Virus record (IMG/VR): IMGVR_UViG_3300042486_001136
Coordinates: 1-40,207 of that record
DNA from: a virus
Length of the DNA stretch: 40,207 nt
Direction: 5' to 3' (one strand)
Shown here: in pieces, positions 1 to 40,207 of the stretch
How positions within the stretch are numbered: position 1 is the first letter of the stretch
Layout of the letters: each line of letters opens with the position of its first letter
Notes under the pieces: model-generated
The model's input: only the letters and a program-made list of their open reading frames with translations
Told to the model about the DNA's origin: nothing
The model's database searches: none
Translations under genes and position numbers: made by a program

Positions 1-298
1 CAATTGGACGGTATTGCACACAGTTGATAATGGTACTACAAGAACTATAAACAACACAATTTATGGTGGAGCTATAACTACCAGCGGTATGGCTAACTAT
101 TCTTTTACCAATACTACCACATACCTGTACTATAGATGGGTTTTTACTCAATCTAATTACGGTTATGAAAGTGTTGAATTAACGGAAGCAGCCATGGGCG
201 GTACCGTTATTGGCCCAGATAATACACTGCTAGTTTTGCCTGCTTTAAGTCCAATTAGTTCCAATAATACAACGTTTTACCCATATATAAAGAGCTAA
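1..298 (+). CDS. Tail adhesin/fibre protein, C-terminal fragment (cut by window start)
   Basis: The reading frame is open from base 2, so the gene begins before the window; 98 residues are visible. They resemble the C-terminal third of the two following proteins: a run ending YLYYRWVF looks like the last strands of a discoidin (F5/8 type C)-like beta-sandwich, followed by a proline-rich linker and the ending FYPYIKS. The next two proteins end LYPYIKT and FYPYLKL, so this is the first of at least three tandem paralogues. The role is inferred to be host-surface recognition at the tail tip. The next gene starts 3 bases after the stop. Confidence 0.75.
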   Translation, partial: NWTVLHTVDNGTTRTINNTIYGGAITTSGMANYSFTNTTTYLYYRWVFTQSNYGYESVELTEAAMGGTVIGPDNTLLVLPALSPISSNNTTFYPYIKS

Positions 299-301
299 AT
301 T

Positions 302-1168
302 ATGCCAATCAATATACAACTAAGACGAGACACTGCCAGCGGCTGGACTGCAGAAAATCCTGTGTTAAAATCCAGTGAACTAGCAGCAGAAACAAACACT
401 CGTAGAATAAAAATTGGTGATGGTAGTACTCCATGGAACTTACTACCCTACTCAGGCACTATTGGACCTGCAGGACGTAATGGTGCGCCTAATAGTATTG
501 CAGGAACACTGGCATATTTTCCAACAGCCACAGCCCCCGCCGGATGGTTACGCACAGATGGTAGCACTATTTCTTCTACAGCATACCCAGAATTGTCCGC
601 TCTACTTGCAAGTAGTAGCAACTTATTAGTAGCTCCTACAAGTATAAATACAGAGGGTGCTTATGGGTTTAGCTGGGCACCCGGCCTTACACTATTCGAT
701 CCGTATGTGGATAGCGACGTATTTGGAACAGGAGAGTATTTAAGTAATCAGACTATGTCCGGAGAGCAAATTACCGCATTTAATTTTAGTTTTGCTCAAC
801 CTGTTGTACTGTCAGACTTAACAATATTGAACTTAGGTTACGGGATTGCACCAACTTATTGGAAGCTAGTGAGCGGCACGGATATAATTGCAGAAACTGC
901 ACCAAATAGCTTGTTTTTGGCAGTGGGCGGAGTAACTACGTATAGCGGCAATGCTTTTATCCCTAACTGGTATAGTTTAAATAATACACTGGCAAGACAA
1001 ACTTACACATTAATTGTTGCACACACACAAGGTTATCCTGTAGACATTGGTATCACACGAATACTTTTTAAACAAACTGTAACTGCTCCTGTGGGGTCCA
1101 AGATACTACCCACACTTCCTACACAGCCCGCTGGCTTAACCAGCCTATACCCATACATAAAGACTTAA
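302..1168 (+). CDS. Tail-tip adhesin: Mtd-like N-domain, collar-like domain, lectin-like C-domain
   Basis: 288 aa. Residues about 1-50 (QLRRDTASGW, NPVL, ELAAETNT, KIGDGSTPWNLLPY) match the N-terminal domain of the Bordetella phage major tropism determinant found on many tail fibres. Residues about 65-105 (PAGWLRTDGS ... YPEL) look like a phage tail collar domain. Residues about 130-260 are beta-rich (NFSFAQPVVLSDL, YWKLVSG) and discoidin-like, suggesting carbohydrate binding. The C-terminus LYPYIKT is shared with both neighbours. Inferred role: virion-mounted receptor binding. The gene sits in a tight same-strand run ahead of a tail chaperone gene. No reverse transcriptase or template repeat of a diversity-generating retroelement is visible here. 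Confidence 0.8.
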   Translation: MPINIQLRRDTASGWTAENPVLKSSELAAETNTRRIKIGDGSTPWNLLPYSGTIGPAGRNGAPNSIAGTLAYFPTATAPAGWLRTDGSTISSTAYPELSALLASSSNLLVAPTSINTEGAYGFSWAPGLTLFDPYVDSDVFGTGEYLSNQTMSGEQITAFNFSFAQPVVLSDLTILNLGYGIAPTYWKLVSGTDIIAETAPNSLFLAVGGVTTYSGNAFIPNWYSLNNTLARQTYTLIVAHTQGYPVDIGITRILFKQTVTAPVGSKILPTLPTQPAGLTSLYPYIKT

Positions 1169-1169
1169 A

Positions 1170-2072
1170 ATGGCTACATCTGTATACTTAAAAAGAGGTA
1201 CGACTACACAGTGGGCAGCTCAAAATCCTGTGCTAGCGTCTGGAGAAATTGCCTATGATACTACCACACGAAATCTAAAATTAGGCCACCAAGGTTTGCC
1301 TTGGTCTGAATTATCTTCAGCATTTGTTGGTATAAAAGGACTTCCTGGAAGCTCACTGGGCTTAGCTAACAGAGTACAGTGGCTAGTTCAACCAACTGCA
1401 CCCGATGGTTGGGTGGCATGTAATGGAAACATTTTATCAACAGAACAGTATCCTGAGTTACAAAACTTACCTGAATTTCCTGGATTTGCTGGCGGTATTG
1501 GAAATTTTTCAATTATGCAAGGTGGTGGAACAAATTATGGATATGGTCCGGGACAATCTTTTGCTTCCACTGATGTTACTGGATTATTCCCTAATACTAT
1601 AAACTCAGTGTTCTATCCCGCAGGTAGTGGTTTGCTACTAGATGGTCCTAGTTATTACTGGCAGGGTGCACAAAATTATGCAACATCTATTTGGGGGTAC
1701 AAGTTTCACAGACCTGTTGTAATTAACAAGTTTGCAGTATCTTCTCAAAATTCGTCGTATGATTTTGGTAATATTCAGTTTCAAGGCTCCAATGATGGTC
1801 TTGCCTATGCAACTATTTGGAACCGTCCTGAAACTACATTTTTGCCACAACAAGGTACAGCAACCCCTATTACTGTTACTAATACAACAGCATACTTATA
1901 TTACAGGTTTATTGTTGGATTTAATACGTTTTATTTTAATGGTACCGTAGCTGCGGCAAAAATAGCTTTAGAAGGCGTACCTATTTTAACAGACCCGGAA
2001 TTACGGCAAGTCCCTAATTTAGTGCCTATTGCTGCTGGTGCCAGCACATTTTATCCATACCTCAAACTCTAA
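1170..2072 (+). CDS. Tail-tip adhesin paralogue with discoidin-like C-domain
   Basis: 300 aa, a paralogue of the preceding protein with the same order of parts: Mtd-like N-domain (residues 1-50; LKRGTTTQW, NPVLASGEIAYDTTTRNLKLG), collar-like segment (about 70-105; QPTAPDGWVACNG), then a discoidin-like beta-sandwich (about 165-270; KFHRPVVINKF, FQGSNDGLAY, AYLYYRFIV) and the ending FYPYLKL. The N-terminal third is much better conserved between paralogues than the central third, as expected for a fixed virion attachment part and a variable binding part. The start lies just after the previous stop. The sugar-binding role is inferred from fold resemblance only. Confidence 0.8.
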   Translation: MATSVYLKRGTTTQWAAQNPVLASGEIAYDTTTRNLKLGHQGLPWSELSSAFVGIKGLPGSSLGLANRVQWLVQPTAPDGWVACNGNILSTEQYPELQNLPEFPGFAGGIGNFSIMQGGGTNYGYGPGQSFASTDVTGLFPNTINSVFYPAGSGLLLDGPSYYWQGAQNYATSIWGYKFHRPVVINKFAVSSQNSSYDFGNIQFQGSNDGLAYATIWNRPETTFLPQQGTATPITVTNTTAYLYYRFIVGFNTFYFNGTVAAAKIALEGVPILTDPELRQVPNLVPIAAGASTFYPYLKL

Positions 2073-2081
2073 GGAATTCCT

Positions 2082-2333
2082 ATGCAAATCACAAAACCAG
2101 AACAAGCAGAAATACGTAAGGTCCTAGAAATGGGGCAAGCTACTACACTATCTCTTGCAGATATGTTAAAGATTGTTAGAAACTATAGATTAAAAGAATC
2201 TGACTGGACACAGCTACCTGACGTAAACTTACCTAACTTACAAGAGTGGGTTACTTATCGACAAGCACTGCGTGATATAACCAAGCAGTCAACTTTTCCA
2301 CAAACAGTGGTGTGGCCCGTGCAACCACAATAA
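2082..2333 (+). CDS. Phage tail assembly chaperone
   Basis: 83 aa. The C-terminal half (ESDWTQLPDV, LQEWVTYRQALRDIT, FPQTVVWPVQP) is the signature of the small phage tail assembly chaperone family usually encoded just downstream of tail fibre genes. These proteins help fold or trimerise adhesins. RBS AAGGAATTCC precedes the ATG. Position directly after the adhesins supports the call. Confidence 0.8.
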   Translation: MQITKPEQAEIRKVLEMGQATTLSLADMLKIVRNYRLKESDWTQLPDVNLPNLQEWVTYRQALRDITKQSTFPQTVVWPVQPQ

Positions 2334-2344
2334 TTTAAAAACAC

Positions 2345-2764
2345 ATGTTTTGGATACTAGAAATTTTTCCAAATTGGATCTGGTGGGTGTTATTAACAGC
2401 TGGTTTATTCAGCTATTTTTTATCACACTTAATTCCACTAAAAACTTACCAATTGCCAATTAAAATTGCAGGCGGTACGACGGTAGCTGTAGTAATTTTT
2501 ATACTAGGACTCTTATACGCCAATGGCGTATGGCAGCAGGCGGCTCAAGAATTACAAGCCAAAGTTGCCATAGCCGAAGCAAAGTCGCAGGTGGTAAATG
2601 AAGTTATAAAAGAACGCGTAGTTACCAAAACTCAAGTTGTCAAGCAACGAGGCGAAGCCACTGTGGAATACATCACACGCGAAGTCGTCAAACACAACGC
2701 CGGTTGCACAATACCACCAGAATTTATTAATGCACACAATCGTGCAGCAGAAACACCGCCATGA
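2345..2764 (+). CDS. i-spanin (Rz-like) inner-membrane protein
   Basis: 139 aa. Two hydrophobic segments (about residues 8-30 and 38-60) are followed by a charged helical, probably coiled-coil region rich in A, E, K, Q and V, and a C-terminal tail containing C, IPPEF and HNRAAE, typical of phage Rz-type proteins. The last four bases overlap the start of an o-spanin lipoprotein gene and an endolysin follows, so this is the inner-membrane subunit of a two-component spanin that fuses inner and outer membranes at lysis. Two membrane segments rather than one is slightly unusual; a combined holin role is possible but unsupported. Confidence 0.75.
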   Translation: MFWILEIFPNWIWWVLLTAGLFSYFLSHLIPLKTYQLPIKIAGGTTVAVVIFILGLLYANGVWQQAAQELQAKVAIAEAKSQVVNEVIKERVVTKTQVVKQRGEATVEYITREVVKHNAGCTIPPEFINAHNRAAETPP

Positions 2765-3027
2765 AATTAGGTTTACTACTAACTACCATATTACTAGCAG
2801 GGTGTACAACTGTGGTGCCTGTTACACAATCATGGCCAGAACCACCAGGTGTGTTAGCACAACAACCTTGCCCGCTGCTGGAAAAATTACAGCCTGATGC
2901 CAAGCTGTCTGATGTTGCCAACACTGTGGTAAAAAATTACACAGAGTACTATACGTGTGCTATTAAACTAGAAGCTTGGCAGCGTTGGTACACCGAGCAG
3001 CAAGTTATACACAAAGGATTGAAATGA
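2761..3027 (+). CDS. o-spanin (Rz1-like) outer-membrane lipoprotein
   Basis: 88 aa. Signal peptide with lipobox LLAGC; Cys15 would be lipidated. The mature region is proline-rich near its start (PVTQSWPEPPG), as in Rz1 proteins, then has a helical part with two Cys. It starts inside the end of the i-spanin gene (ATGA overlap), so the two are translationally coupled. A Gram-negative host with an outer membrane is implied. Confidence 0.8.
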   Translation: MKLGLLLTTILLAGCTTVVPVTQSWPEPPGVLAQQPCPLLEKLQPDAKLSDVANTVVKNYTEYYTCAIKLEAWQRWYTEQQVIHKGLK

Positions 3028-3650
3028 CTGAACTAACGCTACAGCAACTGCAGCAACTTATTCCACGTAATCCGTATGTCAAACAATGGCACGGTGCCCT
3101 TGCACAGCTACTACCAGACTACGAGATCAATACGCCACAACGTATTGCTGCTTTTGTTGCACAGTGTGCACACGAGTCCGGGAACTTTACCGCACTGCGC
3201 GAAAATTTAAACTATCGTTGGCAAACACTGCGTAAGATTTTCCCCAAGTATTTTCCCACAGATGAACTAGCACAGCAGTATGCCGCAATGCCCAACAAGC
3301 AGCAGGCAATTGCTAACCTGGTATATGCAAACCGCATGGGCAATGGACCACCAGAATCTGGTGACGGATATCGCTTTGCAGGCAAGGGCTTAATTCAGCT
3401 AACCGGCAAAGACAACTACACTTGGTTTGCAGCATCGCTGGAAATTAGTGTAGAGGAAGCGGCCGAGTACTTGGAAACATTTGAAGGTGCTGCGCAAAGT
3501 GCTTGCTGGTTTTGGGAAACAAACAAACTCAATCAGTGGGCCGACAAAGGCGATATCCTTACACTAACCAAGCGTATCAACGGCGGCACTATTGGCCTAG
3601 ACGACCGCATCAAACACTATAACCATGCACTACATGTGCTAGGAGCCTAA
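3024..3650 (+). CDS. Endolysin, GH19 family muramidase/chitinase-like
   Basis: 208 aa from the ATG that overlaps the o-spanin stop (ATGA). A longer frame exists upstream but overlaps the o-spanin. GH19 hallmarks: AAFVAQCAHESGNF with Glu51, Glu60 in ALRENLNY (the two likely catalytic acids), and GDGYRFAGKGLIQLTGKDNY at about 113-132. Length fits phage GH19 endolysins that cut peptidoglycan. No signal peptide is visible, so release needs a holin; none is obvious immediately beside it. It completes the lysis cassette with the two spanins. Confidence 0.9.
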   Translation: MTELTLQQLQQLIPRNPYVKQWHGALAQLLPDYEINTPQRIAAFVAQCAHESGNFTALRENLNYRWQTLRKIFPKYFPTDELAQQYAAMPNKQQAIANLVYANRMGNGPPESGDGYRFAGKGLIQLTGKDNYTWFAASLEISVEEAAEYLETFEGAAQSACWFWETNKLNQWADKGDILTLTKRINGGTIGLDDRIKHYNHALHVLGA

Positions 3651-3651
3651 G

Positions 3652-4224
3652 TTGCAGCTTTCTAAATATTTGTTACCACTTGTGCTCGCATTACAAGTTG
3701 GTTTAACTAATGCACAGCAGTTGGTAACACAACCAACTACTGAAACCAATAATCAACTAGTTACTAATAGTTTAGTAACTACTAAATCTGATGCTACCAC
3801 AACAGTTAAGTCACCACCAGCGTCGGCAATATCACCTACAATAAATACCTCTAACACGGACTTGTGTACAGTGGGCGTTGCTGGTGCTGTACAAACTCAG
3901 ATCCTGGGTATTAGTGCTGGCAGTACTGTTCGTGACATGAACTGTGAACGACTAAAGCTATCCAAAACACTATACGACATGGGTATGAAAGTAGCTGCTG
4001 TTAGCGCACTGTGTCAAGATCGACGTGTGTTTGATGCCATGATGCAAGCCGGCACACCTTGTCCATATGACGGAACAATCGGTGCCGAGGCTAAGGCGGC
4101 TTGGAAAGCCAATGAGTCGGAACAACCTGATCGTACCAAAAAATCCAAGGAACTAAGCAGTGAAACTAAAACACTTTTTGGCGGCGGTGCTATTCTTAGT
4201 TTGCTGCTCTTACTCTTACTCTGA
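3652..4224 (+). CDS. Exported protein with C-terminal membrane anchor, unknown function
   Basis: 190 aa from TTG, chosen because AGGAG lies 6 bases upstream. N-terminal signal peptide (LPLVLALQVGLTNAQ), a Thr/Ser/Asn-rich linker (about 24-70), a compact Cys-containing domain (about 73-145; NCERLKLSKTLYDMGMKVAA, LCQDRRVFDAMMQAG) and a C-terminal hydrophobic run of leucines. It would therefore sit in the periplasm anchored at its C-terminus. The last 65 bases also encode the signal peptide of the next gene in another frame. First of nine consecutive exported or membrane genes. From memory, proteins like the central domain occur in marine myoviruses without assigned function. Confidence 0.75.
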   Translation: MQLSKYLLPLVLALQVGLTNAQQLVTQPTTETNNQLVTNSLVTTKSDATTTVKSPPASAISPTINTSNTDLCTVGVAGAVQTQILGISAGSTVRDMNCERLKLSKTLYDMGMKVAAVSALCQDRRVFDAMMQAGTPCPYDGTIGAEAKAAWKANESEQPDRTKKSKELSSETKTLFGGGAILSLLLLLLL

Positions 4225-5011
4225 AGTAGTACGAGGCCAAACCCCAAATGCTGCAGCCAGTGGGCTGGCCTGGACCATGAACAACATACTTCCAAAGTAC
4301 ACAGGCCTGTCCGTTAATGCAGTTAACTATCAGTATACTGCACAAAAACAAACCCAAGACAGTTTTGTGGTAGGTGTGCAAAACTTGTCTGCAACCGGCA
4401 CTGGCTATGTTTTCAGAAGTCAAGATGATTGGACAGGCTTGCCAGGCAATACTATAACAAAAACTGTGCCGGTAGCTAACATACCTGGAAAACAGTGGGG
4501 TCCTGGTGAGATTGCCACCAGTGGAACAGGCAGGGTTGTTGACTACAGCGTATTCTACAGCTATACTTACGATACTTGCAGTGCTCAAGTTGTCACAGAC
4601 CCAGCTTGTCCCAACTACAAGTCACCTAGCACATTTGGCTACAGTGAAGACGAGTTTGTTGTGCAAGGCTACCAAACCAAACAGTATGTACCAGATCCAC
4701 AACAACAAGAAAACTCAGAAAAGTTTATGTTGGCCAATGCCAACACAGGCTTAACTGCAAAATCAACCAACACAGCTCGTAATGCGCTGTTAACAGCACA
4801 AGCTACAGGATTGGCTCAGTCCTTGTTAGCTTTAAATAACATACCAGGTATTAGGGCGTATAGCCAGCAAATACCTGGAGGCGTGTACAAAGACGTACTC
4901 GAGTACGCAGATAAAAAGTTACCAGATAGCAGTAATAGTCGTAGACTTAACCTGAGCCAACAACGTCTGCACAATCAACTAGTTGATTTGCAGTATATGA
5001 TTAAAAAGTAA
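4160..5011 (+). CDS. Exported protein of unknown function, marine-phage-type
   Basis: 283 aa from GTG, with AAGGAA upstream. Signal peptide (FLAAVLFLVCCSYSYS), then a probably beta-rich domain with aromatic, Gly and Asp motifs (SQDDWTGLPGNTI, VPVANIPGKQWGPGEI, DYSVFYSYTYDTC), and a C-terminal helical part that may form a coiled coil (LSQQRLHNQLVDLQ). The family looks like one I recall from T4-like marine phages, function unknown. The overlap of its signal peptide with the preceding gene's anchor suggests a fixed partnership. No catalytic motif seen. Confidence 0.75.
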   Translation: MKLKHFLAAVLFLVCCSYSYSEVVRGQTPNAAASGLAWTMNNILPKYTGLSVNAVNYQYTAQKQTQDSFVVGVQNLSATGTGYVFRSQDDWTGLPGNTITKTVPVANIPGKQWGPGEIATSGTGRVVDYSVFYSYTYDTCSAQVVTDPACPNYKSPSTFGYSEDEFVVQGYQTKQYVPDPQQQENSEKFMLANANTGLTAKSTNTARNALLTAQATGLAQSLLALNNIPGIRAYSQQIPGGVYKDVLEYADKKLPDSSNSRRLNLSQQRLHNQLVDLQYMIKK

Positions 5012-5020
5012 GGAATTAAC

Positions 5021-5521
5021 ATGATTAAAAAACTTATCCTGGCAGCTGCACTAACACTGGGTTTTACTGCTGGTGCAACTGAAGTACCTATTCGTGGAGT
5101 GGTTACCTCAAAATGTATTATTAACGTAGATACTCCAGGTATTTACGGTAACCCAACACCAGAAGTACTTAGTACATTTGCCGCTGACGGCGGCCGACCT
5201 GCTGTTGTACGTTATGACGTAATTCAAGCAGGCTACTACAAAGCAGTTATTACTACACCAGATAACTTTACTACTTCTCCTACGTTAGCAGACTCAGTAA
5301 CCTGGTCTAGCAATGTTGATGTAAGTAAAGTTACAAATGCTGCTATGTCTGCTTATACAACATCCAAACGTGTGTACAACGGTAACATGACTGAGATTAA
5401 CTTAACAGTACAAGGCACTGTTTGGTTTTCTGCTACTTCAAAAGCTGAATATGGTTTTGGCAAATCATTTCCAATGGGCGAATACAAATCAGTTGTGTTA
5501 GCACAATGTATTGCACTATAA
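5021..5521 (+). CDS. Exported beta-rich protein, possibly pilin-like
   Basis: 166 aa; AAGGAATTAAC precedes the ATG. Signal peptide (LILAAALTLGFTAGA), then a Thr/Val-rich beta sequence with one Cys near the start (SKCIINVDTPGIYG) and one near the end (VLAQCIAL), a spacing compatible with one disulphide closing an Ig-like or spore-coat-U/pilin-like sandwich. The next gene has chaperone-like features, so a secreted subunit plus dedicated chaperone is one reading. This is inference; no confident family match. Confidence 0.7.
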   Translation: MIKKLILAAALTLGFTAGATEVPIRGVVTSKCIINVDTPGIYGNPTPEVLSTFAADGGRPAVVRYDVIQAGYYKAVITTPDNFTTSPTLADSVTWSSNVDVSKVTNAAMSAYTTSKRVYNGNMTEINLTVQGTVWFSATSKAEYGFGKSFPMGEYKSVVLAQCIAL

Positions 5522-5524
5522 CCT

Positions 5525-5908
5525 ATGCACAAACTAGTAAAGAGCCTAGTATTTAGCCTATGCTTGCTTGGTGTGCCTGTTATGGCACACCAATTTACAC
5601 CTACCTACCCTAAGTTTGGTGTTTCTTTTGTAGACGGAGTACTTAGTACTCGAATGGAACTTTTTAACAAACGCCAAGACGTTGAGTACTATGAACTAGA
5701 TGTTTATGACGCAGATTGGAAACCATTGCCTTTTGCTACTGAAAACAAGTTGATAGGCATCCGGTATCTTGAAACAAAACCTGTGAACGTGTACATTAAA
5801 GCCCAAGATTTATCTCGCATAGTCTATATCTGCACTGAGTCTAGAATGCGTAAACAAGACGCAAAGGACACAGTGATTTCATCAAAAATATGTTCTAAGG
5901 TTAAATAA
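5525..5908 (+). CDS. Exported single Ig-like domain protein, chaperone-like
   Basis: 127 aa with a signal peptide ending at about AHQ. The mature part (PKFGVSFVDGVL, RMELFNKRQDVEYYELDVYD, KPLPFATENKL, YLETKPVNVYIKAQD) reads like one Ig-type sandwich and loosely resembles the N-terminal domain of fimbrial chaperones. Two Cys (YICTES, SKICSK) could pair. It starts 3 bases after the preceding gene and its stop touches the next ATG, so the set is translated together. It lacks the second domain of true PapD-type chaperones, so the functional label is tentative. Confidence 0.7.
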   Translation: MHKLVKSLVFSLCLLGVPVMAHQFTPTYPKFGVSFVDGVLSTRMELFNKRQDVEYYELDVYDADWKPLPFATENKLIGIRYLETKPVNVYIKAQDLSRIVYICTESRMRKQDAKDTVISSKICSKVK

Positions 5909-6324
5909 TGCTTAGATTAGTATGTTGTGCACTACTCTTTGGTTTGTGGGTGCCTGCGTTTGCTCAAAACAACTCACTTAACCTAGCACTACCAGGTGCA
6001 ACAGGCAGCTATCAATCCGATAGTTTTCGTGCTGACGGCCTGGACTGTTCTATGGCAATAGGCAGTGCCACAAACTTGGAATTTGGTGTAATAGGTGTTA
6101 TTAACCGAGCGCCTACAACAGTAACAACCGATTTAAATATGCAACAACGTGATGTTGGTGTATATGGTAGAATTACAATACCAATAGGTGCACCCAAAAC
6201 TCGCCTAGACTGTAACGAACTATATCAGTTAGAGTTAAAAAAGAAGCGTATGGAAGTTCAAAAGTTAGAACGCGAGTTGCAAAACTTGCGAGCACTAAAG
6301 TTTGAGAACGTGGTTAACAAATAA
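5908..6324 (+). CDS. Exported protein with C-terminal coiled coil
   Basis: 138 aa. Signal peptide (VCCALLFGLWVPAFA), a short Gly/Ser/Asn-rich beta segment with a Cys (LDCSMAIG), another Cys in TRLDCNELYQ, then a strongly heptad-like charged helix (ELKKKRMEVQKLERELQNLR). The ATG overlaps the previous stop (TAATG). Function unknown; the helix suggests oligomerisation or pairing with the coiled-coil membrane protein that follows. Confidence 0.7.
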   Translation: MLRLVCCALLFGLWVPAFAQNNSLNLALPGATGSYQSDSFRADGLDCSMAIGSATNLEFGVIGVINRAPTTVTTDLNMQQRDVGVYGRITIPIGAPKTRLDCNELYQLELKKKRMEVQKLERELQNLRALKFENVVNK

Positions 6325-6332
6325 AGGATATT

Positions 6333-6911
6333 ATGTCCACAGATATAAACAAAAAAGTAGATGAGCTAGAATCTGCTACCAAAAAATACGCCAGCAAAGA
6401 CACTGTTATTAGTATTGGTGGCTATGAGTTTACGCCAGCTAAACTAATGGTAGCCTTTACACTGGTAAGCTCGCTGCTGGGCGGTCTTTATGGAGCTTTT
6501 GAAGTCTACAAAGACTACCAAGGCATGAAAAAGAAAATAGCCGAATATGTTAGTCCTGACTTGTCACAGTTTGACAAGCGCCTGGCTGTTATTGAAGAAA
6601 ACTCCTCAAAAACAACAGACTATACTCGTGATATAAAAACTGACCTAAAACAAGATATTCGCCGCAATGAGTCAGTAACTGAACAAGTTGAGCGCAGTGT
6701 AAAGCAAGCACAGCGTGAAACCGAGTCCGAAATGCGTCAAGCACGCAAAGATGTTCGCGAAGACTTGGACAAGGCAAAAAGTGAAGTTGATGCAATTCGT
6801 CGTGAAATGGCAACTGCTCGCCGTGAAATTTCACGTGAAGTTGAAACACTGAAAAAAGAAGTGGACAGCAAAATACAAAAAGCCATTGATAACCCGCTAG
6901 CAGGAAAATAA
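6333..6911 (+). CDS. Membrane protein with long cytoplasmic or periplasmic coiled coil
   Basis: 192 aa. One transmembrane segment at about residues 34-52 (KLMVAFTLVSSLLGGLYGAF), then about 120 residues of highly charged heptad-repeat helix (ERSVKQAQRETESEMRQARK and following) with no proline until near the end. AAAGGA precedes the ATG. Function unknown; architecture resembles membrane-tethered spacer proteins. Part of the exported-protein cluster. Confidence 0.75.
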   Translation: MSTDINKKVDELESATKKYASKDTVISIGGYEFTPAKLMVAFTLVSSLLGGLYGAFEVYKDYQGMKKKIAEYVSPDLSQFDKRLAVIEENSSKTTDYTRDIKTDLKQDIRRNESVTEQVERSVKQAQRETESEMRQARKDVREDLDKAKSEVDAIRREMATARREISREVETLKKEVDSKIQKAIDNPLAGK

Positions 6912-6912
6912 A

Positions 6913-7182
6913 ATGAACACAGACCTTAAATTATTTAAGTGGCTGGGAATACTTGTACTACTACCAGTTACACTGGCATTTTTTGGTGGCGATCGTTTTC
7001 GTTATCCTTGCCAGAATCCTGCAAATTGGGAAACAGCTCAATGCAAGCGACCACTCTGTGATGTAACACGTACTTGTCCAGACCATGTATTTAAAGGCCA
7101 GCGCGATCCGCGCATTGACCCACAAGCCACTGGTACGCCCGCAGCACCAACCCCAACCTCAGGAGCCACTTGTGCAAAGTAA
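6913..7182 (+). CDS. Small Cys-rich exported or anchored protein
   Basis: 89 aa. N-terminal hydrophobic segment (LGILVLLPVTLAFFGG), then a compact region with four Cys (FRYPCQNPANW, AQCKRPLCDVTRTCPDHVF) and a Pro/Thr-rich tail ending in CAK. The Cys pattern suggests disulphides in the periplasm. From memory, similar short proteins are found in marine myoviruses. Function unknown. Confidence 0.65.
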   Translation: MNTDLKLFKWLGILVLLPVTLAFFGGDRFRYPCQNPANWETAQCKRPLCDVTRTCPDHVFKGQRDPRIDPQATGTPAAPTPTSGATCAK

Positions 7183-7624
7183 TCAATTTTTATACAGTGA
7201 CGAGCAGCTAATGGCTCGTTTAAAATTCTTTATTGGGGTATGTCTAGCACTTACCCTAACAGGAATTGTGTTTGTTGTGTTATACAGCTTAATCTTTGTA
7301 ACACAGCCACTAAATGCTATCAGCCCAATTGATCAGAAGTTTTTTGAACTAATTGTGCCAATTGCTACGTTTTTAACTGGTACACTAAGTGGTATTATGC
7401 TAGCAGGTGGATCAAAAGAAGAAGTAGATGCCAGTTTAGCACTAATGAAGCAAGCGCAAGAAAACGCAGCTGCAGCAGCCAAAACCAGTTACGTACCAAA
7501 ACAAGAACCAACATTTAGTCCAGGTTTAAGTACCACGCAAGGATTCAACGGCACAGCCACAGCCGAGATCAGATTTATAAACGGCAAGCCAGCTCCACAG
7601 CTTGCACCTCAACCGGAGATTTAA
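7172..7624 (+). CDS. Two-pass membrane protein, unknown function
   Basis: 150 aa from GTG at 7172, chosen because AGGAG lies six bases upstream; a longer frame from 7085 would overlap the preceding gene by about 100 bases. Two hydrophobic segments (about 17-41, FFIGVCLALTLTGIVFVV; about 58-80, LIVPIATFLTGTLSGIMLAG) and a C-terminal Ala/Gln-rich soluble tail. A holin role could be considered because a lysis cassette lies 3.5 kb upstream, but nothing specific supports it. Confidence 0.65.
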   Translation: MQSNQFLYSDEQLMARLKFFIGVCLALTLTGIVFVVLYSLIFVTQPLNAISPIDQKFFELIVPIATFLTGTLSGIMLAGGSKEEVDASLALMKQAQENAAAAAKTSYVPKQEPTFSPGLSTTQGFNGTATAEIRFINGKPAPQLAPQPEI

Positions 7625-7822
7625 ATGAAACAACCACTGATTACACTTGCATTAGTTTTAAGCTTATTGGCGCCAGCAGCAGTTTTTGCCACCGCTGAAA
7701 CCAAGCGGGTATGTGTTGAGCAGGTCGATGCCAAAACCAAAAAGCCCAAAGAAGTGTGCAAAGAAGTAAAAGTTCATAAAAAGCTAGAAGGTACAAAAGT
7801 GCCAGAAAAGCAGGGTAAATAA
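7625..7822 (+). CDS. Small exported Lys-rich protein
   Basis: 65 aa. Signal peptide (LITLALVLSLLAPAAVFA), then a basic mature peptide with two Cys (KRVCVEQV, KEVCKEV) that could form one disulphide, and a Lys-rich end. The start immediately follows the previous stop. Last of the nine exported or membrane genes before the PhoH promoter. Confidence 0.6.
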   Translation: MKQPLITLALVLSLLAPAAVFATAETKRVCVEQVDAKTKKPKEVCKEVKVHKKLEGTKVPEKQGK

Positions 7823-7830
7823 TTTTTTAA

Positions 7831-7859
7831 TTGACACAGTACAAATCCTGTGGTAAAAT
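7831..7859 (+). promoter_or_regulatory. Sigma-70-like promoter for phoH
   Basis: TTGACA (7831-7836), 17-base spacer, TAAAAT (7854-7859). It is the only clear plus-strand promoter in the window and separates the exported-protein cluster from phoH. Confidence 0.7.
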
Positions 7860-7900
7860 AATGCGTTACCCAGGATTTTTATCAACCAACAAGGAAGTAC

Positions 7901-8659
7901 ATGGCAAGAAATAGTGGTAAATCCCATCGCACCTTTCCAGCAAAAAAGTCTAGTGAGCGCCCCACACAGGCAGAAAAGTCTAGACTGCGTCAAAGTAAGC
8001 ACGAAGGCTTTGAAGAGCCTCAGCCTCAACGCAACTACACCTTTAAAGAAGTTCAACCACTAAACTTTGTACAAGGTGAATACTTAGATGCAATTGAGAA
8101 CAATGACGTTATATTTGGAATAGGTAGTGCAGGCACTGGTAAAACTTTTATTGCAGCCAACTATGCTGCTAGAGAGTTGTACTATAAACGCGTAGACAAG
8201 GTTATCTTAACCCGTCCAAATATTGAAACCGGCAGGGGCCTAGGCTTCCTACCCGGTACACTAGAAGAAAAATACGCACCATACTTGCTGCCTTTTGACG
8301 CAATCTTTACTCGTGCCCTAGGCAAAGGCTTTTATGAGTATTGTTTAAAGGCCAAAAACATTGACCCTACTCCACTAGGATTCTTACGCGGCACTACATT
8401 TGACAACTGCATTGTGCTTGTAGATGAGGCACAAAATTGCACTCGTGAAGAAATGAAAATGTTGCTTTCACGCATTGGCAAGAACTGCAAAATGATCTTT
8501 TCAGGCGACGAATGTCAAAGCGACATAGGCGACGCTTCTGGTTTAATTGATGCCGTAGAGCGCCTAGATGGTATTGAAGGTATCGAAGTGGTAGAATTTC
8601 TTGACGAAGACATTGTTCGTTCAAAGATGTGTAAACAAATTATTATGGCTTATAGATAA
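7901..8659 (+). CDS. phoH: PhoH-like P-loop ATPase
   Basis: 252 aa. Walker A GIGSAGTGKT at residues 73-82, the conserved LTRPNIETGRGLGFLPGT segment, and Walker B IVLVDEAQN near residue 170 followed by FSGDECQSD, all typical of PhoH. RBS AAGGAAG precedes the ATG. A basic N-terminal tail (about 45 residues) is extra. PhoH is common in marine and freshwater phages and behaves as an NTPase with proposed RNA helicase or ribonuclease activity in some homologues; its phage role is unsettled. Own promoter just upstream. Confidence 0.92.
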   Translation: MARNSGKSHRTFPAKKSSERPTQAEKSRLRQSKHEGFEEPQPQRNYTFKEVQPLNFVQGEYLDAIENNDVIFGIGSAGTGKTFIAANYAARELYYKRVDKVILTRPNIETGRGLGFLPGTLEEKYAPYLLPFDAIFTRALGKGFYEYCLKAKNIDPTPLGFLRGTTFDNCIVLVDEAQNCTREEMKMLLSRIGKNCKMIFSGDECQSDIGDASGLIDAVERLDGIEGIEVVEFLDEDIVRSKMCKQIIMAYR

Positions 8660-8661
8660 AT

Positions 8662-9297
8662 ATGGCAAAAACATACAAACCAACAACCGGCATGGCAACT
8701 GCCGCTAAACGTGCCTTAAAGTGGAAAGCAGACGGCGAGCCTGGCGGTACGCTAGTTGGTTTGGCCAGAGCTAATCAACTCAAAGATCGTGAACCACTTT
8801 CGGAAAGTGTTGTCTTACGCATGTACAGCTTTTTTAGCCGTCATGAACCTGATAAAAAAGCAACAGGATTTCGCAGTGGTGAAGAAGGTTTTCCAAGCAA
8901 AGGTCGAGTAGCCTGGGACTTGTGGGGTGGTGATGGTGGATACTCGTGGAGTACTAGCAAGCGTAATCAAATTATGCGTGCACGTGAAGCCAAAGCATTG
9001 CGCTTGGTAACAGTTACAAAATCGCAGATTCCACACATGATGCTAATGGCAGCAGCACAAACCATAGAAAACTACGCTAACGAAAATATTTCCGAAAGCT
9101 TAGATGCTTTCGGTCAGTTTATGTATCATGCACAACTGCTACGCAACAATCACTTAGACACTTACTTGTTAGACTTACATTTGGTCGAACAACCTTATCG
9201 TGATATATTAGTACTGGTATTTAGTGAGCTAGCACCTGAAGGTATAATTGACTATGATGACGTTGACGACGAAGATAGTCTAGAGGACACACAATAA
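8662..9297 (+). CDS. Conserved phage protein of unknown function
   Basis: 211 aa, starting 2 bases after phoH. Residues about 10-100 (TAAKRALKWKADGEPGGT, GLARANQL, MYSFFSRHE, GFPSKGRVAWDLWGGDGGYSWS) form a motif block I recall in diverse phage proteins without clear function. The remainder is helical and ends in a very acidic tail (DYDDVDDEDSLEDTQ). It is followed by a strong terminator and then convergent genes. No enzymatic motif seen. Confidence 0.8.
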   Translation: MAKTYKPTTGMATAAKRALKWKADGEPGGTLVGLARANQLKDREPLSESVVLRMYSFFSRHEPDKKATGFRSGEEGFPSKGRVAWDLWGGDGGYSWSTSKRNQIMRAREAKALRLVTVTKSQIPHMMLMAAAQTIENYANENISESLDAFGQFMYHAQLLRNNHLDTYLLDLHLVEQPYRDILVLVFSELAPEGIIDYDDVDDEDSLEDTQ

Positions 9298-9330
9298 AAA
9301 AGCCCGCAACTAGCAATAGTTGCGGGCTTT
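9297..9330. terminator. Bidirectional intrinsic terminator
   Basis: Perfect 15-bp stem (9297-9311 with 9316-9330) around a GCAA loop; the GC core is flanked by A-run and T-run, so it can stop transcription from both sides. It lies exactly between the plus-strand block and the minus-strand block. Confidence 0.9.
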
Positions 9331-9333
9331 TGT

Positions 9334-9771
9334 TTAAACAGCCATGCTTGAGTAAAGCATCCAGCCATGTTTGCGATGTGCATCAATACGCTCACTTAAA
9401 AAAGCACTTAATCCATGCTCACCATACTGCTCAGCTAGCGCATAAGCCTTTATGAGTTCTTCGTGTACTTTTCCGTTGTCAACGTATAGCGTGCGCAACA
9501 TTTCATTTTTTGGTAGCACTTCCAAAGTGTCAGCAATCGTTGAGTGTTCTGCAAGTTGTGAAAAGCTAGCAGGCACCCAGCAGCGCAAAGCGCGAACACG
9601 CTCAGCAAAATCGTCAAGCTCATCATCTACCTCATCATAAATTTTTCCAAACAGTTCATGATACTGCAAAAAGTCGGGGCCTGTTACGTTCCAGTGAAAG
9701 TTTTCAGCTTTGACTAAGAACGCATAAGTTGTTGCAAAAGCACTTTTAAGTGCCAGTTTTAGGTCTTCCAT
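9334..9771 (-). CDS. Dps/ferritin-like protein
   Basis: 145 aa from the ATG at 9771, chosen over an upstream ATG because AAGGAATAAT precedes it and the alternative overlaps the upstream gene. The Dps pattern is clear: ENFHWNVTGPDFLQYHELF and ELDDFAERVRAL. By comparison with Dps, His26, His38, Asp53 and Glu57 fill four ferroxidase positions, but the Asp/Glu normally four residues after the second His is Gly42. Dps proteins store iron and protect DNA; in a phage it could protect DNA or be packaged. The reduced iron site makes activity uncertain. The bidirectional terminator lies just downstream. Confidence 0.8.
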   Translation of the reverse strand: MEDLKLALKSAFATTYAFLVKAENFHWNVTGPDFLQYHELFGKIYDEVDDELDDFAERVRALRCWVPASFSQLAEHSTIADTLEVLPKNEMLRTLYVDNGKVHEELIKAYALAEQYGEHGLSAFLSERIDAHRKHGWMLYSSMAV

Positions 9772-9779
9772 ATTATTCC

Positions 9780-10379
9780 TTATATTGTCCACCAGTTGTT
9801 GTTGTTGTAAATTACATTAAGTGACTCATAAGGAGTCGTCATTGTAATTGCGGTAACACCATTTATTAGTGCTGGTGCTTCTGGCTGTACCGTTAATTTT
9901 CGATTACCAACAGGTGCTCCAAATTCTAATTTGATTGTGTGTTTGGTACCTGGAGGTACTGAGTTGAGCAGTGTAACCGTTGCTTTATCTTTTAGCTGTG
10001 CACCAATATAGCAATCGGTTTCACTAGCACAATAGTCTTCGGTAATAGTCACAGTATTGCACACACAGCCTTTGCCAGGTCCAGGTGGTCCAGGTGGTCC
10101 AGGTGGTCCAGGTGGTCCAGGTGGCCCTATTACAGGGCCTGCATTCACTATTGTACCATCAGTTAGCAGTAATAGTAAGTCCCCTGGATTATCAGTTACT
10201 TCTGCTCCGGCAACTCCTACACCTGCCGGCCCTGGCGGACCTGCGGGCCCTTCTGGTCCAGGCGTACCTGGGCCGCCGTTTACCACACTGTTTATAAACA
10301 AGTCACGGTCATCAATTGTTGGAGGAAGCGGCAAGTACGGTGGCATACTCCAGCCAAATGGCATTGTTTGATATTGCAT
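9780..10379 (-). CDS. Collagen-like fibre protein
   Basis: 199 aa. Two Gly-X-Y blocks, about residues 36-53 ([18 protein letters not shown]) and 84-103 ([18 protein letters not shown]), would form collagen triple helices. They flank a short non-collagen segment and are followed by a beta-rich C-terminal domain with three Cys after the second block, ending NNWWTI. Such proteins decorate phage heads or tails as trimeric fibres. RBS TTAAGGAAC precedes the ATG. The stop is eight bases before the Dps start. Confidence 0.85.
10079..10125. repeat. Tandem 9-bp repeat in the collagen-like gene
   Basis: About five copies of a 9-bp unit (CCAGGTGGT on the plus strand) encode GPP repeats. Near-perfect DNA identity rather than just protein periodicity points to recent slippage, so copy number may vary between relatives. 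Confidence 0.85.
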
Positions 10380-10398
10380 GTTAGTTCCTTAACAAAAA

Positions 10399-10427
10399 AG
10401 CCCCCACGGCTTGTGGCTGCGGGGGCT
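10399..10427 (-). terminator. Intrinsic terminator
   Basis: On the minus strand a GC-rich stem (AGCCCCCGC with GTGGGGGCT, 9-bp arms) is followed by six Ts, just after the glycine-rich protein gene and before the collagen gene. Confidence 0.85.
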
Positions 10428-10434
10428 AGCAATA

Positions 10435-11349
10435 TTAACGAATGTTAGTATTTGTGTTGCTTGGGTTAGCAGTTTGTGTTCCGCTTCCAACGTTGATTGC
10501 AGCATTTTCGCTGCGAATGCTCTGACCTAAGCTCCAGATCAAGTTGGCCAATTGGCCATACTGAGCTTGAGTTTGTTGCTGTTGTTGCATCTGGTTGATG
10601 TTGTTGGTTGTTGTAACCTCAACACCACGTGCAGCAGCGCCACTAAACTCACGGCTACGTAGCTCAATAATAGCTGCATTAGCATCAGCTAGTTGACGCT
10701 GTAGGTTTAATTCGTATTGCTGAGTAATCAGTGCACGAGTCTTTTCACCATCAGCACTAATATCCTTGCTTAGTTCATAACGGTTTTCCATTACGTTCTG
10801 GTTAATAGCTGCCTGACCTTGCATTAGTGCAACTGCGTTTGTGTTAACTACGTCTTTTACGTTGTCAATACGTAGAGACAATCCTTGAGTAACTGCATTT
10901 AGTGCTGCATTAATACCAATAGTTTGGTTAGCTTGTGAGGCTTCCATTGCTGCTGTTGATACAGCTACTGCTTTGTCAACAGCGCCAATGCTTTGCATTA
11001 GGCTCATGTTAGCCATGTCTTGTTCTGGTGGATTACGTAGTGTAGCGCCTAGGGCTGCACCACTACCGTCTCCACCTAGTAAGTTACCGTTGTTGCGTAG
11101 TAGGCTTCCTAGGATAAGACCGCCGATTAAACCGCCTCCGCCGAAACCACCATCATTGCTACCGCCCATACCCATAATCATACCGGGTGTCATTACTTCT
11201 GCCATTTTAGGCTCCTTTAAAGTTTCTTTTGCTTGAGATACTAGTTGCTTGTAATATTGGTCAGCAAAACTAGCCTGTTTTTTAAGCGCTTCCATAGCTT
11301 CCTCGGTTGCAGCCGGGGAAACAGGTACGCCAGTTGTGTTATCATCCAT
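10435..11349 (-). CDS. Probable virion structural protein, Gly-rich N-region, helical body
   Basis: 304 aa. An N-terminal helix (about 15-45), then a Gly/Met/Asn-rich stretch (about 55-100; GGFGGGGLIGGLILGSLL) and a long Ala/Gln-rich helical region (about 115-250) with a poly-Gln run, ending in a Thr/Asn-rich tail. I recall similar proteins near virion genes of other phages but cannot assign a function. It has its own promoter with an unusually structured leader and its own terminator, consistent with strong expression as expected for a virion component. Confidence 0.7.
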   Translation of the reverse strand: MDDNTTGVPVSPAATEEAMEALKKQASFADQYYKQLVSQAKETLKEPKMAEVMTPGMIMGMGGSNDGGFGGGGLIGGLILGSLLRNNGNLLGGDGSGAALGATLRNPPEQDMANMSLMQSIGAVDKAVAVSTAAMEASQANQTIGINAALNAVTQGLSLRIDNVKDVVNTNAVALMQGQAAINQNVMENRYELSKDISADGEKTRALITQQYELNLQRQLADANAAIIELRSREFSGAAARGVEVTTTNNINQMQQQQQTQAQYGQLANLIWSLGQSIRSENAAINVGSGTQTANPSNTNTNIR

Positions 11350-11378
11350 ATAAATAAATTTCTGTGTTGTGGATAGAT

Positions 11379-11422
11379 ATGATACTGCGTATCACTGCGC
11401 AGTTCCTAAAATTTAAGAACTG
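11379..11422 (-). promoter_or_regulatory. Structured leader with three adjacent dyads
   Basis: Between the promoter and the gene ending at 11349 lie three palindromes in a row: GATACtgcGTATC (11381-11393), ACTGCGCAGT (11394-11403) and an almost perfect 23-nt palindrome (11400-11422). They lie at and after the expected transcription start, so they could be mRNA 5' stabilising hairpins or repressor sites. Confidence 0.5.
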
Positions 11423-11427
11423 ATATA

Positions 11428-11456
11428 ATTATACAACAAAATGGTATGTAGTGCAA
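11428..11456 (-). promoter_or_regulatory. Sigma-70-like promoter
   Basis: Minus strand TTGCAC (11456-11451), 17-base spacer, TATAAT (11433-11428). It drives the glycine-rich protein gene. Confidence 0.75.
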
Positions 11457-11563
11457 CACAACTTTTAGGGTTCCAGGAGCAAAAATGCACGGTAATAAGA
11501 AATTATGCAGGATATTTTTGGGCAAGTGCACTGGCGCACCCTACAAAAATTTGACGACAAAAA

Positions 11564-11595
11564 AGCCCCCGAATCTTCTGATGCGGGGGCTTTTT
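11564..11595 (-). terminator. Intrinsic terminator
   Basis: 8-bp stem AGCCCCCG/CGGGGGCT around a 12-base loop with T-runs on both sides; it ends the 56-codon gene on the minus strand. Confidence 0.85.
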
Positions 11596-11605
11596 CTTTG
11601 CCTAT

Positions 11606-11776
11606 TTATTCGGCTGCTGGCTGTGGTGCTGGTTGTGGCAACTGGGCTTCTGCTTGTGCGCGAACTTTTTGAGATAGCGGATTGCAGATTTTAGCAGGCA
11701 GTTCTTGCAGTCCGGCTAGGATAGCATTAACTTCGTCAACAGACAGGTCAGAAAGGTTGATTTTAATATCGTTCAT
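11606..11776 (-). CDS. Small conserved phage protein (56 aa)
   Basis: 56 aa, too short for the usual cut-off. It begins MNDIKINLSDLSVDEVNAIL and continues with AGLQELPAK, a helix, and a Pro/Gln-rich end (QLPQPAPQPAAE). The LSVDEVNAILAGLQELP pattern resembles small phage proteins with a beta strand and helix. The stop is directly followed by a terminator. No strong Shine-Dalgarno is seen. Function unknown. A plus-strand frame across the same DNA runs through the terminator and looks spurious. Confidence 0.7.
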   Translation of the reverse strand: MNDIKINLSDLSVDEVNAILAGLQELPAKICNPLSQKVRAQAEAQLPQPAPQPAAE

Positions 11777-11797
11777 GTTTATGGTTGGTTAGTTGGT

Positions 11798-12490
11798 TTA
11801 GGCTAGTTTCCAGCCTTTATGGGTTTTTCTTACCTTATTTAAGACTCCACATAAGTGGCTCTTATTAAGATCATGCTGTCTAGCAAATTCGCTAAGATTA
11901 CTTATAGTGTATGCAGTGTTATTTGGTGATAGTATAATAGGGTACTTTATATTTTTATGTTTAGCGGTATTAATTGACCTATTATGTTTCAGACTAAGTA
12001 AACATTCATAGTCTTCTGAGTATAGTGAAGCTAACCATTTATGTGATTTACCTTTTGATATATCGCGAATAGTAGAAATTTCTACTCCAGTAGTTTTTGC
12101 AATATCCTTAAACGGAATGTCCAGTAAAAGATTTTTAAAAACTGTAAGTATTGTTTCTTTTGAGTACTTGGAATTAGGGTGTGCGTCTCCCTGTAGTCCA
12201 GTACCTCCGCCGCCCGCCTTTGAGTTAATATTAAATCCATTATTAACAGAATTAAAAATCTCAATAGCCTCATTTTCAAGCATATCTAAATTATCTTCTA
12301 AAGTACACTCTAGTAATACTTCTAAGTAAGGTACACCATATAATAAATAAGCTTGCTGCAATTTAATTGAGGCAATATTATTTGCTAGGTTGTATTTATG
12401 TTTAGTCAATCTTTCTTCTATTCTCAGAGATTGACCCACATAAACTTTATTAGTTCCATTAAATTTTAGTAAATAAATGCCTATAGTCAT
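11798..12490 (-). CDS. GIY-YIG homing endonuclease
   Basis: 230 aa from ATG at 12490; an upstream TTG at 12508 is possible, but AGGACA sits correctly before the ATG and the paralogue at 29713-30393 starts the same way. N-terminal GIY-YIG nuclease domain (GIYLLKFN ... KVYVGQSLRIEERL, with Asn/Glu further on), then NUMOD-type DNA-binding segments; the end (NLSEFARQHDLNKSHLCGVL, THKGWKLA) is the familiar intron-encoded-nuclease repeat. It is AT-rich compared with its neighbours, consistent with a mobile gene. It lies just downstream of the ribonucleotide reductase gene. Its promoter sits inside an inverted repeat whose distal arm covers its RBS. Confidence 0.9.
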   Translation of the reverse strand: MTIGIYLLKFNGTNKVYVGQSLRIEERLTKHKYNLANNIASIKLQQAYLLYGVPYLEVLLECTLEDNLDMLENEAIEIFNSVNNGFNINSKAGGGGTGLQGDAHPNSKYSKETILTVFKNLLLDIPFKDIAKTTGVEISTIRDISKGKSHKWLASLYSEDYECLLSLKHNRSINTAKHKNIKYPIILSPNNTAYTISNLSEFARQHDLNKSHLCGVLNKVRKTHKGWKLA

Positions 12491-12542
12491 AATATTGTGT
12501 CCTAACAAATATTTTATATTATACTATTTTGGACACAATATT
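12491..12542 (-). promoter_or_regulatory. Promoter nested in a 12-bp inverted repeat
   Basis: Minus strand TTGAAA (12546-12541), 17-base spacer, TATAAT (12523-12518). Perfect 12-bp arms AATATTGTGTCC (12542-12531) and GGACACAATATT (12502-12491) flank the -10 box; the distal arm contains the AGGACA ribosome binding site and ends at the start codon. Read-through RNA would fold and hide the RBS; RNA starting near 12511 keeps only one arm. Confidence 0.75.
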
Positions 12543-12546
12543 TCAA
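12518..12546 (-). promoter_or_regulatory. Core sigma-70-like promoter of the first homing endonuclease
   Basis: TTGAAA, 17-base spacer, TATAAT, preceded by AAATTTGTAC; listed separately from the surrounding inverted repeat. Confidence 0.78.
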
Positions 12547-12564
12547 GTACAAATTTTTACTACG

Positions 12565-14532
12565 TCATTTTATAGGACAGGCTCCCGTGGCGCACTCTGC
12601 ATCGGTAATTTCGTCAAAACTGTTGGTGTTATTTAAGTCTACTGTTAAAAGTGTTTTAACGTACTCGTGGTAAGTTTCTTCTGTTACTACTTCTTGTGGA
12701 AGATATAAGTATCCAAGGTCTTTGGCAGTTTTAGTAGGGTCTGTGCGATAGATAAAACTCACACCCACATAACAATCCCAGTTTAGTAACAACCAGTCAA
12801 TGATCGCAGGAATTTCGCCGGGATCATAACTAATAGTTACTGATGTGTTCTGTTGGTTCCAACTAGTTTGCAATAGTTTGTAACGCTCCAACTGTACCAC
12901 AGCTGATTCGATATTAACTTCTTTGCCGTCAACTTTATCAAATGGAACTCCATCCCACATTACTGGAAACGTAACAAGAACTCCAGAATCATCAACAGGA
13001 TGATTAATAACACGGTAACCCGCTTGACGTAGTTTTTCAACCACCGGGTCATGTTTGCTAAACTGAACATTGTTGAAAATGTACTTTCCTAGTGGTTTGT
13101 GTACTCCTTCTGGGCAATCCATGATTTTGCTGAGAGTGCCTGAAGGCTTGATACAAGTTACGTTCTTGGGAGCAGGTAAACCCAGTTCTAAACTCATACC
13201 CACAGCAGCCGATGTGGCAGTACGCTTTAAGTATTCATAGTCATAGCTGCCCATGTCAGGACGCATTGCAATACCAGTTAAGCCTACACCGCAAAGTCGT
13301 AAGAAATAGTTGTTAAGGTGCCAAGACTCTTGAAGAATGCCGTCCTGAAGGTTAACACACGTTTGTCGGTAGTTGGCACGAGCTGCCAGTCGTATAGCGT
13401 TGTGCAAACCGGCAGTGTCGCCTTTGAACTTGGCAATGTCAGTTTCGGTAAGGTTACAGAAAGCCTTATTACCGAGTAAGATTTCAACGCATGGATTGGC
13501 TCCCTTAAACCACGGAGCGCGTCTGAGTGCTTCAACTTCATTGATAAATCCTGGTTCACTACCACCGGCTTCAGTCATCATCCCAAAGATGCGTTCTAAG
13601 TCGGTTTTTAGTGGTTTCTTTTTAAATACTAAACTGTTGTTTGATTGTGTGCGGTGCTGGTTATTATGCAACCACCAGTCTTTTTTGGCTACTGCGAATT
13701 CTTCCCATTCTGGCTGGTCATAGTCAAATAAAGCGATCTCGGCACTACGACGACTAGATAGAATAGTACCCAGGTGGTTAACAATATCGAGGATATCCAT
13801 CCGAGTAAGTAAACTATCAGCACGGCCGTTGAGGATATTTGCAATAGCCACGTATGCAGTGGATATAGCACTGTCGCCACTTGAAATCCATCCATAGCCT
13901 TTTAGTCTTTCACCTGCTGGTCGTAGTTGCGAAAAGTCGAGTACGAGCGTATCAGCGGAATATTTTCCAGCCAGTAGTTTGCCAATTGACTTTGCCCAGG
14001 CTTCTGCACTGTCTCCGATTTGAATTGTCCAGGTTTTGGTGTCTGGTTCCCAGTACTCAACGTTGTGCTCATTGCCACCTTTGGCAGTGCGTGTGCTTCT
14101 AACCACTCGAATGTTCTTGATTGGCTTTGAAAATCCATTTAGCGTTCCTACAATTGGTTTAAATCCAACGCCGCAACCTTGTAGCAACAACCATAAGACG
14201 TCTACTACGTCATAGATTGTTTCAACGTGTGTAAAGCTGCAATTGAACTGAGATGCTTCACGTGTTTTGGCTACGTTAGTGCCGCCAAGCCACAGTGTGC
14301 GACCACTCATTAGCACTTTGCGATCTAGCATTAGTTGCTCAAGATCATAAAGTTCCGAGTATTCTAGGTCGTTTAAGTCACGACCAACTGCCCGCTCCCA
14401 CAACCACTGTTGGTGGTCAATAACACGTGCAACTGTTTCTGCCCATGTTTCAAATTGTTTTCCGTCGTCTGAGGTAGGGCGGTTGTATGTACGACGTGTA
14501 ATTACTTGTGCTCGTGTTGATGGTAGGTTCAT
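12565..14532 (-). CDS. nrdJ: Ribonucleotide reductase, class II (adenosylcobalamin-dependent)
   Basis: 655 aa. Makes deoxyribonucleotides from ribonucleotides using B12. Motifs of the monomeric class II type: QFNCSF near residue 95, LLQGCGVGFKP, NPCVEILLGNKAFCNLTE near residue 347 (active-site Cys region; the usual residue after the Cys is Gly or Ala), CIKPSGTLS, and a C-terminal C-x4-C pair (CATGACPIK) used for re-reduction. No separate small subunit or activase is seen, as expected for class II. A glutaredoxin at 18882-19154 could supply reductant. RBS AAGGAAATAA before the ATG. Class II is common in phages of aquatic bacteria with B12 supply. Confidence 0.93.
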   Translation of the reverse strand: MNLPSTRAQVITRRTYNRPTSDDGKQFETWAETVARVIDHQQWLWERAVGRDLNDLEYSELYDLEQLMLDRKVLMSGRTLWLGGTNVAKTREASQFNCSFTHVETIYDVVDVLWLLLQGCGVGFKPIVGTLNGFSKPIKNIRVVRSTRTAKGGNEHNVEYWEPDTKTWTIQIGDSAEAWAKSIGKLLAGKYSADTLVLDFSQLRPAGERLKGYGWISSGDSAISTAYVAIANILNGRADSLLTRMDILDIVNHLGTILSSRRSAEIALFDYDQPEWEEFAVAKKDWWLHNNQHRTQSNNSLVFKKKPLKTDLERIFGMMTEAGGSEPGFINEVEALRRAPWFKGANPCVEILLGNKAFCNLTETDIAKFKGDTAGLHNAIRLAARANYRQTCVNLQDGILQESWHLNNYFLRLCGVGLTGIAMRPDMGSYDYEYLKRTATSAAVGMSLELGLPAPKNVTCIKPSGTLSKIMDCPEGVHKPLGKYIFNNVQFSKHDPVVEKLRQAGYRVINHPVDDSGVLVTFPVMWDGVPFDKVDGKEVNIESAVVQLERYKLLQTSWNQQNTSVTISYDPGEIPAIIDWLLLNWDCYVGVSFIYRTDPTKTAKDLGYLYLPQEVVTEETYHEYVKTLLTVDLNNTNSFDEITDAECATGACPIK

Positions 14533-14545
14533 TTATTTCCTTGAT

Positions 14546-14935
14546 TTATTGAGTACAGGGACCTGCTACGAATCCACTCGCATCTGGCTTGCAGGTAGAA
14601 TCTAATTTTACACAAGGTCCAACTACAAATCCGTCTGTGCAGTAGTTAATTGTGGGTTGGATAACTGGACTAGGCCCAATTACCACCGTAGGTGTTAGTG
14701 TAACCTGTGGGCCTTTTACCGGACCAATTACAAAAGGCAGTTGAGCTGCTGGACCTGGACCTACTACAGGGATTTCAGGTACTGCAACAGTTCCTGATGG
14801 ACCTAACACAAAAGGTGTGGGCAACTCAGCAATGGCTTTGTCAGACAGCTTTACTGCTTTTGGCAATTCTGGGGTGTTGCCACCGCCACAAGCTGTTAGT
14901 GTGGCCACTAACAGCATTAATACAAAATGTTTCAT
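14546..14935 (-). CDS. Lipoprotein with repeated V-x-G-P motifs
   Basis: 129 aa. Signal peptide and lipobox (LVATLTACGGG), lipidated Cys16. The mature part has six copies of a (F/V)V-x-GP unit spaced about 10-20 residues (FVLGPSG, PVVGPGP, FVIGPVKGP, VVIGPSP, FVVGPC, FVAGPC), the last two with Cys that may pair. It sits between RNR and dUTPase genes, so it is expressed with nucleotide metabolism. Phage lipoproteins expressed during infection often block superinfection; that role is only a guess here. Confidence 0.75.
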   Translation of the reverse strand: MKHFVLMLLVATLTACGGGNTPELPKAVKLSDKAIAELPTPFVLGPSGTVAVPEIPVVGPGPAAQLPFVIGPVKGPQVTLTPTVVIGPSPVIQPTINYCTDGFVVGPCVKLDSTCKPDASGFVAGPCTQ

Positions 14936-14948
14936 AATATTTTCTCAG

Positions 14949-15422
14949 TTATTGTCCGGTACTACCAAAACCGCCAGTACCGCGTTGTGTGTCATTCCAT
15001 GCATCACGGAATGTGGGAAGTTCTACTCGCTGCACTACCAGTTGTGCAATTCGGTCTCCAGCCTCAATCGCATAAGGGTCTTCCGAAATATTTTTTAGCA
15101 AAACTTTTAAATTTCCACGATAGTCAGCATCTATTACGCCAACACTATGTGGGATTGTAATCCCACGTTTCCCTTGCGAGCTCCTGTTATAAATAAAGCC
15201 TGCGAACCCTTGTGGAATTTTGACCGCTACTCCTGTATCCACAAGTTTTTGTTCGCCGGGATAAATTTCATGTGCTTCAAGTGCAAACAAATCTGCACCA
15301 GCGTCATTGGGATGTGCACGTTGTGGTAGTTTTGCGCCTGGCTGTAGTTGGCAGTCAATTGTGGGTTCTGTGATGCAGTTGCTGCTGCTGCTGCCGCTGC
15401 TAATATAAAATTGGTTACTCAT
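14949..15422 (-). CDS. dut: dUTP pyrophosphatase
   Basis: 157 aa. Trimeric dUTPase motifs in order: DAGADLFA (I), NRSSQGKRG (II), GVIDADYRGNLKV (III), RIAQLVVQRV (IV) and the C-terminal RGTGGFGSTG (V). It hydrolyses dUTP to dUMP, keeping uracil out of phage DNA. An N-terminal extension of about 25 residues is Ser-rich and specific to this protein. Its start overlaps the stop of the exonuclease gene upstream (ATGA). Confidence 0.95.
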   Translation of the reverse strand: MSNQFYISSGSSSSNCITEPTIDCQLQPGAKLPQRAHPNDAGADLFALEAHEIYPGEQKLVDTGVAVKIPQGFAGFIYNRSSQGKRGITIPHSVGVIDADYRGNLKVLLKNISEDPYAIEAGDRIAQLVVQRVELPTFRDAWNDTQRGTGGFGSTGQ

Positions 15423-16264
15423 TGTAGGTAAAGTTCTAAGATTTGGTCGATTTGTTTGATGTTGGGGTCACCAATGGCTTCACGGCAGTGTGTTACCAAG
15501 TCCATTAGCTGGTAGTTAAGCATTAGTGTGTCTTTGCACTTGTTTAGCTCTTGAATATACTTGTACTTGCCTGGTAGTGGAATACTTGCGATAATGTCGT
15601 AAGTGCTGCCATACTCAGCCACAAGTGAAACTGCTCGTTTAGGCCCAATACCAGGGACACCAGCAACATTGTCGCCGCTGTCACCTGTAAGGCACTTAAT
15701 ACTAATGTAATCTTCAGGATTGAATTCATAGTGGTCATTCCAGTTGTCAAGGGTAACTTCTTTGCGTGTAACGTAACTGAATCGACTGACGCCGGGTTGT
15801 ACTAGCAAATCCCAGTCACGGTCTGAACTGATAAGCCAGATATCGTCTGTGCTAAGCTTAGACTTTTGTGATACAATATAAGCAGCAATGTCGTCGGCTT
15901 CTACGCCTTGAAACTTTAGCACTGGATAGCTGGTTGTGGTTTCGATAGTGGCAATAGTTGCTAAAAAGTCTTCAAAGAACAGTTCAAAAGCTGCACGTTC
16001 TGCATCTGTTTGCTGTTCTTGTTTGTCTTTGCGGTTTTGCTTGTACTCAGGACTAAGTGCTTTGCGATAACTAGAACTACCTTGGTCACATGTAATGATA
16101 ACGTGCGATGCTTTATAGGACTTTTTTAAGCTGTCTACTGTGCGAATGTAATCAGTGGCAAAATCTGTGGCTCCACTATGCTTGTAGCGAAATGCCAAGT
16201 TTAAGGCATCAACAACCAGCAGCGTGTTGTTTGATTCTGTGGCTTTTTTAAATGTAATACTCAT
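15419..16264 (-). CDS. 5'-3' exonuclease / flap endonuclease (RNase H-like)
   Basis: 281 aa. PIN-like FEN fold: VVDALNLAFR with the first Asp, TCDQGSSSYRKALSPEYKQNR, GVEADDIAAYIVS, LISSDRDWDLLV, then the H3TH region CLTGDSGDNVAGVPGIGPKRA. It would remove RNA primers and flaps during replication, as T4 RNase H or the T5/T7 exonucleases do. It is stand-alone, because the polymerase at 23009-25306 has no such domain. Promoter directly upstream. Confidence 0.93.
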   Translation of the reverse strand: MSITFKKATESNNTLLVVDALNLAFRYKHSGATDFATDYIRTVDSLKKSYKASHVIITCDQGSSSYRKALSPEYKQNRKDKQEQQTDAERAAFELFFEDFLATIATIETTTSYPVLKFQGVEADDIAAYIVSQKSKLSTDDIWLISSDRDWDLLVQPGVSRFSYVTRKEVTLDNWNDHYEFNPEDYISIKCLTGDSGDNVAGVPGIGPKRAVSLVAEYGSTYDIIASIPLPGKYKYIQELNKCKDTLMLNYQLMDLVTHCREAIGDPNIKQIDQILELYLQ

Positions 16265-16290
16265 GGTGTATTCTTTGTGGTTAAGTGTAT

Positions 16291-16319
16291 ATTATACACT
16301 AAAAACCAAAGTATTTCAA
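16291..16319 (-). promoter_or_regulatory. Sigma-70-like promoter for the exonuclease-dUTPase-RNR block
   Basis: TTGAAA (16319-16314), 17-base spacer, TATAAT (16296-16291). A perfect 17-nt palindrome (16285-16301 region) covers the -10, inside a longer imperfect inverted repeat (16273-16311). Confidence 0.75.
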
Positions 16320-16774
16320 GTTACAAATTCTGGATGCTCATGCTGCAACCAATCTTCTAGGAGTGCTATATAGAACTCATGGCTTTCATGATTGTAGTAA
16401 ATGCAGCGATAAGCATCGCTGTTTGGCATATCTTCAAAAGCCACAAAAATCTTTGAGCGATTAAACTTAAATATTAACAGTGGCTTTTTACTAACTTGCT
16501 GGCCTTGACGTATGGTTTGCTGCCAAAATTCCACTAGTTGCGGAGTTTTTGAGGTAAGCAGCTGTGAAGTAAGATGGTCTTCGGCATAGCCTTTTACTTC
16601 CACGCACCATAAGTTAGTGCGTCCTGGAACGTATAAGTCGCCTTTTAGCAAATGCTTGGGGTCTAGGGCACCACTTCCAGGTATTCGCTCCCACCCTAAA
16701 CCGGTGTGTTTACGCAAGAGGTCACGCGCCACAGTTTCTGTGCGCGCACCTTTTGCTCGGGCATCAACGACCAT
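16316..16774 (-). CDS. Holliday junction resolvase-like nuclease (Hjc/PD-(D/E)XK type)
   Basis: 152 aa. RAKGARTETVARDLL with Glu13, PGSGA then KGDLYVPG with Asp46, and WCVEVKGY giving Glu59-x-Lys61, the PD-(D/E)XK core arranged as in archaeal Hjc resolvases. It would cut branched DNA during recombination-dependent replication or before packaging; placement after gp46-type genes fits. It starts at the stop of the upstream gene (TAATG). Confidence 0.8.
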   Translation of the reverse strand: MVVDARAKGARTETVARDLLRKHTGLGWERIPGSGALDPKHLLKGDLYVPGRTNLWCVEVKGYAEDHLTSQLLTSKTPQLVEFWQQTIRQGQQVSKKPLLIFKFNRSKIFVAFEDMPNSDAYRCIYYNHESHEFYIALLEDWLQHEHPEFVT

Positions 16775-17073
16775 TACGCTTGCGTCGCACTGGCAGTTTT
16801 ACGTGCAGGTTGTACGATGGGCTTGGCAACCTTGGCGGCAGCCACAGGTTCAGCGGCTGGGGCTGTGTCAACCATTGGCTCAGGGGCGGGGACTGATCGA
16901 AAGTCAACAGTCTTAACCTCCAGTTCGTCTACGCTGTAGGTAACTGTGCCACTTTCAGCAGTTAAGCTGGCCAGTTCCTCTGCGGTAACCGTCATGTTTA
17001 GTGTTACTGGTTGGCGCACACCATTTCGCATAATGGTTGGTTTAACCGCAGTGCTTCGTTCAATTTTAATCAT
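16774..17073 (-). CDS. Small protein of unknown function with Ala/Pro-rich tail
   Basis: 99 aa from the ATG at 17073, chosen because GAGGT lies seven bases upstream and a longer frame overlaps the gp46 gene. The N-terminal half looks like a small beta domain (TLNMTVTAEELASLT, GTVTYSVDEL); the C-terminal half is Ala/Pro/Lys-rich and low complexity. Expressed between the recombination nuclease and the resolvase; function not recognised. Confidence 0.65.
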   Translation of the reverse strand: MIKIERSTAVKPTIMRNGVRQPVTLNMTVTAEELASLTAESGTVTYSVDELEVKTVDFRSVPAPEPMVDTAPAAEPVAAAKVAKPIVQPARKTASATQA

Positions 17074-17074
17074 A

Positions 17075-18913
17075 TTATACCTCGATTTGTGATATGTTGT
17101 TGTGTTTGACAACATTTACCTTTTCTAGTAAGGGATGTGTAAATCCATGCGATACCAAAAAGGTGTTTAGGTGTTCTTCGCCTAGTAGAACTTCTACTAG
17201 TCGTTCTTTGCCATCCACATCCAGTGCCTCAACTGTTTCGTCCAAGATCAACAAGTTAATTCTGCTTGAACTTAGGGTCTGCATTAGTTTGCGAATAGCT
17301 AACAATGTGGCTACGTTAACTCTGGCACGTTCACCACCGCTTAGTGCCAGTATTTCAATATCACGACCATTGTCTGTGATAACCACATTTAGTTTATCAC
17401 TAGCCGAAATTTTAAAACCAATTTGAAAACGACCGTCTGACAAGTCAACCAAGTAGCTGTTTGTGATTTCTTCTAGGTCTTTGACCAAGCACTCAATTTT
17501 GTAAGCCACTAAGCCAGTGGTTGAAAACGTTTTTGTTAGCACGTTAACAGTACTCATGCGCTCTGATAGCTCGTGTAAGTTTGTGCTGTAGGTTTCCAAC
17601 TCACTATTCATTTCAGTGATCTGAGTGCTCAATGACTCCACACGCGCATTGTGTGCACTAGCAGCCAAGTTGTGCTTTTCGGCTTGTGCAATCGCAGTTT
17701 TTAAGTTGCTGATTGCAGTTTGCAGTGCTTGAAACTTTGAATCCAGTTCGTTTTTGTCTAACAAGTCTGTGCTGATTTCTGGGTCAATAAGTGCATGGTA
17801 CTTTTCCCATTCTTCACTGGACTTGTTTGCGTTTTCCCAGGTTTGAGTACGTTTGACGATATCTGCACGTAGTGCGTCTAGTTCACGAATACGTGCTGTT
17901 AGTGCCATATTGCTGGTTTGTGCAAAGTCTTGAATTTTTTCTTGCTCAGCTACTAGTTCAGCAATCTTGGCTTCATCAATCTCTTGTAAACAAGTCGGGC
18001 ACGTTCCGTGCAGTGCAGCAATCTTTTTAACAAATGCTTGCGAATCACGAATTGTTTTTGAATGCTCAACTACTTGTTTGTCTAGCTGAGTGCTTTCGGT
18101 AACCAATGGACGCACATCTTCACTGGGCTTTTCAGGAATTGGAAACAGCTTGATTTTTGACTGTAGCTGGCGATAAGTGTTGTTTTGCGTGATACGTTTA
18201 TTAATAGCTTCTAAGCTACCAATTTGCGTTTCAAGCTCAGCACTACCAGTTACCAGTTCATCTGGAACTGTGGGAACTGCTTGCAGCGGTTTAGGTAACA
18301 GGTTTGTGTTGGCATACTTGGTTAACCAAGCATTAACAGTGTCTACTTGAGCCTGCACTTTGGCAATATCACGGCTTAGCTCTTGAGCAGTTTCCTTAAA
18401 AACTTCTTGTGCTTGAGTATACTTGCCCAAGTTCAAGATTTCAATTAAGAACTTTTTACGTGCTGTGTCAGGTGCAGTTAAAAACTCTAGACTACCAGCA
18501 TTTGACTGATACACAATCTGACTAAAGCTCTTGTGATCAAATCCCAAGATTTCTTCAATGGCTTTGTAAGTTTGTGTGCTGGTGTGTGCACTAATGTCTG
18601 TGCTACCACGAAACAGCTTAACGGTTTGAGTACTACCACGACGTGTGTTGATTGTGTACTCTGTGCCGTCTTTTTCAAACACCAGCGAGATTTCGTAGTG
18701 TTTGCTGTCAACATAGCGATTGATAATATCGGCTTTTTTAATTGACTTTGAATTCTTGTTGAACAGGACTTCTTCTAGGATAAGTGCAATAGAACTTTTA
18801 CCGTGGCCGTTTTTGCCTACCAGCTGCGTTAGCTGTGCATTGGAAAAATCAATAGAATTGTCCGCGCCGTAACTGAAAGCATTAGACCATGCTAGTGTTT
18901 TTATTGTTATCAT
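17075..18913 (-). CDS. Recombination nuclease large subunit, SbcC/Rad50-like (T4 gp46 type)
   Basis: 612 aa. ABC-type SMC-like ATPase: Walker A VGKNGHGKSS (residues 32-41), long coiled coils interrupted by a zinc hook CPTC near residue 306, signature LSGGERARVNVA near 522 and Walker B LLILDETVEALD near 550. With the gp47-like nuclease encoded just upstream it forms the complex that resects DNA ends for recombination-dependent replication. It overlaps the glutaredoxin gene that precedes it. Confidence 0.94.
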   Translation of the reverse strand: MITIKTLAWSNAFSYGADNSIDFSNAQLTQLVGKNGHGKSSIALILEEVLFNKNSKSIKKADIINRYVDSKHYEISLVFEKDGTEYTINTRRGSTQTVKLFRGSTDISAHTSTQTYKAIEEILGFDHKSFSQIVYQSNAGSLEFLTAPDTARKKFLIEILNLGKYTQAQEVFKETAQELSRDIAKVQAQVDTVNAWLTKYANTNLLPKPLQAVPTVPDELVTGSAELETQIGSLEAINKRITQNNTYRQLQSKIKLFPIPEKPSEDVRPLVTESTQLDKQVVEHSKTIRDSQAFVKKIAALHGTCPTCLQEIDEAKIAELVAEQEKIQDFAQTSNMALTARIRELDALRADIVKRTQTWENANKSSEEWEKYHALIDPEISTDLLDKNELDSKFQALQTAISNLKTAIAQAEKHNLAASAHNARVESLSTQITEMNSELETYSTNLHELSERMSTVNVLTKTFSTTGLVAYKIECLVKDLEEITNSYLVDLSDGRFQIGFKISASDKLNVVITDNGRDIEILALSGGERARVNVATLLAIRKLMQTLSSSRINLLILDETVEALDVDGKERLVEVLLGEEHLNTFLVSHGFTHPLLEKVNVVKHNNISQIEV

Positions 18914-19154
18914 GTGCGAGTTTTCGTTTTAGTTCTTGTAAGCCACCAACATACACACCATCTACAAAAATTTGTGGAACACTGCGTGCTTGTGGAACTA
19001 GCTCAATTAAGTCTTTTTTAGTGTAGCCGTTAATACCCAACATACGTTCTTCGATTGCAATACCATGTAAGTCCAGCAGTCGCTTGGCTTCGGTGCAGGC
19101 AGGGCAGTTTGTTTGTGACCATACTTGCGCTGATTTAGGTGAGTTTTTCTGCAT
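18882..19154 (-). CDS. Glutaredoxin
   Basis: 90 aa from the ATG at 19154 (AAGGAG ten bases upstream). Thioredoxin fold with active site C17-P-A-C20, the cis-Pro region RSVPQIFVDGVYVGG, and helix ELKRKL. Glutaredoxins pass electrons from glutathione; the likely client is the ribonucleotide reductase. The gene overlaps gp47 at its start and gp46 at its end, so it is wedged into the recombination operon. Confidence 0.92.
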   Translation of the reverse strand: MQKNSPKSAQVWSQTNCPACTEAKRLLDLHGIAIEERMLGINGYTKKDLIELVPQARSVPQIFVDGVYVGGLQELKRKLAHDNNKNTSMV

Positions 19155-20091
19155 GATTTTGCATCTCCTTGAGAACCTTGTCAATTGTGGGTTCTGGTAA
19201 TTCTAAGATATAAGTTAAGTATTCGCGAACTTCTGCATCCAGCGACATTTCAGGGTCTAGGATTAGTGCACTATCAGTATCACGTTTGAGAACTTTTGAA
19301 GAAATAAGCTCACTATCGGCTAATTCTCCAAGCTCTTGCATGTCGCCTTGGACTTCGTACATGGTATGATCAAAGTCTGTGGGAACTGGCGTTTCGTCTG
19401 CGGCAATTGTTCGCTTAATGAGTTGCGGCAAGTTGAATTTAAGCCACTGATGTTCCAAGCTACTAGCATCAAGCAGAATAGCACCGGTATCAACCCTGGA
19501 ACGATGAAAGCTAGTAGTATAAGGGCTACCAGGGTAAAGAATATTTCTTTGAGAGTTTTCATAACTGTGTAGGTCACCGGCTAAGACAACCTGCCAGCTG
19601 GCAAATATGTCCAAGTCTACTTCTGGTTTAACGTGTGGTGGAATCTCGCCACGAACGTGTGTGCAAAGAATACGGCCCACAAAAGCTCTGCCATTCTTTT
19701 CGTAATCTTTTAGCTTGTTGTAGGGAATAATGTCAATGTCAAAGCCGCAATTTTGGTAGTAATCGTCAATTACACTTACCAGTGGGTTTAAGCGATGTGT
19801 GGACCTTTTTAGGTTTGTTAAAAATGTTGTGTCTTTTTTCAACATTTCGTGGTTGCCTGGATAGATCAGTGTGGGCTTTGTAAATGACTCCACAAAGTCA
19901 AAGTAGAGTTCTACTTCGTCCATGGTTGGTAGTCTGTCAAACACGTCACCACCTATGATTACCAAGTCTGCTGATTCTTGCATTTCTGCAAACTGCTCAA
20001 CAAACATTTTGAAGCGATTTTTAGCCCAGGCAACTGGAACATTCTTTTGACCCAGCTTGATGTGTACGTCTGCTGTAAAGAGTATTTTCAT
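19135..20091 (-). CDS. Recombination nuclease small subunit, SbcD/Mre11-like (T4 gp47 type)
   Basis: 318 aa. Calcineurin-like phosphoesterase motifs: FTADVHIK, GGDVFDR, YPGNHE, CTHVRGE and AGDLHSYE, all expected metal ligands. A C-terminal helical part would dock on the gp46 coiled coil. Processes double-strand ends together with the downstream gp46-like ATPase. Confidence 0.93.
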   Translation of the reverse strand: MKILFTADVHIKLGQKNVPVAWAKNRFKMFVEQFAEMQESADLVIIGGDVFDRLPTMDEVELYFDFVESFTKPTLIYPGNHEMLKKDTTFLTNLKRSTHRLNPLVSVIDDYYQNCGFDIDIIPYNKLKDYEKNGRAFVGRILCTHVRGEIPPHVKPEVDLDIFASWQVVLAGDLHSYENSQRNILYPGSPYTTSFHRSRVDTGAILLDASSLEHQWLKFNLPQLIKRTIAADETPVPTDFDHTMYEVQGDMQELGELADSELISSKVLKRDTDSALILDPEMSLDAEVREYLTYILELPEPTIDKVLKEMQNHAEKLT

Positions 20092-20107
20092 ATTATACGA
20101 GACAAAA

Positions 20108-20139
20108 TAGCCCGCTAAGCTTTTAAGTTTAGCGGGCTA
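20108..20139 (-). terminator. Intrinsic terminator
   Basis: 11-bp stem TAGCCCGCTAA/TTAGCGGGCTA followed on the minus strand by a T-rich stretch; it lies after the SSB-like gene and before gp47. Confidence 0.85.
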
Positions 20140-20147
20140 TGTGTTGT

Positions 20148-20789
20148 TTAACCTAGTTCTTTAACAGCTTCTTGAGCAGCGTCATCGCCTGCGTCGCCGT
20201 CGTCAGTGTTTGTGGTAATTTTTATCAGGGTTGCTAGTACTTCGGCTTCAGTTGGACGTGGGTACTTTTCGTCAATGGACTTGGCTTCGTCAGCCACAGC
20301 ACGTTCAGCATCAGTTAGCTTGCGTGGCTTGCAACGTAACACACTTAGATCATAGCTGATGTTAAAAGCCAGTGGGCCTGTTTTGGTACGCTTGAACACA
20401 ACATCCCAGCCGGTGTCTGGATCGGTTGGGTCACCCAAGTCTTCGGCTGCACTTACAATTTGCTCAAACAGTTTCTTTTTCAAGTTAAGTGCTTTGACTT
20501 TGCCGTCTTTGGGGTCAATACAGTTAACTGTGTACGACCATGAGCACTTCAAGTCTGGAAAGTAGGTAGGAACGTGATCGACTTCCAGATTGTCGAATTT
20601 TTCTTTGTCACGGCTAAAAGCCAAGCATTCAACTGGAATGTCTTTGTTGTTTGCACCCTTCAACCAGTAAATATAACGGGGCAATACGCCACCAATCAAT
20701 CTGACTGTGTTTTCGCCGTCTTTGTACTCAAAAGCCTCAACTTTGTTGGAAATTGCTTTGCCTTTGGTGTTTTTAAATGAAATTGCCAT
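20148..20789 (-). CDS. Single-stranded DNA-binding protein, gp32-like
   Basis: 213 aa. The N-terminal half (NTVRLIGGVLPRYIYWLKGA, VECLAFSRD, YFPDLKCSWSYTVNCID) resembles OB-fold phage SSBs of the gp32-like group, and it ends in an acidic tail (DDGDAGDDAAQEAVKELG) of the kind that recruits partner proteins. Position among gp46/gp47 and helicase genes fits. No Cys-rich zinc site like T4 gp32 is evident, so the exact family is uncertain. Confidence 0.72.
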   Translation of the reverse strand: MAISFKNTKGKAISNKVEAFEYKDGENTVRLIGGVLPRYIYWLKGANNKDIPVECLAFSRDKEKFDNLEVDHVPTYFPDLKCSWSYTVNCIDPKDGKVKALNLKKKLFEQIVSAAEDLGDPTDPDTGWDVVFKRTKTGPLAFNISYDLSVLRCKPRKLTDAERAVADEAKSIDEKYPRPTEAEVLATLIKITTNTDDGDAGDDAAQEAVKELG

Positions 20790-20792
20790 TGT

Positions 20793-21167
20793 TTAATTCT
20801 CGTATTTGAAATATATTTTGTTTTGTGTTATTTTGAGCAGGGGATTGTGTGCAAGTGTATCTAAGTCTAGGTCTTTGAAATAACTCAAGTCTAAATGGGT
20901 AACTTTGTACAATTTGTACAAGCTATAATCGCGTCTTCCTGCTAGTCGAATATATTGTGCTTTAAAAGCTATATCCGTGGTGTCATCAAAAAGTGAAGCG
21001 GCGTCTAGTAAAAAACTGTGTCCGACAAGGTTGCGGTAATTATTTGTGTCGCGATGGTTTTTCGGTATTAGTTTTTTGCCAGAATGCCGTTCCAACATTT
21101 GTAGCATTAATTTAGGGTCACAGTTGGTTTCAGACTCCAGTAGTTCTAAGTTGAAGAATAAGGCCAT
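20793..21167 (-). CDS. Conserved hypothetical phage protein
   Basis: 124 aa; acidic and basic patches, motifs LMLQMLERHSGKKLIPKN, HSFLLDAASLF and YIRLAGRRDYSLYKLY. It is the first gene after a strong promoter and lies 3 bases upstream of the SSB gene, so it is probably co-expressed with it. No family recognised. Confidence 0.75.
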   Translation of the reverse strand: MALFFNLELLESETNCDPKLMLQMLERHSGKKLIPKNHRDTNNYRNLVGHSFLLDAASLFDDTTDIAFKAQYIRLAGRRDYSLYKLYKVTHLDLSYFKDLDLDTLAHNPLLKITQNKIYFKYEN

Positions 21168-21186
21168 AATGTGTTGCTAAGACTAT

Positions 21187-21215
21187 ATTATACTACATTG
21201 ACCAACGTTTGACAA
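21187..21215 (-). promoter_or_regulatory. Strong sigma-70-like promoter
   Basis: TTGTCA (21215-21210), exactly 17 bases, TATAAT (21192-21187), preceded by AAATTTACAC. It shares the extended -35 block almost base for base with the promoter at 29667-29695. Confidence 0.85.
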
Positions 21216-21226
21216 GTGTAAATTTA

Positions 21227-22522
21227 TCATACCGTTATTACCTGCCAGCCTTTACGTAAGTAAAGCGCAAGTCTGTCATTGTTTTGTTTTTTATCAGCAT
21301 AGCCAGCAAAGTTAATGTCCACTACTAGTGGATTTAGTTTACCGTCATGCATACGCTGTACCCTGCCCACAATTTGCTCTAGCAAACTATCGTTGCTCAT
21401 TGGGGCGGCAAGAATCACACAGCTAAGCGAGTTAATAGATATGCCTTCTGAGAAGATTTGCCTACTACCCGCAATGGCACGCTTTTCTCCACTAAGCACT
21501 TGCTGCTTAACAAGTTGTCGTTCTTCGTATTCGGTATCGCCTGTAACAACCGCGCAATCTTCACCAATGTATTCCTTTACTTTGTGTAGAAATTCTACTC
21601 TGTCTGCAATAACCAACACACTGTGGCCTTCTTGAATATGCATGAGTGCTAGTGCAGCTATAAACTCACGATACTTTTCTGACTCCAACAGTTCCGATAC
21701 TTTCTCCACCCAGGTTACTCCTGGCTTGAGTGTAATGCCACTTTTAACAATGTGTACTGTGGGTGTTAGCGTATGTGATTGTGGCGGCTTATAGACTAGT
21801 GGTCCAAAGTAATCGCCGAATAAAATGTGCTTGCCGTCTTTGCGAATCATTGTGCCCGATAGGGCGATTCTGTAACGTGCATGGAAAGCGTCCACTGTTT
21901 GTGCAAATGTAGTGGCAGGACAGTGGTGCGCTTCGTCCAAGATAATACACCCAAACTCCTTAGCCAAATCACCAGCATGCTTAACAAGGGTTTGTATGTT
22001 GGCGACCGTGATAAAGTGGTCGGCGTAGTCCACTCGTCCACCACCAATAACGCCGGGTTCTTGCCCAAATAACACGGCGATTTCTTCACACCACTGGTCT
22101 CGGAGTGCGGCAGTGTGGGTAATAACAAGAGTTTTTTGGGCAAACTTGTGTGCAAGGTGTAAGGCTGTAAAAGTCTTTCCCCATCCCACAAGGGCATTGA
22201 TAAAACAGGTGTCGTCGATTGGGTCATAAACCACTTGCTGCTCGGGTCGTAAACCAAATTTAGGCGTTGGAAAAGGTACTGCCTCAAGCACTCGTTTATC
22301 AATGATTTCATAATCTTCGGGCACTAAGTCTAAGCGGCCTTGTGGGATACTTAGAATACCTTTGGGCAATACTTTGTAGTTTTTGATAGTTTCTATGGGA
22401 CTAAACTTTTTAGCACCAGTGTCTTTTTTGATTTTGTAGGTAAGTGCACTAATAACCCGCTTGGTATGTTCTACACCAGGGTTATCCATGTAAATACGGT
22501 TTGATATTACTGCTTTAGGCAT
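21227..22522 (-). CDS. SF2 DNA helicase, UvsW-like
   Basis: 431 aa from the ATG at 22522 (overlapping the previous stop; GGAG nine bases upstream). Helicase motifs: Walker A ALVGWGKT (about 110-117), CIILDEAHHCPA near 197, ALSGTM, and the C-terminal EGISINSLSCVILAAP and QIVGRVQRMHDGK. T4 UvsW unwinds branched DNA and helps convert origin-dependent to recombination-dependent replication; a similar role is likely. Confidence 0.88.
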   Translation of the reverse strand: MPKAVISNRIYMDNPGVEHTKRVISALTYKIKKDTGAKKFSPIETIKNYKVLPKGILSIPQGRLDLVPEDYEIIDKRVLEAVPFPTPKFGLRPEQQVVYDPIDDTCFINALVGWGKTFTALHLAHKFAQKTLVITHTAALRDQWCEEIAVLFGQEPGVIGGGRVDYADHFITVANIQTLVKHAGDLAKEFGCIILDEAHHCPATTFAQTVDAFHARYRIALSGTMIRKDGKHILFGDYFGPLVYKPPQSHTLTPTVHIVKSGITLKPGVTWVEKVSELLESEKYREFIAALALMHIQEGHSVLVIADRVEFLHKVKEYIGEDCAVVTGDTEYEERQLVKQQVLSGEKRAIAGSRQIFSEGISINSLSCVILAAPMSNDSLLEQIVGRVQRMHDGKLNPLVVDINFAGYADKKQNNDRLALYLRKGWQVITV

Positions 22523-23052
22523 TAGACCATTCTCCAACTATCTGGCTCTGATTTTTCACAAAAGCCATAAAAAATAAAGCCCATGCCGTGTTGTAAGACT
22601 CTGGCATAACTTTCAAACTCCGTGGGGTGTCGCATACATTTAAAACGGCTGCTAATGCCCACAAGTTCAACCACACACCCTAGACCACTTGCAGGTAAAA
22701 CTTGTTTGATCCGCTTTGTGGTCAGTTTGGCGCGTATGGTTTTACGGTACTGAAATGTGTGACCACTACTATCCACAAACCAAGTCTTTGATTTTGCAAG
22801 TTTAACCAAGTCTGCTAAAAAGTAAACCGCAGTGCGAATTGCAAACAGCTTTTCGCCCTGCGATTTTAGGTGTAGTCTGCGCAAGCCCAGTGTGCTACCA
22901 GGCACGGTTTTATCGTCTATGACTTTAAAGCTCACAGCAGCTTGATTTTGTTCATCAACATAGTTAACCATGTAGTATGTGACACCATCACGCTGCTGTG
23001 GCTCACGCTCACCTAGCCGGAACACGGGCCAGGTTATTTCCGTTAAATTCAT
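22522..23052 (-). CDS. Conserved hypothetical phage protein
   Basis: 176 aa from the ATG at 23052, which overlaps the polymerase end by 44 bases; a longer frame would overlap more and has no better RBS. Contains YMVNYVDEQNQAAVSFKVID, a central basic region (TFQYRKTIRAKLTTKRI) and the ending GFIFYGFCEKSEPDSWRMV. Two aromatic/Cys clusters but no catalytic pattern recognised. It sits between polymerase and helicase, so a replication role is plausible. Confidence 0.7.
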   Translation of the reverse strand: MNLTEITWPVFRLGEREPQQRDGVTYYMVNYVDEQNQAAVSFKVIDDKTVPGSTLGLRRLHLKSQGEKLFAIRTAVYFLADLVKLAKSKTWFVDSSGHTFQYRKTIRAKLTTKRIKQVLPASGLGCVVELVGISSRFKCMRHPTEFESYARVLQHGMGFIFYGFCEKSEPDSWRMV

Positions 23053-25306
23053 AGAACTTTTCCCAGTCTCCAAAGCTATAGTCATCACCCACGTCTTGGT
23101 CAACACCAATGGGTGCGCCAGGGATTTCACAACCCCAACTGTGCTGAGTGTTACGCTTTAGGATCTCGCAGTATTCCACCACATCTTCGTCTTTTACAAG
23201 CGCAACAATCGAGTCATGAACCAACATAAAGATTTTAGCGTCTAAGCCCTTTGCCGAAATCTCATTTGCTGTTCGCATAGCTCCAAGTAAGTTAACATCA
23301 CTGGCAAGACTTTGTACTTCGGCATTAATGCCGCTACGGACTTCGTGAGCGGCAATGCCTTTATCTGAGCTAAACACATTAGGTAGTCTGCGTTTGCGTC
23401 CGAAGAATGAGTAAGTGTAACCGTTTTGCTCAATGAATCGTTTTCTGTCATTTAACCACTGTTTTAGTTTGCTGAACTTTGTAAAGTATTGTTTGATATC
23501 GTCACGGGCTTGTTCTACTGGATAGCTTTCGCCTTCTGGTAAACCCTTGGTAACGGTTTCAGCAACTTTGTTAGCACCCGAACCGTACAAGATACCAAAG
23601 CTAATAGCTTTAGCACTTTGACGCATACTTCCATACAGCTTTTTAACATCTTCAACTGGACAAGGCAGCGAGAATACCATTTTGGCAATTGTTGAGTGGA
23701 AGTCGCCGCCACTAGAGAACACTTGTTGCAAGTTCTTGTCACCCGACAACACAGCGGCATAGTACATTTCAGCTGTTGTCAAGTCTTGCGATACAATCTT
23801 ATATCCTGCTGGAGCCTGTAAACAACCTTTGATAATAGGGTTGTCCCGAGGAATTTGCTGAGCATTGAACTTCCCACTACTACTAAGACGACCACTAGTA
23901 GTAAAGATAAGATTAAAATTCGTGCGGATACGACCATCACGGTCAATCTCCGGTAGAATCTTGGAAATGTAGGTATTTTGAATTTTACCAAGTTGACGTA
24001 CCTTTAAAATCGCCGCTGGCAGTGGGTGTTCTTCTGACAACTCACCAAGCACTTCTGCGTCGGTTGAGACTGCTCCTGTAGCAGTCTTTTTACCAGTAGG
24101 GTTAAGTCCCAAATAGTCAAATAACACAACACGAAGTTGCATTACGCTATTGGGATTAAATATCTTACCAGTATCTTGTTCAAATTGTTTGACTGCTGGG
24201 AATGCATACACTAACTTTTTGGCTTCATCAATTTCGTAATCCAAGTACTTTTCAGCAGCAGCCATGCGTTCACGACTAACAGGAATGCCTACTTCTTCCA
24301 TGTCCATCAAGAACAATGTGCCTGGAATTAAGATTTCACTATAAACCTTGAGTAGCTTGGGGTTCGCTTGAACAATAGGCCAGAATTTATGGAACAAGTC
24401 AAATGTAACCGCAGTGTCAATACTAGCGTATTGAGCGATTGTTTCAAACGGAATAAGGTCATAGGTAAAATCTTCTTGCAGCATACCGTGCTGGGCACAG
24501 TAGGACTTTTTGAACTCGTCCAGCGGTGTGTCGTAGTCGCCGTAATCGGTGTACTTTAGGGCCAGTGGTTTCAAACCATGACTATCAGTTTCGTCAAGCA
24601 CATAGTGCATAACCATTGTGTCGTGTACACGGTCGCGTGGAAAGTCGATTGCAAGGTGATATTTAATCATCTTGAAGTCGAACTTCATGTTGTGAAACAC
24701 TGGATGGAATGTATTGGCAATTTTTTGTAGCAATGCAATACAAAGTTCGTCTAAACAATCAGTTTCAATATAACGACCCTGATGTGTTTTGTATGACAGC
24801 GACAGCCCTAGCACATAACCGTCACGTGGGTAAAGTGCAGTTGTTTCCGTGTCCCAGGCAACATAGCCTTGGGCATTGTCTAAGATTTCACGCAAGTACC
24901 GCTTGGCTTCAGCAGTATCTTGAATACCTGCATAATCGCCAACTACTTTGGTGGCACGTAGTTCACCACGAACATACTTGTGAATTTTGTCACAAGCACG
25001 TTGAAAGTCTGGTTTGCCTTCTGGCTTAAAAGCAAGCATAGCCGGGTTACTAATGGCAATAAACTTATCGTCCACTAGCTGACCGGCCATGTTTGTTACT
25101 GACGTAATCTTGGCGTATTCTTTGGCGGCTTCTGCACCTACCAGGATAACGAAATCATAAGGCTCTAGGTCAACCACCAAGTCCACGTCTTTTTTAAGCA
25201 GTTTGGTGATTGGCACCGAACTCATGTGGTAGTGATCAAACTCAAAGTCAAAATAGTCGGTATACCGTGTACGGTTAGGTGCTTTGTCAATCAACGCAAT
25301 TTTCAT
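23009..25306 (-). CDS. polA: DNA polymerase, family A, with 3'-5' exonuclease
   Basis: 765 aa. The first 110 or so residues form an extra domain vaguely like the uracil-DNA-glycosylase fold (YDFVILVGAEAA, FIAISNPAML); that is a weak impression. Exonuclease motifs: AWDTETTALYP (I), HNMKFDFKMIKYH (II), YASIDTAVTFD (III). Polymerase motif A is VSQDLTTAEMYY (usual form DxSxxEL), motif B RQSAKAISFGILYG keeps Arg, Lys and Phe at the E. coli 762 position, and motif C is LVHDSI. No 5' nuclease domain; that is a separate gene at 15419-16264. It is the replicative polymerase. Confidence 0.95.
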   Translation of the reverse strand: MKIALIDKAPNRTRYTDYFDFEFDHYHMSSVPITKLLKKDVDLVVDLEPYDFVILVGAEAAKEYAKITSVTNMAGQLVDDKFIAISNPAMLAFKPEGKPDFQRACDKIHKYVRGELRATKVVGDYAGIQDTAEAKRYLREILDNAQGYVAWDTETTALYPRDGYVLGLSLSYKTHQGRYIETDCLDELCIALLQKIANTFHPVFHNMKFDFKMIKYHLAIDFPRDRVHDTMVMHYVLDETDSHGLKPLALKYTDYGDYDTPLDEFKKSYCAQHGMLQEDFTYDLIPFETIAQYASIDTAVTFDLFHKFWPIVQANPKLLKVYSEILIPGTLFLMDMEEVGIPVSRERMAAAEKYLDYEIDEAKKLVYAFPAVKQFEQDTGKIFNPNSVMQLRVVLFDYLGLNPTGKKTATGAVSTDAEVLGELSEEHPLPAAILKVRQLGKIQNTYISKILPEIDRDGRIRTNFNLIFTTSGRLSSSGKFNAQQIPRDNPIIKGCLQAPAGYKIVSQDLTTAEMYYAAVLSGDKNLQQVFSSGGDFHSTIAKMVFSLPCPVEDVKKLYGSMRQSAKAISFGILYGSGANKVAETVTKGLPEGESYPVEQARDDIKQYFTKFSKLKQWLNDRKRFIEQNGYTYSFFGRKRRLPNVFSSDKGIAAHEVRSGINAEVQSLASDVNLLGAMRTANEISAKGLDAKIFMLVHDSIVALVKDEDVVEYCEILKRNTQHSWGCEIPGAPIGVDQDVGDDYSFGDWEKFYEFNGNNLARVPAR

Positions 25307-25328
25307 GTAATAATCCTTGTGATACTTT

Positions 25329-25357
25329 ATTATAGCGTATCTGGGCTAATAGTTCAA
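25329..25357 (-). promoter_or_regulatory. Sigma-70-like promoter for polA
   Basis: TTGAAC (25357-25352), 17-base spacer, TATAAT (25334-25329), preceded by AAACAAAC. It overlaps the last codon of the small gene 25354-25518. The polA start follows with RBS AAGGA. Confidence 0.8.
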
Positions 25358-25518
25358 GTTTGTTTGTGCTCTCGGGCACGGATAATTGTGTCCAGCAATT
25401 TGTATTCTGTTTCAGCTATCCAGTAGTTGGGACGCTTTAGCCATATGTCTTTCCACTGGTCTCGGAGTATTTTAAGACGATAGGTTGGCAGGCTATCTAG
25501 GTATTCTTCTTTTTGCAT
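25354..25518 (-). CDS. Small conserved protein (54 aa)
   Basis: 54 aa, MQKEEYLDSLPTYRLKILRD at the start, then WKDIWLKRPNYWIAETEY and a helical end. The ATG overlaps the primase stop (TAATG), arguing that it is translated by coupling. Short, charged and Trp-rich; function unknown. Confidence 0.7.
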   Translation of the reverse strand: MQKEEYLDSLPTYRLKILRDQWKDIWLKRPNYWIAETEYKLLDTIIRAREHKQT

Positions 25519-26372
25519 TATTTGTTTACATACTCTGCAATCGACCTGACATTTTCACGATCTAAATCGCCGGGGTCTGTGCCGTCTGGTAAGTCGATGA
25601 TTTCAACAACAAAGCCCTCTGCTTCAAGCACTGGCTTGAGTGCTTTTGCAGCACTGTTACCTGCCTCGTCCCCGTCAAAAAGCAAGTAGATGTGCGTGAT
25701 GCCTTGAGCTCGGAATGGTAACAGTTTTTGTTTTGTGTCATTTTGAAGAGTTTTAGTACCAAAAGCGCATACTGCGTTTTCGCAGCCATTGTCGTATAAG
25801 TTAAGCATATCAAATATGCCTTCCACCAATACCATTGACGAATAACCACTGGGTAGGTGTGCTGGAAACAGTGGCATTGTTACACCTTGTGGGTAGTTAA
25901 CATATCTGGGATTGCCAGCACTCATTGTGTGACGGCCAACAAATACCACTGTTTTTTGCGTAATATCACGAATGGGAAATACAATACGATCTTGTAGCTT
26001 TTCTACTTGATTGGTATAAAAAGCACCAAAGTGCTTGAGTGTTGCCGGGCTAATACCGCGAAACATTTTAGTCCAAGGTGTGTACCCTTGTGGCAAGTCC
26101 AGTTCACGTCCAAATGATTTTAGTGTGGCTAGCTTTTCTTTGAGTGCCGCAATCTTTACTGGAACCGGATTGGTAAAGACTCCGTAAAACTTGAAAAGGT
26201 TGGTTTTAAAACCACAAGCAAAACAGTGTGCAACTCCACTTACACGATCAACGCGAAAGCTGGGATTTGAGTCAGGATGTTCTGGGTTCAAGCACTTGAT
26301 CAAGTAGTCGCGACCACTGGATTGATAGCCTAGGCCATTCTTTTGAATTAGTTCTAGTACTGGGTCGCTCAT
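25518..26372 (-). CDS. DNA primase, DnaG type
   Basis: 284 aa from the ATG at 26372 (TAATG overlap with the helicase gene). Zinc-binding N-domain with Cys27, His32, Cys50 and Cys53 (CLNPEHPDSNPSFRV ... HCFACG), then a RNA polymerase-like core and a TOPRIM domain (VLVEGIFDMLNLYD, LLFDGDEAGNSAAK). Shorter than bacterial DnaG because the helicase-binding C-domain is missing. Makes RNA primers together with the adjacent helicase. Confidence 0.93.
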   Translation of the reverse strand: MSDPVLELIQKNGLGYQSSGRDYLIKCLNPEHPDSNPSFRVDRVSGVAHCFACGFKTNLFKFYGVFTNPVPVKIAALKEKLATLKSFGRELDLPQGYTPWTKMFRGISPATLKHFGAFYTNQVEKLQDRIVFPIRDITQKTVVFVGRHTMSAGNPRYVNYPQGVTMPLFPAHLPSGYSSMVLVEGIFDMLNLYDNGCENAVCAFGTKTLQNDTKQKLLPFRAQGITHIYLLFDGDEAGNSAAKALKPVLEAEGFVVEIIDLPDGTDPGDLDRENVRSIAEYVNK

Positions 26373-27760
26373 TATGCATTCCAAGGTAAATCTGCGCCAC
26401 TGTCATTAACTGCAACTGTTTCTTCTTGCGACTTTTTCACTCGCTTAACCGATTCTTTAGCAGCAGGCTTGTCCACACTCTGTGGCGAGATGCGTAGTGT
26501 GTCCCAGTCAATTGGGCATGTGAAAGCCATCTCCTTGCCACCACGAATCTTAGTTGTTTCGAAAGAAACCGCATTCGTTTCTTTATCATGCGCTTCCATT
26601 GTAAGCGCGATATCCGCTGCGTCCAAGATGCCTTTGGCAAATCTCGCCTCGCCGTCTTTGTCAATTTGATAAGGAGATACCATGACAATTTCGTATTTCC
26701 GGGCCAGGTTTTTGAGCTTCTTTGAGACTTCAATCTGTGGCTTCCAATCATACTGGTCGTTTCCTTCTAAGACAATTTGGTTCAAGTAGTCAACCACAGC
26801 AACTTTTAGCTTGTCACCAAACTTTGCTTTGGCTTTGCCGATGTGCAAGTCGATGCTGCTTAGGGTCAGGTCACGGTCATCAACAATAATCATTTGATTA
26901 TCTGCTTTTAACTGAAAGTTTCGTACTAGTGTTTCTTCAAACTTGAATCTGTCACGATGACGTAGGAACTCACTGATAGTTTCGTCAGCGCCTTCAAACA
27001 TACCAGCACGAGCTTTTACAACTGCCAGAACTTCAGTGTCAGTTAACTTGTGTTGCTTGAGATTTTGAAGATTAACATTGGCTAGAATAGCCAAGTTACG
27101 CTCCATAGTCTCTTTGGCAGTCATTTCAATACTGAAATAAATGCAACTGTTACCAGACTCATATTGATTAATAAAAAGATTGCTACAACTAATAGATTTG
27201 CCGGAGCCTCGTTTACCCCCAATGAGAATGAGTTCTTGGCGAGCAACGCCACCAAGCACACTGTCAAAACTGTTATTAAGGCCAAGATAAACACGTTCGC
27301 GCTCCAAGTCTTCGGGGTGGCTAAACATCATCATGTCAGCCATTGTAAACACCTTTTCAGATGTATGGGTTTTTTCTTCGATTGTTAGCGCAATTGTGGC
27401 TAAGTTTTCTTTTATTTCGTTTGTGTCGTAGAGTGGCAGTTTATCTACGAACTTATCTAGTAATTTTACCGTTTCACTCTGAGTGTACTGGTCGATTAGT
27501 GCGTCCAGTGCAACTTCGGCTGAAACGTCTGGTATCTCGGTTAACCGGAGAGTCGCCAGTGTTTTTGACGCCGGACCCTCCCTTAAGGTTAGTTCGAGTT
27601 CATCGAACGACGGAATAGCGCTGTACTTTTCATAGTACTTGTTAACCACGCTATACAAGGAAGAATACGCAGGATCTAAAAACACTAACTTGAGCTTGGC
27701 CCAGATATCTAGGTTACGTTCTGTTAATAATTTGTTTAAGACTACTGCTGATGTATCCAA
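26372..27760 (-). CDS. Replicative DNA helicase, DnaB-like
   Basis: 462 aa from TTG, with AGGG a few bases upstream and the preceding stop 2 bases away. N-terminal helical domain, then a RecA-fold ATPase with Walker A LIGGKRGSGKS (about 184-194), CIYFSIEM, KVAVVDYLNQI (Walker B) and MVSPYQIDKDGEARFAKGILDAAD. Unwinds the fork 5' to 3'; works with the primase encoded next. Confidence 0.93.
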   Translation of the reverse strand: MDTSAVVLNKLLTERNLDIWAKLKLVFLDPAYSSLYSVVNKYYEKYSAIPSFDELELTLREGPASKTLATLRLTEIPDVSAEVALDALIDQYTQSETVKLLDKFVDKLPLYDTNEIKENLATIALTIEEKTHTSEKVFTMADMMMFSHPEDLERERVYLGLNNSFDSVLGGVARQELILIGGKRGSGKSISCSNLFINQYESGNSCIYFSIEMTAKETMERNLAILANVNLQNLKQHKLTDTEVLAVVKARAGMFEGADETISEFLRHRDRFKFEETLVRNFQLKADNQMIIVDDRDLTLSSIDLHIGKAKAKFGDKLKVAVVDYLNQIVLEGNDQYDWKPQIEVSKKLKNLARKYEIVMVSPYQIDKDGEARFAKGILDAADIALTMEAHDKETNAVSFETTKIRGGKEMAFTCPIDWDTLRISPQSVDKPAAKESVKRVKKSQEETVAVNDSGADLPWNA

Positions 27761-27761
27761 G

Positions 27762-28061
27762 TTACCCTACTTTCGCTTCATTGTCAATAATAACTTGATC
27801 TACGATTTCGGTAACTTTGTACATTATCTGATCTCGTAATTTTTTAATATCTTGCTGATACGTTGCACCACTGTCATACAACAAACTCAATTGCTCGTGA
27901 GTTAGTAGCTGTTGTAGCCCAAAATAAATGTGGTCATAAGCCATTGTAGATTCTGGAGTGATTTCTATCTGAGCAGCTTTACCGTAATTTTTAACTGCAA
28001 AAGAAACTACTTCCTCTACTGTTAAAGATTCATTGTCGTGGTATGTGATTGTAACACGCAT
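27762..28061 (-). CDS. Hypothetical protein (99 aa)
   Basis: 99 aa after a good AGGAGGT RBS. Sequence begins MRVTITYHDNESLTVEEVV, a small alpha/beta pattern, and ends with a helical region. It precedes the helicase gene by one base and follows a terminator. No family recognised. Confidence 0.7.
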   Translation of the reverse strand: MRVTITYHDNESLTVEEVVSFAVKNYGKAAQIEITPESTMAYDHIYFGLQQLLTHEQLSLLYDSGATYQQDIKKLRDQIMYKVTEIVDQVIIDNEAKVG

Positions 28062-28085
28062 ACTTTGACCTCCTAAAACAGAAAA

Positions 28086-28115
28086 AGCCCGGGAGCTTTA
28101 TGGGACTCCCGGGCT
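28086..28115 (-). terminator. Intrinsic terminator
   Basis: Perfect 10-bp stem AGCCCGGGAG/CTCCCGGGCT with a T-run on the minus strand, just after the multi-HTH gene. Confidence 0.9.
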
Positions 28116-28131
28116 ATTGGTTTAAACCAGA

Positions 28132-28881
28132 TTAAGCTGCTGCTTTAGCTTCGGCTTTGGCTTTTTTAGCTGCACCATCATAGTCAGCAACTTTGATACC
28201 ACGGCGAGTCAGCAATGTACGCAGACCACGTTCTGTTTTGTCAACAGCAGCTGCAATTTCTGCAACTGTCATGGTGTGAATACGATCACCAAGGGCAACC
28301 ACCGGATCAACGGATTCTTTGGCATGAGATTCGCGCTGTGCTGGAATCTTGCTAATCTGACCTTTGCGTGTCAAGCTCAGGGCTTTACCACGAACACTGG
28401 CAACAGTCTTGTTGAGCTTGGCAGCGATATCTTCAATAAAGTTACCGGCATCAGCCATTTTCACAAAAGTGGCTTCTTCGGCTTCGGTATAAGTACGAGC
28501 CACTTCCACTTTTTCAGCTGGCTTTACACTGCCAGTTAGTTCCAGGGCCAGCAATTTGCCTTGGATTTGTTTTGCAGTGAACTTGCCGTCAGCAAAGTTT
28601 TCAGCAATTTCTTTGTAAGTCAAGTTACCTGCATTAGCACTCACGAAATCGGCAAGATCAGCGCCTTCGTCGGGTGTAAATGCACTGGTTTTTTCTTTTG
28701 CAAGACTAGCAACTTCACGGTCAAGTTGACGCAGTTTAGATGCAATACTGCGAGTAGTTTTACCCAGTTGTTCAGCAGCACGCTCAACGCTATCAACGCT
28801 AACGGGGCTTTCGCTTCCAACGATTTGCATCAGTTGGTCAACAGCTTCGTCAGACCAGTTTTTAGTAGCTTTTTCAGTCAT
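28132..28881 (-). CDS. DNA-binding protein with tandem helix-turn-helix modules
   Basis: 249 aa. At least three similar helical modules: about residues 8-55 (WSDEAVDQLM ... AAEQLGKTTRSIASKLRQL), 66-115 (FTPDEGADLADFV ... IAENFADGKFTAKQIQGKL) and 130-175 (YTEAEEATFVKMAD ... IAAKLNKTVASVRGKAL), with a fourth possible near 205-235 (TVAEIAAAVDKTERGLRTLL). Each ends in a recognition-helix-like segment, as in Myb/SANT- or resolvase-type folds. The C-terminus is Lys/Ala-rich. Probable regulator or DNA-organising protein. A smaller relative of the module occurs at 34529-34894. Confidence 0.7.
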   Translation of the reverse strand: MTEKATKNWSDEAVDQLMQIVGSESPVSVDSVERAAEQLGKTTRSIASKLRQLDREVASLAKEKTSAFTPDEGADLADFVSANAGNLTYKEIAENFADGKFTAKQIQGKLLALELTGSVKPAEKVEVARTYTEAEEATFVKMADAGNFIEDIAAKLNKTVASVRGKALSLTRKGQISKIPAQRESHAKESVDPVVALGDRIHTMTVAEIAAAVDKTERGLRTLLTRRGIKVADYDGAAKKAKAEAKAAA

Positions 28882-29641
28882 TTGTATTTTCTTTCAAGAA
28901 AGTATTTAGGTTTGTTATAATTGGGATGCCAAGTGATTCGGCTTTTTTGCGTTTTGTACTAGCCTTATCTTCTTCATCAACCAAATAGTCAGTGGTTTTA
29001 GTCACAGACTCTACTGCTCTGTATCCGGCAGCTTCCAGTGCTTGATAAGCATCTGCTTTGGTTTTGTAAGAAGATAGTTTTCCAGTGATACAAACAGTTT
29101 TAGAATTGTTGTTACTGATTGTATTGGAATTTCTATTAGACTTAAAAGAGAACGGCAAAAACTCTCGTAAGTCAGGGAAATCTGTTTGTAACCAACCAAC
29201 TAGGTTTTCGGTTACTTTGTCGCCTAAACCGGCTTGTTTGCAGGTTTCGTATGTGATTTGATCAATATGCTCAACCACTTCACAAATCTTTTTTGATGCT
29301 GTGCTGCCAACTAGGGTAATCGAGAAACTTGCTAATACTGTGGCTAAGTCAACAGCTTTGGCACGTTCAATTTCATCAAGTAGTTTTGCGGCAGTTTTTT
29401 CACTGCCCAAGGCTTCTGTTACAGCGTCTAGATCAAGATAGAACAGCTCAGTTAAATCTTGTAAGTCAAGCTTTTCTACTGTCTTTGGGCCCATGCCTTT
29501 GATGCCAAGGGTCTTACAAAAGTGCTCTAGTTTTTTACCCAGCTGTGCACCGCAAGCTGTGTTGCGGCAAAAGAGTTGGTCATTGACCAATTCAAGTGTG
29601 TAGCTACAGCAGGGGCAAACGGTTGGGATTTCGATCTTCAT
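28874..29641 (-). CDS. ligA: NAD+-dependent DNA ligase, C-terminal half (Zn finger, HhH, BRCT)
   Basis: 255 aa. A Cys4 zinc finger opens the protein (Cys9, Cys12, Cys25, Cys30; CPCC ... CRNTACGAQ), then helix-hairpin-helix repeats (LGIKGMGPKTVEKL and others) and a BRCT domain (TVCITGKLSSYKTKADAYQALE, GIPIIT). This is exactly the second half of bacterial LigA; the adenylation and OB parts are encoded separately at 30453-31403. It has its own promoter (29667-29695). The last bases overlap the multi-HTH gene. Confidence 0.92.
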   Translation of the reverse strand: MKIEIPTVCPCCSYTLELVNDQLFCRNTACGAQLGKKLEHFCKTLGIKGMGPKTVEKLDLQDLTELFYLDLDAVTEALGSEKTAAKLLDEIERAKAVDLATVLASFSITLVGSTASKKICEVVEHIDQITYETCKQAGLGDKVTENLVGWLQTDFPDLREFLPFSFKSNRNSNTISNNNSKTVCITGKLSSYKTKADAYQALEAAGYRAVESVTKTTDYLVDEEDKASTKRKKAESLGIPIITNLNTFLKENTND

Positions 29642-29666
29642 AGTGGTTTATTGCTTTGTAGACTAT

Positions 29667-29695
29667 ATTATAACTGATTGGGACGGCTTTGACAA
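29667..29695 (-). promoter_or_regulatory. Strong sigma-70-like promoter for the ligase C-half
   Basis: TTGTCA (29695-29690), exactly 17 bases, TATAAT (29672-29667), preceded by AAATTTACAC. Near-twin of the promoter at 21187-21215. Confidence 0.85.
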
Positions 29696-29712
29696 GTGTA
29701 AATTTTTAGTGC

Positions 29713-30393
29713 TTAAGCTAATGTCCAGCCTTTGTGATGGTTTCTAGTACCTTTTAAAACTTCCGTGAGTTTTGGTTGTAGTAGTCCGTGTTCTTTGGCA
29801 AAATTTGTAACGTGAGTAACTTCATAGACTTTGCCTTCTGGTGATTTTATGGAAGGGTATTGCTTGCCGTAATAGTAAGGTAACTCTTGTTTTATTCGTA
29901 TCAGCTCTGCATATTCGTTAGGACATACTTCTGATAGCCAGCAGTGGCTTTCTAAGGCAGCTATGTGCCTTATTGTATATATAGATATACCTGTTATTTC
30001 CTCTATTTCACGCTTACTTAATGTAGGAGCTTTCTGTATTAATAATCGTAATACTGAAATATACTGCTCATTAGTATACTTTGCAGTACCTGATCTTTCT
30101 CCAAACATAATGGGATTACCAGACTCACTAAGAGTATTAAATCCGTTATTTACGGAGTCAAATATTTCTATAGCTTCTTTTTCAGTACTATTTAGAGCAG
30201 CTATGTTAGCTTCTACCAATAGCTCTAGATTAGGCATTCCGTAGGTATTAAATGCTTGCTGTAATTTAGGTGCAGCTGCATTTCTATTAAAAGCACTTTT
30301 GTGCTTAATAAATCTATCCTCTATATCCAAGGACTGACCTATATAAACCTTATTTGTATAATTAAATCTTAACACATAAATTCCAGTAGTCAT
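29713..30393 (-). CDS. GIY-YIG homing endonuclease between ligase halves
   Basis: 226 aa, a paralogue of the enzyme at 11798-12490. GIY-YIG domain at the start (GIYVLRFNYTNKVYIGQSLDIEDR), middle helical linker with Glu/Asn (EKEAIEIFDSVNNGFNTL) and DNA-binding modules towards the end (YEVTHVTNFAKEHGLLQPK, HHKGWTLA). It is AT-rich relative to the ligase genes. It occupies the exact break between OB fold and zinc finger of LigA, consistent with insertion of a free-standing homing endonuclease that cleaves intact ligase genes. Its promoter lies inside a short inverted repeat that includes the RBS. Confidence 0.9.
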   Translation of the reverse strand: MTTGIYVLRFNYTNKVYIGQSLDIEDRFIKHKSAFNRNAAAPKLQQAFNTYGMPNLELLVEANIAALNSTEKEAIEIFDSVNNGFNTLSESGNPIMFGERSGTAKYTNEQYISVLRLLIQKAPTLSKREIEEITGISIYTIRHIAALESHCWLSEVCPNEYAELIRIKQELPYYYGKQYPSIKSPEGKVYEVTHVTNFAKEHGLLQPKLTEVLKGTRNHHKGWTLA

Positions 30394-30397
30394 ATTT

Positions 30398-30442
30398 ACC
30401 TCACTTGCTTATATTATAGCACATGAGGTATAATTTGTCCAA
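30398..30442 (-). promoter_or_regulatory. Promoter nested in an inverted repeat covering the RBS
   Basis: -10 TATAAT (30418-30413) with TTGGAC about 18 bases upstream. Arms ACCTCA (30429-30424) and TGAGGT (30403-30398) flank the -10; the second arm is the GAGGT ribosome binding site of the endonuclease gene. Confidence 0.65.
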
Positions 30443-30452
30443 CCAAAATTTT

Positions 30453-31403
30453 TTATGCATCAACTTTATGTAAAATACACGGAATAATCATGCCTGCGCG
30501 AATAACGGCCACGGTGTCGCCAATACGCAAGTCTAGCATTTGAATAAAACCAGGATTATTAAGAGTAGCACGACTGACGAGAGCATCGCCAATAAGCACA
30601 GGTTCAAGAATTGCCACTGGGCTAACTTTGCCACTCTTGCCGACTTGCCACTCAACTGCAACAAGTTTGGTTTCAACGTGGGCTGCTCGTTCTTTTTTAG
30701 CATACGCACCGCGCGGATGCTTGGCCGTATACCCCATCTCGTAGAACTGACTATTGTTATTGACTCGGAAGACAACACCATCGCACGGGAATATTTTGTC
30801 GAGATCTGGTTCATTGATTACTCCAAAACCTGCCAGTTGCAGTGCTGCCAAGTCTGCGTTAAATGTTTCGTGTAGGCTAGGCTGAACGCCATAGGCAAAG
30901 AAACTCAGTGCTCGTGATTGAAATTCCGACACATCTTTTAAGTTAAGTGCGCCTGCTGCATAGTTGCGAGCATTTTCAATATTGAGTGGAGCCACAATCT
31001 CGCCAGTGATCTGGTAAACGCCTGGCCACGGCACAGTTTGTGGCACAATAGGATTGCCCAAGAACTTGTCAGTTACAATCTGACCTTCTACACCATCCCC
31101 ACGGGTAAGAACTCGAACAAGATTACCGTCAACATAAAGTAAGCTAAGAGCTGCCCCATCAAGCTTAATGCTTGTAGCAACCGATCTAATACCTTGGAGT
31201 GGTTGGGTACCTTCATCTTCGTAATACTTTTGCAGTGAATACATTTGATACAAGTGACGCTCAGTTTTTGAGTTCTGCTTAGCGCCCACAGCATTATAGC
31301 CTACTGACGCAGCAAGCGCATCAAACTGTGCGTCAGTGATAAATGGGCTACCTGCGTAATACGCGGCTGAAGCTGAGTCGAGATATTGTGTGATTTTGTT
31401 CAT
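30453..31403 (-). CDS. ligA: NAD+-dependent DNA ligase, N-terminal half (adenylation and OB domains)
   Basis: 316 aa. A short Ia-like part (YYAGSPFITDAQFDAL), then the adenylation domain with the nucleophile Lys80 in IKLDGAALSLLY, TRGDGVEGQIVTD, TGEIVAP and CDGVVFRVNN, and an OB fold (VGKSGKVSPVAILEPVLI, RATLNNPGF, RIGDTVAVIRAGMIIPCIL). It stops precisely where the zinc finger should start; that part is encoded at 28874-29641. The two products together cover a complete LigA. The -10 box lies only seven bases before the ATG, suggesting a leaderless mRNA. Confidence 0.93.
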   Translation of the reverse strand: MNKITQYLDSASAAYYAGSPFITDAQFDALAASVGYNAVGAKQNSKTERHLYQMYSLQKYYEDEGTQPLQGIRSVATSIKLDGAALSLLYVDGNLVRVLTRGDGVEGQIVTDKFLGNPIVPQTVPWPGVYQITGEIVAPLNIENARNYAAGALNLKDVSEFQSRALSFFAYGVQPSLHETFNADLAALQLAGFGVINEPDLDKIFPCDGVVFRVNNNSQFYEMGYTAKHPRGAYAKKERAAHVETKLVAVEWQVGKSGKVSPVAILEPVLIGDALVSRATLNNPGFIQMLDLRIGDTVAVIRAGMIIPCILHKVDA

Positions 31404-31410
31404 AGCAACT

Positions 31411-31439
31411 ATTATAGCAGTTTAGGGTCGCGGCTTCAA
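31411..31439 (-). promoter_or_regulatory. Sigma-70-like promoter for the ligase N-half
   Basis: TTGAAG (31439-31434), 17-base spacer, TATAAT (31416-31411); the ATG is at 31403, so transcription should begin at or next to it. Confidence 0.8.
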
Positions 31440-31447
31440 GTGTATTT

Positions 31448-31603
31448 TTAAAAGTGCTTGCCAAATGCACAGTAAATAGCAAACCACTTATTAGTGGGAT
31501 TGCCTTCGTGTGCAGGGTTATAGTGCCAAGCAATATAAGGCATATTTCTACTAATTTGAAAATGCCTACAACCAAAACGTATATTAAAGAGTAGGTTGCT
31601 CAT
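31448..31603 (-). CDS. Small protein (51 aa), unknown function
   Basis: 51 aa from the ATG at 31603, supported by AAGGAAAA upstream. It overlaps the end of the preceding gene by 20 bases. Sequence starts MSNLLFNIRFGCRHFQIS and contains YIAWHYNPAHEGNPTNKW; compact, aromatic, and ends at KHF. Probably real because of the RBS and tight placement. Confidence 0.5.
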   Translation of the reverse strand: MSNLLFNIRFGCRHFQISRNMPYIAWHYNPAHEGNPTNKWFAIYCAFGKHF

Positions 31604-31883
31604 GCTTTTCCTTGATTTTGTTGTAGTAGTGCGTGATAATTTCTTCACCTTCGGCACGGGCACAGATATCCAACATACCATCAATAATGCCGCGCATGTT
31701 TTCCAGCGAGGCTGGAATGCTTACACCTTCACGGCTAGGAACCCACTCACCTTCATACGACAAAAAGTACTTGCGTAGTTGGATGTAAGTGGTTTCGCGA
31801 AAGTCGTTTACCACTAGTCGAACCTGAAAACCTTTGTCCATGTTTTCTTCGATTAGTTTTTCGTATTGTATATTAGCGTCCAT
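31584..31883 (-). CDS. Hypothetical protein (99 aa)
   Basis: 99 aa from the ATG at 31883 (GGAA upstream, next to the previous stop). Alpha/beta pattern with QVRLVVNDFRETTYIQLRKY and a C-terminal helix; no family recognised. Downstream overlap with the 51-codon gene. Confidence 0.7.
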   Translation of the reverse strand: MDANIQYEKLIEENMDKGFQVRLVVNDFRETTYIQLRKYFLSYEGEWVPSREGVSIPASLENMRGIIDGMLDICARAEGEEIITHYYNKIKEKHEQPTL

Positions 31884-31885
31884 AA

Positions 31886-32131
31886 TTATTCCGGTTTTGG
31901 CGCCTGTATAATTTTCTGCAGGCTTTTGTGATCTGCTGGCCAAGCCCAGTGTGTGGCAGCCCAATCAGTAATACAATTATTTTCTGAGATTTGCGACTCC
32001 CGACCTACTGCACGCATGGTACTAGACCAATAGTCCCAGTAGGTATCGAGTATTGCACGATCTGAGTAAATCTGGTATACTGCTTCGCTGGAAGTTTCTG
32101 ATGCGGGTTCGCAATAAATCCAGTATCTCAT
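31886..32131 (-). CDS. Small protein (81 aa), unknown function
   Basis: 81 aa, aromatic-rich (MRYWIYCEPASETSSEAVYQ, DTYWDYWSSTMRAVG). Begins four bases inside the preceding membrane protein gene, so coupled. A conserved look but no family recognised. Confidence 0.7.
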   Translation of the reverse strand: MRYWIYCEPASETSSEAVYQIYSDRAILDTYWDYWSSTMRAVGRESQISENNCITDWAATHWAWPADHKSLQKIIQAPKPE

Positions 32132-32517
32132 TTCTTGGCCTTTTCTACAGCTTTTTCAATGCCTTCGTCAATATAGCCGTCTAGTTTTTGATTAATAATG
32201 GTAAGTACTTTGGAACCCATTTGCTCCACCTTAGGGTCTTGAGCAATTTTTTGTGCAGCATAAGCACCTACCATAGTGTATGCTGTCTTCTGACTAGGAA
32301 GAATCACTACTAAGAATACTGCCGCTAGACCAATACCAAACCACATTTTGACTCGTTTCCAAGCCCAGAGCTTGTTCTTATTATCGTCGCCATACTGATC
32401 GCCCATATAGAGGAATAAGCCTAATACAATCAGTGCAGATAGTCCAACTAAGGCACCAAGAATGCCACGGATACCTGATAATGTATTAATTGCGTAAACA
32501 AGTAGTGCTAAATCCAT
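32128..32517 (-). CDS. Membrane protein, probable partner of the SPFH protein
   Basis: 129 aa with two hydrophobic segments (about 20-38, LGALVGLSALIVLGLFLYMG; about 59-77, FGIGLAAVFLVVILPS) and a charged helical C-terminus (KVLTIINQKLDGYIDEGIEK). It starts one base after the SPFH gene ends, so a physical partnership in the membrane is a reasonable inference. Confidence 0.75.
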   Translation of the reverse strand: MDLALLVYAINTLSGIRGILGALVGLSALIVLGLFLYMGDQYGDDNKNKLWAWKRVKMWFGIGLAAVFLVVILPSQKTAYTMVGAYAAQKIAQDPKVEQMGSKVLTIINQKLDGYIDEGIEKAVEKAKK

Positions 32518-32518
32518 A

Positions 32519-33316
32519 TTACTTGTTCATCATCAGTGCTGTGAAGTTGCTGGGCACAACAATAGTCTGTACTTTGCCGTTCTTGATACCTTCTGAGATA
32601 TTCAACATGGCTTGTGCTTCCATAAACTTGATAGAACTACCACTGTTGTTGGCCAGTGCTGCCATACGGCGGCTTTCAGCTTCAGCAGTTTTAACTTCAA
32701 CTTCTTTTTGCTTCAATTCGTTCTTGCTTCGAACCAGAGCATTAGCACTTTCAACAACTGTGTCACTTGGAACCACGTTACGAATCATAACTTGACTAAT
32801 CATGATTGCGCCGTCCAACTTTTCTTCGGCAAGGTTGCGAACGATTTCTTCTTGGATGAATCGTTCCATTTCATTACGCTTGTCTGCCATATCCAGTGCT
32901 TCGTACTTGCGAGCTGCCTTGTAGATAGCGTTACGAGCATTTTGAACAATGTAGTTGTACATCACATAAGTATCACCTTTGAACTCAGCGTGGAAGCTTT
33001 TGTTCTTGGTTGAGTACAGTTCAGAAACTTGTTGGGGATTGATGTTGTAGACAACCACAGCATCCAAGTCTTTCATGGTAGAATTGTCAGCAGCCACTGG
33101 AGTCATGTTATCCATAGTAACATTAACATCTTTGATGGGAAAGGTCAATACCGTGCCAACAAGAGTTTGGTTAAAACTGCCGGGCAACAGTTCACCACTT
33201 TGCACTTGTTTGTCAAAACCAACGCGCACGCCGACTTCGCCGGTTTCGATACGAGTACAGCCAGTAGCAGCAACAATAACAGCAGAAAGAGCAAGAAGTT
33301 TAAAAGTATTTTTCAT
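32519..33316 (-). CDS. SPFH/prohibitin-domain lipoprotein
   Basis: 265 aa. Signal peptide with lipobox VAATGC (Cys20), then an SPFH domain (ETGEVGVRVGFDKQVQSGEL, LTFPIKDVNVTMDNMT, DLDAVVVYNINP) and the following helical coiled-coil region with KLDGAIMISQVMIRNVVPSD and AEAESRRMAALANN, as in HflC/prohibitins. It would form oligomeric rings at the periplasmic side of the membrane. HflKC modulates FtsH proteolysis in bacteria; a lipid-anchored phage version might interfere with host protease control or membrane integrity, which is inference. Confidence 0.85.
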   Translation of the reverse strand: MKNTFKLLALSAVIVAATGCTRIETGEVGVRVGFDKQVQSGELLPGSFNQTLVGTVLTFPIKDVNVTMDNMTPVAADNSTMKDLDAVVVYNINPQQVSELYSTKNKSFHAEFKGDTYVMYNYIVQNARNAIYKAARKYEALDMADKRNEMERFIQEEIVRNLAEEKLDGAIMISQVMIRNVVPSDTVVESANALVRSKNELKQKEVEVKTAEAESRRMAALANNSGSSIKFMEAQAMLNISEGIKNGKVQTIVVPSNFTALMMNK

Positions 33317-33481
33317 TTAAAATAGTTGTGTGATAACAAAAAGAATTATTAGAGAAGCTGTAGCAAATGCTCCAACCTTAAACGCAAGTTTATACTCGCG
33401 TAGTGTAAATTTGCTAACAGCGTTATAAACAAAAGCTACTAGTAGAGTTACTAGTACAAATGCTATGAATATTTGAATCAA
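33317..33481 (-). CDS. Small two-helix membrane protein (54 aa)
   Basis: 54 aa from TTG, whose TTGA overlaps the upstream stop codon; its TAA abuts the SPFH start. Two hydrophobic helices (IQIFIAFVLVTLLVAFVY and GAFATASLIILFVITQLF) joined by a short basic loop (SKFTLREYKLAFK). The placement exactly fills the space between two genes and the sequence is coherent, so I call it real. Perhaps part of the SPFH membrane group. Confidence 0.65.
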   Translation of the reverse strand: MIQIFIAFVLVTLLVAFVYNAVSKFTLREYKLAFKVGAFATASLIILFVITQLF

Positions 33482-34104
33482 ATTCGTACTCCTAGTTCAC
33501 GAAGATGTTGAAGGCTGGCAAGCTCGTAAGCTTCTTGGTTTGCAGATTGCAACCACTTATCCGCTAGCAGCCACACACGGTAGATATAACCGTATTTTTC
33601 GGTTTTGGTTTCAGTGTCAATACGAGCCAAGCTGTCGTAACGGGCACTGTAAACAATCTCGCCTACTTGGAATCGGTCACGCACTGCACCGTCTGGAATA
33701 AGTTCTGGACTAAAGTAAGTATGGCCGGGCACACGGATTGGAACCGCGTGTGTTTCTAGAATATTTTTAATAAACGTGGGACTACGATAAGTCATCTTGC
33801 TGATAGCGTCCACTGTTTCGCCGTTCAAGTACTCCGAAATAATGTACACAATGTCCTCGCGACTGGCAGGCTTACCACGTAGTTCAGCACGCCGCTGTGC
33901 GTTACGAGCCTGAGTCTTTTTAAATTCTTCAATGATCGTACCAAGACGCGTGGTGTTGTATGCCATGCCTAGAATCTGGCAGGCATCTTTTTTGGTAATA
34001 GGTTTTACACCCTGTTCGATTGGCTCAAGCAATCGAATAACTCTGCTAATGTTAGCATCAGTCATCAATTCTGCTTCCAAGTCGCTTCGTTTTTTGGTTG
34101 CCAT
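33478..34104 (-). CDS. Probable DNA-binding regulator
   Basis: 208 aa. Two helix-turn-helix-like segments: ITKKDACQILGMAYNTTRLGTIIEE (about 36-60) and NGETVDAISKMTYRSPTFIKN (about 93-113), followed by a beta-rich segment (FQVGEIVYSARYDSLARIDT) that could be a small SH3-like domain, and a helical end. Strong basic content in the first half. Possible transcription regulator; family not recognised. Confidence 0.65.
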   Translation of the reverse strand: MATKKRSDLEAELMTDANISRVIRLLEPIEQGVKPITKKDACQILGMAYNTTRLGTIIEEFKKTQARNAQRRAELRGKPASREDIVYIISEYLNGETVDAISKMTYRSPTFIKNILETHAVPIRVPGHTYFSPELIPDGAVRDRFQVGEIVYSARYDSLARIDTETKTEKYGYIYRVWLLADKWLQSANQEAYELASLQHLRELGVRI

Positions 34105-34283
34105 TATTTAGCCTTTATAATAGATTTACATATAGGACACACAATACCTTGCACTACGTCAAAATCACCTAAGTAATCATGATTTATTCTGTGCTCTTGT
34201 ATTTCCTCGTAGCTGTAGGCTAGCTCAGAATTACATTTTGGGCAAGTACAAGTAAAATTATTGCGCCTAACTACGTGTACCAT
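34104..34283 (-). CDS. Small zinc-ribbon protein
   Basis: 59 aa from the ATG at 34283, which directly follows the upstream stop; the longer frame overlaps that gene. Two Cys pairs, FTCTCPKC near the start and VCPIC near the end, make a zinc ribbon. Such phage proteins can contact nucleic acid or RNA polymerase; no specific role visible. Confidence 0.65.
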   Translation of the reverse strand: MVHVVRRNNFTCTCPKCNSELAYSYEEIQEHRINHDYLGDFDVVQGIVCPICKSIIKAK

Positions 34284-34284
34284 A

Positions 34285-34497
34285 TTAATACTTGCCTTTG
34301 GTTTTAATGCCGTACTTTTCCAGGTGGTTTGACTTTTGCTTTGCAGTATGCACTGCGATAGCTGTGCGTACTTCTTGCAGCAGCGCTTCGTCATCCCACA
34401 CTAGCTCTGTACTACCATCTTGGTGTGTGGTAACTGTTAAGTGGCTGCCACGTACTACACGGGGCCACTTTTCTTTGGATTTTTTAAGTGTTGCCAT
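34285..34497 (-). CDS. Small basic protein (70 aa)
   Basis: 70 aa; strongly basic N-terminus (MATLKKSKEKWPRVVRGSH), a short beta part, and a helical basic C-terminus. Follows a small hairpin. Function unknown. Confidence 0.65.
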   Translation of the reverse strand: MATLKKSKEKWPRVVRGSHLTVTTHQDGSTELVWDDEALLQEVRTAIAVHTAKQKSNHLEKYGIKTKGKY

Positions 34498-34505
34498 AAT
34501 AACAA

Positions 34506-34524
34506 AGGCGGCACGGAGCCGCCT
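34506..34524 (-). terminator. Small GC hairpin, possible weak terminator
   Basis: 7-bp stem AGGCGGC/GCCGCCT with a 5-base loop and a T-rich but interrupted tail on the minus strand; it lies between two genes of one apparent operon, so could be an mRNA stabiliser or partial terminator. Confidence 0.5.
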
Positions 34525-34528
34525 GAGA

Positions 34529-34894
34529 TTAGCCTTTGATAACGCCCAAGAAGTAAACAGCGGCTTTGCCAGTCAATTTACTCAAGATATCAGCATCAAC
34601 TGTTTTGCCTGCATCTTCGATAGCAGCAGTTAGGTCAGCAATAGCCGACTCTTTTGAAACGCGAGCAGGCTTGTCGCCAGTGCCAGCAGTTTTGGTTTTG
34701 CCTGGAGCAGCACCAGGGTCTTTTTTCACATACACGCCAGCTTGCACCAGCACCATACGCACGCCGTTAGCAGACATTTCGATTTCTTCGGCAATGTCTT
34801 TGATAATTTCGGTTGAGTTTTCAGGAGTTGGGCCAGCACCTTCGTACTTGGCAATAACTTCCGCTTTCAATTCATCAGTCCATGTAGCAGCCAT
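34529..34894 (-). CDS. Small HTH protein related to the 28132-28881 product
   Basis: 121 aa. N-terminal module WTDELKAEVIAKYE ... IIKDIAEEIEMSANGVRMVLVQAGVYVKK resembles the tandem modules of the protein at 28132-28881. A Gly/Thr/Lys-rich linker is followed by a C-terminal helical domain (ESAIADLTAAIEDAGKT, LTGKAAVYFLGVIKG). Probable DNA binding. Confidence 0.7.
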   Translation of the reverse strand: MAATWTDELKAEVIAKYEGAGPTPENSTEIIKDIAEEIEMSANGVRMVLVQAGVYVKKDPGAAPGKTKTAGTGDKPARVSKESAIADLTAAIEDAGKTVDADILSKLTGKAAVYFLGVIKG

Positions 34895-34915
34895 TTTGTT
34901 TTCTTTCAGTTTTGT

Positions 34916-35188
34916 TTAAATGTGGTTTGTAGTTACGTCGGTCATTTTTTCTGGAAGGAATCGACGATAGTTATGCTTTAAGTCATACTTTTGCATAATA
35001 CTAATTTTAGCATTATACTGCTGGGCAAGCAAGTCACGATATTCGCTGGTGAATTCGGCAAACACTTCTTCTGGCATATCAGAAACGTCAATGCCTTCAA
35101 AGTGCTTGCAAGGTTGCAGGACTTCGATTACTGCACGATCACTGGTTGTGCCATCTGCTTTTGTGTATTTGAATTCTACGAGTTTCAT
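34916..35188 (-). CDS. Hypothetical protein (90 aa)
   Basis: 90 aa from the ATG at 35188 (AAGG upstream). Beta start (MKLVEFKYTKADGTTSDRAV) then helical, acidic middle and a basic C-terminal segment (KYDLKHNYRRFLPEKM). First gene after a promoter, co-transcribed with the HTH gene. Function unknown. Confidence 0.7.
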   Translation of the reverse strand: MKLVEFKYTKADGTTSDRAVIEVLQPCKHFEGIDVSDMPEEVFAEFTSEYRDLLAQQYNAKISIMQKYDLKHNYRRFLPEKMTDVTTNHI

Positions 35189-35220
35189 GTGGTTTGCCTT
35201 TTGTATCAATCTAAGTATAT

Positions 35221-35249
35221 ATTATACAGCGATTGACATTGTGACTCAA
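35221..35249 (-). promoter_or_regulatory. Sigma-70-like promoter
   Basis: TTGAGT (35249-35244), 17-base spacer, TATAAT (35226-35221), preceded by GAATTT; drives the 34916-35188 gene and those after it. Confidence 0.75.
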
Positions 35250-35260
35250 GATAGAAATTC

Positions 35261-35521
35261 TTAATCTTGTTTGAATATTTCACGATGCAGCCCAGCTTGA
35301 AATCGCTGGGCCATAGTCTCGCTGAGCATGGGCGGTAGCAGCAGTGGAGCAACCACAGCACTAACCAAGATGTACACTATGGTACTAATCTTGGGATATT
35401 GTGTAAAACTGTTTTGGATGCCAGCAGTTTTAGCCTGTTGCACCATTGGCCAAAACCACAAATAACACGCGGCAATTGCAATACTAAGTGCAAAAAGCAA
35501 ATAGTACCCAATCAATTCCAT
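35261..35521 (-). CDS. Membrane protein (86 aa)
   Basis: 86 aa with two hydrophobic segments (LIGYYLLFALSIAIAACYLW; IVYILVSAVVAPLLLPPML). The start overlaps the preceding gene by 10 bases. Function unknown; small phage membrane proteins of this size can affect superinfection or lysis timing, but nothing specific is visible. Confidence 0.7.
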   Translation of the reverse strand: MELIGYYLLFALSIAIAACYLWFWPMVQQAKTAGIQNSFTQYPKISTIVYILVSAVVAPLLLPPMLSETMAQRFQAGLHREIFKQD

Positions 35522-35898
35522 GTGCTGGCCTTACGCATAAAAGCACGAGCGCCTAGTGAGAAGTCAACTTTGCCTTGTGGCAGGTTGACAAACTGTTTGG
35601 TACCTGGCGTGCTTAGTGCCGCTTGCTGCACCTTAGGGTTGCTTGAGAACAGCTCTTTGGGAGCACAGCCACGAAACAGTTTAAACAGCTTGGCCAGGCG
35701 AATAGCGGTATGTGACCACTGTGGGTTGTTGGGCTTCTTACGCACCTGGCCAGACTCCAACACAGCATTTTGCAACTGCTTGTTATTAGGCTGAGACTTC
35801 AGCAAACGGGTAAGTCTACGCTTGCGATTGGCTTGAGTACGCAGTACTGCCTGAGAAGGGCCAGTGCTTGCTGCGGCTTTTTGAGGTTTTGTTGCCAT
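35512..35898 (-). CDS. Small very basic protein (128 aa)
   Basis: 128 aa, rich in Lys, Arg, Gln, Ser and Ala (QANRKRRLTRLLKSQPNNKQ). The centre has HTAIRLAKLFKLFRG. Likely binds nucleic acid; no family recognised. Overlaps its downstream neighbour. Confidence 0.7.
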   Translation of the reverse strand: MATKPQKAAASTGPSQAVLRTQANRKRRLTRLLKSQPNNKQLQNAVLESGQVRKKPNNPQWSHTAIRLAKLFKLFRGCAPKELFSSNPKVQQAALSTPGTKQFVNLPQGKVDFSLGARAFMRKASTWN

Positions 35899-35899
35899 T

Positions 35900-36145
35900 T
35901 TATAACTTTCGGATTTTGAATTGAGTTTTGTTGCTGTCTAGTGGCATAAGCTCTACTGCACCAGCGTTGGCTAAGAATTGCAGTGTTAAAAAGGCTTCGC
36001 CATAAGTTTGTATGGTTTCACCAGGCTCGTTTACTATACGGGTTACACCGTCTAACATTTGCAGTGTAACCGGCTGGAATTCACCAGTAACAAGCTCGCT
36101 GAGCAACTTCTTGAACGGATTTGGGGTCGTGTCGGACTTGGTCAT
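35900..36145 (-). CDS. Hypothetical protein (81 aa)
   Basis: 81 aa from the ATG at 36145; start uncertain because the upstream gene overlaps by 65 bases whichever Met is used and no strong RBS is seen. Motifs NPFKKLLSELVTGEFQPV and TYGEAFLTLQFLANAGAVEL suggest a small winged-helix-like fold. Function unknown. Confidence 0.55.
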   Translation of the reverse strand: MTKSDTTPNPFKKLLSELVTGEFQPVTLQMLDGVTRIVNEPGETIQTYGEAFLTLQFLANAGAVELMPLDSNKTQFKIRKL

Positions 36146-36446
36146 TTTCCACATAGGCTTCTGAGGTACTTTCTGCATACATTTCAAGTTGTCGGGCAAG
36201 GGTAAGGGTATCGCTGATACGTGCAACTTCTGTGAGTGCAGCAATCAGGTCTGGAATGTTGTTAACCGCAATAGGCATATAGCGACCACAACCGTCTGTG
36301 ATAGCTACTTCATCAGTGCCGCCTGGATTGGTACCAAACTCAACATAGTTGTAGTAAAAGTTGCCGGATTTATCGGGGCCAAAAAGGTTGTCATCACCAA
36401 AGGTGTCAACGTCTTGGGCTGGAACTTGTGCGAAATTAATTTTCAT
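36081..36446 (-). CDS. Hypothetical protein (121 aa)
   Basis: 121 aa, acidic N-terminal half (AQDVDTFGDDNLFGPDKSG) with a beta pattern, then a helical part rich in Glu and Ala. First gene after the 36482 promoter. Function unknown. Confidence 0.7.
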   Translation of the reverse strand: MKINFAQVPAQDVDTFGDDNLFGPDKSGNFYYNYVEFGTNPGGTDEVAITDGCGRYMPIAVNNIPDLIAALTEVARISDTLTLARQLEMYAESTSEAYVENDQVRHDPKSVQEVAQRACYW

Positions 36447-36481
36447 GTGATTTTCTAGTAGAGTTGCGTTGTTAAAGAATA

Positions 36482-36510
36482 ATTATATCAAAAAGTAACA
36501 CACACTTCAA
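36482..36510 (-). promoter_or_regulatory. Sigma-70-like promoter
   Basis: TTGAAG (36510-36505), 17-base spacer, TATAAT (36487-36482). It restarts transcription just after the terminator that follows tRNA-Met. Confidence 0.8.
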
Positions 36511-36533
36511 GTGAATATTTCTGCAAACAAAAA

Positions 36534-36552
36534 ACCCACCTGGATGGTGGGT
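36534..36552 (-). terminator. Intrinsic terminator after tRNA-Met
   Basis: 7-bp stem ACCCACC/GGTGGGT followed by six Ts on the minus strand, 13 bases after the tRNA 3' end. Confidence 0.85.
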
Positions 36553-36564
36553 TTGGTGTGGTTG

Positions 36565-36641
36565 TGGTACGCCGAACAGGACTTGAACCTGTGACCAACG
36601 GCTTATGAGGCCGCTGCTCTGACCAACTGAGCTATCAGCGC
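36565..36641 (-). tRNA. tRNA-Met(CAT)
   Basis: 77 nt including an encoded CCA. Cloverleaf: acceptor GCGCTGA/TCGGCGT (with two G-U pairs), D arm AGCTCAGTTGGTCAGAGC, anticodon loop CTCATAA (anticodon CAT), T arm with TTCAAGT. A CAT tRNA could instead be the Ile2 type needing lysidine; elongator Met is likelier. The stop codon of the metallophosphoesterase gene lies within its 5' acceptor strand. Confidence 0.88.
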
Positions 36642-37159
36642 ACTTTAGATTTAACTTCTTCTAGTGAAACGGGTGTATAATTGATTCGTTCCATACAAAC
36701 GCTAAAATAGCGTTTATCAGGTATTTGTGATAGTGGCAAGCGCACTACATTGTGGTGTAAATGCCCGTGTACATTTAATCCCCAGCGAGCTAGTGACTCA
36801 CTATGAATGGGGATGTGTGTCATGATCAAGCCTTCAAACTGGTGGCTACCACGAATGTCTTTGAAGTACTTGAGGTAATCTGATGCTTTGCACTGATCGT
36901 GATTGCCCTTGACTAGTATCTTTTCGCCATTCATGCGTGCAAGAATCTCTAGCCCACGACCTTTGCGATCCATGCAAACATCACCTAAAAAGTAAACCTT
37001 GTCGCCTGATTTAACCACACTGTTGTGCGAATTAACCATGTGTTCATTCATGTGACTTACACTTTCAAACTCACGCAGTGCTGTGCCGTTATCACGTTTG
37101 AAGGTAAGAATGTTGGCATGATGAAAGTGATGGTCTGATGCAAAAAAGATATTAGCCAT
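36635..37159 (-). CDS. Metallophosphoesterase
   Basis: 174 aa. Calcineurin-like motifs in order: FFASDHHFHH, FLGDVCMD, VKGNHDQ, MTHIPIH, NVHGHLHH. Small single-domain enzyme of the type common in phages; substrate (cyclic or damaged nucleotides, nucleic acid phosphates) unknown. Its last codons overlap the tRNA-Met 5' end by 7 bases. Confidence 0.88.
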   Translation of the reverse strand: MANIFFASDHHFHHANILTFKRDNGTALREFESVSHMNEHMVNSHNSVVKSGDKVYFLGDVCMDRKGRGLEILARMNGEKILVKGNHDQCKASDYLKYFKDIRGSHQFEGLIMTHIPIHSESLARWGLNVHGHLHHNVVRLPLSQIPDKRYFSVCMERINYTPVSLEEVKSKVR

Positions 37160-37455
37160 TAGTATTGCTGCCAGCTAGTATCGCCACCAACACGATAACC
37201 ATCGTGCTTGTCTGGGTCGTAGTCCTGGAAACTACCTTCAATGTCGTCGCTATAAGACTCCGAATCTTCATCAAAGTCTGGTTCGTCACAGTATTCTGAA
37301 TATGGGTAAATGCCGTATGCCTCTGCATTTTCTTTGGCACGCTCCCAGCACAACTCATTGAGTTCATCATCAGTTGCATCAGGTGACACTTCCCAGAACT
37401 CGTGACTATCCATGCCGCAATAGCCAGTATGTAAAAACAATACAATTTTACGCAT
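37159..37455 (-). CDS. Acidic hypothetical protein (98 aa)
   Basis: 98 aa. Hydrophobic start (MRKIVLFLHTGYCGMDSHEF), then HEFWEVSPDATDDELNELCW and a strongly acidic C-terminal half (DEPDFDEDSESYSDDIEG). The high negative charge suggests DNA mimicry or binding to a basic partner. Function unknown. Confidence 0.7.
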   Translation of the reverse strand: MRKIVLFLHTGYCGMDSHEFWEVSPDATDDELNELCWERAKENAEAYGIYPYSEYCDEPDFDEDSESYSDDIEGSFQDYDPDKHDGYRVGGDTSWQQY

Positions 37456-37463
37456 ATGATTCC

Positions 37464-37820
37464 TTAGATACTAACAGTTTGTGGTTGTGGCACAGTCAAT
37501 TCTGCGCCTTCCAAGCACGCAAACAAAAATGTCTTGCCTGGGTTTAGTTTTGCCAAACGACGGCACTCACTACGAGCATCTGCACGGTAATTGTGTACAA
37601 CAGGTACAGCACTAAAACTAAGGCCTACATTTGGTTGGTAGCTGCCAACAATATATCGTTTGTTGCGAACAGCTTCGTGTGCGGAATTTTGATTGTCAAT
37701 TGTTTTTGGTGTCATATTAATTTGATTTAGTTCATTTATTTCGTTAAGTTTCATAATATCGTTTCTCATGTTACCTAGTATGCTGGATAACACGATAGCT
37801 TCATCGCTGTCTGAATTCAT
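37464..37820 (-). CDS. Hypothetical protein (118 aa)
   Basis: 118 aa. Helical Asn/Asp-rich N-half; C-half has RYIVGSYQPNVGLSFSAVPV and ARSECRRLAKLNPGKTFLFACLEG, resembling short phage proteins of unknown function. Its RBS (AGGGG) lies in the distal arm of an inverted repeat that surrounds the promoter. Confidence 0.7.
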   Translation of the reverse strand: MNSDSDEAIVLSSILGNMRNDIMKLNEINELNQINMTPKTIDNQNSAHEAVRNKRYIVGSYQPNVGLSFSAVPVVHNYRADARSECRRLAKLNPGKTFLFACLEGAELTVPQPQTVSI

Positions 37821-37827
37821 AATGAAA

Positions 37828-37876
37828 AATCCCCTAAAGAAGTATATATTATACTCAATTTAGGGGATTTGTTCAA
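37828..37876 (-). promoter_or_regulatory. Promoter inside an 11-bp inverted repeat (terminator-like hairpin)
   Basis: TTGAAC (37876-37871), 17-base spacer, TATAAT (37853-37848). Arms AATCCCCTAAA (37869-37859) and TTTAGGGGATT (37838-37828) flank the -10. Read-through RNA from the tRNAs would form the hairpin followed by TTTTTC and could stop or hide AGGGG; RNA starting near 37841 would not. Confidence 0.75.
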
Positions 37877-37894
37877 GACTAAATTTTCAGTGTT

Positions 37895-37969
37895 TGGTAC
37901 ATCCTGACAGTTTCGAACTGCCGACCCTCTCGGTGTAAACGAGACGCTCTACCACTGAGCTAAGGATGC
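37895..37969 (-). tRNA. tRNA-Val(TAC)
   Basis: 75 nt with encoded CCA: acceptor GCATCCT/AGGATGT, D arm AGCTCAGTGGTAGAGC, anticodon stem TCTCG/CGAGA, loop TTTACAC (anticodon TAC), T arm GGCAG TTCGAAA CTGTC. Confidence 0.92.
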
Positions 37970-37974
37970 AATAT

Positions 37975-38048
37975 TGGAGCGAGGTACCGGGATCGAACCG
38001 GTCTCACCAACTTGGAAGGATGGGGCACAACCACTATACCAACCCCGC
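37975..38048 (-). tRNA. tRNA-Gly(TCC)
   Basis: 74 nt with encoded CCA: acceptor GCGGGGT/ACCTCGC, anticodon loop CTTCCAA (anticodon TCC), T arm ACCGG TTCGATC CCGGT, discriminator T. One mismatch in the anticodon stem. Five bases after the upstream gene's stop. Confidence 0.88.
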
Positions 38049-38052
38049 ATTA

Positions 38053-38280
38053 TTATTTTCGTTTTTCAGCACCAATTCGTGATGCTTTGTTCCAGTCATA
38101 GGCAACACCGTCTGGGCATGTTCCATTTTCTATGGCATCTACGCCAAATATGCCTACAATTTCTATTGTGCCGTTTGTGATTGTCACAAACTCGTCCACA
38201 TACTTGGCCATTTCTAGGGCCAGAGCTAAGTCTTCTGTTCGACCTCTTAGCAGGCCTTCGTTGTCTATTACTTTATACAT
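38053..38280 (-). CDS. Small protein filling the gap between two tRNAs (75 aa)
   Basis: 75 aa, MYKVIDNEGLLRGRTEDLAL, ALEMAKYVDEFVTITNG and VAYDWNKASRIGAEKRK. Begins seven bases after the CCA of tRNA-Gly(GCC) and ends four before the 5' end of tRNA-Gly(TCC). No Shine-Dalgarno fits in the gap, so after tRNA processing its mRNA would be nearly leaderless. Function unknown. Confidence 0.65.
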   Translation of the reverse strand: MYKVIDNEGLLRGRTEDLALALEMAKYVDEFVTITNGTIEIVGIFGVDAIENGTCPDGVAYDWNKASRIGAEKRK

Positions 38281-38286
38281 ATAAGT

Positions 38287-38362
38287 TGGTGCGGGCTACA
38301 GGGTTCGAACCTGCGACATCCTCGTTGGCAACGAGGTGCTCTACCAACTGAGCTAAGCACGC
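38287..38362 (-). tRNA. tRNA-Gly(GCC)
   Basis: 76 nt with encoded CCA: acceptor GCGTGCT/AGCCCGC (one mismatch), D arm AGCTCAGTTGGTAGAGC, anticodon stem CCTCG/CGAGG, loop TTGCCAA (anticodon GCC), T arm GCAGG TTCGAAC CCTGT. Confidence 0.92.
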
Positions 38363-38363
38363 A

Positions 38364-38687
38364 TTAAAATGGGATATCGTCATCAAAACTGGTATCGTAA
38401 TCTTGACGACTGGCAATTTCTGCCAAGTATTCATATTTTTGGCCGTCCATGTAGGGGGCAACTTCTTCAGCTTGGTGAATTGTCCAACGAGCAAAACTAG
38501 CTTGTTCTTGTATTAATTCAATGGCTTCTGGCTGAAATTTAACATAACCGGACTTTTCTGCCCATATTAAGTATTCGTAGTGATCTTGGGCTACATCACA
38601 GATTCTGCATCCGGCTAGCTTACCAAATGTAATTGTGTCTGTAATACCCAGTTTAGGGTTCTTGAGCTTACTAAAACCAATAGCCAT
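38364..38687 (-). CDS. Small protein with SSB-type C-terminal peptide (DDDIPF)
   Basis: 107 aa from the ATG at 38687 (GGAGG eight bases upstream). The N-half (ITFGKLAGCRICDVAQDHYEYLIW) resembles the small FGKYKGK-type domain found at exonuclease C-termini; a helical middle follows. It ends SFDDDIPF, which is the invariant C-terminal tip of bacterial SSB (DFDDDIPF in E. coli) that docks on RecO, PriA, RecQ, Pol III chi and others. No SSB OB fold is present. It may recruit or block host SSB partners. Confidence 0.7.
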   Translation of the reverse strand: MAIGFSKLKNPKLGITDTITFGKLAGCRICDVAQDHYEYLIWAEKSGYVKFQPEAIELIQEQASFARWTIHQAEEVAPYMDGQKYEYLAEIASRQDYDTSFDDDIPF

Positions 38688-38845
38688 TACCAGTGCCTCC
38701 ACACACCTGCTACAATAAAGCAATTTGTGCCTATATAGCTGAGTACAATTATGGTTCGGATTATGGCTACCACGTCAGCCTCACAGTTATTTTTTCCGGC
38801 TTTGGCGCCGAGGGCATTTGCCCAAAGTGTCCAAACTTTTTTCAT
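38687..38845 (-). CDS. Small membrane protein (52 aa)
   Basis: 52 aa: MKKVWTLWANALGAKAGKNN, then EADVVAIIRTIIVLSYIGTN and the end FIVAGVWRHW; one transmembrane helix (about 27-47). The stop overlaps the next ATG (TAATG). It resembles short phage proteins with EADxVAxIRTxIV and a C-terminal RHW that I recall in other phages. Function unknown. Confidence 0.7.
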   Translation of the reverse strand: MKKVWTLWANALGAKAGKNNCEADVVAIIRTIIVLSYIGTNCFIVAGVWRHW

Positions 38846-38851
38846 GGTTTG

Positions 38852-38943
38852 TGGCGGGTGGCAGAGGAGTCGAACCCCATCCCGTTTCCGAGAACCTGGT
38901 TTTCAAGGCCAGTCGCAGGACCAACCCCGCTGCATTACCACCC
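38852..38943 (-). tRNA. tRNA-Ser(TGA)
   Basis: 92 nt with encoded CCA, class II with a long variable arm. Acceptor GGGTGGT/GCCACCC, anticodon loop CTTGAAA (anticodon TGA), T arm GGGGTTCGACTCCTC, discriminator G as in bacterial tRNA-Ser. Confidence 0.9.
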
Positions 38944-38948
38944 ACTGT

Positions 38949-39542
38949 TTATTCTTTGGCTGCGTCAGTTTCCTGTGCGCGAGCTGCCTGCAACTTTTCC
39001 AGTCGCTGTGCAACTTCGTCACTGGTCATCCAAATGTCTTTGTTGTGCAACATGCTGGAAATTTCTTCACTGGTTAAAAAGTCTTTGTATACCGCACTCA
39101 TAAAGTTTTCAGACCAACGACGTTCAAATTGCAGTTGATCGTACATTTCACCGCCTTTGCCAAATGTTCCAGCACTATAGTTGTGAAACATAAAAAGACT
39201 GTGCGGTGTGATTTCGTGTGCATGACCGTGTAAGAAGATCATGGTGGCTGCACTCATGCAAGCGCCTTCAACACTGGTAACAATAGTTGCTTCTGTGTCC
39301 GACATTACTCGCAAGAACTGTAGTGTGGTATACAGGTCACCACCAGGCGAGTTGATATAAATACGAATAGTATCTACTTCGGATGCATTGCGAATGCAAT
39401 CAAACCACTCAATGTATTCTTCAGCATCTAGCACAGGGCCGCTTAGGTAAAACTCATGAAGCTGTGCAACTGGCTTTGAAAAGCTATTTGTGTACTTTTC
39501 AGGTTGAAACAATTTAGGGTCGAGATAATTGTCTTTGTTCAT
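38949..39542 (-). CDS. ClpP-family serine protease
   Basis: 197 aa. ClpP/crotonase fold with the catalytic triad: Ser97 in EGACMSAATMIF, His120 in SLFMFHNYSAG, Asp169 in NKDIWMTSDE, nearly the E. coli numbering (S97, H122, D171); oxyanion region NSPGGDLYTTLQFL. Length equals true ClpP. RBS AAAGGAAC precedes the ATG, directly downstream of the tmRNA. ClpP-like proteins in phages usually mature heads, but no capsid gene is nearby and the neighbour is a tagging RNA, so degradation of tagged proteins is a real alternative. It would need a host ClpX/ClpA. Confidence 0.9.
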   Translation of the reverse strand: MNKDNYLDPKLFQPEKYTNSFSKPVAQLHEFYLSGPVLDAEEYIEWFDCIRNASEVDTIRIYINSPGGDLYTTLQFLRVMSDTEATIVTSVEGACMSAATMIFLHGHAHEITPHSLFMFHNYSAGTFGKGGEMYDQLQFERRWSENFMSAVYKDFLTSEEISSMLHNKDIWMTSDEVAQRLEKLQAARAQETDAAKE

Positions 39543-39552
39543 GCGTTCCTTT

Positions 39553-39636
39553 AATATAATTAAGCACTCTAGCTAGCCGTGGAGCCCTTGCTGTTATGCG
39601 CGGTGGGGTTTTAACCCAAAAGTGCTTAATTATATT
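39553..39636. repeat. 16-bp inverted repeat between tmRNA and clpP
   Basis: Perfect 16-bp arms (39553-39568 and 39621-39636; AATATAATTAAGCACT and its complement) with a 52-base loop. On the minus strand it lies after the tag-bearing piece and right before the clpP RBS, so it could define the 3' end of the tmRNA precursor or shield clpP translation. Confidence 0.85.
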
Positions 39637-39688
39637 TGCCAGCTTATTCTGTTACGAGGGAAGCCGAGCGAGAAACCCTAAGCAGTTT

Positions 39689-39721
39689 TTAAGCTGCTAG
39701 TGCGTACGTTTGATCGTTTGC
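39689..39721 (-). other. ssrA: tmRNA tag reading frame, ANDQTYALAA
   Basis: GCA AAC GAT CAA ACG TAC GCA CTA GCA GCT TAA. The resume codon GCA follows an A-rich stretch as in E. coli (ANDENYALAA). The ending ALAA is the standard ClpX-dependent degradation signal. Confidence 0.95.
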
Positions 39722-39870
39722 GTTTATTTTTGTTTTGTGTCTGCGGCCAGGTAGAGCGTCTTTTTGTGCTATATGCACAACGACTACACTTTGCCCCCAA
39801 CCCTACGGCTTCTACATTGCCGAGTTGTCTACTTTGCTACTCTTAGCCCGGTCGATCCTGTGTCAGGCCC

Positions 39871-39957
39871 ATCAAAAGCATACTACTAGCATATAAGCTA
39901 AAAGAGCCGATCCTTCCAACCGCTGTCGGCCACCCTTTGGGTAGGGTAATATACTTA
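39871..39957 (-). other. Intervening segment of the permuted tmRNA precursor
   Basis: 87 bases between the native CCA end and the native 5' end, removed in mature two-piece tmRNA. It contains short hairpins (ACCC-AAA-GGGT; GCCGA with TCGGC). Confidence 0.8.
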
Positions 39958-40017
39958 TGGTGGACCTGGCGGGCACTGCCCCCGCGTGTCGAACTCTTTT
40001 GGGTCTGCTTCATACAA

Positions 40018-40105
40018 CCATATTTTAGCACACTAACGGACATGCGTCGTAACCACTTTCTAAGCCTGTGCACAGGCAGTGGGCTTCTAGTATGCTAAAA
40101 TATGG
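40018..40105. repeat. 13-bp inverted repeat at the start of the tmRNA precursor
   Basis: Arms 40018-40030 (CCATATTTTAGCA) and 40093-40105 (complement) around 62 bases. The distal arm includes the CCA end of tRNA-Thr, so the tRNA and tmRNA precursor are physically joined in one fold before processing. The loop contains a perfect GCCTGTGCACAGGC palindrome. Confidence 0.8.
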
Positions 40106-40178
40106 TGCCGGTTGCATGAATCGAACACGCGACCTTCTCGTTACAAGGGAGTTGCTCTACCAACTGAGCTAAACCGGC
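40103..40178 (-). tRNA. tRNA-Thr(TGT)
   Basis: 76 nt with encoded CCA: acceptor GCCGGTT/AACCGGC, D arm AGCTCAGTTGGTAGAGC, anticodon loop CTTGTAA (anticodon TGT), T arm GCGTG TTCGATT CATGC. The anticodon stem (ACTCC/CGAGA) has two mismatches, so function is slightly uncertain. Bases 40179-40207 hold no recognised feature. Confidence 0.85.
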
Positions 40179-40207
40179 ATTAATTGACTATTTATTCCGC
40201 CGCCCGT

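Follow-up and report, generated by a model that had tools for sequence, protein, structure and literature searches.

Why should a small phage protein that, unlike bacterial SSB, has no recognisable OB fold end in six residues (DDDIPF) identical to the tip of SSB? The question arises from the window analysed here, the whole stretch of 40,207 nucleotides of viral DNA that makes up positions 1 to 40,207 of IMG/VR record IMGVR_UViG_3300042486_001136, in which a first-pass annotation, made from the letters alone, had pointed out such a protein at 38364-38687. Genome maintenance in bacteria has its central docking point in the SSB tip. Bacterial SSB consists of a folded domain, a disordered linker of low conservation and a conserved tip to which about 20 proteins bind; these contacts are eliminated when the terminal Phe is lost and weakened by a Pro-to-Ser change, and E. 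coli does not survive removal of the Phe (PMC10164576).

The open reading frame was confirmed on the minus strand and encodes a protein of 107 aa, MAIGFSKLKNPKLGITDTITFGKLAGCRICDVAQDHYEYLIWAEKSGYVKFQPEAIELIQEQASFARWTIHQAEEVAPYMDGQKYEYLAEIASRQDYDTSFDDDIPF, which ends in TSFDDDIPF and is directly followed by TAA (Table 1). The tRNA-Gly gene lies at the same position beside the tip-protein gene in many relatives. In a synteny comparison the ClpP-like gene was found in the neighbourhood in 23/23 loci, the other neighbours were also kept (19-22 of 23 loci), and the 52-aa ORF at the start of the gene was present in 7/23. The constant ClpP-like neighbour hints at other roles for the gene. Phage ClpP genes related to the one in the window are widespread, being found in 1822 INPHARED records.

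Table 1. Positions of the tip-protein gene, its parts, its neighbours and the phage SSB gene in the window.
Feature	Position	Strand	Basis
Small protein with SSB-like tip, CDS	38364..38687	-	ORF; 107 codons plus TAA
Ribosome-binding site GGAGG, 8 nt before the ATG of the tip-protein gene	38696..38700	-	Sequence
Core module of the tip protein, residues 19-43 (ITFGKLAGCRICDVAQDHYEYLIWA region), putative ExoX-like_C / QSregVF_b relative	38559..38633	-	Sub-cut-off Pfam, AF2, BFVD
Variable linker, about residues 77-101	38385..38459	-	Member lengths differ; pN/pS 0.68
SSB-like tip DDDIPF, residues 102-107	38367..38384	-	Conservation in family; pN/pS 0.10
ClpP-like protease gene, upstream of the tip-protein gene, same strand	38949..39542	-	PF00574 E 9e-13; synteny
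52-aa ORF; its stop overlaps the ATG of the tip-protein gene (TAATG)	38687..38845	-	ORF list; synteny
tRNA-Gly(GCC), one base downstream of the tip-protein gene	38287..38362	-	ARAGORN
Phage's own SSB (T5 D11-like / gp32-like), ends KELG	20148..20789	-	tblastn to D11/SSB of T5-like phages

Two scans of the viral contigs of IMG/VR yielded 33 loci besides the window, representing 27 distinct proteins of 86-110 aa; no homologues were found in 84,980 prokaryote genomes (GTDB) or among the isolated phages of INPHARED. Conservation of the terminal Phe in homologues had been proposed beforehand as a check on the resemblance to SSB, and it held: the consensus of the 27 proteins is a mostly acidic stretch followed by D, then V (18), I (8) or L (1), then P, and finally F (26) or Y (1), with the D and the P invariant, and loss of the terminal IPF was not observed. 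The members keeping this tip share 40-90% identity. The linker aligns poorly and varies in sequence and length, so that the family has an SSB-type D-D-[IVL]-P-F C-terminus at its extreme end after a variable linker, with the acidic, hydrophobic, Pro and terminal Phe positions in the same order as in SSB; the hydrophobic position is more often V than I, unlike the DDDIPF of SSB. Synonymous codons in the tip are varied (CCA, CCC and CCT for P, and all four codons for V). Pairwise counts on the related sequences, which are descriptive, gave a pN/pS of 0.10 over the final five codons, 0.24 in the core columns and 0.68 in the linker, making the tip the best-kept part of the protein. With the residue frequencies of this phage, the chance of a C-terminal [DE][DE][ILV]PF is about 6e-6 per protein and about 4e-4 for 60 genes. 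On this comparative evidence, the tip is held by selection at the protein level.

The N-terminal half, which reads FGKLAGCRICDV, had been described as looking like an FGKYKGK-type module often linked to exonucleases. A resemblance to the ExoX-like_C (PF20600) and QSregVF_b (PF12843) families was indeed detected, but below the cut-offs, and no exonuclease is attached. The window protein scored 13.1 bits against ExoX-like_C, and the best score in the contig searches was 18.9 bits (E 0.0035 for this contig and 1.6e-4 for a relative, both below the cut-off), the gathering cut-off being 26.5 bits; against QSregVF_b, the window protein and its nearest relative reached 15.8 and 18.3 bits, below the gathering cut-off of 22 bits. 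Each of the two families was matched by 16/27 members at E up to 1, with best values of 8e-4 and 2e-3, respectively. The core shares with them the pattern FGK-x-x-G ... D-V ... Y ... L-I-W, but differs in having its own invariant CR-x-CD and a nearly invariant DHYEYLIW. In the AF2 model pLDDT is about 84 over residues 11-60, with the linker and tail at about 50. The structural matches in BFVD were phage proteins without names, with E between 2e-5 and 1e-3 (2e-5, 9e-4); weaker neighbours were a protein named QSregVF (E 0.02) and one named ExoX-like_C (E 0.08). A search for relatives of solved structure gave none by sequence and no credible PDB match by Foldseek, where rows for ADP-ribose pyrophosphatase (Z up to 3.4, rmsd over 4 A) were not credible. 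The core is thus plausibly a relative of the ExoX-like_C/QSregVF_b module, lying below the threshold for membership in either family.

The protein had also been said to lack an OB fold, which is consistent with our scans: no SSB or OB domain of Pfam was matched by the window protein at E up to 10 or by the 27 members at E up to 1. We therefore rejected a distant SSB identity, a PHROG SSB match in two members (E 0.075) not being credible. By membership the protein is not an SSB; judged from its C-terminus, its mode of action is probably that of an SSB tip.

The phage encodes an SSB of its own, whose match to the gp32 family of Pfam (6.7e-4) lies below the cut-off. T5 D11 SSB has relatives in T5-like phages, and the D11-like SSB of the window has an EAVKELG-like end without the PF tip. 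The first-pass annotation was correct that this protein ends differently, in KELG; in the 26 related contigs where the SSB was found, its tail was of the EAVK[ED]L type and never ended in PF. The phage SSB shares its first seven residues, MAISFKN, with several homologues of the tip protein, with no covariation by eye.

By its T5-type replication genes, the phage is T5-like (Demerecviridae-related). Its family A polymerase is 50% identical over 99% to those of Vibrio T5-like phages, and the gene order of the replication block is that of Vibrio phage VPT02. As in VPT02, the NAD-type DNA ligase is in two genes; between them is an ORF that looks by eye like a GIY-YIG homing endonuclease (28874-29641, 29713-30393 and 30453-31403 for the three, minus strand), and a similar ORF lies at 11798-12508. 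The window also encodes a collagen-like protein with Gly-Pro-Pro repeats (9780-10379, minus strand) and an SPFH/Band 7 domain protein whose start resembles a signal peptide (32519-33316, minus strand; PF01145, 3.8e-17). No acidic PF terminus was found in four T5-like reference phages (T5, VPT02, AAS21 and Thalassa), two pattern matches in Thalassa being followed by TGG and not by a stop codon.

Several relatives carry a tmRNA upstream of the ClpP-like gene, of the permuted betaproteobacterial type in L036 (6754-7146) and also seen in L031, L033, L037, L040, L052, L053, L057 and L059; the relatives' tmRNA scores as Rfam beta_tmRNA and tmRNA_permuted, and its tags are, for example, ANDQVYALAA. 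Because this is the permuted betaproteobacterial class, it suggests a betaproteobacterial host. DDDIPF is the expected SSB tip in proteobacterial hosts.

When 30 related contigs were searched for the codon pattern D/E-D-x-P-[FY]-stop, 39 matches were obtained, 29 of which were the gene described above and 10 a second gene, with no other family. In these phages a distance of about 21-28 kb separates the two tip genes; the second is preceded by Shine-Dalgarno-like sequences and occurs in 15/30 contigs, including the nearest sibling of the window; in the window itself it would fall past the end of the record, and it is therefore not part of it. A wider scan gave 34 loci. The gene is represented in L087-L111 and L514-L547 (e.g. 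L111:1498-1629, minus strand). The encoded protein of 43-44 aa (for example MTDSEFFAQIQDDWFHEFAGAERHEIFVCTNPQIENFEFDDVPF) is unrelated to the first, ends in FDDVPF or LDVPF, and is modelled by AF2 as a single helix (residues 2-28) followed by a loose tail. Among 24 distinct sequences from the wider scan 21 end in PF, one in PY and two in PQ, and a further member, L102, ends in PL. The last four codons have a pN/pS of 0.09 versus 0.64 for the rest. The PQ, PY and PL variants, together with the Tyr-ended member of the first family, would be poor SSB tips. A protein encoded near this gene seemed by eye to be DnaQ exonuclease-like, but no such Pfam match was found. The second tip carrier in the relatives is a new observation and strengthens the plausible interpretation that the tip serves SSB-type docking.

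The same ending is found in viral proteins at large. In a census of viral contigs at least 354 proteins ended in DDD[IV]PF, at least 97 of which matched E. coli SSB in a single-query search; many others look by eye like members of further ssDNA-binding families, and the remaining carriers include proteins that resemble helicases, a group that resembles primases and a family with members of about 75 aa. The last of these, unrelated to the tip proteins described here (L124, L133, L139, L159 and L187), had no Pfam match for the one member scanned. The tip can thus be carried by a variety of phage replication proteins, and a small carrier that is not an SSB is unusual but not unique. Tail-only matches of the family profile in this census were due to the tail and not to the core, and L142, an unassigned viral protein that combines a GKFQG stretch with a DDDIPF tail and seemed by eye to carry an ExoX-like_C stretch, was discarded because neither the whole protein nor the fragment had a Pfam match. 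A different terminal peptide, [DE]LPW followed in most members by no more than two residues, was seen on the DnaB-like helicase of the window (26372-27760, minus strand; DLPWNA) and on a 337-aa protein of a relative (L116:10636-11649; ELPWDA); most relatives retain an LPW close to the C-terminus, and the preceding linker varies. No description of SSB-tip mimicry by non-SSB phage proteins was found in the literature searched, the coverage of which was incomplete.

The protein thus has two parts, a folded core of about 75 residues, putatively related to ExoX-like_C, and a freely varying linker that ends in a copy of the SSB tip. Since the linker-tip layout and the critical residues are as in SSB, we infer docking to SSB-interacting proteins: it is probably a small docking protein whose tip occupies the SSB-tip pockets of enzymes that maintain the host genome, for example RecQ, PriA, RecO, ExoI, chi, RecG or UDG. 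As such a tip is absent from the SSB of the phage itself, this protein and the second tip protein of 43-44 aa would supply the SSB tip in trans. The effect could run in either of two directions, hijacking and blocking having both been suggested in the first-pass annotation. Host enzymes may be brought to phage DNA, the core holding phage DNA or a phage protein, or the tip may compete with host SSB for its partner enzymes.

The main rival explanation is that the tip docks on a phage-encoded protein, such as the family A DNA polymerase, a recombinase or another part of the replisome, as the HK620 SSB does with Sak4 and as T7 gp2.5 does with T7 replication proteins; the acidic-aromatic tail of gp2.5 serves T7's own replication proteins. 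The tip shares with the tails of gp2.5 and HK620 SSB (NDYPPF) the form of an acidic, aromatic-ended phage C-terminus that docks replication or recombination partners, but unlike them it is of the bacterial DDIPF type and stands on a protein that is not an SSB. Phage SSB tails are known to bind phage partners (PMC5928155), the phage has a family A polymerase, and the [DE]LPW ends on its helicase and on the relatives' 337-aa protein make docking by terminal peptides within the replisome plausible. However, the PF tip is missing from the phage SSB, where a tip serving the phage's own replisome would naturally be carried, and T5 and three relatives, with a similar replisome, are without any acidic PF-tip protein; a weaker point is that in the PF families nothing follows the aromatic residue, whereas further residues after W are allowed in the LPW peptides, so that the two look like different docking modes. 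We consider a phage-encoded partner unlikely. It is somewhat less unlikely, though still doubtful, that the protein is a decoy which occupies the same pockets and blocks host SSB partners (nucleases such as ExoI and RecJ, UDG, or SSB-linked defence), and this is a branch of docking to host enzymes, with which its probability overlaps. The small size would suit a decoy, as would two unrelated carriers in one phage, the second having little beyond a 27-residue helix and the tip and so suiting a competitor peptide; on the other hand, a strongly conserved core with invariant residues exceeds what a decoy needs, and blocking would require a high copy number, since a single SSB tip binds only at a micromolar level (3-4 uM for RecG, PMC10164576).

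The neighbourhood raises a minor rival, in which the protein is an adaptor for a phage- or host-encoded Clp protease with an SspB-like layout of folded domain, linker and terminal docking peptide. The ClpP-like gene is near in every locus compared and in many relatives the tmRNA is close to it, but the other neighbours are conserved too, DDxPF is not known to resemble Clp docking motifs, and the second tip gene lies far off and not beside clpP, which leaves this role quite improbable. That the C-terminus arose by chance, or was inherited without function, is favoured by nothing more than the small size of the protein; the conservation among relatives, the low pN/pS of the tip, the rarity of the motif and a second family with the tip rule it out, and we give it a negligible probability.

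Docking to the SSB-interacting proteins of the host therefore remains our preferred reading, and it leads to a broader and more tentative proposal, which may possibly hold: in a lineage of T5-like phages the SSB docking tip would have been split from the DNA-binding fold and transferred to two small proteins unrelated to each other. Coating of the DNA would then be left to the phage SSB, and the tails, acting in trans, would determine which of the host's enzymes for repair and replication reach phage DNA or are kept away from it. If this is true, phages manipulate the SSB hub as a class, and tip-only phage proteins would be ready-made probes or inhibitors of that hub.

Follow-up and report, generated by a model that had tools for sequence, protein, structure and literature searches.

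Does a phage that carries a tmRNA gene directly beside a gene for a ClpP-like protease use both products together, the first to tag proteins and the second to destroy them? This question is raised by a 40,207-base IMG/VR virus record (hereafter the window), in which the original prediction had placed a tmRNA and a ClpP-like gene with an intact catalytic triad next to each other at positions 38949-40102, proposing a tag-and-degrade module that removes truncated proteins or redirects host proteolysis through host ClpX. Both genes are indeed present and covered by this interval, the tmRNA being recognized by the Rfam family RF04321 and the protease by Pfam and PHROG matches and by the residues S97, H120 and D169; what had been overlooked is the permutation of the tmRNA. 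Read along the minus strand, the order is tRNA-Tyr, a hairpin, the tmRNA gene, a second hairpin, clpP, a probable tRNA-Ser and the tRNAs Gly, Gly, Val and Met. The features of the locus are as follows.

40103-40178, minus strand: tRNA-Tyr(gta), the upstream neighbour in the array (ARAGORN).
40015-40108, minus strand: long hairpin with a type C tip and the palindrome CCTGTGCACAGG, between tRNA-Tyr and tmRNA (RNAfold -40.2 kcal/mol, z -4.95).
40064-39630, minus strand: circularly permuted (two-piece) tmRNA gene (RF04321 core, RF01850 extension).
39958-40019, minus strand: acceptor piece of the tmRNA, with one P2 side, the T-arm, the alphaproteobacterial-type T-loop GGCAGTG, the 3' acceptor CAGGTCC and an encoded ACCA (RF04321, coordinates from the sequence).
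39871-39957, minus strand: intervening segment of the tmRNA, 87 nt, presumably removed as in known permuted tmRNAs.
39722-39870, minus strand: 5' acceptor GGGCCTG, D-loop ACACAGGATCGAC, the other P2 side and the pseudoknot region of the tmRNA (read on the sequence).
39689-39721, minus strand: tag reading frame ANDQTYALAA followed by TAA (from the sequence).
39553-39636, minus strand: long hairpin with a type A tip, between tmRNA and clpP (RNAfold -28.4 kcal/mol, z -2.2).
38949-39542, minus strand: phage-type ClpP-like serine peptidase, 197 aa, triad S97/H120/D169 (ORF, Pfam, PHROG, fold).
38856-38943, minus strand: probable tRNA-Ser(UGA) directly 3' of clpP (tRNA-Sec model, 35.9 bits, below gathering).

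The probable tRNA-Ser was not called by ARAGORN, and its anticodon loop, CTTGAAA, was read by eye. This tRNA region also contains, ∼3 kb upstream of the tmRNA, a gene for an RNA-binding protein of the TROVE (Ro60-like) kind that matches VWA weakly (L324:17883-19259, minus strand, corresponding to positions 97883-99259 of the related contig G001).

The permuted tmRNA model of Rfam (tmRNA_permuted, RF04321, gathering score 47) fits positions 40019-39689 of the minus strand end to end, with 91.3 bits and an E-value of 1.7e-16, and the Beta_tmRNA model RF01850 widens the gene to 40064-39630 with 62.9 bits, under its gathering score of 84. ARAGORN made no tmRNA call in the window and called the permuted gene (tmRNA*) in many relatives. 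The piece bearing the CCA, which ends at 39958, comes first in the gene; the 87-nt intervening segment (39957-39871) separates it from the 5' acceptor GGGCCTG (39870-39864), the D-loop and the tag. As read on the sequence, the acceptor stem forms 7 of 7 pairs and includes G3.U70. The tag codons GCA AAC GAT CAA ACG TAC GCA CTA GCA GCT TAA (39721-39689) specify ANDQTYALAA, with an alanine resume codon and a degron-like end; the predicted ALAA ending was thus correct. A 40-nt insertion (∼39750-39800, minus strand), which by eye forms a small hairpin, lies within the tmRNA pseudoknot region of the window and of the nearly identical contig L001, and is missing from the relatives compared.

Two-piece tmRNAs are already known in aquatic phages, and 53 of 133 unique phage tmRNA structures are reported to be of this kind (PMC9004378). 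The tmRNA of the window has the same order of acceptor, intervening and coding parts, the same G3.U70 and CCA and the same Ala-initiated tag as the known permuted tmRNAs (RF04321, RF01849 and RF01850; OM43 phage Melnitz, PMC9004378). However, it differs from them in lying beside clpP within a tRNA array, whereas that of Melnitz adjoins a transcription coactivator with a glutamine riboswitch (PMC9004378), and in combining an alpha-type tRNA-like domain with a coding domain that, in close relatives, is joined to one of the beta type. When cultured phages were searched with the DNA of the tmRNA, only short matches resulted, and those with an annotation were ordinary ssrA. The cultured jumbo phage XacN1 (AP018399.1) contains two permuted tmRNA copies (37231-37530 and 356026-356325, 123 bits), on which the text of its genome paper is silent (PMC5852040).

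Could the tmRNA be a passenger, captured or decaying and retained by hitchhiking alone? Some relatives lack a tmRNA and the gene is mosaic, as would be expected of such a passenger. Nevertheless, conservation already contradicts this explanation. In the tmRNA-bearing loci that were parsed, the acceptor is paired at 7 of 7 positions with compensatory changes, the 5' strand having been located partly by pairing, and G3.U70 and ACCA are always present. The T-arm, which played no part in locating any strand, is 100% paired with two-sided changes in 3 of 5 pairs, and none of 500 shuffles reached the observed share of paired cells. The tag frame is kept as well: all tags beside clpP are 10 aa long, nearly all end in ALAA or ALVA, and the pattern AND??[YF]AL[AV]A is kept in nearly all relatives with a tmRNA beside clpP. 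Selection acts on the tRNA-like domain and on the tag, ribosome rescue by the tmRNA itself is plausible, and retention by hitchhiking alone appears very improbable.

The end of the tag had been taken as a sign that its products are sent to ClpXP. Among 169 phage permuted tmRNA reads in the loci fetched there were 57 distinct tags, 36 of which end in LAA. Most phage tmRNAs of the LAA type have no ClpP nearby, so the ALAA ending does not point to the phage ClpP. Five other phage permuted tmRNAs (L087, L197, L216, L234 and L238) encode 12-aa tags ending in ANA instead of LAA; such tags might permit ribosome rescue with no delivery of the product to ClpXP.

The ClpP ORF (39542-38949, minus strand) matches the Pfam family CLP_protease (PF00574, S14) with an E-value of 9e-13 and phrog_1827, ATP-dependent protease, with 1.3e-61. 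Its AlphaFold model (pLDDT 84) has the ClpP fold and superposes on bacterial ClpPs with a Z score of ∼18 over 152 residues at 2.2-2.4 A, handle helix included; only bacterial-type ClpPs were among the top rows of this comparison, and other folds may match as well. Identity in the structural alignments is only ∼15-20%, and in a one-sequence search E. coli ClpP (NP_414971) resembled the phage profile weakly (E-value 2e-9). All 48 phage ClpPs retain Ser97, His120 and Asp169. In bacteria, hydrophobic pockets between ClpP subunits receive the IGF loops of the unfoldase (reviewed in PMC8182300 and PMC9753991). The E. coli enzyme has the same fold as the phage protein and the triad Ser97-His122-Asp171, a numbering confirmed in PMC12383707, and it differs in its ATPase-docking pocket, which is hydrophobic in E. 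coli and charged or polar in the phage ClpP.

The alignment is gapless between INSPGG and the catalytic Ser. We take the E. coli pocket to consist of Y60, Y62, F82, I90, M92, F112 and L114, and these residues were mapped onto the 48 phage ClpPs by sequence (HMM alignment) rather than from a solved complex. The position of F82 is E, D or N and that of L114 is T, S or N in all 48, M92 is replaced by E in all 48 and I90 by S in 46; Y60 is mostly K or R, F112 is mostly E, and Y62, mostly kept as Y or H, is the sole pocket residue that is mostly retained. The hydrophobic pocket expected of a canonical ClpX- or ClpA-dependent ClpP is thus charged or polar in nearly all of these proteins. Moreover, Glu at position 92 is common to the ClpPs of the phages XacN1, RAS14, ICP1, Vibrio phage P1 and P26059A, and this occurrence in cultured phages indicates that the loss of the pocket is family-wide and did not arise with the tmRNA. 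Judging from the aligned residues, the phage ClpP is most likely a divergent peptidase which host ClpX/ClpA do not feed, or which has some other feeder; it could also dock through another surface or form mixed rings with host ClpP. A redirection of host proteolysis through ClpX, as had been proposed, is unlikely given the docking pocket lost in 48 of 48 phage ClpPs.

Searches of 39 related contigs for SmpB and of 25 related records for an AAA_2 Clp unfoldase found neither, the controls being positive in both and the records being fragments. Host factors would therefore be needed, although either gene could lie outside the sequenced part of these incomplete contigs.

Phage ClpP-like proteins can also serve in head maturation, and such folds are used for this purpose in other phages, as reflected by weaker PHROG matches: the window ClpP is distantly similar to phrog_94, 133 and 1684, which are filed as head-and-packaging, whereas the window-type clpP lies far from the head cluster. 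The latter could be located because contig L001 (G001, 104,217 bases) represents almost the same virus: the window corresponds to its positions 55173-95259, mostly at 96-99.9% identity and lower in small stretches of the tRNA array. The head cluster of G001, at 21-31 kb, encodes the terminase subunits, the portal and a protein of 641 aa, after which come the connector and tail genes. The N-terminal half of the 641-aa protein (L321:4799-6724, plus strand) matches head maturation proteases (phrog_80, 9e-43) and its C-terminal part matches major head proteins (phrog_267 over residues 371-625; phrog_617 along the entire protein). One fused protein thus supplies both the head maturation protease and the major capsid protein, and it is the second phage protease beside the capsid genes that the original prediction had suggested looking for outside the window. 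A head maturation protease should be encoded with the portal or capsid genes, with no other maturation protease present; here clpP is ∼67 kb from the protease-capsid fusion, within the tRNA array, with replication genes between the head cluster and this array. Cultured phages likewise place ClpPs of the phrog_1827 type by phoH or DNA-ligase genes. With a separate protease joined to the major capsid protein, head maturation does not require ClpP, and we rejected it as a candidate for this role; that it is a prohead protease is scarcely credible.

We then considered whether the adjacency itself points to a joint function. In the window, the tag stop (39689) is 146 nt from the clpP ATG. A search with the ClpP protein retrieved 72 viral loci, and in 27 related loci (24 without near-duplicate contigs) a permuted tmRNA lies 38-200 nt upstream of the clpP ATG on the same strand. 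The close relatives are all metagenomic, with mostly incomplete contigs, and form a clade of uncultured, tRNA-rich phages. Among loci with enough upstream sequence and a ClpP identity of at least ∼70%, a permuted tmRNA is found upstream in nearly all, and adjacency is seen across ClpPs as low as ∼64% identity, which leaves some functional coupling possible. The tmRNA lies 0.6-2.9 kb upstream of clpP in L024, L026, L029, L037, L039, L040 and L061-L062, and by contig coordinates it is also near clpP in L064-L066. The search for permuted tmRNAs found none in L023, L028, L032-L036, L038, L067 and most of the more distant contigs, and no one-piece tmRNA scored above the cut-off in the tmRNA-less relatives tested. 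At the syntenic spot, the tmRNA is missing in L023, L028, L033-L035 and L038, and the tmRNA-less loci retain clpP and its downstream neighbours. The pairing is therefore conserved in relatives, and since the order recurs in many independent contigs it far exceeds chance. Thus, neither of the two findings that the original prediction had set against itself, a virion maturation role of ClpP and a pairing unique to this genome, was made.

However, the whole array is syntenic, most loci having the order tRNA-Trp/Tyr/Leu/Asp/Asn/Gln/Arg, two ORF families, tRNA-Cys, tRNA-Thr, the tmRNA where present, clpP, an ORF, tRNA-Gly and so on, and the tmRNA-clpP adjacency is consequently no better conserved than that of neighbouring genes. 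The reverse sampling started from pattern scans for alpha-type and beta-type T-arm and acceptor, each of which gave at least ∼120 viral stretches, part of the beta-type set not being tmRNAs. Among the matches listed, a phrog_1827-type ClpP was present in the locus of 2 of 80 alpha-type and 3 of 31 verified beta-type tmRNAs, so that ∼106 of the 111 sampled had no such ClpP nearby; the loci being limited in length, this is a measure of proximity. Every ClpP-positive contig of this sample was already in the ClpP-derived set. At the contig level, 10 of 35 large tmRNA-bearing contigs encode some phrog_1827-like ClpP, a raw share without a size-matched baseline. Conversely, many phages with a phrog_1827-type ClpP have no tmRNA. 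The ClpPs of T5-like phages, ICP1 and XacN1 belong to the same family, with the same triad and Glu at the M92 position, and are likewise encoded among early or metabolic genes at a distance from the head genes; among the cultured members inspected, unlike in the window, the neighbours are phoH, DNA ligase or ribonucleotide reductase and not a tmRNA. In XacN1 the permuted tmRNA and the ClpP gene are not adjacent, and in Curvibacter phage P26059A, a possible cultured relative, clpP lies by phoH with no tmRNA annotated there. Our search of the open library found no paper linking phage tmRNA and ClpP. A dedicated module should be conserved beyond background synteny and show general co-occurrence, and we found neither. 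The adjacency is best explained by both genes residing in one syntenic accessory (tRNA/translation) region.

A true tag-and-degrade module, in which host or truncated proteins receive their tag from the tmRNA and are then destroyed by the phage ClpP, either docked to host ClpX or assembled together with host ClpP, would account for the conserved same-strand order, with the tag stop 38-200 nt ahead of the ATG, for the ALAA ending and for the intact triad. Yet the docking pocket is replaced in 48 of 48 proteins, a change common to phage ClpPs without a tmRNA neighbour, the tags of phage tmRNAs without ClpP end in ALAA by default, and the tmRNA is missing at the same spot in the six loci named above. 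With ALAA ordinary, synteny array-wide and adjacency rare among phage tmRNAs, the proposed functional link between the two genes found no support, and we regard such a module as quite unlikely. The uniformly charged or polar docking surface on a retained ClpP fold with its handle helix could suit a dominant-negative decoy, which enters host ClpP rings, blocks ClpXP and protects phage proteins, tmRNA-tagged ones included. This too seems unlikely, for the active triad is kept in all phage ClpPs, which a pure decoy need not do, and the ∼15-20% identity to bacterial ClpPs makes mixed rings uncertain.

We favour, with some reserve, a reading in which the tmRNA is a spare part for translation that uses host SmpB and host proteases, ClpP being a separate divergent peptidase that host ClpX does not feed; since ClpP has lost the surface that feeds it from an unfoldase, the two probably do separate jobs. 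The permuted tmRNA would be transcribed with the upstream tRNA-gene array as its last member, and host RNase P and tRNA 3' processing would cut it into two pieces. Host AlaRS would charge it with alanine through G3.U70, and host SmpB and EF-Tu would carry it to ribosomes stalled on broken mRNA during infection. ANDQTYALAA would then be added and the product cleared by host ClpXP/ClpAP, while the phage ClpP would act apart, presumably as a peptidase, and not as a partner of this tag.

The comparison of relatives also revealed that the tmRNA is composite. The T-loop GGCAGT with the D-loop AGGATCGA or a close form occurs in the window, L001, L007, L008 and L027, and fits the Alphaproteobacteria model RF01849 (consensus GGCgGUA / AuAGGAUCGA), whereas the nearest ClpP relatives of these loci carry the beta-type pair TTCGA / GTTTCGAC. 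Across phage tmRNAs, T-loop and D-loop types are matched in 64 and 92 cases, crossed in 3 and of other classes in 13. On a quick ClpP tree there are ∼4 type changes, at least 3 of which are forced by well-supported branches. L027 and L031 are identical at 34 of 34 positions before the T-arm and at 93 of 93 from the tag to 60 nt beyond, and differ in the T-arm, the intervening segment and the D-loop region; over 58 nt, the D-arm half of L027 shares 93% identity with tmRNAs from numerous phages of a ClpP-independent sample. These identical flanks around a differing domain that matches elsewhere indicate that the tRNA-like domain moves between phages as a cassette with the intervening segment. 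That this domain has repeatedly switched between the alpha- and the beta-proteobacterial type, with tag and clpP left in place, is well supported. Tentatively, the cassette, consisting of the T-arm, acceptor, intervening segment and D-loop of either type, may be exchanged so that the rescue RNA fits the SmpB and AlaRS of the current host; for such a host-matching purpose, the match to these two proteins would be the obvious candidate.

Finally, long hairpins bracket the tmRNA in the window and occur in relatives, including L003:928-1042, L022:2448-2562 and L332:313-429. Their stems of 18-21 bp covary (two-sided changes in 17 of the 36 pairs of the type B alignment) and their tips are of three interchangeable kinds. 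The type A tip of 39553-39636 recurs in relatives, and for the type C hairpin at 40015-40108 a palindrome is retained in relatives. The type B tip contains a 6-nt palindrome whose sequence differs between phages and which a script scored as palindromic in 15 of 17, against a shuffle mean of 2; inspection by eye shows a palindrome in the two that the script missed and in L264 as well. A palindrome that is constant while its sequence varies suggests that type B tips form loop-loop dimers. An Rfam search of the hairpin elements gave no meaningful match; they are a new, unnamed class of structured RNA, with covarying stems and a palindromic loop, that adjoins these tRNAs and tmRNAs. In L264 (3340-3452, minus strand), a type B hairpin is itself the intervening segment of a permuted tmRNA.

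Phage tmRNAs have been known for years, and a search of the open library brought up no purpose for them that had been tested. The phages described here offer a tractable case: their two-piece tmRNA, compensated and under selection, occupies a single fixed position, and among very similar phages it is either there or missing and comes in two structural types, so that a phage's need for ribosome rescue of its own and the need of the RNA to match host SmpB become directly testable. On the protease side, phage ClpP genes should not be read automatically as ClpXP subunits. The repeated swap of the tRNA-like domain is a new result and, if its host-matching purpose is true, would represent the exchange of a host-matching module inside one RNA.

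Follow-up and report, generated by a model that had tools for sequence, protein, structure and literature searches.

A circularly permuted tmRNA gene beside clpP in a predicted T5-like freshwater phage, with candidate structured RNA cassettes at its processing junctions

Introduction

tmRNA rescues stuck ribosomes and marks the unfinished proteins for destruction. Circularly permuted genes of this RNA, collected in the Rfam family RF04321 from alphaproteobacteria, betaproteobacteria and cyanobacteria, encode the acceptor half ahead of the coding half and specify an acceptor stem with G3-U70, T and D arms without an anticodon arm, a 10-codon tag ending in ALAA and a P5 hairpin. Phages carry tmRNAs as well: 402 phages with a tmRNA have been reported, with 133 unique structures, of which 53 were called two-piece, 50 of these being aquatic (PMC9004378), the current database holds 79 phage tmRNA sequences (PMC11915505), and huge phages carrying both tmRNA and SmpB are known (PMC7162821). 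One of the described cases is the Methylophilales phage Melnitz, a lytic aquatic myophage with a complete permuted tmRNA of alpha type, no simple match to a host copy and a glutamine riboswitch alongside (PMC9004378). Phage ClpPs with the S14 fold and a Ser-His-Asp triad are known from ICP1 and Demerecviridae (PHROG 1827).

Here, we analyzed a stretch of 40,207 nt (positions 1–40,207 of the linear IMG/VR fragment IMGVR_UViG_3300042486_001136), referred to as the window, which contains a rearranged tmRNA gene of a phage's own. This gene agrees with RF04321 in all the features named above. It differs from the bacterial members in being phage-borne, in an intervening segment of 87 nt (24–42 nt in the beta genomes examined), in an extra helix of 40 nt and in elbow loops of alpha type combined with a body of beta/phage type. 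In its body, tag type and P5 the gene comes closest, among bacteria, to that of the Rhodocyclaceae and relatives (RF01850; tag ANDERFALAA), which have CCTTGTTACCAAAG in the P5 loop instead of CCTCGTAACAGAAT. Compared with Melnitz, the window gene likewise is complete and permuted, but it belongs to a T5-like phage and a beta-side lineage, has clpP as neighbor and is accompanied by other structured elements. Permuted tmRNAs in phages have precedents, as isolate phages have already yielded 53 two-piece tmRNAs (PMC9004378), and their rarity had been overstated in an earlier note on this DNA. What appears to be new, as judged by a limited search of the open-access literature in which no description was found, are the association with ClpP, the mosaic elbow and the cassettes described below; the main text of PMC9004378 does not mention Clp.

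Results and Discussion

Genomic Context and Related Loci

The minus strand of the window carries a T5-type block comprising a DNA polymerase (50% identical to that of Vibrio phage pVp-1), SbcC/D, helicases, a primase, RNR, D12/D13, a D5-like regulator and a NAD ligase split into two genes. Corresponding replication gene content is found in pVp-1 (Demerecviridae). Judged by its genes, the window stems from a Demerecviridae-like (T5-like) phage, of which it covers a fragment. A GIY-YIG/NUMOD-like homing endonuclease (29713–30393 (−); weak Pfam matches) lies between the two DNA ligase genes, and a SPFH/Band 7 protein (32519–33316 (−); Pfam 3.8e-17) is encoded amid the replication genes.

Retrieval of related sequences by ClpP yielded 72 loci, and RF04321 exceeded its cut-off in 28 of 50 contigs searched and in 5 of 19. 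Since this first set had been picked by clpP, a second one was built from the conserved P5 loop alone, which gave at least 119 IMG/VR stretches. Some contigs of the P5-based set are 165–174 kb long, among them L226, which carries a gp32-like SSB and an endolysin and therewith looks T4-like. Searches among cultured phages gave no match to the window tmRNA, and only short tRNA-like matches to the tmRNA of L038.

The Permuted tmRNA Gene

An Rfam search of the 40-kb window revealed a single permuted tmRNA at 40019–39689 (−), which covers the RF04321 model (tmRNA_permuted) entirely (positions 1–213) and scores 91.3 bits (E 1.7e-16), with the gathering score being 47. The window copy also matches RF01850 (beta_tmRNA), but at 62.9 bits it stays below the gathering score of 84, which is exceeded by the sister phages L003, L011, L017, and L022. 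Acceptor half, intervening segment and coding half follow each other in this order on one strand (−). The earlier note, made from the sequence alone, had proposed a circularly permuted phage tmRNA and a search with permuted models as its check; the match above the cut-off over the full model and the order seen in the sequence bear this out, and together with the T5-like gene set they support the phage origin and the predicted two-piece product. ARAGORN called neither the window tmRNA nor the one of L002, a separate 104-kb contig with the same locus and a 97% relative of the window copy. It detects most of the sister genes, with calls of the homologous gene in about 20 sister phages.

All parts of the locus lie on the minus strand. 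The acceptor piece, encoded first (39958–40019; RF04321 match, sequence and alignment with sister phages), contains the P2 strand GGTTGT, the T arm (39969–39985) with the alpha-type loop GGCAGTG as identified by sister comparison, the acceptor stem 3′ strand CAGGTCC including U70 (39962–39968) and ACCA (39961–39958). It is followed by the putatively excised intervening segment of 87 nt (39871–39957), which was recognized from its fold and from stems covarying in 30 phages. The coding piece (39638–39870; RF04321 and RF01850 matches, alignment) begins with the acceptor stem 5′ strand GGGCCTG including G3 (39864–39870), continues with the D-loop region ACACAGGATCGAC (39844–39863), which by comparison is alpha-type and changed jointly with the T loop, and contains an alignment-defined helical insertion of about 40 nt upstream of the tag (39748–39793), also present in L031, the tag region and the P5 hairpin with loop CCTCGTAACAGAAT, which ends at about 39638. 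The CCA end at 39958 and the coding-piece start at 39870 are the boundaries claimed before. Sequence and comparison give the acceptor pairs G1-C72, G2-C71, G3-U70, C4-G69, C5-G68, U6-A67, and G7-C66, i.e., the 7-bp stem that had been described. The tag was also read correctly: the frame at 39721–39689 (GCA AAC GAT CAA ACG TAC GCA CTA GCA GCT TAA) translates to ANDQTYALAA followed by the stop TAA, and comparison with sister tags supports it. Structured RNA reaches beyond the originally described limits of 39637–40102, with stem-loops at 40106–40017 and 39636–39553.

Directly upstream of the tmRNA lies a tRNA (40103–40178), found by sequence, ARAGORN and similarity to phage tRNA-Thr. ARAGORN assigns it as Tyr(gta), yet its anticodon loop CUUGUAA reads Thr(UGU). 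The latter reading is also favored by the similarity to phage tRNA-Thr and entails two anticodon-stem mismatches; the situation in L002 is the same. A match at position 20104 of a search query corresponds to this tRNA at 40103 and not to a site at window position 20104.

Conservation and Proposed Mechanism

In all 36 extracted phage tmRNAs, the window copy included, the acceptor stem is paired at 7 of 7 positions; G1-C72, G2-C71, and G3-U70 are invariant and pairs 4–7 vary on both sides. The strict retention of the seven pairs and of G3-U70, with covariation in pairs 4–7, shows that the gene is under selection. The tags of the sister phages are open 10-codon frames with variable middle residues, nearly all of them ending in ALAA. 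The gene, its anatomy, the selection on its tRNA-like domain and tag and its phage context are established by these observations. We consider it probable (roughly 85%) that the window carries a genuine ssrA gene in circularly permuted form, which belongs to a T5-like freshwater phage and acts in trans-translation together with host factors. An active tmRNA agrees with the full-length RF04321 match, the 36/36 acceptor stems, the tag frames, the covarying stem of the intervening segment, the T5-like gene set and the position beside clpP in 24 related contigs. Points against it are the silence of ARAGORN on the window copy, the divergence of both elbow loops of its tRNA-like domain from the clade, and the fact that neither SmpB nor a ClpX-type AAA_2 ATPase was found in the related contigs searched, which would make the system host-dependent.

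The tmRNA would be transcribed together with the tRNA array as a single precursor, from which RNase P would generate the 5′ end of the coding piece and other host RNases would perform the remaining cuts, including those that excise the intervening segment (87 nt) together with the stem-loops on both flanks. The acceptor piece (ending at 39958) and the coding piece (starting at 39870) would then be held together by base pairing, charged by the host alanyl-tRNA synthetase via G3-U70 and delivered to stalled ribosomes by host SmpB and EF-Tu. Addition of the tag ANDQTYALAA would recycle the ribosomes and direct the tagged fragments to a ClpX-type protease. We infer the benefit to be that ribosomes are kept working while mRNA breaks down during infection; a putative role as a substitute for the trans-translation of the host, once RNA of the latter is degraded, would be plausible.

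The Neighboring clpP Gene

The gene following the tmRNA on the minus strand (38949–39542; 197 aa), with its start codon 146 nt downstream of the tag stop, encodes a ClpP according to Pfam (PF00574; 9e-13, 48.9 bits against a cut-off of 20.2) and PHROG (1e-61). The triad Ser97-His120-Asp169 is invariant in 34/34 sequences. A MAFFT alignment had placed a Cys at the position of the catalytic Ser of E. coli ClpP; an ungapped phmmer alignment and a motif check showed Ser. AF2 gave a poor model from the single sequence (pLDDT 43), hence the alignment-based monomer model (pLDDT 86) was used, for which Foldseek returned ClpP at 9.8e-11, with the best PDB matches all being ClpP. Going by this model, the product folds like bacterial ClpP.

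In 24 T5-like contigs, a set selected via clpP by the ClpP-based retrieval, the clpP match starts 38–199 nt after the tag stop on the same strand. For the P5-only set, counted only at loci with at least 3.5 kb of flank, clpP follows downstream at a distance of up to 3.5 kb on the tmRNA strand in 13 of 51 loci and on the opposite strand in none, and it lies upstream in 0 of 36 loci (in each case among the matches listed); these counts represent related sequences, not independent events. The order tmRNA–clpP is kept in T5-like relatives and partly in the T4-like group, whose ClpPs are 25–26% identical and adjoin an endolysin. In contrast to the window, the cultured T5-like phage that was checked has clpP beside holin/endolysin lysis genes and not beside tRNAs or a tmRNA. 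A separate S78 prohead protease is present in 9 of 12 related contigs, therefore the window ClpP need not be a head protease, and this assignment was rejected.

The repeated position of the tmRNA upstream of a ClpP gene makes a phage-run tag-and-degrade pathway a testable question. Tentatively, tmRNA and adjacent phage ClpP could form such a unit, in which the tmRNA would tag stalled or host proteins and phage ClpP would degrade them together with host ClpX, for example for amino-acid recycling or the removal of host proteins. The same-strand placement in both sets, its extension to the T4-like group, the intact triad next to a separate head protease and the different neighborhood in the cultured phage speak for such a unit, but 38 of the 51 P5-only loci have no clpP nearby (among the matches listed), synteny within one clade could have been inherited once, the endolysin may be the real partner of the T4-like ClpP, and certain tags end in RIAA, RLAA or LVA. 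The search of related contigs found neither SmpB nor a ClpX-type ATPase of phage origin, so for tagging and unfolding the system would need factors supplied by the host. Tags with RIAA, RLAA, LVA or LTA ends instead of ALAA occur in L022, L071, L192, L214, and L185 as well as in L221, L006, L007, L014, and L178, and recognition by ClpX may be altered for these.

Structured RNA Cassettes

The phage intervening segments are closed by a stem that starts 0–1 nt after CCA (1 nt in the window) and has on average 9.4 of 10 pairs, compared with 7.9 (maximum 8.3) after swapping partner arms among phages. Short paired intervening segments are also found in several bacterial permuted genes, thus the closing stem may have an old origin; what sets the phages apart is the long structured insert. 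Scanning 694 kb of loci for long stems enclosing 30–130 nt gave 161, compared with 12 in shuffled sequence, and 44 of the 161 begin within a few bases of the 3′ end of an RNA gene, where 1.4 would be expected. The enclosed cores fall into about 30 recurrent clusters (across L002–L073), a few of which are coding sequence or tRNAs. Identical cores are paired with different stems and occur at different sites, namely within the tmRNA gene, upstream and downstream of it, and between tRNAs.

Stem scan and clusters place one cassette on either side of the window tmRNA. The upstream one (40017–40106 (−); core type I) has a stem running from the ACCA at the end of the preceding tRNA to the tmRNA 5′ region, and its core pattern is found in five viral stretches, whereas the downstream one (39553–39636 (−); core type II) has an 18-bp stem and is located between P5 and clpP. 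Together with the intervening segment, each of the three predicted processing junctions of the tmRNA is thus marked by a long stem that closes a structured RNA cassette of an interchangeable kind; these cassettes might have a role in processing. In two aligned cassette families, 14 of 37 and 19 of 33 predicted pairs show pair-keeping changes on both sides. The cassettes of five loci gave no Rfam match at E<2, and known riboswitches or ribozymes were discarded as an explanation. One strong match to the R1 cassette per genome was seen in 14 of 33 contigs; the weak matches present there on either strand turned out to be other long stems and not R1 members. The 49 kb examined of the cultured relative pVp-1 contain none of these cassette spacers. 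From their sequences, the cassettes look like a candidate undescribed class of structured RNA. A possible parallel are the stable RNAs C and D encoded in the tRNA cluster of T4.

The cleavage of long phage tRNA arrays into their mature parts may be explained by such cassettes. It is conceivable, though doubtful, that the tmRNA is the center of a phage arrangement of RNA processing and proteolysis, with covarying-stem cassettes defining its ends and ClpP completing a tag-and-degrade unit. Many spacers of the tRNA array would then also be bounded by cassette stems, and the cassettes would either steer cutting of the precursor or be released as stable small RNAs.

Elbow Mosaic and Origin of the Gene

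The window copy, L002, L008, and L009 combine the T loop GGCAGTG with the D loop CAGGATCGA. Alphaproteobacteria likewise have GGCAGTA or GGCGGTA with AGGATCGAC, whereas most sister phages have TTCGACT with GGTTTCGAC. Body, tag and P5 of the window copy are common to the sister phages, and a FastTree tree, used for placement only, puts it among T5-like phage genes on the beta side. Comparison of these parts indicates a beta/phage-type body whose T and D loops are of alpha type, a mosaic that could have arisen either by exchange of a small patch or by joint convergence of both loops.

Such elbow loops suggest altered SmpB contacts, and the RNA might accordingly be a decoy or modulator of the host tmRNA, for example by SmpB titration or a change of tag, and not an active rescuer. 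According to earlier work cited in PMC11915505, a tag-less tmRNA-like RNA of phage DS6A reportedly inhibits the endogenous tmRNA of E. coli. This is unlikely for the window copy, since the clade conserves the tag frame with its stop and ALAA end, and the acceptor end retains G3-U70, none of which a pure decoy would need.

Bacterial genomes were scanned with a combined tag and P5 pattern, which matched Rhodocyclaceae-type ANDERFALAA genes and two contigs, L084 and L105, of lake MAGs. The latter were rejected as host copies since they look like misbinned phage pieces (both with tRNAs, L105 also with clpP), and therefore no host was assigned. Apart from these two contigs the P5/tag signature is absent from the bacterial genomes searched, and only 9 of 200 Burkholderiales genomes passed the permuted cut-off. 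A hint at the host lineage, as had been suggested, is thus unsupported: the lineage is phage-borne and near-absent from the bacteria searched, so the tmRNA says little about the host, the more so as alpha-type elbow loops are mixed with a beta/phage-type body. Phages often integrate at ssrA and carry ssrA fragments (PMC9004378); a recent capture of host ssrA or a remnant of an integration site, useless to the phage, is nevertheless very improbable for a gene that is complete, common to many T5-like phages, marked by compensatory changes and, in bacteria, met only in the misbinned contigs. The data instead point to a rescue tmRNA kept and diversified in freshwater phages of an uncultured lineage. 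Chance resemblance or an assembly artefact, to which the missing ARAGORN call could be attributed, is refuted by the E-value, the same locus in L002 and homologues in many contigs.

The two MAGs in question, both from GTDB, are LinL1_bin-0432 (L084) and ErkenSummer_bin-2863 (L105); because of their short phage-like tmRNA contigs, their ssrA annotation may mislead. L125 (genome G249, from the same order as Rhodocyclus) has an alpha-type permuted tmRNA on a contig, which may reflect contamination or transfer. L188 contains two tandem permuted tmRNA matches, at 2951–3156 (−) and 2127–2328 (−), the weaker of which comprises the tRNA-like domain only and has an R1-type cassette inside its intervening segment.
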